From a virus, in the IMG/VR virus record IMGVR_UViG_3300051212_000100, positions 1 through 28,983 of that record: a DNA stretch of 28,983 nt. The stretch is one strand, 5' to 3'. Position 1 is the first letter of the stretch, and every line of letters starts with the position of its first letter. Positions 1 to 28,983 of this stretch are shown in pieces. The notes under the pieces were generated by a model. The model made no database searches. It had not been told where the DNA came from and saw only the letters and a program-made list of their open reading frames with translations. The position numbers were made by a program, and so were the translations under genes.

Positions 1-1
1 A

Positions 2-745
2 TACCCTGATGTTCCTGTGTGGGTGAATGACCTGTATGAACCGCTGGTAAACTTCTGGCAGCAACTACAGACAAGACCTGATGGATTACATGTTCTTCTT
101 CAGGCATACAAAGAAGATTATCCTACTCCAGATGCTGCTAGAGAACTATTCAACTATTGTAAAGTAGATTTGAATGATAAAGAGAAAACAGAACTTTGTA
201 GAGCTGCTGCTTTTTACGTTGTCAACAAATGTTCTTTTTCTGGTCTTACTGAATCATCCTCTTTCTCGCCACAAGCAAGTGACCACAACTTCACTATGCG
301 AGGAATCGAAAACCTTCCCAAATACTCGGAACTGATTCAGCATTGGAAGATTACTTGTGGTGCTTACTGGGATATGATGATGACATCTGCTCCCGTAGGA
401 ACATTCTGGTTCTTTGACCCTCCTTATGATATCAAAGATAATCTCTATGGTAAGAAAGGAGAGTTACACAAAGGATTCAACCACGAAGAGTTTCATGCTT
501 GGATTACTCAGGGTAATGTAAAAGACCGCTGGATGATTACTTACAATACCAATCCAACTCTTATGGAGTGGTATGATGGTTACTATCAAACCAAATGGGA
601 CTTGACTTATACTATGCGTTCAGTAGGCGACTACATGAATGAGCAAAAAGACCGTGCTGAACTATTGATTACTAACTATGACGAAACCATCTCTGACGGA
701 ATATTTGAACTCAATAAATCAAAACAAGAAGTCGGTAGTTATTGA
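2..745 (+). CDS. dam: DNA adenine methyltransferase (Dam-type, D12 class), 5'-truncated by window edge
   Basis: Transfers a methyl group from S-adenosylmethionine to N6 of adenine in DNA, probably at GATC-like sites (family knowledge). The frame is open to the first base, so the N-terminus with the glycine-rich AdoMet motif is outside the window. What is visible is the N-D-L-Y-E-P-L-V-N-F segment typical of D12 methylases and the catalytic DPPY motif near codon 135 after the first in-window GTG (position 17), in the context WFFDPPYD. The last 68 nt overlap the start of gene 62 in another frame. In T4-like phages gene 62 normally follows gene 44 directly, so this gene may be an insertion between them. 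Family call is firm; target site is unknown. Confidence 0.85.
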   Translation, partial: YPDVPVWVNDLYEPLVNFWQQLQTRPDGLHVLLQAYKEDYPTPDAARELFNYCKVDLNDKEKTELCRAAAFYVVNKCSFSGLTESSSFSPQASDHNFTMRGIENLPKYSELIQHWKITCGAYWDMMMTSAPVGTFWFFDPPYDIKDNLYGKKGELHKGFNHEEFHAWITQGNVKDRWMITYNTNPTLMEWYDGYYQTKWDLTYTMRSVGDYMNEQKDRAELLITNYDETISDGIFELNKSKQEVGSY

Positions 746-1064
746 CGAGGAATCTGAAAAAGCATACCCACCGTTTATTGTCAACAAGTGTCTTGCTGCT
801 TTTCACGATACAGTTCTCTTTGCCAATGAGATGAACATGTATCCTCACTTGGATAAGAAGTTGCAGTATGACTTTTTTATAAATAGTATCAACCCGCGTA
901 AGCGGTTTTCGCCATGGGCGAAAAAATCTCAAGTAGAATACCTTGATGCGATTAAGGAGTATTATGGTTACAATGACGATAAAGCTCTACAAGCATTGAG
1001 AATCTTATCTAAAAATCAACTTGAACACATTAAAAAACTTGTAGACAAAGGTGGAAAACGATGA
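678..1064 (+). CDS. 62: Clamp loader small subunit gp62
   Basis: Small subunit of the T4-type clamp loader, which with gp44 opens the gp45 sliding clamp and places it on primer-template DNA. The protein has 128 residues, shorter than T4 gp62 (about 187) but the size I expect in cyanomyoviruses. Recognisable blocks are LTEYLNSIN near the N-terminus, YPPFIVNKCLA around residues 30-40 and the basic PRKRFSPWAKK segment around 73-83, which resembles the RGKRYGKWAK stretch of T4 gp62. Its start lies inside the end of the methyltransferase gene, without a clear Shine-Dalgarno (SD) sequence. The start is kept because LTEYLNSIN looks like the genuine N-terminus. It overlaps regA by four bases (ATGA), implying coupled translation. 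Confidence 0.85.
   Translation: MTKPSLTEYLNSINQNKKSVVIDEESEKAYPPFIVNKCLAAFHDTVLFANEMNMYPHLDKKLQYDFFINSINPRKRFSPWAKKSQVEYLDAIKEYYGYNDDKALQALRILSKNQLEHIKKLVDKGGKR
878..885 (+). promoter_or_regulatory. Perfect late-promoter octamer inside gene 62 (candidate)
   Basis: TATAAATA, the exact T4 late consensus, preceded by a run of six T as at 13,233-13,245. It lies inside the gp62 coding region, so it may be chance. The predicted start would be near 891, directly in front of two hairpins (894-924) and about 170 nt upstream of regA. Confidence 0.35.
894..924 (+). other. Two tandem hairpins within gene 62
   Basis: The first hairpin is CCGC-GTAA-GCGG (894-905), capped by a GNRA-type tetraloop and followed by TTTT. 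The second is TTTTCGCC-ATG-GGCGAAAA (906-924), eight perfect pairs with a three-base loop, followed by more A. Both are encoded by the conserved PRKRFSPWAK stretch of gp62. They could pause or terminate transcription, or be a by-product of codon choice. Confidence 0.45.
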
Positions 1065-1489
1065 CTCCTGATATCGAAGTAGAATGGAAGCAAGCTGATA
1101 TGGTTGAGGTTACTCTCAATGAACCTGATGATTTCCTCAAAGTTCGTGAGACCCTAACTCGTATCGGTGTAGCATCCCGCAAAGAAAAAAAGATTTATCA
1201 ATCTTGCCATATTCTGCACAAGCAAGGCAAGTATTACATCGTTCACTTCAAGGAGCTGTTTGCCCTTGATGGGAAGAATACAAATCTTTCAGTGAATGAT
1301 GTGCAACGTAGAAACAGAATCATTCAACTGTTATCCGATTGGGGATTGATTTCTGTTGTCAAAGCAGAAGCAATTGCTGATGTTGCTCCTCTAAACCAGA
1401 TTAAAGTTCTTGCTTTCAAAGAGAAAGACGAATGGACTCTGGAGAGTAAATACAACATTGGTCGTAAGAAGACCGAGATAACCGAATAA
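1061..1489 (+). CDS. regA: Translational repressor RegA
   Basis: RNA-binding protein that represses translation of phage early mRNAs by covering their start regions (known for T4). The 142 residues include blocks nearly identical to T4 RegA: DDFLKVRETLTRIG (about 24-37), YQSCHILHKQGKYYIVHFKE (about 47-66), LLSDWGLI (near 91-98) and EWTLESKYNIG near the C-terminus. The T4 start (MIEITL) aligns with MVEVTL at residue 14, so there is a short N-terminal extension, or translation starts at the ATG at 1100. It directly follows gene 62 with an ATGA overlap and is closed by a strong terminator. Confidence 0.93.
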   Translation: MTPDIEVEWKQADMVEVTLNEPDDFLKVRETLTRIGVASRKEKKIYQSCHILHKQGKYYIVHFKELFALDGKNTNLSVNDVQRRNRIIQLLSDWGLISVVKAEAIADVAPLNQIKVLAFKEKDEWTLESKYNIGRKKTEITE

Positions 1490-1496
1490 TATTTGT

Positions 1497-1520
1497 AGGG
1501 AGTACCACACTCCCTTTTTT
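1497..1520 (+). terminator. Rho-independent terminator after regA
   Basis: GGGAGT (1498-1503) pairs perfectly with ACTCCC (1509-1514), with A1497-T1515 extending the stem, a five-base loop and six T. It ends the 62-regA transcript just before hsp20. Confidence 0.85.
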
Positions 1521-1534
1521 ATTGCTTTCTGATA

Positions 1535-1563
1535 TATAATAACGAAGACGCCTTCGGGGTCTT
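1535..1563 (+). promoter_or_regulatory. Possible -10 box and leader hairpin of hsp20
   Basis: TATAAT at 1535-1540 fits a -10 box, but no -35 box stands 16-18 bases upstream. It is followed by a hairpin at 1545-1563 (AAGAC/GTCTT plus CC/GG closing a TTCG loop, with one bulged G). No T-run follows, so this is more likely a transcript leader structure than a terminator. Since regA is terminated just upstream, hsp20 needs a promoter about here. Confidence 0.4.
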
Positions 1564-1595
1564 ATACAAACTCTCGCTTATTAAGGAGAACTATA

Positions 1596-2039
1596 ATGAC
1601 AAACACATACACTTGGGATATCTATTCCCCATTTGGAGTTGGATTAGAAAGCATTTTTAACAGGCTAGATGCAATGTCTGGGCACAATACTAACTATCCA
1701 CCTTATAACATCATCAAAAATGACAGCTCTAACTATGAGATTGAAGTCGCTCTTGCAGGATTTCGACCAGAAGAGATTGAGGTCTCTACAGAACAAAGCA
1801 TTCTCAGAGTTACCTCTAAAGTTGAGAAACGAGATTCTGAAAGAACATACCTCCACAAAGGTCTCTCCAAACGTTCCTTCAATCACTCATGGCAACTATC
1901 AGAAGATGTCAGAGTATCCTCTGTAGATTTTGCGGATGGTCTATTAACAATCTCATTGGAGAAAATCATTCCCGAACATCAGAAAAGAACGACTTATAAT
2001 ATTGGCACTCGCATCAAACGAGAACTGCTGACAGAATGA
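1596..2039 (+). CDS. hsp20: Small heat shock protein, Hsp20 family
   Basis: Alpha-crystallin-type chaperone that holds unfolding proteins, a hallmark gene of T4-like cyanophages. Of 147 residues, about 45-135 form the alpha-crystallin domain: NYEIEVALAGFRPEEIEV, an LRVTSK strand, and the FADGLLTISLEK strand matching the A-x-x-x-x-G-L-L signature. The N-terminus (WDIYSPFGVGLESIFNRLD) has the usual aromatic-rich form. The start has a good SD, AAGGAG, eight bases upstream. It is separated from regA by a terminator and from the next gene by a late octamer plus terminator, so it is probably its own unit. Confidence 0.93.
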   Translation: MTNTYTWDIYSPFGVGLESIFNRLDAMSGHNTNYPPYNIIKNDSSNYEIEVALAGFRPEEIEVSTEQSILRVTSKVEKRDSERTYLHKGLSKRSFNHSWQLSEDVRVSSVDFADGLLTISLEKIIPEHQKRTTYNIGTRIKRELLTE

Positions 2040-2045
2040 TAAATA
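2038..2045 (+). promoter_or_regulatory. Late-promoter octamer after hsp20
   Basis: GATAAATA overlapping the hsp20 stop codon (TGA at 2037-2039). With T4 late spacing the start would be near 2051, exactly the first base of the following hairpin, so a late RNA would begin with the hairpin. Downstream gene starts at 2106. Confidence 0.5.
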
Positions 2046-2050
2046 TCGAG

Positions 2051-2077
2051 GGAGTCACTTGACTCCTTTTCTTTTTT
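2051..2077 (+). terminator. Terminator after hsp20
   Basis: GGAGTC (2051-2056), loop ACTT, GACTCC (2061-2066), then TTTT-C-TTTTTT. A perfect six-pair stem with a long T tract. Confidence 0.8.
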
Positions 2078-2105
2078 GTGTTAAAATATTTTTTTGGTTT
2101 TTGCT

Positions 2106-2528
2106 ATGATTAAACTAGTACTTACAAAAACAGGTCAAGAAATTATTACTGTGTTAGATCAATATATTGATAAAGAAACGGAAACACCAGTTGGATTTCT
2201 TTTTAAAAATCCATTTGTAGTAAATTTAATTCCTACAGGAGAATCTGCTAGTACTGATAATCCATATGAGTTTACTATTAATTATAAAAAATGGATGCCG
2301 TGTTCGAAGGATACTGAATTTAGAGTTGCATATGATTATGTTGCTTGTGTTTCAGATCCTGAAGAACAAGTTATATCAAATTATGTACAACGTTTTGGAG
2401 AAATAATCAATGACGGAACAATTACAGCAGATGACAACGACACCGTACAGTCCAGTGATTCAAGTGATAGTTCTGAAGGATCGGGATTATCTGATAGCGG
2501 AGATAGAGGAGAGGGAGGAGAGTCCTGA
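2106..2528 (+). CDS. Cyanophage hypothetical protein with possible Sm-like domain
   Basis: 140 residues. The N-terminal 35 residues (MIKLVLTKTGQEIITVLDQY, then FLFKNPFVVNLIP) alternate strand-like segments as in short Sm/LSm-like barrels: a strand, a turn with KTGQE, then a strand and an N-P pair. This fold suggestion is inference. The last 30 residues are a Ser/Asp/Gly/Glu tail that coincides with the overlap of the next gene. The ATG at 2106 is preferred to an upstream TTG because the conserved-looking MIKLVLTKTG starts there. I recognise it only as a conserved-looking cyanophage protein lying just upstream of gene 43. Confidence 0.65.
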   Translation: MIKLVLTKTGQEIITVLDQYIDKETETPVGFLFKNPFVVNLIPTGESASTDNPYEFTINYKKWMPCSKDTEFRVAYDYVACVSDPEEQVISNYVQRFGEIINDGTITADDNDTVQSSDSSDSSEGSGLSDSGDRGEGGES

Positions 2529-2823
2529 GTGCCTTCTCACTAATCCATATCGTATCTTAGATCTTTCTTACTGGGATTATTCTAATCGAGATACAAAACA
2601 CATTCCTTCAGAAGGAGCAGTGTTTGTTAAACAAAGTGAAGAGAAAGAACTGAACGAAGAAACTGGCGAGCATGTAATCACTACCCAAACAGATTATATT
2701 ATTCTTGAAAAGTTTCCTAATTACACCAATCAAACTCAGATCTACCTACGAGCAGAAGACATTCTGACCATTTGCGATCCGTCGTATCTTGTGCTAGAAT
2801 GCTACCAGAAGACCGTGGGTTGA
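2410..2823 (+). CDS. Hypothetical protein upstream of polymerase, possible Sm-like domain, overlaps previous gene
   Basis: 137 residues in a different frame from the preceding gene, sharing 119 nt with it. The start is supported by GGAG nine bases upstream of ATG 2410. Residues 17-52 (VIQVIVLKDRDYLIAEIEE, then ECLLTNPYRI) show the same strand-turn-strand-NP layout as the previous protein, so the two may be distant relatives or partners. The C-terminus (YLRAEDILTICDPSYLVLECYQ) is also strand/helix-like. It ends three bases before gene 43 and holds a candidate promoter for it. Function unknown. Confidence 0.65.
   Translation: MTEQLQQMTTTPYSPVIQVIVLKDRDYLIAEIEEREESPECLLTNPYRILDLSYWDYSNRDTKHIPSEGAVFVKQSEEKELNEETGEHVITTQTDYIILEKFPNYTNQTQIYLRAEDILTICDPSYLVLECYQKTVG
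2772..2800 (+). promoter_or_regulatory. Candidate sigma70-type promoter for gene 43
   Basis: TTGCGA (2772-2777), 17-base spacer, TAGAAT (2795-2800), 27 bases upstream of the gene 43 start and inside the preceding coding region. Four of six and five of six consensus matches. Confidence 0.45.
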
Positions 2824-2826
2824 CGC

Positions 2827-5319
2827 ATGAAGTTTTATACGAACATTGAGCAGGCGGGGAATCGCATCCTCGTTCGTGGTTATGAAAATGGTGATAGAGT
2901 TCAGTATCGTGTAAACTACAATCCTAGTTTGTATGTTGTTGCTAACAAGCAGACAGACCACAAGAGCCTGGATGGGCGTTTCCTCAAGGAAGTCCGTCCA
3001 GGCTCTATTAATGATTGTAGGCAATTCATCAATCAGTATGAAGGTGTGGAAGGATTTGAAATTCATGGAAATACTAGATACTTGTATCAGTATATCAACG
3101 AAGCATATCCCGATGACGAAATTCGCTTCGACTCTTCTCTCATTCGCACATTTACTCTGGATATTGAAACTGGAGCAGAAAACGGTTTCCCTGATATTGA
3201 ATCAGCAGACCAAGAGATTCTGCTTATTTCTCTCCGTGATTCTTTTACAAACCGCATCACTGTCTGGGGATCAAAGAGTTTCAAGAATGAAGACCGACAG
3301 GTTGATTACATCCATTGTAACGATGAGACGAAACTCCTTTCGTGCTTCCTCAAATGGTGGCAGGAGAATACCCCTGATGTAATCACTGGTTGGAATGTTC
3401 AACTATTCGATATGCCATACATTTGCCGCCGTATGGATCGAGTGCTTGGTGAAGACCATACTAAACTTCTGTCGCCTTGGAAATTAATCTCATCGCGTGA
3501 GATTTTTATCAAAGGTCGCAAACAGATTGCATATGATATTCCTGGCATTGCCACGTTGGATTACCTTGAACTCTATAAGAAGTTCACATACACCAATCAA
3601 GAATCTTATCGCCTCGACCACATTGCATCTGTAGAACTTGATGCCAAGAAACTTGACCACTCTGAGTTTGATACTTTCAAAGAGTTCTACACTAAGGACT
3701 GGGACAAGTTTGTAAAGTACAACATCCATGACGTTCGCCTTGTTGACCAACTGGAAGACAAGATGAAGCTACTGGAACTTGCATTCACTATGGCATACGA
3801 CGCCAAAGTAAACTACGAAGATGTTTATTCTCAGGTGCGTATGTGGGATAACATCATCTTTATCTATCTGGCGAAGATGGGTATTGTCATTCCTCCTAAA
3901 AAAGATAGTGTGAAGGATGCCAAGTATGCTGGTGCTTATGTTAAGGAACCTGTGCCTGGCATGTATGATTGGGTAGTGTCGTTCGACTTGAACTCCCTGT
4001 ACCCTCACCTCATCATGCAGTACAACCTGTCCCCTGAGACCCTTTTACCGCGCCGTAGCAGCGTCAACGTGGACATGCTGCTGGACAAGGCGTTTGATAC
4101 CAGCGACCTCGTAGGGGAGACCCTGTGTGCCAATGGGACGCACTACACCACCAAGCAGCAGGGGTTCCTGCCCAAACTGATGGAGAAGATTTACGAAGAC
4201 CGAACCATCTACAAAAAGAAGATGCTTGCTGCCAAACAACAGTATGAGAAAACTCCAACGATTGAGTTGAAGAAAGAAATCTCTCGCTGCAATAACATTC
4301 AGATGGCGCGTAAGATTCAACTCAACTCTGCCTATGGTGCTATCGGTAATGAGCACTTCCGTTATTACAAACTTGAAATCGCTGAGGCAATCACTCTTTC
4401 TGGTCAGCTTTCTATTCGCTGGATTGGTGACAGGATGAATGCTTATCTAAATAAGATTCTTAAAACTGATGGTGCTGATTATGTTATTGCTTCTGATACC
4501 GATTCTATGTATCTCAACCTTGGTCCTCTTGTTGACAAGATATTCGCAGGACGAGAGAAAACTAATGAGAGCATTGTTACGTTCCTTGATAAGGTCTGTA
4601 GCATGGAACTTGAAAAGTTTATTGAAAGTTCTTACCAAGAACTGGCCGACTACCTCAAAGCGTATGACCAGAAAATGAAGATGAAGCGTGAGAACATTGC
4701 TGAGCGTGGTTTCTGGACTGCCAAGAAACGCTATGTTCTTAACGTGTGGGATAGTGAAGGTGTGCGTTATGCCAAACCAAAGATGAAAATCTGTGGCATG
4801 GAAACTGCTCGTTCATCAACACCAGCTTATTATCGTGACAAATTGGAGCAGGCATATCGTATCATTGTAACCAAAACGAATGAAGATGTTCTTGACTTCA
4901 TTAATGAAATCAAAGAGGACACTAAGAAGCAGAACTATCTAAACATTGCATTCCCTCGTGGTTGTAATGGTCTGAAGAAGTATCGTAGTGCTGCTGATAT
5001 TTACCAGAAGGGCACTCCTATTCAAGTAAGGGGCGCATTACTCTATAACTATTACATTCGTAAAAACAATCTGGAGCACAAGTATCCAATCATTCAGGAA
5101 GGCGAAAAGATTAAGTTCATCTATCTGAAGACACCAAATCCTATCCGTGAGAATGTCATTTCGTTCTTTCAACAACTGCCGAAAGAATTGAACCTTGACA
5201 AATACATCGACTACACGCTACAATTTGAGAAGAGTTTCTTTGAACCGCTCAAGAACGTGCTAGAATGCATTGGATGGCAAGCGGAACGTAAAGGCAGTTT
5301 AACCAGTTTTTTTAGTTGA
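2827..5319 (+). CDS. 43: DNA polymerase gp43 (family B)
   Basis: Replicative DNA polymerase with 3'-5' proofreading. Length 830, near the T4 enzyme (898). Exonuclease motif I is TLDIETG with D112 and E114; motif II is WNVQLFDMPY; motif III is YNIHDVRLVD. Polymerase motif A is SFDLNSLYPHLI with D387, motif B is KIQLNSAYG from residue 496, and motif C is ASDTDS with D557 and D559. The C-terminal KGSLTSFFS looks like the clamp-binding tail. The gene is uninterrupted. A block of about 200 bases (3,985-4,190) starting at motif A is clearly richer in G+C than the rest, with codons such as CTG and ACC that the flanks use less. Confidence 0.97.
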   Translation: MKFYTNIEQAGNRILVRGYENGDRVQYRVNYNPSLYVVANKQTDHKSLDGRFLKEVRPGSINDCRQFINQYEGVEGFEIHGNTRYLYQYINEAYPDDEIRFDSSLIRTFTLDIETGAENGFPDIESADQEILLISLRDSFTNRITVWGSKSFKNEDRQVDYIHCNDETKLLSCFLKWWQENTPDVITGWNVQLFDMPYICRRMDRVLGEDHTKLLSPWKLISSREIFIKGRKQIAYDIPGIATLDYLELYKKFTYTNQESYRLDHIASVELDAKKLDHSEFDTFKEFYTKDWDKFVKYNIHDVRLVDQLEDKMKLLELAFTMAYDAKVNYEDVYSQVRMWDNIIFIYLAKMGIVIPPKKDSVKDAKYAGAYVKEPVPGMYDWVVSFDLNSLYPHLIMQYNLSPETLLPRRSSVNVDMLLDKAFDTSDLVGETLCANGTHYTTKQQGFLPKLMEKIYEDRTIYKKKMLAAKQQYEKTPTIELKKEISRCNNIQMARKIQLNSAYGAIGNEHFRYYKLEIAEAITLSGQLSIRWIGDRMNAYLNKILKTDGADYVIASDTDSMYLNLGPLVDKIFAGREKTNESIVTFLDKVCSMELEKFIESSYQELADYLKAYDQKMKMKRENIAERGFWTAKKRYVLNVWDSEGVRYAKPKMKICGMETARSSTPAYYRDKLEQAYRIIVTKTNEDVLDFINEIKEDTKKQNYLNIAFPRGCNGLKKYRSAADIYQKGTPIQVRGALLYNYYIRKNNLEHKYPIIQEGEKIKFIYLKTPNPIRENVISFFQQLPKELNLDKYIDYTLQFEKSFFEPLKNVLECIGWQAERKGSLTSFFS

Positions 5320-5325
5320 GGTATT

Positions 5326-6354
5326 ATGAGTTTCTTACAATCAGTTATTAAGGAGTTAGATAATGAGTTTGCAACTGTGGCGGATGACGGAATCGCAACG
5401 GGCGATTGCGACGGCTTTGTTGATACAGGGAGCTATATTCTCAATGCTCTCATTAGCGGGAGCATCTATGGGGGATTACCATCCAACAAAATCACGGCCC
5501 TCGCTGGGGAGTCCTCTACTGGTAAGACATTCTTCGCCCTCTCTATCGTCAAACATTTCCTGAATAGTAATCCTGAAGCACAGGTAATCTATTTTGAAAC
5601 TGAATCTGCTGTCTCTAAAGACATGATGGTTTCGCGTGGTATTGATGTCAAGCGTGTGGGTCTAGTTCCTGTCACTACCGTTCAAGAGTTTCGTACCCAA
5701 TCTATCAAGGTGGTGGATGAGTATACGAAACTGAAGAAAGAAGACCGTCCACCTCTTCTGTTTGTGCTGGATTCTCTTGGCATGTTGTCAACATCAAAAG
5801 AGATTCAAGATGCTACAGATGGTAAAGAGACACGCGACATGACTCGCGCTCAGGTTATCAAATCCATCTTCCGTATTCTTTCACTCAAGCTGGGGCAGGC
5901 AGGTATTCCTCTTATCGTTACCAACCATACATATGAAGTGGTTGGTGCCTATGTGCCCACCAAAGAAATGGGTGGTGGCACTGGTCTGAAGTATGCCGCG
6001 TCAACTATTCTCTTCCTGTCTAAGAAGAAAGAGAAGGATGGTACTGAAGTCGTAGGTAACATTATTAAAGTGAAGGCACAGAAGTCGCGCTTCACCAAAG
6101 AAAACTCAGAAATAGAGACGAGGTTATTCTATGACGCACGGGGACTGGATAAGTATTATGGACTACTGGAGTTGGGTGAGAAGTATGGAGTATTCCAACG
6201 TAAGGGGAATCGCGTGGTTGTTGGGGAATCTTCCGTTTATCCTTCTGTTATTCTTGCCGATCCTCAGAAGTATTTCACGCCCGAAGTGATGCAAGCCCTT
6301 GATGAATGTGCCCGCAAAGAATTTCTATATGGAGTAGTGGATGGAGAGAATTGA
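5326..6354 (+). CDS. uvsX: Recombinase UvsX (RecA-like)
   Basis: Strand-exchange ATPase that drives recombination-dependent replication and repair. The 342 residues carry Walker A GESSTGKT at 61-68 and Walker [10 protein letters not shown] near 148, followed by the polymerisation and DNA-binding loop region [12 protein letters not shown] around 216-227 ([11 protein letters not shown]). The start ATG follows the polymerase stop by six bases, with GAGG upstream. The first 200 bases are richer in G+C than what follows. It overlaps gene 41 by 14 nt, which fits a recombination-replication operon as in T4. Confidence 0.95.
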
Positions 6355-7723
6355 AACAACAATCTTACGCAACCTTCTGTGTAACGAACAGTTCTACAGG
6401 AAGGTTGTTCCTTTTGTAAAACCAGATTACTTCAATGAGATTCACGAACGTGTAATCTATGAAGAGGTCTGGAATTTTGCTAGCAATTATGAACTGGTTC
6501 CCACCAAAGAAGTATTGACAATTAACCTTGAAAGTAGGAAAGATTTAAATGAGGAAGTATATCAAAACGCGGTTAAAACGATTGCTGAGTTATCTACCGA
6601 CCCAATCGAATACAACTGGTTGCTCGACACCACAGAGAAGTGGTGTAAGGACAGAGCAATTTACCTCGCCCTCCTTGAGTCAATCAAGGTCGCGGATGGA
6701 GGCAATCCGAAAGTATCAAAGGATGCGATTCCAGCAATCCTTCAAGAGGCCCTGGCAGTATCGTTCGACGAACATGTAGGTCACGATTATCTAGAGAATA
6801 GTGTAGAGCGATATGAGTTCTACCATCGTGAAGAAGATAAGATTCCATTCCATCTTGAATACTTTAATAAGATTACCAAGGGTGGTCTGCCAAACAAGAC
6901 ACTCAATGTTGCTCTTGCTGGCACTGGTGTAGGTAAGTCACTCTTTATGTGTGACCTTGCTGCTCATTGTTTGTCGATGGGTCGCAACGTTCTCTACATC
7001 ACTATGGAAATGGCAGAAGAAAAGATTGCTGAACGTATTGATGCTAATCTGTTTAACGTCAATATCAAAGACCTTGTGGATTTGCCTGAGACAATCTTCC
7101 AAAGTCGCATCAATGAACTGAAGCGTAAAACTCAGGGTCGTCTTATTATCAAAGAATATCCTACAGCATCAGCACATGTCGGTCACTTCAAATCTCTTCT
7201 TAACGAACTTCAACTCAAGAAGACGTTTAAACCAGATATCATCTTTATCGATTACCTTAACATCTGTGCTAGCGCAAGGTACAAGGGTGCTATCGTCAAT
7301 TCTTATACTTACGTTAAAGCGATTGCTGAAGAGTTACGCGGTCTTGCTGTGGAACACAATGTTCCTGTTGTCTCAGCGACGCAAACAACCCGTAGTGGTT
7401 TTGGCAATAGCGACGTGGATCTTACTGATACTTCGGAATCCTTTGGTTTACCTGCTACTGCTGATTTCATGTTTGCTCTTATATCGACAGAAGATTTGGA
7501 GAAGGATGGTAAGATTATGGTCAAGCAATTAAAGAATCGATATAATGACCCTACTGCATATAAGAGATTCTTGGTTGGGGTTGACAGAGCACGAATGAAG
7601 CTCTATAATGTTGATAACGCTGTTGACCTATCTTCTGATAAAGAAGAAGAATACGACTTTGAAGAGATGGCAGCAGAACAAAGCAGAAACACGCAAAGTA
7701 AATTTACTAGTTTTATTTTATGA
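6341..7723 (+). CDS. 41: Replicative helicase gp41 (DnaB-like)
   Basis: Hexameric 5'-3' helicase that works with primase gp61 at the fork. 460 residues, close to T4 gp41 (475). An N-terminal helical region (1-150) precedes a RecA-like core with Walker A AGTGVGKS at 193-200, [15 protein letters not shown] after it, and Walker [11 protein letters not shown] near 299-308. SATQTTR around 343-349 matches the sensor region of DnaB helicases. The start lies inside the uvsX end. The last four bases overlap mazG (ATGA). A consensus-like promoter is embedded near its 3' end. Confidence 0.95.
7581..7609 (+). promoter_or_regulatory. Perfect sigma70-type promoter inside the 3' end of gene 41
   Basis: TTGACA (7581-7586), 17-base spacer, TATAAT (7604-7609): a full consensus match on both boxes, preceded by GGGG. 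It lies 111 bases upstream of mazG and would allow early transcription of mazG independent of the replication operon. Confidence 0.65.
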
Positions 7724-8130
7724 CAAAACAAGTTGACCTAATTAAATATACTCAGTTTGTGGATAGCACCACCAGTTATCCCTCTAAGAGTAATGAAGAG
7801 TTTGTTGCTCGCATTCAACAACTGTCTGAGCGTGATGTTCCGATTGCTCGTCTAATGACTGCTGCTGTTGGATTGACTGCTGAGGCTGGTGAGTTCACTG
7901 AGATTGTAAAGAAGATTGCATTTCAAGGTAAAGAACTGACTGAAGATAATCGCACCCATCTTATCAAAGAACTTGGGGATGTGTATTGGTATTTCACTCA
8001 AGCACTTATCGGACTGGGAGTTGACTTGAATGAAGTGGTGGTGACGAACGTTATGAAACTCACCGCCCGATACCCAGAGGGTGCTTTCGATGTTTACCGT
8101 TCCGAGAACCGCGTAGAAGGCGACATCTGA
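7720..8130 (+). CDS. mazG: MazG-type nucleotide pyrophosphohydrolase
   Basis: Hydrolyses nucleoside triphosphates to monophosphate and pyrophosphate; in cyanophages it has been proposed to adjust host alarmone or dNTP pools (family knowledge, debated). The 136 residues carry the four-helix MazG core. Helix two has EAGEFTEIVKK with E55, E58 and E61, and helix three has HLIKELGDVYWYF with E84 and D87: the two halves of the ExxE...ExxD magnesium site. One MazG domain, as usual in phages. Its start overlaps gene 41 by four bases, and it is followed by a G-run/C-run hairpin. Confidence 0.9.
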   Translation: MTKQVDLIKYTQFVDSTTSYPSKSNEEFVARIQQLSERDVPIARLMTAAVGLTAEAGEFTEIVKKIAFQGKELTEDNRTHLIKELGDVYWYFTQALIGLGVDLNEVVVTNVMKLTARYPEGAFDVYRSENRVEGDI

Positions 8131-8148
8131 CCAAACCTGTGCTATGAT

Positions 8149-8182
8149 GGGGGGGACACCTAAATAAGGGTGACCCCCCTTT
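8149..8182 (+). terminator. Terminator-like hairpin with a late octamer in its loop
   Basis: GGGGGG (8150-8155) pairs with CCCCCC (8174-8179). After one A/A mismatch, CACC (8157-8160) pairs with GGTG (8169-8172), and TTT follows. The loop contains CTAAATA. A read-through RNA from mazG would fold it fully. A late RNA starting near 8172 would lack the whole 5' arm. Confidence 0.65.
8159..8166 (+). promoter_or_regulatory. Late-promoter octamer for the ligase-like gene
   Basis: CCTAAATA in the hairpin loop, 22 bases upstream of ATG 8188. Predicted start near 8172, giving a 16-base leader without a clear SD. This rules out the in-frame GTG at 8170 for late RNA. Confidence 0.5.
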
Positions 8183-8187
8183 CTAGT

Positions 8188-9396
8188 ATGAGCAAGAACA
8201 CCCACCTAGAGCACCTGGAAGACAGCATCCTGTTTGACGGAGAGCAGGGTGCTGTGGATGCCTTTGCATTTCTTGATGAGCTTACTAAAACTTTTAGTGG
8301 CACTCAAAATAAAAATTTTAAAATCACTACTAAGTGGGATGGTGCTCCTGCTGTAATCTGTGGTATTGATCCAGAGTTTAAACGTTTCTTTGTGGGCACC
8401 AAATCAGTGTTCAATAAAGATGGTAAAATTAATTATACGGAAGATGACATTCAAGAGAATCATGGTCACGCTCCTGGTCTGGTTGAGAAACTGAAAGTAG
8501 CACTTGAGCATTTTCCTAAATTAAAAATTAAAGGAATCATTCAAGGTGATTTGCTTTTTACTGACGATGGCAAAGATGCTAAGATTGATGGCAAAGATTA
8601 CTTTACCTTTACTCCTAATACTATCACTTATGCTATTCCCAAAGGCACTCCTGCATACGAAAAAGCTAAGCGAGCAAAGATTGGTGTAGTGTTTCATACT
8701 CGTTATGTAGGTAATAGTATTGCAGAATCACGCGCTACTTTTGGGGTTGACATTTCTAAATTTGCTGAAGATGATGACATCTTTGTTATCAGTGCCGAAG
8801 TCGGAACGCTTGGTTCTAATGTATTGTTAAATGCACAGGAGAAGCGCACTCTCACTAACATGAAAAAAGTTGCACAACGCACTTTGCCTGGTTGCAAAAA
8901 ACTTCTGAATGAAATTGCTGCGCTTATTGAAGCAAAAGATAATCTTTCGGTTGGTCCTCGACTCAAAACTTACTTCAACACTTATGTGCGTGAAGGAAAG
9001 AAGGTTAGTAATGTACCTGGATTCATTAATAACTTCAAAAAATATTTTGAAGGTGTGGTAATGAAGGAAGTTGATAAAGCAAAGATGGCAAAGACCAAAG
9101 CAGCAAAACTCAAGAAGCTTTATGATGGCATGGAGTTGATTGACAACAACATGGAAGCGTTTAAGAAATTAGTGATTCTATATAATACTATCAGTAATGC
9201 CAAACTCTTCTTTGTTAAAAAGTTGGAATCAAATGATGCTACTCGCACTTTCCTTCGCACTGAGCATGGATTTAAAGTTACCGCACCAGAAGGATTCGTA
9301 GCAATCAAAGATGGTGCCGCCACCAAACTGGTTGACCGTTTAGAGTTTAGTGTTGCTAACTTTACGATAGACAAAAACTGGGTTAAAGGAGATTAA
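8188..9396 (+). CDS. Uncharacterised ligase-like nucleotidyltransferase (KxDG motif)
   Basis: 402 residues from ATG 8188. It shows the order of motifs expected in the DNA/RNA ligase and capping-enzyme superfamily. Motif I is TTKWDGAPAVICG, with candidate AMP-accepting K49 in KWDG (49-52). A motif III-like GIIQGDLLF is at 116-124 and a motif IV-like IGVVFHTRY at 165-173. There are two later EG(V/F)V segments, EGVVMK (288-293) and EGFVAI followed by TKLVDR (368-383). I recall related unannotated proteins in cyanophages. The motif reading is direct; ligase activity is inference, and substrate (RNA, DNA or other) is unknown. It is translationally coupled to the next gene (TAATG). The first 80 bases are richer in G+C than the rest. 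Confidence 0.6.
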   Translation: MSKNTHLEHLEDSILFDGEQGAVDAFAFLDELTKTFSGTQNKNFKITTKWDGAPAVICGIDPEFKRFFVGTKSVFNKDGKINYTEDDIQENHGHAPGLVEKLKVALEHFPKLKIKGIIQGDLLFTDDGKDAKIDGKDYFTFTPNTITYAIPKGTPAYEKAKRAKIGVVFHTRYVGNSIAESRATFGVDISKFAEDDDIFVISAEVGTLGSNVLLNAQEKRTLTNMKKVAQRTLPGCKKLLNEIAALIEAKDNLSVGPRLKTYFNTYVREGKKVSNVPGFINNFKKYFEGVVMKEVDKAKMAKTKAAKLKKLYDGMELIDNNMEAFKKLVILYNTISNAKLFFVKKLESNDATRTFLRTEHGFKVTAPEGFVAIKDGAATKLVDRLEFSVANFTIDKNWVKGD

Positions 9397-9950
9397 TGAA
9401 ACGAGTAGTCATCACATTCGGTAGATTTAATCCACCAACAACGGGGCACGAAAAACTTCTAGATGCGGTAAAAAGAGCAGCAGGCACGGATGACTATAAA
9501 ATCTATACCAGTCATTCGCAAGATAAGAAAGGAAAAAACCCTCTACCTTCTGATGCGAAGGTAGAGTTTATGAAAGAAATGTTTCCTACCCACAAAAGAA
9601 ACATCATGTATGATAATAAGTTGAAGACCATTATACATGTGCTGCAGAGCTTGCAAGGTGAATATGCTGATGTTACACTGGTTGTCGGTAGTGACCGTGT
9701 ACAAGAAATGGATTTACTGATACAGAAGTATAATGAGAAAGAATATACTTTCAGGAAGTTGGAAACTGTATCAGCAGGAGAAAGAGATCCAGATGCAGAT
9801 GATGTCTCTGGTATGTCAGCAAGTAAGATGAGGAAAGCGATTGCTGAATTGGATATGAAAACCTTCAATTCAGGTATTCCAAGTGCAGTAAAAAAAGACA
9901 AAGATTTTAAAAACCGTTTATTCAAAGCAGTAAGGGAGAATTTACCATGA
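9396..9950 (+). CDS. Cytidylyltransferase/NMNAT-like nucleotidyltransferase
   Basis: 184 residues with a Rossmann-type nucleotidylyltransferase fold. N-terminal FGRFNPPTTGH (8-18) is the phosphate-binding strand-loop with the HIGH-like TTGH. GSDR is at 98-101. SGMSASKMR (138-146) matches the ISSTxxR-type motif that contacts triphosphate. Such enzymes join NTP to a phosphorylated small molecule, for example nicotinamide mononucleotide to NAD or pantetheine phosphate to dephospho-CoA. The substrate cannot be read from the sequence. Its start shares one base with the stop of the ligase-like gene and its end overlaps the following gene by ATGA, so all three are probably made together. Confidence 0.8.
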   Translation: MKRVVITFGRFNPPTTGHEKLLDAVKRAAGTDDYKIYTSHSQDKKGKNPLPSDAKVEFMKEMFPTHKRNIMYDNKLKTIIHVLQSLQGEYADVTLVVGSDRVQEMDLLIQKYNEKEYTFRKLETVSAGERDPDADDVSGMSASKMRKAIAELDMKTFNSGIPSAVKKDKDFKNRLFKAVRENLP

Positions 9951-11776
9951 CCGCACCAGCTATTGCTAGCGTTATTGCAAAACCATATCAGTATCTGGAT
10001 AAGTTTATTCAGTTAATGCGTGAAGGTGCTGAAGTGCCATTTACTGATGAGCAAGTTGCTAGTCGCAGGATTTATAAGGATGGAGAAAGAGTTAAAAAAA
10101 TTCTTTCTGTTTATGATGACCTAGTGGAAAGTGGAATTGATGTTTATGATTCTACGATTCTTTACGATATTTTTCGTGAAGAATCTGGTCAACATCCATA
10201 TAGAAAAATAGAATTCCAAAGTATTACTAATGATAGAGAGATTGAAACTCTTATTCTTAGTAAGATTGGCAAGCAAATTATTTCTGGTCGTGGAGGCAAG
10301 AAAGATAGTTTTCCTGGTAAAGAATCTGATTATACAGAATCATTGCAGTGTGTAGCACTTGCTTATCGTCAGGATGAAGGATCTGATATTACTGAAAATG
10401 GATTTAAAGAATTCTTAATCAAGGGAAGGAATGAAGATGCTACTGTATTGAGGACTGTTAGGGAAAATGTTTTCACTGAGAAACCAATTGTCAAGTTGAT
10501 ACAGTATGGTTTAGAAAATCCAGAGTGGATTACATCTTGCGTTAATGTATCAAATGCTTTATATAAATCCAAGTATTTTAAATCTGGCATTAAATATAAT
10601 TTTTATCATGCTGGCGCAAAAGAAATTGAATGGTTCAAAAGCAAATTTAAAAATAAATTTAATCAAGTTTTGGCAAATGCTCTGAGACAAGAAGGATATG
10701 CTTCTGGAGATTCTGGAGAAGATAAGTGGAACCCTGCTGATATGTTTGCAGTTGCTAAACAAACCAATGAACAAAAGGTAGATAGAGAAACTACGACAAG
10801 AGGATTTTTTAAAGGAACTATTAAAGAGTTTTCTAAATTTAAAAGAGGAAAGAGTGGATTGATAGCATCATCCGAAAAAGTTCAAGAAATGATGGCAGAA
10901 TTAACTCGTTATAATAATTGGATTCATCAAAATATTATGAGTGGAGAGTTTATTCCAATTTCACTTAAAAAAACTTTAAAGACACCAAAGATTCAATTGA
11001 TTTCAAATCCTTCTCTTGAACAATATGATATTGATGTCAGTAATATTAAAGTAGATTGGGCAAAAACAGCACAAAAAATTTATATTAATTTTGATGTGAC
11101 CTATACATTTGTAGTTGGAGAAAAGCAAGAAGTAGAAAAGCATACAACTTCATACTTTTTTGATTGTCGAAATTTTGGAACTGGTACTAACGTTCAATTT
11201 GAATTAGGTATCAATGGTTCTTCTGCTAAACATGGTAAGATTTCTGTTGGACCTGCTTCTATGATTATTGATTTAACTAGTTCTGTGTTTGGGAACATGT
11301 TAAAACAAACTAGAAAAAACTTTTTAACTATTTTAAAAACACCAGGAAAAAGAGGTAAAATATTTCCAGATTTGAATGCTGCTCCTCAAGCAAAAGTTTT
11401 GGATAGTTTTGAATCTAATATAATTAATAAAGGTAAAACAGAATTGTTTACCACTAATGATGATATCAATTCTGTTACTGGAAATTCTGGTTGGCCTGGT
11501 GTATTGGGAAGTTATATTTCTTTTCTATCTAAGCAAGATGGATATAAAATTCCTAAGACAGAAAACGATATGAAAAATTATTTCAAATCTAAAATTGCTG
11601 CTGTTGAATTGGGATGGATGATGACAAGCAAAAAAATTGTACCGACATTAAAAAATAATATTCTAAAATCATTGTATCTTTATGCTTCATCACAAGGTCT
11701 TCAAATATTTGGTGACTCGGGTATGCTTGATAAAAGTTATTTTTATAATTCATCCTATGTTAAAGTTAGGGACTAA
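9947..11776 (+). CDS. 609-residue protein of unknown function, third gene of the nucleotidyltransferase cassette
   Basis: I do not recognise this protein. It has no signal peptide or membrane segment and a mixed helix/strand composition rich in Lys, Asn and Ser. Visible landmarks are GRGGKKDSFPGKESDYTESLQC (basic, glycine-rich, 114-135, here written with its flanks), a DKWNPAD segment at 259-265 that looks like a conserved core motif, and a strand-rich second half (FDVTYTFVVGE, TTSYFFDCRNFG). Base composition is much more AT-rich than in the replication genes, suggesting separate acquisition. It is coupled to the NMNAT-like gene by ATGA, and its stop codon lies inside the late octamer for the next gene. 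Possible roles are a nucleic-acid processing partner of the two transferases or a virion protein. Confidence 0.6.
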   Translation: MTAPAIASVIAKPYQYLDKFIQLMREGAEVPFTDEQVASRRIYKDGERVKKILSVYDDLVESGIDVYDSTILYDIFREESGQHPYRKIEFQSITNDREIETLILSKIGKQIISGRGGKKDSFPGKESDYTESLQCVALAYRQDEGSDITENGFKEFLIKGRNEDATVLRTVRENVFTEKPIVKLIQYGLENPEWITSCVNVSNALYKSKYFKSGIKYNFYHAGAKEIEWFKSKFKNKFNQVLANALRQEGYASGDSGEDKWNPADMFAVAKQTNEQKVDRETTTRGFFKGTIKEFSKFKRGKSGLIASSEKVQEMMAELTRYNNWIHQNIMSGEFIPISLKKTLKTPKIQLISNPSLEQYDIDVSNIKVDWAKTAQKIYINFDVTYTFVVGEKQEVEKHTTSYFFDCRNFGTGTNVQFELGINGSSAKHGKISVGPASMIIDLTSSVFGNMLKQTRKNFLTILKTPGKRGKIFPDLNAAPQAKVLDSFESNIINKGKTELFTTNDDINSVTGNSGWPGVLGSYISFLSKQDGYKIPKTENDMKNYFKSKIAAVELGWMMTSKKIVPTLKNNILKSLYLYASSQGLQIFGDSGMLDKSYFYNSSYVKVRD

Positions 11777-11779
11777 ATA
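11772..11779 (+). promoter_or_regulatory. Late-promoter octamer over the stop codon of the 609-residue gene
   Basis: ACTAAATA, containing the TAA stop (11774-11776). Predicted start near 11785, only eight bases before ATG 11793, so the mRNA would be nearly leaderless. Confidence 0.5.
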
Positions 11780-11792
11780 CTAATAAAACAAT

Positions 11793-12098
11793 ATGAAATC
11801 ACTAAAAGAATTACTACTACAATCAAAACAAAAATCTTATATGCTTGGCAACATGTTTGCTGAGGGTGATTGGGTAGAAAATAATCTAGGTGAAGTTGGA
11901 AAGATTCATCGTCGTGGTGTCAACTATGTCATAGCTGTCACCACTGAAGGTAAGATGTTTCGTGCTTGGGTGAAGGACATCAAAGAACATTGTGGTTGTT
12001 ATCTTACTGATGACGAGCCACTAAAGATGCGTGATGGTTCGGATAATATTGAAAGGGCAAAGGAATTTATAAATAAGTATAAGAAGAAATCCGCATAA
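11793..12098 (+). CDS. Hypothetical protein with an SH3/KOW-like core
   Basis: 101 residues. The core, GDWVENNLGEVGKIHRRG then YVIAVTTEGKMFRAWVKD (about 25-65), reads as a small beta barrel: a D-x-V strand, a G-x-V-G-x-I turn and two further strands, as in KOW or SH3-like domains (inference). A lysine-rich helix ends the protein. It has its own late octamer, and the octamer of the next gene is embedded in its last codons. I place it among late, probably virion-associated, cyanophage proteins but cannot name it. Confidence 0.6.
   Translation: MKSLKELLLQSKQKSYMLGNMFAEGDWVENNLGEVGKIHRRGVNYVIAVTTEGKMFRAWVKDIKEHCGCYLTDDEPLKMRDGSDNIERAKEFINKYKKKSA
12068..12075 (+). promoter_or_regulatory. Late promoter, exact TATAAATA, for the 251-residue gene
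   Basis: Exact consensus embedded in the FINKYKKK codons of the preceding gene. Predicted start near 12081, 23 bases before ATG 12104. Confidence 0.6.
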
Positions 12099-12103
12099 GA
12101 AAA

Positions 12104-12859
12104 ATGAACCTTGATGAGTTTTCTAAACAACTGATTGAAAAGGCACTTGTTCAGTTAGACGAAAAAAGTGAGTGCAACCACACTGGCGCTGGTACATCAT
12201 GCCCTCGCCATGGTGATGCAGATTGCAACTCTTCGAAGCAGAATCGCGCAGAAGAAGTAGAGCACATCGAAGAAAGAAAAGACATGCCTGGCAATCAAGA
12301 GAAGATTGATGCCAACAAAAATGGTAAGGTTGACGCTCATGACTTTGCTTTACTTCGTGCCAAAAAAGGTAAGAAGTCGGTCAAAGAAATGTGGGAGAAA
12401 GCAGCAGAAGTTCAAGAAGGATACGGCAAGAGTAAAAAAAAAGCCGTAGATGAAGGCAAGAAAGTAGAAATTGAAATCATGCCTGACGTTGATACTCCCA
12501 ACGACCCAGAACCACCTACAGGAAAGAAAGCAAAGAAAGAAGTTAAGAAAGAAGAGTTTGCTGCTGAAGGTAAGAACAAGGAAGGCAAGGAGCAAGGTGC
12601 CGATGGCAAAGCTTGCTGGAAAGGTTATAAGTATGCTGGCACAGAGAATGGTAAAGACAAGTGTGTGAAGGCAGGATACGAAATGGAAGGTGGCGAAGAA
12701 CTTCAAGAGAAGCGTCTTTCTGCTAAAGAAAAAGCAAAGAAAGAAAAGTTCGTTAAAGGTATGAAGAAGAAGTTCGGCAAGATGAAATCAAAGTATGGTA
12801 ACAAGGCACAGTCGGTGATGTTTGGTGCCGCTACCAACATGGCAAAGAAAGCAGCCTAA
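12104..12859 (+). CDS. Lysine-rich late protein with EF-hand-like loop, possibly virion-associated
   Basis: 251 residues, highly charged. Residues 65-86 (ending NGKVDAHDFALL) contain an EF-hand or dockerin-like loop, D-x-N-x-N-G-x-V-D. Residues 160-191 hold a Cys/Trp segment (GKACWKGYKYAG, then KDKCVKAGYE), a small module I associate with cyanophage proteins. Cys are also found at 24, 33 and 41 with two His, a possible metal site. The C-terminus is a long Lys-rich helix (EKAKKEKFVKGMKKKFGKMK). It has a consensus late promoter and a poor SD. A scaffold, core or decoration role is a guess. Confidence 0.6.
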   Translation: MNLDEFSKQLIEKALVQLDEKSECNHTGAGTSCPRHGDADCNSSKQNRAEEVEHIEERKDMPGNQEKIDANKNGKVDAHDFALLRAKKGKKSVKEMWEKAAEVQEGYGKSKKKAVDEGKKVEIEIMPDVDTPNDPEPPTGKKAKKEVKKEEFAAEGKNKEGKEQGADGKACWKGYKYAGTENGKDKCVKAGYEMEGGEELQEKRLSAKEKAKKEKFVKGMKKKFGKMKSKYGNKAQSVMFGAATNMAKKAA

Positions 12860-12862
12860 ATA
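12855..12862 (+). promoter_or_regulatory. Late-promoter octamer over the stop of the 251-residue gene
   Basis: CCTAAATA, containing the TAA stop at 12857-12859. Predicted start near 12868, 22 bases before ATG 12890. Confidence 0.5.
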
Positions 12863-12889
12863 AGCCGTCATCCATTTTCGGAGGTCATC

Positions 12890-13063
12890 ATGGGCGCAGT
12901 AGTAGCAGTAGTTAAACCACTACTTATTTCAATTGCGACTCACCCAGCGGTCAAAAATCTTGTTATTGAACTTCTAACAAAGTATGTGAAGTCAACAGAT
13001 AATAGCATTGATGATGTTGTCCTTGAGTTGGTTAAAGATAAGCTCTTTACACCACAAGCATGA
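12890..13063 (+). CDS. Small hypothetical protein (57 residues)
   Basis: Starts MGAVVAVVKPLLISIATHPA and continues as two amphipathic helices (NLVIELLTKYV, DDVVLELVKDKLF). The start is one of the best in the window: CGGAGG five bases before ATG, behind a late octamer. The first 17 residues are hydrophobic enough to sit at a membrane. It overlaps the next small gene by ATGA. No function recognised. Confidence 0.7.
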   Translation: MGAVVAVVKPLLISIATHPAVKNLVIELLTKYVKSTDNSIDDVVLELVKDKLFTPQA

Positions 13064-13224
13064 TTACCTGTTTTCTGACGAACTGGGGTGTCACAATAGT
13101 TCTTGGTTTTCTTTTATCATTGTCTGAGTGGTTATCAAAAACAAAAAGAACTCAAGCAAACGGTATCTTAGATTTCATGCAGTTGTTTCTGAGAACTGTT
13201 TTACGCAAGGGAGACCAGAAGTAA
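13060..13224 (+). CDS. Small single-span membrane protein (54 residues)
   Basis: One clear membrane segment (VTIVLGFLLSLSEWL, about 11-25), then a basic stretch (SKTKRTQ) and an amphipathic helix (FMQLFLRTVLRK). Starts by an ATGA overlap with the previous gene, so translation is probably coupled. Its stop codon lies in the loop of the terminator that ends the unit. Could take part in lysis or membrane remodelling, but nothing specific supports this. Confidence 0.65.
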   Translation: MITCFLTNWGVTIVLGFLLSLSEWLSKTKRTQANGILDFMQLFLRTVLRKGDQK

Positions 13225-13238
13225 GGTCTCCCTTTTTT
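13209..13238 (+). terminator. Strong terminator fused to the next late promoter
   Basis: GGGAGACC (13209-13216) pairs perfectly with GGTCTCCC (13225-13232) across an eight-base loop holding the stop codon, followed by six T. The last T is the first base of the next TATAAATA. Confidence 0.9.
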
Positions 13239-13245
13239 ATAAATA
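13238..13245 (+). promoter_or_regulatory. Late promoter, exact TATAAATA, for the Ig-like protein gene
   Basis: Exact T4 late consensus directly behind a strong terminator. Predicted start near 13251, a 30-base leader with GAGGA before ATG 13281. The best-supported late promoter here. Confidence 0.75.
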
Positions 13246-13280
13246 CTTTTTAGAATACGAATATTTTATAGAGGAAACCG

Positions 13281-14120
13281 ATGGCAATTTTCGGAACAAT
13301 CGACGCGAAGGCGTTGGCAACAAATTTAAGTGTTACCAACGGTAGCACAACTGTTACTACAACTGGTGACTTTACAAATAGAGCAACTGCTGATTTTGTT
13401 CAGAACGGAGATGTTCTTTCTCTCGGTGGTGTTCAGTATACTGTTGAGTCAGTAGTTTCAGCAACGACACTAAAACTAAAAGTAGCATATGCAGGTTCAA
13501 CAGGAACTGTTACTGCTGCTAACGCAATTCGCAGAACTGCTCCTAAAGAGTTTGCTGCTGGTCTTCTACATGAAGGCAAGTATCCTGCAGGTACACAAAT
13601 CATCTTTGTTGATGATGCAGAAGCTGCTCTAGATGAGAATAAAGTTCGCGGTCTTAAGTGGTCTGGTTGGTGGGCATATAGAACTTTCACCGATGGTGAT
13701 GGCAATACTCGCCACAAGGCAGAGTGCATCGCGTTTGCTAATGCAACTGCAGTTGCCGCTGGTGATTTCGATAACGATAACCCTGCTGCTGATGTAGTGT
13801 CTGCAGTTACTATCACTGGTCAACCTGCTGCAGTAACTGGTGCTGCTACTCCTTACACTGGAACATTCACAGTTACAACTTCGACAACTGGCACACCTGG
13901 AACTCTCATCTATCAGTGGCAGTATCAAACTGCTACTCAAACTGCTAAGTGGACTAACCTCACAGATACTGGAGTATACTCTGGTTCTACAACAGCAACT
14001 CTTACACTTACTGCTGCTGCTAAGGCAACCTATGATGGTTACAAGTTCCGTGTGAAGATTACTTCTGCTGGTGGAACTGAAGAGATTATCTCGAATGCCG
14101 CTTCACTTACATATGCATGA
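13281..14120 (+). CDS. Late structural protein with C-terminal Ig-like domain
   Basis: 279 residues. An N-terminal Thr/Val-rich beta domain (MAIFGTIDAK, GDVLSLGGVQYTVESV, 1-75) is followed by a central part (LKWSGWWAYRTF, 125-136). A final Ig-like domain (about 170-279) has YQWQYQ, SGSTTATLTLTAA, then YKFRVKITSAGG, the usual W and Y-x-C/F-x-V positions of bacterial Ig folds. Such domains decorate phage capsids and tails. Strong terminator, exact late promoter and good SD all point to a highly expressed virion protein. The host or glycan binding role often proposed for Ig-like phage domains is family knowledge. Confidence 0.75.
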   Translation: MAIFGTIDAKALATNLSVTNGSTTVTTTGDFTNRATADFVQNGDVLSLGGVQYTVESVVSATTLKLKVAYAGSTGTVTAANAIRRTAPKEFAAGLLHEGKYPAGTQIIFVDDAEAALDENKVRGLKWSGWWAYRTFTDGDGNTRHKAECIAFANATAVAAGDFDNDNPAADVVSAVTITGQPAAVTGAATPYTGTFTVTTSTTGTPGTLIYQWQYQTATQTAKWTNLTDTGVYSGSTTATLTLTAAAKATYDGYKFRVKITSAGGTEEIISNAASLTYA

Positions 14121-14126
14121 TGAGAT

Positions 14127-14486
14127 ATGATTTTTCATGAGTTGAATCCAGATAACTGGTTATTGTTTGCAATTAAAAACTACGACAACCCGTTATCTGT
14201 TACATACGATGACTTTGAAGAAGACCTTCAAAAGTTCAAATATATAAAAAGATTATTGAGACGTTATGAAACTACTGGTGAGTTGAAACATCATTTGATT
14301 CTCAACCATATCATAACACTATATAATGTATTCAATGATGCAGCAACGCTGCTGCTATTCTATAAAATAGAATCGCAATACTGGCCAATTATAAAAGCAT
14401 TTATGGTGTTTTTAGATAGATTGCCAGAGAATGTAGATACAACAGATGTAGACGAACAATGTCTGAAACTTCTAAAACTACTGTGA
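14127..14486 (+). CDS. Conserved-looking cyanophage hypothetical protein (119 residues)
   Basis: All-helical in appearance: FAIKNYDNP, then DFEEDLQKFKYIKRLLRRYETTGELK (split around 29-54), then LILNHIITLYNVFNDAATLLLFYKIESQYW. The segment of a Y-x-N-P start, a K-Y-I-K-R-L-L-R-R-Y helix and L-N-H-I-I is familiar from T4-like marine phages, but I know no function. It follows the Ig-like gene by six bases and overlaps the next start by 28 nt. Confidence 0.7.
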   Translation: MIFHELNPDNWLLFAIKNYDNPLSVTYDDFEEDLQKFKYIKRLLRRYETTGELKHHLILNHIITLYNVFNDAATLLLFYKIESQYWPIIKAFMVFLDRLPENVDTTDVDEQCLKLLKLL

Positions 14487-15205
14487 ATGAAATGATGGCA
14501 GGTGATGGATCGTCACTAGCACTTCCTCCTGCCTTTGTCTTTGTTAACACAGCAAAGAAAAAGAAAAACTTGAAAAAGACCAAAGACGAAAAGATTGATG
14601 GTCGCAAGAAGAGTGCTAAAAAACTAATCCAAAGAGTTATGTCAAGGAGGAAAACTAAAATGTCTGAAGAGAATATGGAAATTATTTCGGAAGGAGTAAC
14701 CGAAACTGAAAAGGCACAGAAGCAAATCAAAGCTTCTAAGCAAATGAGAGCGAAGAGAGAACTTCAAACGAAGCGTACTCAAGCGAAACAGCAAGCACAA
14801 GACAAGTCAGATGAAATGAATACTCTGCTTCGTGCTCGTATGTCCGATTTCAAAAAGAAATCTGCACAGAAGCAACAGAGAGCATCGAAACAAATCATGA
14901 AGAAAGAGGAAGTTGAAATGATTTCTCAACCTAGAACTGGTTCTGCTGGTGGCGTAGATGTATTCACTACGGCAATGAAAGTTGCTGAAGAAGGTGGAGC
15001 ATGGGGAAGAGACCCCGAGACATCATTTGCAAATCTTGTATTCCAAGATGGCACTGGTGGAAGAATCGGTGTCTTTGATGCTAAGAGAATCCTAGCAACC
15101 TACGAAGGTCTATCACCAGAGAACAGAGATAAGTTCCGTGTCATGCTTAACATGAGTGCTTCATCTTATCAGAAAGCACTTGACTTCGCAGTTCGCAACG
15201 TCTGA
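14459..15205 (+). CDS. Basic coiled-coil protein, possibly core/virion, with a likely internal start
   Basis: 248 residues. Residues 1-67 are low in structure and basic (AKKKKNLKKTKDEKIDGRKK). Residues 80-160 are a Lys/Gln/Arg-rich coiled coil. The C-terminal 90 residues (GGVDVFTTAMKVAEEGGAWGRDPE... VMLNMSASSYQKALDFAVRNV) look globular. The first ATG lacks an SD. An in-frame ATG at 14660 (residue 68, MSEENMEIISE) has AAGGAGG nine bases upstream and would give 181 residues. Both forms are possible. Its place among late genes suggests an assembly or virion role (inference). Confidence 0.6.
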   Translation: MSETSKTTVNEMMAGDGSSLALPPAFVFVNTAKKKKNLKKTKDEKIDGRKKSAKKLIQRVMSRRKTKMSEENMEIISEGVTETEKAQKQIKASKQMRAKRELQTKRTQAKQQAQDKSDEMNTLLRARMSDFKKKSAQKQQRASKQIMKKEEVEMISQPRTGSAGGVDVFTTAMKVAEEGGAWGRDPETSFANLVFQDGTGGRIGVFDAKRILATYEGLSPENRDKFRVMLNMSASSYQKALDFAVRNV

Positions 15206-15216
15206 TAAGGGGAGTT

Positions 15217-15612
15217 ATGTTTGGATTTGGTAGAGACCTAGAAGTATTAGAAGCGAAATTTCAAATATACGAAGATCTCTCCAAAGAGATGCTTGACAAA
15301 CTTGAGAGAGCAGTAGATAAAATTAGTGAGAGCAACCAGAATGTTGCTCTCATTTTAGAACGCCACGAAAATAGATTAGAACAAAATGACAGGAATGATA
15401 ATGCTATTTTGGAATTAATTAAAGATGTCAAAGAACGTATTGAAAAACTTGAAGGCAGAGTAAATGATCTTGCTACGTTCAGGTGGATTAGTGTTGGCAT
15501 TGGAACAGCAGCACTTGTAATTATTGGGTCTGCTAGCTTCTTTGGCAACCTCTTGACAGTCGGAAACAACGGTGCTACTATGGGAGGAGCAACGACCACC
15601 CATACAAAATGA
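15217..15612 (+). CDS. Coiled-coil membrane protein, XhlA/holin-like
   Basis: 131 residues. Residues 7-88 form a long coiled coil (LEVLEAKFQIYEDLSKEML, KISESNQNVALILERHENRL, IKDVKERIEKLEGRVNDLA), followed by one membrane segment (WISVGIGTAALVIIGSASFFG, 89-109) and a short Gly/Thr tail. This layout, soluble coiled coil then C-terminal membrane span, resembles XhlA-type phage proteins that help holins, but the resemblance is structural only. SD GGGGAG upstream of the start. The last bases overlap the primase gene (ATGA). Confidence 0.65.
   Translation: MFGFGRDLEVLEAKFQIYEDLSKEMLDKLERAVDKISESNQNVALILERHENRLEQNDRNDNAILELIKDVKERIEKLEGRVNDLATFRWISVGIGTAALVIIGSASFFGNLLTVGNNGATMGGATTTHTK
15553..15581 (+). 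promoter_or_regulatory. Candidate sigma70-type promoter for gene 61-nrdA-nrdB
   Basis: TTGACA (15553-15558), 17-base spacer, TACTAT (15576-15581), 28 bases before the primase start. The -35 box is perfect; the -10 box matches four of six. Confidence 0.4.
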
Positions 15613-16595
15613 ACTATATTGACACCAAGTATATTGGTTTGGTCTCTTCACAACTCCTCAAGTTTACTGAAAAAAAGAAAGGAACTTATAACTTCCGTTG
15701 CCCCTATTGTGGCGACTCAGCAAAGAAACAGAATAAAGCGAGAGGTTATCTCTTTGGTATGAGAGATAGCTTTGTTTTCAAGTGCCATAATTGTGGCGTC
15801 ACTCGTAACTTCTCACAGTTTCTGAAGGACCAGAACACTATGCTCCACGATGAGTATGTGTTGGAGCGTTATAAGGAAGGTATGACAGGTAAGAATTATC
15901 AGGTGAAGACGCCTGACTTCAAACCATTTACAACTAAACCAGTGTTCAAGAAGAACATTTTCAGTGAACTGTCAAGCATCGATTCCCTAAATACTACACA
16001 CCCAGCAAAACAATATCTGCTCAACCGAAAGATACCAGAGTCATTTTACTCAAACTTCTATTACGCAGAGGATTTCAACGCTTGGGAGAATAATAAAAAT
16101 ACAATTAAAGAAGCAAGAATTATACTCCCACTAATCTCGGAAGATGGAAACGTATTCGGATATCAAGCAAGGTCTCTTAACAAGAATGCAAGCCTTCGCT
16201 ATATCACTACCATCTTGGATAAGCAATATCCTAAACTATTTGGACTTGATCGTATAAACAAACATGAAACCATCTACATTACTGAAGGACCGATTGACTC
16301 ACTCTTCATTCGCAACTCGCTTGCTATGTGCGGAGCTGATGTTAATCTTAGTGAGCGGGATATTCACAATCCTGTTTGGATATATGATAACGAGCCAAGG
16401 AACAAACAAATCGTTGAGCGTATTAACAAAACCATACAGCACGGAAATCAAGTAGTTATTTGGCCAGATACTATTAAAGAAAAAGACATCAATGATATGT
16501 TTCTGGCTGGTCATAACGTGCAATCTGTGGTAGAATGTAATACCTATTCTGGTTTAGAAGCACAAGTAAAATTTAACCTCTGGAAGAAAATATGA
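15609..16595 (+). CDS. 61: DNA primase gp61
   Basis: Makes the RNA primers for lagging-strand synthesis with helicase gp41. 328 residues (T4: 342). The zinc-binding domain has C31-P-Y-C34 and C59-H-N-C62. The TOPRIM core has ITEGPIDSLF with the catalytic-type Glu, and later WPDTIKEKDINDMF with the second acidic cluster. HNPVWIYDNEPRNK between them also fits gp61. It overlaps the upstream gene and nrdA by ATGA on both sides, so primase and ribonucleotide reductase are coupled. Confidence 0.93.
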   Translation: MNYIDTKYIGLVSSQLLKFTEKKKGTYNFRCPYCGDSAKKQNKARGYLFGMRDSFVFKCHNCGVTRNFSQFLKDQNTMLHDEYVLERYKEGMTGKNYQVKTPDFKPFTTKPVFKKNIFSELSSIDSLNTTHPAKQYLLNRKIPESFYSNFYYAEDFNAWENNKNTIKEARIILPLISEDGNVFGYQARSLNKNASLRYITTILDKQYPKLFGLDRINKHETIYITEGPIDSLFIRNSLAMCGADVNLSERDIHNPVWIYDNEPRNKQIVERINKTIQHGNQVVIWPDTIKEKDINDMFLAGHNVQSVVECNTYSGLEAQVKFNLWKKI

Positions 16596-18904
16596 GCAAC
16601 GGCATCAAAGTTAAAAAGCGTGACGGGTCTACAGAATCTCTTAACCTTGATAAGATTCACACGATGGTAGAATGTGCCTGTGGTGGTCTCGCAGGAGTAT
16701 CGCCATCACAAGTAGAAATTCAATCTGGTATTCAATTCTATGATGGCATTACCACAAACGAAATTCAAGAAATTCTTATCAGGTCAGCTAGTGACCTCAT
16801 TGATCTTGACTCTCCAAACTATCAGTTTGTTGCTGCTCGTCTCCTTTTGTTCTCTCTATATAAGCAGGTCTTTGGACCTACTTGGAAGCACGGGTTCCCC
16901 ACGGTAGGAGAGCATCTCACCAAAGGAATCTATAAAGGTATCTACGACAAGCAACTTGCTGGTAAGTATACTGATGAGGAGTGGGATAAGATTAATAGTT
17001 TCATTGACCATGACCGTGACTATCTCTTCACATATGCTGGTCTTCGCCAGGTAGTAGATAAATATCTGGTGCAGGATAGAAGCAGTGGAAGTGTCTTCGA
17101 GACACCACAGTATGCATACATGCTGGTTGCAGCAACTATCTTTGCAGAGTATCCTCAAGTAAATCGTCTATCATATGTCAAGCGATACTACGACGCAATC
17201 AGCAAGCACAAAATCAACGTGCCAACTCCCATCCTTGCAGGAGTTAGGACGCCACTTAGACAATTCGCTAGTTGTGTGCTGGTTGATTCTGATGACACCC
17301 TTGATAGCATCTTCAGTAGCGACATGGCTATTGGTCGCTATGTTGCTCAAAGGGCGGGCATCGGTATCAACGCAGGTAGAATCCGCGCTCTCAACTCTAA
17401 AATTCGAGGTGGCGAAGTCAGCCACACTGGAGTTATACCGTTTCTCAAAAAGTTTGAAGCAACTGTCCGTTGCTGTACGCAGAATGGTATACGAGGAGGA
17501 AGCGCGACAGTCCACTTCCCAATCTGGCACAAGGAAATCGAAGACATTTTAGTATTAAAAAACAACAAAGGAACCGAAGATAACCGCGTTCGTAAGTTAG
17601 ATTACAGCATTCAAATCTCTAAACTCTTTTATGAGCGATTCATTCGAAACGAAGACATCACACTCTTCTCTCCACACGACGTTCCAGGTCTGTCTGATGC
17701 TTTTGGTCTTGCTGGATTTGATGAGTTATACAATGTTTACGAACGAGATACTTCTATTCCAAGAAAAACTATTGGCGCTCAAGAACTATTTCTTTCACTC
17801 TTGAAGGAGAGAGCAGAAACTGGTCGTATCTACATTATGAATATTGACCACTGCAATGACCACTCTTCATTCAAAGATAAAGTTTGGATGAGTAACCTCT
17901 GCCAAGAGATTACCCTGCCCACTAATCCTCTACAGCACATTGATGATATCAATGGCGAGATTGCCCTGTGCATTCTGTCTGCTGTCAACGTAGGTAAGAT
18001 TAAGCACCTAGATGACCTAGAAGAACTCTGTGACCTCTCTGTGAGGGCGCTGGACGAGTTGATTGACTACCAAGAGTATCCTGTGGTTGCTGCTGAAGCA
18101 TCCACCCGTAACCGCCGCTCGCTGGGCATTGGTTACATTGGACTGGCACACTGGTTAGCTCGTCATCAGGTTAAGTATTCTGATGGTGCTGCTGCTCATC
18201 TTGTGCATGGTCTGACAGAAGCATTCCAGTATTATCTGCTGAAGGCTTCTAATCAACTTGCAATTGAGAAGGGCAAGTGTGGATACTTTGACCGTACTAA
18301 ATATGCCGATGGGATTCTTCCTATTGACACATACAAGAAAGATGTAGACGAAATCGTACCTAATGTCCTCCATTATGATTGGGATAACCTCAGGGAATCT
18401 ATTAAACAGCACGGTCTTAGGAACTCAACACTGTCCGCACAGATGCCTTCGGAGAGCAGTTCCGTTGTGTCAAATGAGACAAACGGAATCGAACCTCCCC
18501 GTGCCTTCCTGTCCGTTAAGAAGTCGAAGAAGGGCGTTCTCAAGCAGATTGTACCGCAGTACACGAGCCTTAAGAATTATTATACGCTCCTTTGGGATAT
18601 GCCTAGCAATACTGGTTATATTAATATTGTTGCTGTTATGCAAAAGTTCTTCGATCAAGCGATATCTGGAAACTGGTCGTATAATCCAGAAAATTATGCC
18701 GATAATGAAGTTCCTGTGTCGGTGATGGCTCAAGATCTTCTCAACACATACAAGTATGGTTGGAAGACATCTTATTATCAGAATACATATGATATTAAAA
18801 AGGAGGAAGACGACGAAGATAAAAAGAAATCTCTAGAAAGTTTACTTAATTCAATCTTAGAAGGAGCACAAGAGGAGGAAGATTGTGACAGTTGCAAAAT
18901 TTAA
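16592..18904 (+). CDS. nrdA: Ribonucleotide reductase class Ia, large subunit NrdA
   Basis: Reduces ribonucleoside diphosphates to deoxy forms together with NrdB. 770 residues. An N-terminal ATP-cone (KVKKRDGSTESLNLDKI) gives allosteric control of activity. The catalytic residues match the E. coli pattern: C228 (SCVLVDSDD), N435, C437 and E439 (SNLCQEI) and C460 (LCILSAVNVGKI). The tyrosine pair for radical transfer is in LKNYYTLLWDMPS. The C-terminal C765-D-S-C768 pair is the shuttle that takes electrons from glutaredoxin, encoded here at 28,555. The first codons overlap the primase gene; the end overlaps nrdB by 20 nt. Confidence 0.97.
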   Translation: MSNGIKVKKRDGSTESLNLDKIHTMVECACGGLAGVSPSQVEIQSGIQFYDGITTNEIQEILIRSASDLIDLDSPNYQFVAARLLLFSLYKQVFGPTWKHGFPTVGEHLTKGIYKGIYDKQLAGKYTDEEWDKINSFIDHDRDYLFTYAGLRQVVDKYLVQDRSSGSVFETPQYAYMLVAATIFAEYPQVNRLSYVKRYYDAISKHKINVPTPILAGVRTPLRQFASCVLVDSDDTLDSIFSSDMAIGRYVAQRAGIGINAGRIRALNSKIRGGEVSHTGVIPFLKKFEATVRCCTQNGIRGGSATVHFPIWHKEIEDILVLKNNKGTEDNRVRKLDYSIQISKLFYERFIRNEDITLFSPHDVPGLSDAFGLAGFDELYNVYERDTSIPRKTIGAQELFLSLLKERAETGRIYIMNIDHCNDHSSFKDKVWMSNLCQEITLPTNPLQHIDDINGEIALCILSAVNVGKIKHLDDLEELCDLSVRALDELIDYQEYPVVAAEASTRNRRSLGIGYIGLAHWLARHQVKYSDGAAAHLVHGLTEAFQYYLLKASNQLAIEKGKCGYFDRTKYADGILPIDTYKKDVDEIVPNVLHYDWDNLRESIKQHGLRNSTLSAQMPSESSSVVSNETNGIEPPRAFLSVKKSKKGVLKQIVPQYTSLKNYYTLLWDMPSNTGYINIVAVMQKFFDQAISGNWSYNPENYADNEVPVSVMAQDLLNTYKYGWKTSYYQNTYDIKKEEDDEDKKKSLESLLNSILEGAQEEEDCDSCKI

Positions 18905-20066
18905 ACTAACCGAGACCACCCCATCAGTTGACGGGATGACTGTTTTTAATACAAAACATGTAGATGTAAAGAAGCAACCGATGTTCTTCGGTGCTCCACT
19001 AGGCATTCAAAGATATGATACCTATAAGTATCCTATTTTCGATAAGCTAACTCAACAACAACTTGGATACTTCTGGAGACCTGAGGAGGTCTCTCTTCAA
19101 AAGGACCGTGCAGATTATGCACACCTCCGTCCAGAGCAAAAGCATATCTATACTTCTAATCTGAAGTATCAGATTATGCTTGACTCTGTACAGGGTCGTG
19201 GTCCTGGTATGGCATTCATTCCCTATTGTTCTCTCCCAGAACTAGAGTCAGCGATGACTATATGGGAGACGATGGAGATGATTCATTCTCGTTCGTATAC
19301 ATATATTATTAAGAATATCTATTCTGACCCATCAGAAGTATTTGATACTATCCTTGATGACCAGAATATCCTTGAAAGGGCGAAGAGTGTAACCGAAGCA
19401 TATGATGACTTCATTCGTGCAGCACAAGATTACTCATCTGGTAATCAATGGCAACATCAACTTGAAGGTGTTCCTGCTGCCAAAGAAACTCTCTATGATT
19501 TAAAGCGTAAACTCTATCGCGCTGTAGTTAATGTAAACATTCTAGAGGGGATTAGATTCTATGTTTCGTTCGCATGTTCGTTCGCTTTTGGCGAACTTAA
19601 ACTTATGGAGGGATCCGCTAAAATTATCTCTCTCATCGCAAGAGACGAAAGCCAACATCTTGTTCTTACACAGAACATTATCAAGAACTGGCTTAATGGA
19701 GATGACCCAGACATGCTTCAGATTGCTAAAGAAGAAGAAGCGTGGACTGTAGAGCAGTTCAAGAAAACGGTCGATGAAGAAAAAGCATGGGCGCAGTATC
19801 TGTTCAAGGATGGTAGCATCATTGGATTGAATGATAAACTACTCAACTCTTATGTTGAGTATATTGCAAACCGTCGCATGAGAGCGATTGGATTGAAGCC
19901 TGTGTTTGATACTCCTATGTCAAATAATCCACTTCCTTGGACACAGCACTGGTTGTCTTCTAAAGGTCTGCAAGTTGCTCCGCAAGAAACAGAGGTTGAG
20001 AGTTATGTCATTGGCGGTATTAAACAAGATGTTAAGAAAGATACTTTCGCTGGTTTTAAACTGTGA
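18885..20066 (+). CDS. nrdB: Ribonucleotide reductase class Ia, small subunit NrdB
   Basis: Di-iron protein holding the tyrosyl radical for NrdA. 393 residues. Iron ligands by family alignment are the Asp in YQIMLDSVQGRGP, Glu and His in ETMEMIHSRSYTYI (the radical Tyr is the one in HSRSY), Glu in LEGIRFYVSFACSFAF, and Glu with His in RDESQHLVLTQ. All are present, so it should be a normal Tyr-radical class Ia enzyme. The start lies inside the nrdA end. The stop codon overlaps a following GTG. Confidence 0.96.
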   Translation: MTVAKFKLTETTPSVDGMTVFNTKHVDVKKQPMFFGAPLGIQRYDTYKYPIFDKLTQQQLGYFWRPEEVSLQKDRADYAHLRPEQKHIYTSNLKYQIMLDSVQGRGPGMAFIPYCSLPELESAMTIWETMEMIHSRSYTYIIKNIYSDPSEVFDTILDDQNILERAKSVTEAYDDFIRAAQDYSSGNQWQHQLEGVPAAKETLYDLKRKLYRAVVNVNILEGIRFYVSFACSFAFGELKLMEGSAKIISLIARDESQHLVLTQNIIKNWLNGDDPDMLQIAKEEEAWTVEQFKKTVDEEKAWAQYLFKDGSIIGLNDKLLNSYVEYIANRRMRAIGLKPVFDTPMSNNPLPWTQHWLSSKGLQVAPQETEVESYVIGGIKQDVKKDTFAGFKL

Positions 20067-20185
20067 GAAAAAGAGAGATAGAAAAACTGGAAAAACTGTT
20101 GAAGGAAGGACCAAAGAGCCTATCTCAAGCGTGGATACTCGCCGCCCTCAAACGAAAATTCCAGACCCCTGGTACAACTGAATAG
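20063..20185 (+). CDS. Very small gene after nrdB (40 residues)
   Basis: GTG start overlapping the nrdB stop (GTGA), encoding MRKREIEKLEKLLKEGPKSL followed by SQAWILAALKRKFQTPGTTE. The composition, two amphipathic helices with regularly spaced Leu and many charges, looks like a real protein, and the terminal overlap suggests coupled translation. The stop touches the next late octamer. No function recognised; a chance frame cannot be excluded. Confidence 0.5.
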   Translation: MRKREIEKLEKLLKEGPKSLSQAWILAALKRKFQTPGTTE

Positions 20186-20192
20186 ATAAATA
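20185..20192 (+). promoter_or_regulatory. Late-promoter octamer for the nuclease gene
   Basis: GATAAATA directly before the hairpin at 20193. T4 spacing puts the start at about 20198, the last base of the hairpin's 5' arm, so late RNA would lack that arm and leave the SD free. Confidence 0.6.
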
Positions 20193-20213
20193 CCTCCATC
20201 ATGGAGGTTTTTT
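20193..20213 (+). terminator. Terminator hairpin that also covers the SD of the nuclease gene
   Basis: CCTCCA (20193-20198), loop TCA, TGGAGG (20202-20207), then six T. The GGAGG of the 3' arm is also the SD for ATG 20217 (nine bases away). It would stop or silence read-through from nrdB. Confidence 0.75.
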
Positions 20214-20216
20214 ATT

Positions 20217-20570
20217 ATGAATCCAAGTTCAGCAAAAGCGAAAGGTCGCCGTCTGCAACAGTGGGTAAGAGATAAACTCATTGAGATGCTTGAGGTTCAC
20301 CCAGAAGATATTGAATCTCGTAGCATGGGTGCTGGTGGCGAAGACCTTATTATGGCTCGTGCTGCCAGGTTAAAGTTTCCTCATAGTATTGAATGTAAAA
20401 ATGTGGAGAAGCTAAATATATGGGATGCCTATGAGCAGGCATCGGCCAACTCTGGTGACTATGAACCTCTCGTTGTAATTAAAAAGAATGGAAAGAAACC
20501 ACTAGCAGTGGTAGACGCAGAGTATTTCATTAGTTTATTCGGAGAGAAAAATGACTCTAGATCTTCATAA
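20217..20570 (+). CDS. Putative PD-(D/E)XK nuclease
   Basis: 117 residues. The central pattern GAGGEDLIMARAAR followed by SIECKN gives the D...E-x-K catalytic signature (Asp near 43, Glu-Cys-Lys near 60) of PD-(D/E)XK nucleases. An N-terminal basic helix (KAKGRRLQQWVRDKL) could bind DNA, and a final strand pair (EPLVVIKKNGKKPLAVVDAE) completes a small nuclease fold. Junction resolution or DNA repair is plausible but inferred. SD GGAGG is inside a hairpin and would be exposed in late RNA. The 3' end overlaps the next gene by 20 nt. Confidence 0.65.
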   Translation: MNPSSAKAKGRRLQQWVRDKLIEMLEVHPEDIESRSMGAGGEDLIMARAARLKFPHSIECKNVEKLNIWDAYEQASANSGDYEPLVVIKKNGKKPLAVVDAEYFISLFGEKNDSRSS

Positions 20571-21222
20571 CTTTTTCAAGTATTATGATGATGGTAATGC
20601 GAATCATGTTGCAGCAGTTCAATGGTTAGAAGATAACCTGCCTGCTCAATTCTTAGACGACTCAGAGACCGATTGGATTGGTGTCTTCAGAACCAAACCA
20701 CCAACTCCAGCGGTACTCGATGTTCCATACTTTAACCAAGTAGATAACTACAGAGATGCACATAGAACTTGTAACAGTTCATCGTGCGCTATGTGCCTTG
20801 CTTTCCTCAAGCCTGGCAGTATCAAGGGCGACGATGAATATGTCAAGAAAGTATTTGCAATTGGTGACACGACTGACCATGCGGTACAGACAAAGGTTCT
20901 CGCAGGTTATGGTATTAAGTCACACTTTAGCTATAATCTTTCTTTCGCTGACATTGATAAGAGCCTTGATAGAGGCAAACCCGTTGTTATTGGTATTCTC
21001 CACAGGGGTTCTTTATCTGCTCCTACTGGTGGGCACATGTGTGTAGTCATCGGCAAGACACCAGATGGCAAAGGATATTACATTAACGATCCATATGGTT
21101 CTCTAAACGATAACTATACTGGTCCAGTTACAAATGGTAAAAAGACCATTTATACTAAAGCAGTTCTTAAGCACAGATGGTGTCCAGGAGGTAACGATGG
21201 GTGGGGAAGGATCTTCGACTGA
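20551..21222 (+). CDS. C39-type cysteine peptidase with a module shared with the muramidase
   Basis: 223 residues. Residues 3-47 (DLHNFFKYYDDG, AVQWLEDNLP) are a short module repeated at the start of the muramidase at 21,330. Residues 55-220 look like a papain-fold C39_2-type peptidase: VLDVPYFNQ, catalytic C74 in RTCNSSSC, H162 in TGGHMCVVIG and D180 in YINDPYGS. Such enzymes cut peptide bridges; here peptidoglycan or a virion protein is the likely target (inference). No signal peptide. It overlaps the nuclease gene upstream and a small gene downstream. Confidence 0.75.
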   Translation: MTLDLHNFFKYYDDGNANHVAAVQWLEDNLPAQFLDDSETDWIGVFRTKPPTPAVLDVPYFNQVDNYRDAHRTCNSSSCAMCLAFLKPGSIKGDDEYVKKVFAIGDTTDHAVQTKVLAGYGIKSHFSYNLSFADIDKSLDRGKPVVIGILHRGSLSAPTGGHMCVVIGKTPDGKGYYINDPYGSLNDNYTGPVTNGKKTIYTKAVLKHRWCPGGNDGWGRIFD

Positions 21223-21343
21223 GTTTAAAAAAAAGATTCTGGAAGAAGTGAAAAAACTCACAAATCACGGTAAACATAAAGAAGCAAGCGAATTGTTTAA
21301 CATATACTTTCCAAATATAGGAGGAACAAATGGCAAGGATTGA
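21197..21343 (+). CDS. Small gene between peptidase and muramidase (48 residues)
   Basis: Starts inside the peptidase gene at ATG 21197, with AGGAGG five bases upstream, an excellent SD. The product is MGGEGSSTEFKKKILEEVKK followed by LTNHGKHKEASELFNIYFPN and a short tail, mostly one helix of TPR-like appearance. Its end overlaps the muramidase start by 14 nt. It could regulate or bind one of its enzyme neighbours; function unknown. Confidence 0.6.
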   Translation: MGGEGSSTEFKKKILEEVKKLTNHGKHKEASELFNIYFPNIGGTNGKD

Positions 21344-22001
21344 CCTACACAACTTCTTCAAGTTCTATGACGAGAAGAACCCTAACCACGTTAAAGCAGT
21401 TCAGTGGTTAGAAGACAATCTACCAGTCAAGTATCTAGAAGATAACGTAGATTGGGCGGAGATTTATAGAGGAAAAAAGGGTAATGCTGCATCGGCCCCT
21501 GCTGCTGCAGCTTCTGCTCCTGTAGCGGGTGGTGATGATGTTCCACAAATGGGAATCAAACTAGTCAAAGAGTTTGAAGGATGTAGATTAAATGCTTATC
21601 CTGACCCTCTTTCTGGTGGACTACCAATCACTATTGGTTGGGGTTCGACCAGAGATAAGAATGGCAAACCATTCCAGATGGGTGATAGCATCACTCAAGC
21701 AGAAGCAGATGATCTACTGATTGAAGAAGCAAAGCATCACTTCCTTCCAGCACTTCGTAAGATTCCACACTGGAATGAAATGTCTGATGGTAAAAGAGGT
21801 GCTCTATTATCTTTCGCCTATAATCTTGGCGCTGGTTTTTATGGTGGTGATAATTTTAATACTATCACTCGTGTTCTAAAAAATAAAGAATGGGATAAGG
21901 TGCCCGATGCGCTTTACCTCTACAGAAATCCTGGTTCAAATGTAGAAGCGGGGTTAGCACGTAGAAGAAAAGCAGAAGGTGAGGCTTGGAAAAAAGGTTA
22001 A
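21330..22001 (+). CDS. T4-lysozyme-type muramidase (GH24) with shared N-terminal module
   Basis: 223 residues. Residues 4-47 (DLHNFFKFYDEK, AVQWLEDNLP) repeat the module of the upstream peptidase. An Ala/Pro linker (50-70) leads to a GH24 domain (74-223) with catalytic E83 (EFEGCRL), D92 (YPDP) and T101 (ITIGWGS), the Glu-Asp-Thr triad of T4 lysozyme. It hydrolyses the glycan strands of peptidoglycan. No signal peptide, so release needs a holin or it acts from the virion. SD AGGAGG lies eight bases before the start. Confidence 0.88.
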   Translation: MARIDLHNFFKFYDEKNPNHVKAVQWLEDNLPVKYLEDNVDWAEIYRGKKGNAASAPAAAASAPVAGGDDVPQMGIKLVKEFEGCRLNAYPDPLSGGLPITIGWGSTRDKNGKPFQMGDSITQAEADDLLIEEAKHHFLPALRKIPHWNEMSDGKRGALLSFAYNLGAGFYGGDNFNTITRVLKNKEWDKVPDALYLYRNPGSNVEAGLARRRKAEGEAWKKG

Positions 22002-22019
22002 TCACATTCAACAGGAACA

Positions 22020-22373
22020 ATGGCAGAACCACAGAAAAAGGAAAAATGTATGAGCACTATTGTTAGAATTACTGTACTGAGTTGGAGTGCCGCTCTACTT
22101 ACAGCATCATATGCAGGTCTACTCGCTAAGATGGATCCAACATTTATTGCTACTGTATTTACAGCCGCTGCTGCTACCTTTGGGGTTGACACTCTAAAGA
22201 AAGGAGATAAAGACGACGATGGAGATAAACCAAATAGGCAACCTGAGTTCACCTCAGTTGAACCAACTCCAGAGCCAGAACCTCCAGCAGATATTGCCAG
22301 CGCAGGTTGCCCAAACTGTGATCCAGGGGATACCCCCGACTACAGTAGAGCGGCTGCCCGCCCCGAAGTTTGA
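22020..22373 (+). CDS. Two-helix membrane protein, holin candidate
   Basis: 117 residues (or 107 from ATG 22050). Two hydrophobic segments with a short turn (IVRITVLSWSAALLTASYAGLL, written in two parts as about 14-24 and 25-35; then FIATVFTAAAATFGV, about 42-56) and a strongly charged tail (KKGDKDDDGDK). This fits small class II-type holins, and it follows two cell-wall enzymes directly. A holin role is inference. The Pro/Glu-rich C-terminal third overlaps the next gene by 155 nt in another frame. AGGAAC precedes the first ATG. Confidence 0.6.
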   Translation: MAEPQKKEKCMSTIVRITVLSWSAALLTASYAGLLAKMDPTFIATVFTAAAATFGVDTLKKGDKDDDGDKPNRQPEFTSVEPTPEPEPPADIASAGCPNCDPGDTPDYSRAAARPEV

Positions 22374-23094
22374 GGCTCCTCCAGTAACACAAGGTCTGGC
22401 ACTTCCTGTTTTCAGGATGCCAGACCCATCAATTAAATATCCTGTGATTAATGTACCAACACAGGAAGAATTTGATGCGGCTGTAAAAGCAGAGCAACAA
22501 AAACAACAAGAAGAGACATCAAAGAGTCGTGGATTGCCTGATACTAAACCACCTGATTTGCCACCAGCAGTTCAGCAGGCTATACAACCACCTGCTCCAA
22601 TAGCAGAAATACCAGCAGACAAACCTAGTGTTACTATTGCTGGATTAAACATCGACTTACCAGACCCTTCTCTCGTCGCCACAGCGGGCGCTGTAGCAGT
22701 TGTGACTACCGCTGCTACTATGGCATCAACAGCGGTGCTCAACGTGCTTAAGAACGCTGCTGAGCCAATGATACGAGAGGCAACAAAGAACAAGTTTAAA
22801 ATTAAAATCAAACAAGTCAAACCAGTTCTGCATTATGTCATGGCAGAAGGTGGTCATGTTGACATATTTGAATACTCGTCAGAAGGAACTCGTTTGGTGG
22901 CACAGACAGATAATGTGGAGCAATATATCCGTGACCAAATAGATACCAATACTCTCTACGAAATAGAGAACAAAGTTATTATTGATGATGTGATGAGCGA
23001 TAAGTTCACAAAAGAAGGTAGGGAAAGATTTAAAGGTCTCTTTGCCCCACCTAAAAAGATTGCTAAGAAGTTATCAGCTCGCCTTTCTTTTTGA
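22219..23094 (+). CDS. Proline-rich cyanophage protein with one membrane segment
   Basis: 291 residues. A Gln/Pro-rich N-terminal half (IPPTTVERLPAPKFEAPPVT, RMPDPSIKYPVINVPT) precedes a hydrophobic Ala/Val/Thr stretch (about 151-177) and a basic C-terminal domain (FKIKIKQVKPVLHYV, HVDIFEYSSEG). The N-terminal 51 codons overlap the previous gene in another frame; the start may be later. SD GGAG is 12 bases upstream. A virion or tail-associated role is my guess. Converges with the thermonuclease gene, overlapping it by 21 nt, without a visible terminator. Confidence 0.6.
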   Translation: MEINQIGNLSSPQLNQLQSQNLQQILPAQVAQTVIQGIPPTTVERLPAPKFEAPPVTQGLALPVFRMPDPSIKYPVINVPTQEEFDAAVKAEQQKQQEETSKSRGLPDTKPPDLPPAVQQAIQPPAPIAEIPADKPSVTIAGLNIDLPDPSLVATAGAVAVVTTAATMASTAVLNVLKNAAEPMIREATKNKFKIKIKQVKPVLHYVMAEGGHVDIFEYSSEGTRLVAQTDNVEQYIRDQIDTNTLYEIENKVIIDDVMSDKFTKEGRERFKGLFAPPKKIAKKLSARLSF

Positions 23095-23490
23095 TTCTAG
23101 TAATGCGAAATCTTTTTTCTTTGTACCACCATCATATTCCCAAGCATATCCTTCAGCAATCATTTGATTGTTGATGGATGTGGTCTCGCCATTGACATAC
23201 AGATGACCGATGATGCGACCATACTTCTCGGTGCTATCGGGTAGTTCTGTTTTAATCAGAATATCTTTAGCAAACTCTAATCTATCTTTGAGCCATGCTT
23301 TAACTTCGAGACCAAGTTTCTTTTCATACGCATCAGTTGTCCTGCTCTCTGGGGTATCGATACCAGCAAGACGAATTCGCTTAGTAAGGGAGATATCAAA
23401 ACCCAAATCAATGTCAGCGTCAATAGTGTCGCCATCTACTACCTTGTGTACTGAACGTATTCTATAGATGTATGGGTCTTTGTCAGCCAT
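23074..23490 (-). CDS. Thermonuclease (staphylococcal nuclease family)
   Basis: 138 residues, no signal peptide. SNase landmarks: VVDGDTIDADIDLGF (Ca-binding Asp pair, about 17-31), KRIRLAGIDTPESR (active Arg, about 37-50), and EKYGRIIGHLYVNG (second Arg near 92). It cuts DNA and RNA with calcium. In a phage it may degrade host DNA or trim intermediates (inference). Late octamer on the minus strand at 23516-23523, about 20 bases of leader containing a palindrome. Confidence 0.88.
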   Translation of the reverse strand: MADKDPYIYRIRSVHKVVDGDTIDADIDLGFDISLTKRIRLAGIDTPESRTTDAYEKKLGLEVKAWLKDRLEFAKDILIKTELPDSTEKYGRIIGHLYVNGETTSINNQMIAEGYAWEYDGGTKKKDFALLESKRKAS

Positions 23491-23492
23491 GT

Positions 23493-23702
23493 TTAGAAAA
23501 GTTTAAACTTCTCAGTATTTAGTTTAGGAATTGGAAGTTTTTCAAATGCCTTACTGACTTGCTTCTCTACAACAGCACCGACAAATGCTTCTGGATTGTC
23601 TAGAATCTTCTGTGCTTTCTGGTATGTCATGTAAGCACCAACTCCAATAGCAGCACTGACTGCTAAACTTGTAACTGATAATGCTAGTGATAAGTATTTC
23701 AT
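23493..23702 (-). CDS. Small membrane protein (69 residues)
   Basis: The N-terminal segment (LSLALSVTSLAVSAAIGVGAYM, about 4-25) is a signal anchor, followed by a helical domain (KAQKILDNPEAFVGAVVEKQ) and a basic end (PKLNTEKFKLF). The codons for KLNTE carry the late octamer of the thermonuclease gene. The start overlaps the next upstream gene by four bases. No function recognised. Confidence 0.6.
   Translation of the reverse strand: MKYLSLALSVTSLAVSAAIGVGAYMTYQKAQKILDNPEAFVGAVVEKQVSKAFEKLPIPKLNTEKFKLF
23499..23510 (-). other. Perfect 12-base palindrome at the predicted thermonuclease start
   Basis: AAGTTTAAACTT, both strands identical, ending at the late start predicted from 23516-23523. 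A hairpin or protein site at the 5' end of the mRNA is possible. Confidence 0.4.
23516..23523 (-). promoter_or_regulatory. Minus-strand late octamer for the thermonuclease gene
   Basis: ACTAAATA on the minus strand. Predicted start near 23510, 20 bases upstream of the thermonuclease ATG. Confidence 0.5.
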
Positions 23703-23902
23703 TCTGATATCTCCATTGCTATGATTGACCCTGAATATAAACCAGTTCTATCTGATTTAGATAATGCTTCTTCTTCGCTATCGAAACGTTTTGCTTCTGA
23801 AAATTCTCCAGTCCACTTAGGTGAGTCATTAATATTATCTTGAAAATAAATGTGACCGTCAAATGTTTCTCTTGCTGCTATGAATTTCATTCGTTCCACC
23901 AT
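23699..23902 (-). CDS. Hypothetical protein (67 residues)
   Basis: Small mixed alpha/beta protein: MKFIAARETFDGHIYFQD, then WTGEFSEAKRFDSEEEALSK, then YSGSIIAMEIS. The strand-helix-strand order and the aromatic FxDxxEA pattern suggest a small soluble domain that handles phage or host proteins, but no family is recognised. Either ATG, at codon 1 or codon 5, could be used; the second lies at the natural start of the fold. It overlaps neighbours on both sides (4 and 16 nt). Confidence 0.55.
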   Translation of the reverse strand: MVERMKFIAARETFDGHIYFQDNINDSPKWTGEFSEAKRFDSEEEALSKSDRTGLYSGSIIAMEISE

Positions 23903-24087
23903 CCTTCTTCTTTATGTATAAAAACCTTCAAATCTTTTACATACTTTCTTAATATTTGTGCTTGTTCCTCATGCCACATATCACCTGTCTCCATACGAAG
24001 GCGTGTGTGATTGTCTATGGCTTTGAGTATTTGGTGGATTGGAGCATTCCAACATTCCCTCTTAGGGGTGTTCCATTCTCTTGGCAT
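23887..24087 (-). CDS. Hypothetical protein (66 residues)
   Basis: Helical protein rich in Trp and His: PIHQILKAIDNHTRLRME, then MWHEEQAQILRKYVKDLKVF. No recognised family. Its first 73 nt overlap the 58-residue gene in another frame, and its last 16 nt overlap the 67-residue gene, so this is a chain of overlapping small genes under the minus-strand late octamer at 24,323. Confidence 0.55.
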   Translation of the reverse strand: MPREWNTPKRECWNAPIHQILKAIDNHTRLRMETGDMWHEEQAQILRKYVKDLKVFIHKEEGWWNE

Positions 24088-24191
24088 GGGATAACAAGTG
24101 AGTTTATATCATTATAGCGAAAATATTCAAGTTGACATTGCCCAGGGCTAATCTCAACATAACCAACAATCATGAAAGCAATAAATTCCAT
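24015..24191 (-). CDS. Small hypothetical protein (58 residues)
   Basis: Starts MEFIAFMIVGYVEISPGQCQ and continues LEYFRYNDINSLVIPCQENG. The layout of a short hydrophobic start, V-E-x-S-P-G-x-C-Q-x-E-Y and a second Cys is one I associate with small cyanophage proteins. Its ATG shares one base with the stop of the 35-residue gene upstream (TGATG), indicating coupled translation. Overlaps the next gene by 73 nt in another frame. Confidence 0.6.
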   Translation of the reverse strand: MEFIAFMIVGYVEISPGQCQLEYFRYNDINSLVIPCQENGTPLRGNVGMLQSTKYSKP

Positions 24192-24298
24192 CATTTCTTT
24201 TTGCCGCCGTTCTTTGCTTTCTTCGCTGTAGCATTACCTTGATTTTGTTTTGGTTTTTTGGCTGCTTTATCGCTGCCTTTATTTTTTGACTTGGCCAT
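24191..24298 (-). CDS. Very small lysine-rich protein (35 residues)
   Basis: MAKSKNKGSDKAAKKPKQNQ followed by a similar Lys/Asn/Gly tail: about one third lysine, probably unstructured and able to bind nucleic acid. A late octamer at 24323-24330 gives a 19-base leader. The start overlaps the end of the exported 199-residue gene by 20 nt. It is short, but the octamer in front and the coupled gene behind support it. Confidence 0.5.
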   Translation of the reverse strand: MAKSKNKGSDKAAKKPKQNQGNATAKKAKNGGKKK

Positions 24299-24878
24299 TA
24301 TTCTGTGGCGCAGGTAACACATTATTTATCTGTGGATACCTTACAACTACATCAGAACATATCTTAGCGTAAGGAGATTCGTGATGAAATGTAACACCAG
24401 ATTTAATTGCTTCTCCACACTTCAATAATCTTACAAGTTCAAAATCTAAACGTGCCTTGTCTGCTTCTGCTTTTTGTCTTTCAATCTCAATTTTTGCTCT
24501 TGCTTTGCATAACTCCATTAACCCACCATCTAAGGGAACATTTAACCCAGCAGAGATACCCCAGTTACTATTGCGAGAAGCAAATGTTTCTGGGTCATCA
24601 CTTTCGTTACCACTCTTCAGAGCAAACGGAGACACTGAGAACGTTGCTCCCTGGCAACTAACCCCTGCTCCGTAGGTATTAACTGCGTATGGACCTTGCA
24701 ATACCTGAACCGCTTGGTTAGTGACGTTTCCAGTAGCACTAGCACTAGGGCCAGCAATGTTAGTATTGCTAGGCGCTGGAGCAGATTGTCCATAAGCTGC
24801 TCCTCCTAGTGATATTACTGCGTAAAGACAGAGATTGATGTAGTGGTTGATTGAGTTTCTGTTGTTCTGTCTATCCAT
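24279..24878 (-). CDS. Exported protein of unknown function (199 residues)
   Basis: An N-terminal hydrophobic segment (INLCLYAVISLGGAAYG, about 14-30) followed by QSAPAP looks like a signal peptide. The mature part has a Ser/Ala/Asn-rich start, a GVSCQGATFSVSPFALKSG stretch, NWGISAGLNVPLDGG (beta-like), a charged coiled helix (KARAKIEIERQKAEADKARL) and conserved-looking Cys (LKCGEAI, AKICSD). Third gene of an exported operon; its first 64 nt overlap the upstream gene. Not recognised. Confidence 0.6.
   Translation of the reverse strand: MDRQNNRNSINHYINLCLYAVISLGGAAYGQSAPAPSNTNIAGPSASATGNVTNQAVQVLQGPYAVNTYGAGVSCQGATFSVSPFALKSGNESDDPETFASRNSNWGISAGLNVPLDGGLMELCKARAKIEIERQKAEADKARLDFELVRLLKCGEAIKSGVTFHHESPYAKICSDVVVRYPQINNVLPAPQNNGQVKK
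24323..24330 (-). promoter_or_regulatory. Minus-strand late octamer for the small-gene chain
   Basis: GATAAATA on the minus strand inside the PQINNVLP codons of the exported protein gene. Predicted start near 24317, 19 bases upstream of ATG 24298. Confidence 0.5.
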
Positions 24879-25174
24879 GTTTCTTTAGCCACTCCAGGAC
24901 CGAGGTAGGTTTCGCTGAACTGGAACGGAGCACCTTGAGTCATGATACTATAGTTTGCTCCCTGTTGAGGAGTGCCAGGAATGTTAATATTAGTTCCAGT
25001 TACAGTATATGATGTGCCAGTTGTATATTCAACTTGACGAATTGATTCTATTATTTTTGTAGTTGATTCTGTGGTTGCATTGATTGTGCCCCTTGTAAAA
25101 TTAGGCACAACACTTTCAGCTAGGGCAGGACAAGAAATCCCTAGCAGGAGCAACCCTGCTAGGATATGTCTCAT
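24815..25174 (-). CDS. Exported protein, paralogue of the upstream exported protein (119 residues)
   Basis: Classical signal peptide (MRHILAGLLLLGISCPALAE, cleavage after ALA). The mature part contains GTSYTVTGTNINI, YSIMTQGAPFQFSETYLGPG and a Thr/Ser-rich end TTETQSTTTSISVF. The G-T-N-I, x-T-x-G-x-x-F-x-F-S-E and final S-x-x-V-F match the 153-residue neighbour at the same spacing, so the two derive from a duplication. All-beta and secreted to the periplasm or cell surface (inference). Coupled by ATGA. Confidence 0.65.
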   Translation of the reverse strand: MRHILAGLLLLGISCPALAESVVPNFTRGTINATTESTTKIIESIRQVEYTTGTSYTVTGTNINIPGTPQQGANYSIMTQGAPFQFSETYLGPGVAKETWIDRTTETQSTTTSISVFTQ

Positions 25175-25632
25175 TTGAATACGCTCAATTCAATACTACG
25201 TTGTGCGGTTGCTGTAGTGCCAGGACCACCAGCAGTTATAGTAGGAACACCTGTAGGTGATAATGTACCAGCGAGAGAACCTTTGTCTCCTGCTAACTGA
25301 GTAACACTATCCCCATAAAGGTTGGGAGAAGCAATAACTCCAGCACTGACCGACTGAGTGGTGACTGGTGTATCAGCAGCATTGAAACTTTCTGAGAAAG
25401 TAAATGCTTGACCTGCTGTATTGATATCATAAGTTCCAGCACCATTTACACCGCCAAATGATGTTGCTTGAATATTTGTTCCTGAGGCAGAATATGAAGC
25501 CCCAATTCTTGTTGATTGAACCGCTGCGCCCTGTACACCCAATTGAACGGAATCAGTAATTCTTGATGTAATTTCAGCAGCACTTACAGGAGTAATTAAG
25601 AATAACGAAGAGATTAGAAGTAATCTTTTCAT
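25171..25632 (-). CDS. Exported beta-rich protein (153 residues), first gene of exported operon
   Basis: Signal peptide MKRLLLISSLFLITPVSAAE with cleavage after VSA. The mature part is Gly/Thr/Ser-rich with few charges: ASYSASGTNIQATSFGG, YDINTAGQAFTFSESFNA, then STRIG, PTGVPTITAGGPGTTAT, ending RSIELSVFK. Paralogous to the next gene. The ATG at 25632 is chosen because a longer start at 25659 lies upstream of the predicted late start (25657) and would spoil the signal peptide. Role unknown; adhesin-like or envelope-modifying is speculation. Confidence 0.65.
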   Translation of the reverse strand: MKRLLLISSLFLITPVSAAEITSRITDSVQLGVQGAAVQSTRIGASYSASGTNIQATSFGGVNGAGTYDINTAGQAFTFSESFNAADTPVTTQSVSAGVIASPNLYGDSVTQLAGDKGSLAGTLSPTGVPTITAGGPGTTATAQRSIELSVFK

Positions 25633-25662
25633 TGTTCTTTTGGTATTAAAAACGACCATCTT

Positions 25663-25670
25663 TATTTAGG
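25663..25670 (-). promoter_or_regulatory. Minus-strand late octamer for the exported operon
   Basis: CCTAAATA on the minus strand. Predicted start near 25657, 25 bases before ATG 25632. It lies back to back with the plus-strand TTGACA at 25675. Confidence 0.6.
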
Positions 25671-25674
25671 GGGG

Positions 25675-25703
25675 TTGACATCTCCATAAATATGTGCTAT
25701 GTT
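25675..25703 (+). promoter_or_regulatory. Sigma70-type promoter with nested late octamer
   Basis: TTGACA (25675-25680), 17-base spacer, TATGTT (25698-25703), preceded by GGGGGG. The spacer contains CATAAATA (25685-25692), so the same site may act early and late for the lysozyme-like gene at 25,813. Confidence 0.55.
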
Positions 25704-25753
25704 ATGGTCTTTGTCATGAGACGGTGATGTGACAATTAGAGCCGTGGAGATTG

Positions 25754-25798
25754 CCCCTTGAGAAAGGGGAAGTGCGCTTTCTCTATACGGATGTAGAG
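25754..25798 (+). other. Two hairpins in the leader of the tail-lysozyme-like gene
   Basis: CCCCTT-GAGA-AAGGGG (25754-25769, GNRA-type loop) and a seven-pair hairpin CTCTATA/TGTAGAG around loop CGGA (25781-25798). They lie in an approximately 100-base leader between promoter and ATG, a long leader for this phage. Confidence 0.5.
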
Positions 25799-25812
25799 TT
25801 CTATTAAAATTA

Positions 25813-26442
25813 ATGCAACAATTCTTTACTGTAGCCCTGCCCCTTCTGGCATCGGTTACAACCAACGTGGCAACGATGCCGATCTTTCCTCCTTTGACGA
25901 CGCCCCCAGCGCCGTTTTCTATTATTAAGGAGTTTGAAACGACAGCGACCAAAGAGGTTGCTCCTGAAAAGCCAAAAGAGAAAAGGCTAATTTGTAAAGG
26001 GTGTTCGGAACATGAACAACTTGCTGTGGATTATTTCCAAGAGCAAGGAATTAAAGACAGAAACGCCCTTGCTACTATCCTGGGCAATATTAAGCAGGAA
26101 TCTATGTTCGTGCCTAATATTTGTGAAGGTGGTAGTAGGACTCAGTACCATCACTGCGGTCGTGGTTATGGTCTGATCCAATGGACATCTGCCGATCGTT
26201 ATTATGGATTGGGTGATTTTGCTAAGAAGTTTGGTGGTTCTCCATCGGAACTTCACACGCAATTACGTTATCTAACGAATGAAGTTCAGTGGAAAGAAAT
26301 TGAACCACTTATGAAAACTCCTGGTAAATCAATTTCTCGATATATGAACTATGCGTACAGTTGGATTGGTTGGGGTATTCATGGTGCCCGTACACATTAT
26401 GCCTATGAGTATGCCAACAAACTGATTACGGTAGAAGTTTGA
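25813..26442 (+). CDS. Phage tail lysozyme-type (phage_lysozyme2-like) protein with N-terminal anchor
   Basis: 209 residues. A hydrophobic N-terminus (QFFTVALPLLASVTTNVATM, about 2-21) and a Pro/Lys linker (22-58) lead to a lysozyme-type domain: GIKDRNALATILGNIKQES with candidate catalytic E96, CEGG, GYGLIQWTSADRYYGL and LRYLTNEV. This order matches the tail-lysozyme family that digests peptidoglycan. Four Cys (C61, C64, C104, C115) could form disulfides, fitting export. The third wall-degrading enzyme in the window and the only one with an export signal. Confidence 0.75.
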   Translation: MQQFFTVALPLLASVTTNVATMPIFPPLTTPPAPFSIIKEFETTATKEVAPEKPKEKRLICKGCSEHEQLAVDYFQEQGIKDRNALATILGNIKQESMFVPNICEGGSRTQYHHCGRGYGLIQWTSADRYYGLGDFAKKFGGSPSELHTQLRYLTNEVQWKEIEPLMKTPGKSISRYMNYAYSWIGWGIHGARTHYAYEYANKLITVEV

Positions 26443-26449
26443 ACAACTG

Positions 26450-26457
26450 AATAAATA
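26450..26457 (+). promoter_or_regulatory. Late-promoter octamer before the 137-residue gene
   Basis: AATAAATA. Predicted start near 26463, in the middle of the 5' arm of the following hairpin. Confidence 0.45.
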
Positions 26458-26458
26458 T

Positions 26459-26482
26459 GGGGGAGTGCTGCAGACCTCCCCT
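26459..26482 (+). other. Hairpin at the predicted late start
   Basis: GGGGAG (26460-26465) pairs with CTCCCC (26476-26481). No T-run. The arm is complete only in read-through RNA; a late RNA would lack half of it. Confidence 0.5.
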
Positions 26483-26484
26483 AT

Positions 26485-26898
26485 ATGCCTCAATTTAATT
26501 TTCAATTTGGTAAGAAGAAACCAGATAAGAAACAATTAATAATACTCAGTATTGTATTATCCTCTATTATCGCAGCACTCTCACAATGCACTGGAGTTTC
26601 TGAAAATGGACTTTGGGATTTATTGGATGAAGTTCAAAGAAAGTATTTCCCACAAACTATTCTTAATGAGATTATTCGTCAAGATTCTAACAAAATAGAA
26701 AGAAGAGTAGAGCGTGATGTGAGTAGAGCAGTAGATGATTACTGGAGACAAACAGGATTATTAAAAGCAGAAGTATACAAACCTCGCTATATAGAAGAAG
26801 CAAATGACGAGACATTATGTTATAGTGATGAGTGCAAAGCACTCGCTCCACCAATGAGGATCTGTGCTCCATGGCTTGACAACTGCCCCAAGCAGTAG
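26485..26898 (+). CDS. Membrane-anchored protein of unknown function (137 residues)
   Basis: A basic N-terminus (FGKKKPDKKQ), one membrane segment (LIILSIVLSSIIAALSQC, about 18-35), a helical part (LWDLLDEVQRKYF, KIERRVERDVSRAVDDYW) and a Cys-rich end (CYSDECKALAPPMRICAPWL). The layout, N-terminal anchor with periplasmic coiled part, is spanin-like, and it follows a lysozyme-type gene, but no family is recognised. Its last codons contain the promoter of the first tRNA pair. Start without an SD. Confidence 0.6.
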   Translation: MPQFNFQFGKKKPDKKQLIILSIVLSSIIAALSQCTGVSENGLWDLLDEVQRKYFPQTILNEIIRQDSNKIERRVERDVSRAVDDYWRQTGLLKAEVYKPRYIEEANDETLCYSDECKALAPPMRICAPWLDNCPKQ

Positions 26899-26904
26899 TA
26901 TAAT
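26876..26904 (+). promoter_or_regulatory. Perfect sigma70-type promoter for the Arg/Val tRNAs
   Basis: TTGACA (26876-26881), 17-base spacer, TATAAT (26899-26904), 13 bases before tRNA-Arg. Both boxes perfect. Confidence 0.8.
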
Positions 26905-26916
26905 ACTTTCATACAT

Positions 26917-26989
26917 GACTCAGTAGCTCAGTGGATAGAGCAACTGCCTTCTAAGCAGTCGGTCGTTGGTTCGACCCCAACCTGAGTCG
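26917..26989 (+). tRNA. tRNA-Arg (anticodon TCT)
   Basis: Acceptor GACTCAG pairs with CTGAGTC. D arm TAGCTCAGTGGATAGAGC, anticodon stem ACTGC/GCAGT with TCT at 26950-26952, T arm GTTGG-TTCGACC-CCAAC. CCA is encoded (26990-26992). Reads AGA. Confidence 0.95.
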
Positions 26990-26992
26990 CCA

Positions 26993-27064
26993 GGGAGATT
27001 AACTCAGCGGTAGAGTGGCTGCCTTACAAGCAGTAAGTCGTTGGTTCGAGTCCGACATTTCCCA
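26993..27064 (+). tRNA. tRNA-Val (anticodon TAC)
   Basis: Begins directly after the CCA of tRNA-Arg. Acceptor GGGAGAT pairs with ATTTCCC (one G-T). Anticodon stem GCTGC/GCAGT with TAC at 27025-27027, T arm with GTTCGAGTC. CCA not encoded. Reads GTA and GTT-type codons. Confidence 0.93.
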
Positions 27065-27073
27065 TATAAGATT

Positions 27074-27304
27074 ATGAATACATATTATATCTCTCTAATA
27101 TTACTCTGTGCGATGATTTATATCATCTGGCAAGATCCAAACGTGCCAGAGTATATTAACCTCAGGATAAAACTTCTTCACATCAACTTTATTCGTTGGA
27201 ACATGGCAAGAAATATGAAGCGACAACTTGACAAAGAATCTAAAAAAATGCAAAAAGAAATGGCAGAGTGGTTAAAAGAAAAAAATGGCAAAGATAAGAT
27301 GTAA
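27074..27304 (+). CDS. Small membrane protein (76 residues)
   Basis: Starts at ATG 27074 (MNTYYISLILLCAMIYIIW), 10 bases behind tRNA-Val; the longer frame would run through the tRNA. One membrane segment (about 4-19), then a helical basic domain (LRIKLLHINFIRWNMARNMK, KESKKMQKEMAEWLKEKNGK). No SD seen. Ends 20 nt inside the next gene. Not recognised. Confidence 0.6.
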   Translation: MNTYYISLILLCAMIYIIWQDPNVPEYINLRIKLLHINFIRWNMARNMKRQLDKESKKMQKEMAEWLKEKNGKDKM

Positions 27305-27542
27305 CGCTTGCGGAACTGAATTAGAAGTATACCAAGCAAATAAAAGTAAAGGATGTGGATGCCCTAACCATACAATGATAAGGTTAGATAGGAATGGTAT
27401 GCCCATCATCACAGGCAATGACCTTTCATTAGTAACGGCTATTGATGGTATTGGAAAACCGAAAGACAAAAAGCTTGACAGCTCACCAATTCCATCGTAT
27501 ACTAAGAGGGTTCCAAGAAAATTGGATTTTGAGGTCAGATAA
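27285..27542 (+). CDS. Small zinc-ribbon-like protein (85 residues)
   Basis: C6-N-A-C9 followed by C24-G-C26-P-N-H29 gives a plausible zinc-binding CxxC...CxCxxH site. The rest is beta-like (HTMIRLDRNGMPIITG) with a short basic tail (TKRVPRKLDFEVR). Resembles small cyanophage zinc proteins I cannot name. The 3' end contains a sigma70-type promoter, and the stop codon lies in a late octamer, so the gene ends within two promoters. Confidence 0.65.
   Translation: MAKIRCNACGTELEVYQANKSKGCGCPNHTMIRLDRNGMPIITGNDLSLVTAIDGIGKPKDKKLDSSPIPSYTKRVPRKLDFEVR
27475..27503 (+). promoter_or_regulatory. Sigma70-type promoter for the 47-residue gene and tRNA-Ser(GCT)
   Basis: TTGACA (27475-27480), 17-base spacer, TATACT (27498-27503). 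Perfect -35, five of six at -10, within the preceding coding region. Confidence 0.65.
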
Positions 27543-27545
27543 ATA
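27538..27545 (+). promoter_or_regulatory. Late octamer over the stop codon of the zinc-ribbon-like gene
   Basis: GATAAATA containing the TAA stop at 27540-27542. Predicted start near 27551, 21 bases before ATG 27572. Confidence 0.5.
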
Positions 27546-27571
27546 ATTAACAGCAATTACGATTTAGAATC

Positions 27572-27715
27572 ATGCCAACAGTTTTTTCTTACGTTCTAGG
27601 TAGACCAGCAGTTCAACAAACAATTGAAACATATGAATTACCAGAAGAAGTAACTTCATCGATTCTTGACGACGCACCTGCTGCAGCACCTGCTGAAGAG
27701 GCACCAGCTGAATAA
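27572..27715 (+). CDS. Small acidic protein (47 residues)
   Basis: MPTVFSYVLGRPAVQQTIET followed by YELPEEVTSSILDDAPAAAP and a Glu/Ala/Pro end. A short beta/helix head with an acidic Ala/Pro/Glu tail. Preceded by both an early-type and a late-type promoter, and followed by tRNA-Ser nine bases later. Clear codon structure but no known family and no SD. Confidence 0.55.
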   Translation: MPTVFSYVLGRPAVQQTIETYELPEEVTSSILDDAPAAAPAEEAPAE

Positions 27716-27724
27716 TTCCTGACT

Positions 27725-27815
27725 GGAAGTGTGGCAGAGCGGTTTAATGCAGGGGATTGCTAATCCCCCGATGTCTTTTTGTGGGCATCCGTTGGTTCAA
27801 ATCCAACCACTTCCG
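27725..27815 (+). tRNA. tRNA-Ser (anticodon GCT)
   Basis: Acceptor GGAAGTG pairs with CACTTCC. Anticodon stem GGGGA/TCCCC with GCT at 27759-27761. Long variable arm (GATGTC paired with GGCATC), T arm GTTGG-TTCAAAT-CCAAC. Class II tRNA. Reads AGC/AGT. Confidence 0.93.
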
Positions 27816-27816
27816 T

Positions 27817-27834
27817 TGCCCTTATGGGCATTTT
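27817..27834 (+). terminator. Weak terminator after tRNA-Ser(GCT)
   Basis: TGCCC (27817-27821), loop TTAT, GGGCA (27826-27830), then TTTTG. Five-pair stem directly behind the tRNA. Confidence 0.6.
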
Positions 27835-27857
27835 GTAAACTGATACATTAAAAAAGT

Positions 27858-28220
27858 ATGAAACAACTGATTGCTCTTGCTGCTCTTCCGATGATTGCAG
27901 CACCTGCTATGGCAGCTCCTTATGTGGAGTCGAAAACCACTACTGCTCTTTCTGATGGCACTTACAAGGGTGCTCAAACCGAACTTCGTATCGGTTACGA
28001 TCAGAAAGTTGGTAACGGTGTGACTGTCTTTGCTGAAGTTGGTCCTGGTTATGAATGGACTAATGGCGCGGATGGTCAAGGCGTTGCCGTTGGTGAAGTT
28101 GGTATCAACTTCCCTATCGCTAATCAACTCTCTGGTAAATTCAAAGTTGCTGGTGAGTATGGTTTCGATTCCGAAGTGTTCGGTCTCGGTGGTGAACTGA
28201 AAGTTCGTTACTCGTTCTGA
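27858..28220 (+). CDS. Exported, outer-membrane-like beta-barrel protein (120 residues)
   Basis: Signal peptide MKQLIALAALPMIAAPAMAA with cleavage after AMA. The mature 100 residues alternate polar and hydrophobic positions (TELRIGYDQKVG, VTVFAEVGPGYEW, VAVGEVGINFP, SGKFKVAGEYGF, FGLGGELKVRYSF) as in transmembrane beta strands, and the last residue is Phe, the usual outer-membrane targeting signal. An eight-stranded or incomplete barrel is possible. Codon use and G+C (about half) differ from neighbours, suggesting a bacterial origin. Sits between two serine tRNAs. Confidence 0.7.
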   Translation: MKQLIALAALPMIAAPAMAAPYVESKTTTALSDGTYKGAQTELRIGYDQKVGNGVTVFAEVGPGYEWTNGADGQGVAVGEVGINFPIANQLSGKFKVAGEYGFDSEVFGLGGELKVRYSF

Positions 28221-28233
28221 TGATCAAGGGGGG

Positions 28234-28270
28234 TTGACAAGACCCCCGACCTCCTATATAATATGGAGGT
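28234..28270 (+). promoter_or_regulatory. Perfect sigma70-type promoter with inverted repeat around the -10 box
   Basis: TTGACA (28234-28239), 17-base spacer, TATAAT (28257-28262). ACCTCC (28249-28254) and GGAGGT (28265-28270) form a perfect inverted repeat either side of the -10 box. The -35 box lies in the loop of a second inverted repeat, GGGGGT/ACCCCC (28229-28247), which may also end the upstream transcript. Drives tRNA-Ser(TGA), tRNA-Pro and glutaredoxin. Confidence 0.8.
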
Positions 28271-28278
28271 CAACAAAT

Positions 28279-28363
28279 GGAAGTGTGTCCGAGTGGTTGA
28301 AGGAACTTGTCTTGAAAACAAGCATGGTGAAAGCCATCGTGGGTTCGAATCCTACCACTTCCG
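28279..28363 (+). tRNA. tRNA-Ser (anticodon TGA)
   Basis: Acceptor GGAAGTG pairs with CACTTCC, identical to the other Ser tRNA. Anticodon stem CTTGT/ACAAG with TGA at 28313-28315. Variable arm ATGG/CCAT, T arm with GGTTCGAATCC. Reads TCA. Confidence 0.94.
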
Positions 28364-28453
28364 TTGCTACTTGCGCTGGAAAGATAAACCAGAATGCCGT
28401 AGCAAGATAGAGGGTAAGCCTCTGTTATATCCTTGAGGTATATTACGCTTACT
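28364..28453 (+). ncRNA. Possible structured RNA between tRNA-Ser and tRNA-Pro
   Basis: No gene here. TTGCTAC (28364-28370) pairs with GTAGCAA (28399-28405), enclosing CTGG/CCAG (28376-28379 with 28389-28392). GTAAGC (28414-28419) pairs with GCTTAC (28447-28452). All are transcribed from 28234 with the tRNAs. A processed RNA, processing signal or tRNA remnant are all possible. Confidence 0.4.
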
Positions 28454-28459
28454 CCATCA

Positions 28460-28533
28460 CGGGATGTAGCTCAGTTTGGTAGAGCACCCGCTTTGGGAGC
28501 GGGTGGCCGTAGGTTCAAATCCTATCATCCCGA
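28460..28533 (+). tRNA. tRNA-Pro (anticodon TGG)
   Basis: Acceptor CGGGATG pairs with CATCCCG. D arm TAGCTCAGTTTGGTAGAGC, anticodon stem CCCGC/GCGGG with TGG at 28494-28496, T arm with GGTTCAAATCC. Reads CCA. Confidence 0.95.
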
Positions 28534-28554
28534 TTCTTCTTACAGGAGATATTA

Positions 28555-28827
28555 ATGATTTCGCAACTGGTTATTTACACACGAGATAACTGTGAATATT
28601 GTCGTAAACTCAAGGTAATCCTTGATAGTTTTACTGTCAAATACACACAGTATAAACTAAATGTTGACTTTGACAGGGAAGCATTCTATAATGAGTTTGG
28701 TGAAGGTTCCACATTTCCTCGCGTGACATTAGATGGTCATCTTCTAGGTGGGTGTAATGAAACTATTGAATATCTAACCAGCATTGGTTGCCTACAAGAA
28801 GAAAAAGACATGGAGTGCATGGTATGA
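28555..28827 (+). CDS. Glutaredoxin
   Basis: 90-residue thioredoxin-fold redox protein. Active site C13-E-Y-C16 (TRDNCEYCRK), cis-proline in TFPRV (about 53-57) and GGCNE loop (65-69), all typical of glutaredoxin. It likely reduces the C-terminal cysteine pair of NrdA, also in this window, as T4 NrdC does. SD AGGAG nine bases before ATG. The last residues (EEKDMECMV) add two atypical Met and a Cys. Overlaps the next gene by ATGA. Confidence 0.92.
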   Translation: MISQLVIYTRDNCEYCRKLKVILDSFTVKYTQYKLNVDFDREAFYNEFGEGSTFPRVTLDGHLLGGCNETIEYLTSIGCLQEEKDMECMV

Positions 28828-28983
28828 AAACTATTACAGAAGAAACTTTTTGTCATGACTTTGATGAAATTATGGATAGTGTAATGCTAAACAAAGAAAG
28901 TTTTATCATTACTACTGCAGATGGTTCTGATGTAGTGCTTTTACCATACGAATATTATGAGCGAATACAGGGGGAATTAACTC
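28824..28983 (+). CDS. Phd/YefM antitoxin-like protein, 3'-truncated by window edge
   Basis: 53 codons visible. The beginning MKTITEETFCHDFDEIMDSV followed by NKESFIITTADGSDVVLLPY and EYYERIQGEL matches the Phd/YefM antitoxin pattern: helix with hydrophobic spacing, then an I-I-T strand, D-G-x-x-V-V-L strand and the P-x-E-x-Y helix. In bacteria these bind DNA and neutralise a toxin. No toxin is visible within the window. Coupled to glutaredoxin by ATGA. Family call is by pattern only. Confidence 0.65.
   Translation, partial: MKTITEETFCHDFDEIMDSVMLNKESFIITTADGSDVVLLPYEYYERIQGELT

What the first reader, a model, noticed from the sequence alone, without database searches (positions are those of the whole stretch)
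8188..11776. Coupled cassette: ligase-like nucleotidyltransferase, NMNAT-like enzyme and an unknown 609-residue protein
Three genes joined by a TAATG and an ATGA overlap, all behind one late octamer. The first shows KWDG (motif I, K49), GIIQGDLLF, IGVVFHTRY and EG(V/F)V segments in the order of the ligase/capping superfamily. The second has TTGH and SGMSASKMR of NMNAT-type enzymes. Together they could repair or modify RNA ends (NAD or another cofactor as donor or cap), or serve an NAD-linked counter-defence. The motifs are seen; the joint function is inference.
Basis: partly seen in the sequence, partly recalled or inferred. Interest (0 to 1): 0.85.

Follow-up and report, generated by a model that had tools for sequence, protein, structure and literature searches.

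The report
Cyanophage ligase-like and NMNAT-like gene cassette
In viruses of marine and freshwater cyanobacteria, three neighbouring genes that travel together encode an uncharacterised enzyme with the active-site signature of ligases that join DNA or RNA ends, a nucleotide-transferring enzyme of a type found inside virus particles, and an unknown protein of a family also found in particles; the first is a candidate for the ligase these viruses have seemed to lack.

Summary
P1 (402 aa) is Pfam DUF6267 (function unknown). P2 (184 aa) is an NMNAT/cytidylyltransferase-like HIGH nucleotidyltransferase. P3 (609 aa) has no Pfam match.

In 66 P1 relatives the residues of ligase/capping motifs I (K49-W-D-G), III, IIIa, IV (E368-G-x-V) and V (K380) are invariant and in order. 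The AlphaFold model (pLDDT 88) has no significant PDB match; its first annotated viral neighbour outside the family is a phage RNA ligase (E 0.008), and ligases and capping enzymes crowd the weak PDB hits. Sequence profiles do not link P1 to known ligases.

The cassette is real: 54 of 60 informative P1 contigs carry P2 within 3.5 kb, P1-P2 fusions exist, and P3 relatives flank them in either order. Eleven sampled related genomes carry DUF6267 but none of four known ligase families.

Published mass spectrometry finds P2 relatives in virions; one P3 relative is annotated as a virion protein. Many P1/P2 relatives start with T4-like capsid-targeting leaders; the window's do not.

Best reading: a K49-adenylylating, ligase-like enzyme acting on nucleic-acid (probably RNA) ends with an NMNAT-like partner. 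The chemistry is unproven.

The parts
8140..8190 (+). Probable leader of the cassette: TGCTATGAT (extended -10-like) followed by a hairpin whose loop carries the late-octamer-like CCTAAATAA, ending at the P1 start codon
   Evidence: Fold -28.7 kcal/mol, z -5.0; recurs in relatives with diverged stems (8 rows with the window); 2 of 10 consensus pairs have two-sided changes, some pairs are broken in some rows, covariation term +0.22
8188..9396 (+). P1, 402 aa, DUF6267 (T4-GC 71): predicted covalent-lysine nucleotidyltransferase of ligase/capping type; K49 motif I, Q119-D121 motif III, H170-Y173 motif IIIa, E368-V371 motif IV, K380 motif V; helical insertion about 216-347
   Evidence: Pfam PF19782 E 4e-119; invariant motifs; AlphaFold model pLDDT 87.6; Foldseek
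9396..9950 (+). P2, 184 aa, HIGH-superfamily nucleotidyltransferase, NMNAT/cytidylyltransferase-like (T4-GC 190)
   Evidence: PF01467 36.6 bits against cut-off 21; phrog_3041 and phrog_395; G9, R10, P14, G17, H18, S141 and R146 invariant in 42 relatives
9947..11776 (+). P3, 609 aa, cassette protein of unknown fold (phrog_1462 / phrog_26248; T4-GC 533 relative); a relative in phage S-SCSM1 is annotated as a virion protein
   Evidence: AlphaFold pLDDT 81, no PDB fold match
11793..12098 (+). Small 101-aa protein (T4-GC 534 type, annotated elsewhere as ribonucleotide reductase alpha subunit); its domain is fused C-terminal to P2 in many relatives
   Evidence: phrog_4808 and phrog_395; fusions

Best explanation
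P1 is a divergent, minimal ligase-type nucleotidyltransferase. K49 attacks ATP (or NAD+) to form lysyl-AMP, with E368 and K380 in their usual motif IV/V roles, and AMP is passed to a 5'-phosphate so that a nick or break is sealed. The substrate is most likely RNA, such as cleaved tRNA. P2 is an NMNAT-like adenylyl/cytidylyltransferase working in the same pathway. P3 is a partner of unknown activity in the same operon and, in relatives, in the particle. In related phages the set is expanded with end-processing or nucleotide enzymes and at least P2 is carried in the virion, so the likely role is to repair or protect nucleic-acid ends, or to service nucleotide cofactors, from the start of infection. 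Shown here: gene linkage, fusions, motif invariance. Published by others: P2 relatives detected in virions, one P3 relative annotated as a virion protein. Inferred: lysyl-AMP chemistry, RNA substrate, joint pathway, timing.
For: Motif residues I, III, IIIa, IV and V are invariant and in order. K49 follows a strand and motifs III-V lie on strands in a confident model. Viral Foldseek: outside the DUF6267 family the first annotated hit is an RNA ligase (E 8e-3, prob 0.84), and several other RNA/DNA ligases appear in the top 50. PDB Foldseek: by my count 18 of the top 50 are DNA/RNA ligases or capping enzymes, all individually weak. The single hhalign local match to T4 Rnl1 is exactly motif IV-V. 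P1-P2 linkage in 54 of 60 contigs and fusion in L045/L049 and, by the structural hit, S-PM2. Companion genes in relatives: P-loop AAA_33/zeta-like kinase, adenylate kinase, Pol-beta-like nucleotidyltransferase and PAP2 phosphatase, adjacent or fused; Pol-beta enzymes of the RlaP family accompany phage RNA ligases (PMC7824862). P2 family in virions (PMC3037559, PMC9602691, PMC9146016, PMC10665884); P3 relative S-SCSM1 ORF90 annotated as virion protein.
Against: No significant sequence-profile or PDB fold match to any ligase. No OB-fold or other domain after motif V. Motif III reads QGD rather than the usual GE (recalled). P1 was not found in the S-SZBM1 virion protein table as read here although P2 was. 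The window's own P1 and P2 lack capsid-targeting leaders. P2's NMNAT specificity is not established: it falls far below the NCBIfam cut-offs. No RlaP family hit was found; the Pol-beta-like domain is matched only weakly.
Confidence: 0.45

Rival explanations
1. P1 is the missing replicative DNA ligase of T4-like cyanophages: it seals Okazaki fragments in place of T4 gp30, and P2/P3 are accessory.
For: P1 lies in the replication cluster polymerase-uvsX-gp41-mazG-[cassette]-gp61. Eleven DUF6267-bearing genomes related to this phage (7 cyanophages, 4 long contigs) have no PF01068, PF01653, PF09414 or PF09511 match; T4 has three of these four families and no DUF6267. A review states that g30 homologues are not found in cyanomyoviruses and leaves distant homologues open (PMC2984593).
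Against: No OB-fold domain; the structural neighbour list is led by RNA ligases; jumbo phage XaC1 carries DUF6267 as well as canonical ligases; host ligase could suffice (PMC2984593); CTS-like leaders on many relatives suggest packaging, odd for a replication ligase; the genomes sampled are related, so absence is not independent evidence.
Confidence: 0.2
2. The cassette is an injected NAD or nucleotide-metabolism kit: P2 makes NAD+ (or another dinucleotide) early in infection, P1 is an adenylyl- or guanylyltransferase modifying a small molecule, protein or RNA cap, and no ligation occurs.
For: NMNAT-like proteins are repeatedly found in cyanophage virions and proposed to raise NAD+ (PMC9602691, PMC10665884). 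Adenylate kinase and other small-molecule kinases neighbour P1 in relatives. P1 has no evident nucleic-acid-binding domain besides the core.
Against: Structural neighbours are mainly ligases; no NAMPT-type partner was noticed; P2 relatives also occur in phages whose P1 was not found, so P2 may have its own role.
Confidence: 0.2
3. P1-P3 are virion or internal head proteins that have kept an enzyme fold but act mainly in head assembly or genome ejection.
For: P2 family, and a P3-family protein by annotation, occur in virions; 15 of 44 distinct P1 leader peptides fit the T4 CTS rule; the cassette borders a head-protein gene.
Against: Catalytic motif residues are invariant in P1 (66 sequences) and P2 (42), which a purely structural role would not need; P1 was not in the S-SZBM1 virion list as read here.
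Confidence: 0.1

Closest known systems
DUF6267 (PF19782, phrog_455, T4-GC 71)
   Same: P1 is a full-length member (4e-119, 376 of 376 profile positions)
   Different: The family carries no function; the ligase-like motif assignment is new as far as the library searched shows (no paper holds the name)
T4 RNA ligase 1 / RNA ligase 2 (Rnl1, Rnl2)
   Same: KxDG motif I (Rnl1), EGxV motif IV and motif V lysine in the same order; local profile match at motif IV-V of Rnl1; weak fold similarity to Rnl2
   Different: No significant profile score; long helical insertion before motif IV; no C-terminal domain; motif III QGD
NAD+-dependent DNA ligase LigA adenylation domain
   Same: Weak fold similarity (3jsn, 3jsl, 1b04, 5fpr, 6lw8)
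   Different: No PF01653 match in the sampled genomes or in P1; no evident domain Ia, one N-terminal helix instead
NMNAT / NadR / PPAT-type HIGH nucleotidyltransferases
   Same: PF01467 above cut-off; TxGH and MSxSxxR motifs invariant or nearly so
   Different: No PDB sequence relative at E<0.01; NCBIfam equivalog cut-offs not reached, so substrate unknown
T4 internal proteins and Alt with capsid-targeting sequences
   Same: Leaders such as MYSFKQYLNE|A, MKSFLQFLKE|A and MRFRQFIIE|A obey the L/I-x-E rule of gp21 (PMC9026906); P2 relatives bearing them are found in virions
   Different: The leader is absent from the window's P1 and P2; cleavage not shown

Membership tests
Ligase/capping covalent nucleotidyltransferase superfamily | Motif I KxDG with the nucleophilic lysine conserved | tested here: met
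   K49, D51 and G52 invariant in 66 sequences
Ligase/capping covalent nucleotidyltransferase superfamily | Motifs III, IIIa, IV (EGhV) and V (K) downstream in order, on strands | tested here: met
   Q119-D121, H170-Y173, E368-V371 and K380 invariant; strands 117-124, 165-174, 370-374, 377-381. Motif III is QGD, not canonical GE
Ligase/capping covalent nucleotidyltransferase superfamily | Significant sequence-profile similarity | tested here: not met
   No Pfam ligase, PDB or hhalign hit of significance
Ligase/capping covalent nucleotidyltransferase superfamily | Shared fold | tested here: inconclusive
   PDB Foldseek best E 0.1, ligases and capping enzymes over-represented; viral RNA ligase E 8e-3, prob 0.84
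Ligase/capping covalent nucleotidyltransferase superfamily | Lysyl-nucleotidyl intermediate | not testable with these tools
   Needs an adenylylation assay with a K49A control
NAD+-dependent DNA ligase | PF01653 adenylation domain and domain Ia | tested here: not met
   No PF01653 match in P1 or in 13 searched genomes/records; model has one N-terminal helix; domain Ia itself was not searched
T4 Rnl1 / Rnl2 RNA ligase families | PF09511 / PF09414 match | tested here: not met
HIGH nucleotidyltransferase (CTP_transf_like) | PF01467 above gathering cut-off, (H/T)xGH and SxSxxR motifs | tested here: met
   36.6 bits against 21; G17, H18, S141, R146 invariant
NMN adenylyltransferase proper | NCBIfam equivalog cut-off, NMN substrate | tested here: not met
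   28 bits against cut-offs 341 and 112; substrate not testable here
T4-type capsid-targeted internal protein | N-terminal leader with cleavage after L/I-x-E | tested here: not met
   Not in window P1/P2; present in 15 of 44 distinct P1 leaders and in several P2 relatives
PD-(D/E)XK nuclease (considered for P3) | E, D and (E/S)xK residues on an alpha-beta core of that fold | tested here: inconclusive
   D265, S339 and K341 present in all 37 rows, E131 in 36, seen by eye in A3; no fold match
T4 late promoter | TATAAATA octamer | tested here: not met
   The site reads CCTAAATA; no exact TATAAATA lies just upstream of P1

The most novel reading that the evidence does not exclude
P1 and P2 form a self-recycling NAD+-driven ligase pair: P1 takes AMP from NAD+ to seal nucleic-acid ends and releases NMN, and the fused or operon-coupled P2 turns NMN and ATP back into NAD+, in some phages pre-loaded in the virion so that repair starts at once.
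Probability: 0.1. Interest if true: 0.88.

Novelty: new variant of a known kind. Interest (0 to 1): 0.6.

Why it matters
T4-like cyanophages are among the most abundant marine viruses, and a published review left open whether they have no DNA ligase or one too divergent to find. DUF6267 is present in all seven cyanophage genomes and four long contigs tested here, lies in the replication cluster beside its NMNAT-like partner in most of them, and has an invariant ligase-type active site, so one K49A adenylylation and ligation assay can test the question. If it is a ligase, hundreds of 'hypothetical protein' records gain a function, and NMNAT-like proteins in virions become part of a nucleic-acid end-processing kit and not only a NAD supplier.

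Tried and rejected
Sequence search of P1, P2 and P3 against PDB: nothing meaningful. hhalign of P1 against T4 Rnl1, Rnl2 and gp30 and ten non-ligase control families: all insignificant, best ligase scores about the same as the best controls apart from the motif IV-V register. Pfam at E up to 10 on divergent P1 members: only DUF6267 plus chance hits. P3 as a PD-(D/E)XK nuclease: residue pattern suggestive, fold search negative, so not claimed. 'EGVV' as motif IV: rejected, not conserved. Late octamer alone as promoter evidence: rejected, the heptamer is not enriched. The S-SZBM1 gene directly upstream of DUF6267 (SZBM1_142) is not a detectable P3 relative. CTS pattern as evidence on its own: UvsX N-termini also match it, so it is weak alone.
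Full report
What is there. P1 8188-9396 (402 aa) overlaps P2 9396-9950 (184 aa) by TAATG, and P2 overlaps P3 9947-11776 (609 aa) by ATGA. Upstream lie genes for a DnaB-like (gp41-type) helicase and MazG, whose domains were matched. The 830-aa polymerase, UvsX and gp61 primase genes are assigned from position and from the annotated order in Syn1 and S-MbCM7. The window is a 28,983-base virus record. P1 relatives are mostly in Synechococcus and Prochlorococcus phages.

P1. P1 is Pfam DUF6267 over its whole length (E 4e-119) and T4-GC 71 in annotated cyanophages. tblastn finds it in 465 phage records. In 66 non-redundant relatives the invariant columns include K49-W-D-G, Q119-G-D, H170-T-x-Y, E368-G-x-V, K380 and R384. 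That is the order of motifs I, III, IIIa, IV and V of ligases and capping enzymes (established knowledge of that superfamily). Five more distant members, aligned, keep D51, G52, E368, G369, V371 and K380; K49 was near-invariant there because one row began inside the motif, and the full ORF of that gene reads KMDG. The AlphaFold model has mean pLDDT 87.6: K49 directly follows strand 44-48, motifs III-V lie on strands, residues 216-347 are a long helical insertion, and the chain ends soon after motif V. Short members lack much of the insertion.

Is P1 a ligase-fold protein? PDB Foldseek has no hit below E 0.1. By my count 18 of the 50 listed hits are NAD+ ligases, T4 Rnl2, Naegleria RNA ligase, capping enzymes or DNA ligase III; many of the rest are carbonic anhydrases and coiled-coil proteins. 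Against predicted viral structures, ranks 1-13 (E<0.001) include recognisable DUF6267 proteins; the first clearly annotated protein of another family is an Agrobacterium phage RNA ligase (E 8e-3, prob 0.84), followed by several other RNA and DNA ligases. hhalign to T4 Rnl1 finds only the motif IV-V segment, in correct register. Profiles do not reach significance. I therefore say that P1 works like, and probably belongs to, this superfamily, but membership is not proven.

P2. P2 scores 36.6 bits to PF01467 (cut-off 21). TxGH and MSxSxxR residues are invariant or nearly so in 42 relatives. NMN specificity is not established. It is T4-GC 190.

P3. P3 has no Pfam match. Iterative profiles collect 44 relatives within the fetched loci. 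In 34 loci P3 ends within about 350 bases upstream of P1 (in most within a few), and in 9 (window included) it follows P2. The same gene family thus flanks P1-P2 in either order. Not all loci have it: of 43 contigs with room on both sides, 19 carry a detectable P3. Conserved residues (D265, S339-L-K341 in all 37 rows; E131 in 36) resemble a nuclease pattern by eye, but no fold match supports it.

Linkage. Of 60 viral contigs with at least 3.5 kb downstream of P1, 54 have P2 within 3.5 kb; the six exceptions appear to share one type of leader. P1 and P2 form one 591-aa ORF in L045 and L049, and a 591-aa S-PM2 protein with a cytidyltransferase name is the top structural hit of P1. P1 and P2 occur in nearly equal numbers of cyanophage records (Synechococcus 366 and 374, 'Cyanophage' 61 and 61, Prochlorococcus 24 and 24). 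Escherichia, Klebsiella and Pseudomonas phages appear among the ten commonest names only for P2, so P2 probably also occurs without P1. In some cyanophages (P-SSM2, S-SSM7, P-TIM68, S-SCSM1) a short DUF6267 copy sits elsewhere, unlinked to P2.

Companions. In relatives, genes between or fused to P1 and P2 encode adenylate kinase, an AAA_33/zeta-like P-loop kinase, a Pol-beta-like nucleotidyltransferase (weak matches), a PAP2 phosphatase domain and DUF5824. Kinase, Pol-beta nucleotidyltransferase (RlaP) and ligase together are the known make-up of phage RNA-repair sets (PMC7824862). That is why RNA is preferred here as substrate; it is inference, and no RlaP family hit was obtained.

Virion link. 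T4-GC 190 is listed as an experimentally determined virion protein (PMC3037559). P2 relatives were found by mass spectrometry in S-SCSM1 (PMC9602691), S-SZBM1 (PMC9146016) and S-CREM2 (PMC10665884); the authors note that carry-over is possible. The protein before P2 in S-SCSM1, ORF90, matches the P3 profile (1.3e-77) and its record labels it 'virion protein'. S-SZBM1_141 (DUF6267) was not found in that phage's list. T4 internal proteins are targeted by about ten N-terminal residues and cut after L/I-x-E (PMC9026906). Of 44 distinct P1 leaders 15 meet the strict rule, and P2 relatives such as S-SCSM1 ORF91 (MKSFLQFLKEA) and S-SZBM1_140 (MRFRQFIIEA) also carry an L/I-x-E site near the start. The rule is loose: UvsX also fits. 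The window's P1 starts where the leader would end, and its P2 has no leader.

Missing ligase. Genomes or long contigs (7 cyanophages and 4 contigs) have DUF6267 and no PF01068, PF01653, PF09414 or PF09511; T4 has three of the four families and no DUF6267; Xanthomonas phage XaC1 has DUF6267 and canonical ligases. A 2010 review says rnh and g30 homologues are not found in cyanomyoviruses (one RNase H excepted), leaves open distant homologues, and thinks absence more probable (PMC2984593). These genomes are related and few, so this is a lead, not a proof.

Regulation. Ahead of P1 a TGCTATGAT box is followed by a hairpin with CCTAAATA in its loop, recurring in relatives although the stem bases change. 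RNAalifold finds two pairs with two-sided changes but a covariation term of +0.22 and several broken pairs. The late-promoter reading is plausible, not shown.

Verdict. Observation confirmed. Interpretation partly supported: a conserved cassette with a ligase-like active site and an NMNAT-like partner is well supported; end repair, NAD chemistry and counter-defence are not tested.

Noticed in passing
window 8140-8190 and relatives L009-L015: Hairpin with the late-octamer-like CCTAAATAA in its loop, behind a TGCTATGAT box and directly before the P1 start codon; stem sequence varies between relatives while the loop is nearly constant.
   Followed up: partly
L011:2099-2211: A tRNA-Ser-like sequence lies between MazG and P1 in this relative, upstream of the same hairpin (read by eye, not run through ARAGORN).
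   Followed up: no
window 13207-13245: A strong terminator-like hairpin is followed at once by an exact TATAAATA late octamer.
   Followed up: no
window 11793-12098: Small protein annotated elsewhere as 'ribonucleotide reductase alpha subunit' has no such similarity in Pfam; its domain is fused to the C-terminus of the NMNAT-like protein in many relatives.
   Followed up: partly
L046, L051, L081, L029, L097: P2 relatives form large multidomain proteins with Pol-beta-like nucleotidyltransferase, AAA_33/zeta-like kinase, PAP2 phosphatase or DUF5824 domains, several with capsid-targeting-like leaders.
   Followed up: partly
L047:4801-5382, L048:1244-1825, L104:1261-1857: Adenylate kinase genes with leaders such as MKSFRDFIFE shortly after P1.
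   Followed up: partly
P-SSM2 58.6 kb, S-SSM7 42 kb, P-TIM68 48 kb, S-SCSM1 221 kb: Short DUF6267 copies (about 270-320 aa) sit away from the NMNAT-like gene.
   Followed up: partly
window 12104-12859: 251-aa protein with a dockerin/EF-hand-like stretch (DANKNGKVDAHDFALLRAKKGKK) between the cassette and a predicted head protein.
   Followed up: no
window 26917-28533: Five tRNA genes (Arg, Val, Ser, Ser, Pro).
   Followed up: no

Follow-up and report, generated by a model that had tools for sequence, protein, structure and literature searches.

A cyanophage gene with a predicted Phd/YefM fold and no toxin partner among its relatives

In the Phd antitoxin of P1 and Salmonella, the toxin-neutralizing segment comprises residues 52-73, and two residues within the P1 stretch DAEFASLF, F56 and F60, contact Doc and are important for its inhibition (PMC9207808). 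The isolated N-terminal domain has been described as a DNA-binding unit for E. faecalis Phd 1-55 (PMC13034048), and mutational data on E. coli YefM identify R10 and R31 as essential for DNA binding (PMC4803016). Genes of this type are also carried by cyanophages. S-CREM1 has three antitoxin genes, which were proposed in 2023 to counter host toxin-antitoxin (TA) systems, and its YefM (ORF54) is without homology to the host YefM (PMC9964418). Since that paper already makes the proposal for cyanophage antitoxin genes, the idea that they counteract host TA systems is not new, and 'antitoxins' of cyanophages are cited as a means of countering host toxin-antitoxin defense.

Here, we describe a cyanophage gene showing that the annotation 'antitoxin' may have no basis beyond the N-terminal fold: the toxin-blocking part is absent and no toxin is present, which calls the 'antitoxin' label into question. 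The family also offers a natural contrast that bears on the anti-defense claim, between a long marine form with a C-terminal tail and a short form without it.

Reading frame, family and predicted fold

The window, by which we mean the whole stretch of DNA analyzed, is a 28,983-base virus contig from a T4-like cyanophage. It contains MazG, glutaredoxin and tRNA genes, together with ORFs that, from reading their sequences, we take to be DNA polymerase-like, UvsX-like and helicase-like. The long ORF at 8170-9396 has a match to the uncharacterized family DUF6267 (E=4e-119). Two adjacent lysis-type ORFs (20551-21222 and 21330-22001) resemble each other over an N-terminal segment of 47 residues (62% identity, E=8e-19) but have unrelated catalytic domains, Peptidase_C39_2 in one and Phage_lysozyme in the other.

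The gene of interest, here called phd, lies at the very end of the window (28824-28983, plus strand) and is cut by the contig end at codon 53. Its ATG at 28824 lies 8 nt after a GGAG resembling a Shine-Dalgarno sequence and overlaps the stop codon of the glutaredoxin ORF (28555-28827) as ATGA. The 53 visible residues, MKTITEETFCHDFDEIMDSVMLNKESFIITTADGSDVVLLPYEYYERIQGELT, belong to a small, strongly acidic protein with a pI of about 4 and a net charge of -9 in 53 residues. They match PF02604 (PhdYeFM_antitox) with E=1.3e-6 and 28.5 bits, slightly below the curated 29.8, and the PHROG family phrog_375, 'Phd-like antitoxin', with E=1.8e-9; PF02604 is likewise matched by 33 of the 36 family members at E<=0.01. 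Relatives were found at 20 IMG/VR loci, 16 of them at 75-92% identity. An exact-match search returned no near-identical contig extending past 28983, and no cellular relative turned up when the window-lineage alignment was run by tblastn, a method that reaches close relatives only, against 84,980 prokaryote genomes. Across the usable pairs of 13 sequences, and for the codons before the tRNA overlap described below, dN/dS is 0.135, about as low as that of the neighboring glutaredoxin (0.151). Judged by its sequence conservation, phd is a real gene under purifying selection.

An AlphaFold2 model built from a 36-sequence alignment has a mean pLDDT of 88.7, and its best matches by Foldseek and VIA-align are antitoxin chains of the Phd/YefM type, P1 Phd and YefM. 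P1 Phd truncated to residue 57 (3hs2) is matched over the full length of phd with TM 0.85 and Z 8.7; operator-bound P1 Phd scores equally (4zm2, Z 8.7), with 4zm0 also among the best structural matches. TA antitoxin chains fill the 23 top structure rows, with Z from 8.7 down to 5.9, before Z drops to 4.1 at the first unrelated one. No single Foldseek E-value is strong, the best being 2.5e-3, which is in line with a length of 53 residues; the order of the matches is nonetheless uniform. YefM (PDB 2a6q) is also the top PDB match by sequence profile, gapless over residues 1-50 (E=0.13), while a phmmer search of the PDB with a single marine sequence gave no match. The sequence-only reading of this DNA had seen the Phd/YefM pattern in the visible residues and had named a structure prediction lacking the Phd fold as the result that would overturn it. 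The pattern is borne out by the PF02604 and phrog_375 matches and the fold is found (pLDDT 88.7, Z 8.7), so that the Phd/YefM N-terminal fold of phd is confirmed at the level of a structural model.

The end of the gene and its transcript

The end of the gene was read in 18 relatives that continue past the position where the window stops. Their complete proteins have 52-66 residues, and 53 or 57 in the closest relatives, so that the visible 53 residues make up almost the entire protein rather than, as earlier assumed, the N-terminal portion of a longer antitoxin; for the window we expect a total of 53-57 residues. In 17 of the 18 relatives, the stop codon sits inside a tRNA-Ala(TGC) gene, with an overlap of 10, 15 or 27 nt corresponding to three stop positions. 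The one exception is the relative L017, which has a TauE-like transporter ORF between phd and tRNA-Ala; this TauE/SafE-like ORF (224-1060 of L017) starts within the phd ORF. From position 28971 to its end, the window reads GGGGAATTAACTC, 13 bases identical to the 5' end of tRNA-Ala in the relatives L003, L004, L005 and others. We infer from this identity that the first 13 bases of tRNA-Ala(TGC) occupy 28971-28983 on the plus strand, where the contig ends, overlapping phd from codon 50 onward, and that the phd stop codon of the window also falls inside this tRNA gene. Because the stop codon sits within tRNA-Ala, the tRNA sequence also encodes the end of the protein, GELTQLVE or GELA. Overlaps between genes and tRNAs are known elsewhere in cyanophages (Syn1_193, the Sf-FR1 endonuclease and the Sf-FS3 dioxygenase), and the overlap of phd with tRNA-Ala is therefore unremarkable by itself.

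Upstream, a perfect consensus promoter of the sigma-70 type (TTGACA-17-TATAAT, 28234-28262) precedes a run of genes that, like the promoter, are all on the plus strand: tRNA-Ser(TGA) at 28278-28364 and tRNA-Pro(TGG) at 28460-28533, both predicted by ARAGORN, a 90-residue NrdC-like glutaredoxin at 28555-28827 (PF00462, E=3.4e-10), phd and tRNA-Ala. A 12/12 or 11/12 match to the promoter stands at the corresponding place in 14 of 16 relatives. Since tRNA-Pro ends only 21 bp before the glutaredoxin start, there is no room for an operator directly before the glutaredoxin-phd pair. The arrangement suggests that tRNA-Ser, tRNA-Pro, glutaredoxin, phd and tRNA-Ala share one transcript from this host-type promoter, and, as a promoter of that type points to early expression, phd is probably made early. 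The operon of phd with glutaredoxin that had been read from the sequence holds up, with the ATGA overlap and the same arrangement in relatives.

A second promoter-like site inside glutaredoxin (28664-28692, 11/12) could drive phd separately and is kept in many relatives, but it coincides with conserved codons (V-D-F-D ... F-Y-N) and was given no weight. Between two tRNA-Ser genes lies the gene for a beta-barrel outer-membrane cyanophage protein (27858-28220; PF24653, E=5e-26), whose slot is filled in L003 by a 292-residue SLH-domain protein (3516-4394).

Lost antitoxin parts, toxin search and possible functions

In the window lineage, phd ends at about the point where the Phd segment 52-73 would begin, at residue 52-57 in the closest relatives and presumably likewise in the window, which is cut at codon 53. 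In the gapless profile alignment to YefM residues 1-50, R10 is replaced by C and R31 by T. Residues E6, E7, H11, D12, D14 and T31 are invariant in the window lineage, and the N-terminal face that bears the first five of these is the best conserved part of the protein. As this face is conserved and the protein strongly acidic, although the antitoxin parts have been lost, the conserved acidic face appears to bind something other than DNA.

The marine form, of about 67-70 residues, belongs to the same family (hhalign Prob 97.9 between the two lineages) and retains K/R11 and R30-K31; its C-terminal segment includes W57 and H64, both invariant. Its tail DDEWYNLY is placed by hhalign on DAEFASLF of P1 Phd, but the overall match of the family to P1 Phd alone is insignificant (Prob 0.7-0.8%), so the resemblance is only a lead; the final residues, HDDAS, may owe their sequence to the overlap with the start of the next gene.

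No toxin gene was found next to phd in the 18 relatives, where the downstream neighbor is tRNA-Ala in 17 and the TauE-like gene in one. Among 59 clusters of neighboring forward-strand ORFs from 67 loci, none is a toxin family; transaldolase, glutaredoxin, 2OG oxygenases, transporters and proteins of unknown type are represented. In the five longest relatives searched (102-193 kb), YoeB, ParE/RelE, Fic/Doc and PIN (PF06769, PF05016, PF02661 and PF01850) had no match while the controls were positive, a result to be read with the possibility that the records are incomplete and that unrecognized toxins are missed. Each of these five relatives holds exactly one PF02604 gene, phd itself. The gene is thus solitary, as one of two earlier proposals had it. 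The other, a phage-borne TA pair with the toxin just beyond 28983, finds no support, either as a pair or as an addiction module, in the sequences of the relatives, and a toxin downstream of phd was rejected because the downstream genes of the relatives match no known toxin family. That the gene immediately downstream encodes an unrecognized toxin is highly improbable: phd does overlap a downstream gene of unknown function in some marine relatives, but the downstream genes vary by lineage (tRNA-Ala, a TauE-like or DUF401 transporter, a membrane protein, an AbrB-like protein, small unknown proteins), and no known toxin family occurs next door or elsewhere in the five long relatives. In the phage DSL-LC02 (L022, 3001-3332), a 56-residue Phd-like gene overlaps the following 53-residue AbrB/MazE-like gene, giving tandem antitoxin-type folds and no toxin.

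Our best explanation, which we hold tentatively, is that phd is an orphan protein of the Phd fold consisting of the N-terminal domain only, made early, dimeric, and affecting host regulation or TA modules through protein contact. The host-type sigma-70 promoter before tRNA-Ser would drive an early transcript carrying the tRNAs, glutaredoxin and phd; the protein would dimerize through its Phd fold and would make a protein-protein contact with the conserved, acidic face that formerly bound DNA. The likeliest target would be a host Phd/YefM-type antitoxin or TA complex, or another host regulator, and mixed dimers with the host antitoxin could disturb the TA operon or its balance. Relatives of phd occur in phages of Prochlorococcus MED4, and the absence of detected TA pairs in that genus (PMC5498466) gives a hint of a role beyond TA. 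A more elaborate version, which we regard as improbable, adds that RNase P cutting the shared transcript at the 5' end of tRNA-Ala would leave the phd mRNA without a stop codon, so that each transcript would give either protein or tRNA. The antitoxin fold would then have been repurposed to act on host TA complexes, through mixed dimers or DNA mimicry, and synthesis of the protein would be tied to phage tRNA maturation. This version draws on the loss of both functional parts of the antitoxin and on the acidic conserved face at the DNA-binding site, together with the protein-or-tRNA idea.

That phd instead neutralizes a RelE/YoeB/Doc-type host toxin released during infection, as an anti-defense antitoxin, is rather unlikely, though several observations fit. 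The predicted fold is that of an antitoxin, the upstream promoter is of an early type, and estuarine Synechococcus CB0101, the host of S-CREM1, has yefM/yoeB and phd/doc pairs and a relE that responds to phage within 30 min (PMC5498466). The marine sisters, moreover, have the conserved tail (W57, H64) with its likeness of DDEWYNLY to DAEFASLF. The window lineage, however, is entirely without the tail, the likeness is confined to a short motif, within an hhalign comparison that is not significant overall (Prob 0.8%), and the MED4 phages with relatives infect the genus in which no TA pairs were found (PMC5498466). For the window variant, the earlier suggestion of host-toxin neutralization is not supported, the protein having no equivalent of Phd 52-73. 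A protein without the canonical tail may still bind a toxin, since phage antitoxins can act unexpectedly; a host toxin might be neutralized by the long marine form, and with lower probability by the form in the window. The same contrast between lineages bears on a small toxin-less DNA-binding regulator, repressing itself or regulating a host promoter, which we consider unlikely. The isolated Phd/YefM N-terminal domain is a DNA-binding unit, the P1 Phd-operator structures 4zm0 and 4zm2 are among the best matches, and the marine sisters keep K/R11 and R30-K31. In the window lineage, C10, H11, T30 and T31 take the place of basic residues, R10 and R31 being essential in YefM; the net charge is -9 in 53 residues, and the sequence directly upstream of glutaredoxin-phd offers no space for a promoter or operator. 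A functionless remnant of an ancestral TA antitoxin would agree with a C-terminus that is shortened and taken over by a tRNA gene, but is quite improbable given the strong purifying selection (dN/dS 0.135) and the retention of phd at the same place across divergent cyanophages.

Comparison with known systems

By its sequence, phd is a shortened variant of the known cyanophage 'Phd-like antitoxin' family, which is held by at least 66 phage records, all of them cyanophages or marine viruses. In annotated phages, the gene stands beside glutaredoxin and/or transaldolase, near tRNA genes and without a toxin. The phrog_375 / T4-GC 859 genes of Kyanoviridae (S-PM2p167, Syn1_201 and S-CAM4 gp080) belong to the same profile family and have the same neighborhood, again with no toxin. 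Most members of phrog_375 / T4-GC 859 have 63-70 residues, a conserved acidic C-terminal tail and R30/K31, whereas the window lineage has 53-57 residues and T30/T31 and ends inside tRNA-Ala.

P1 Phd, with 73 residues, the Doc-neutralizing segment 52-73 and an adjacent doc, shares only 19% identity with phd over the structural alignment. The truncated construct P1 Phd 1-57 (3hs2) has the same fold as the phage gene product, which is in effect its natural counterpart. Compared with E. coli YefM, phd has R10 and R31 replaced, no YoeB partner and no C-terminal arm. T4 Dmd, a T4-like phage protein that counters a host toxin, is at most analogous to phd and has a different fold from Phd/YefM. As described, ORF54 (YefM) of S-CREM1, another T4-like cyanophage, is likewise a YefM-like gene with no toxin (PMC9964418).
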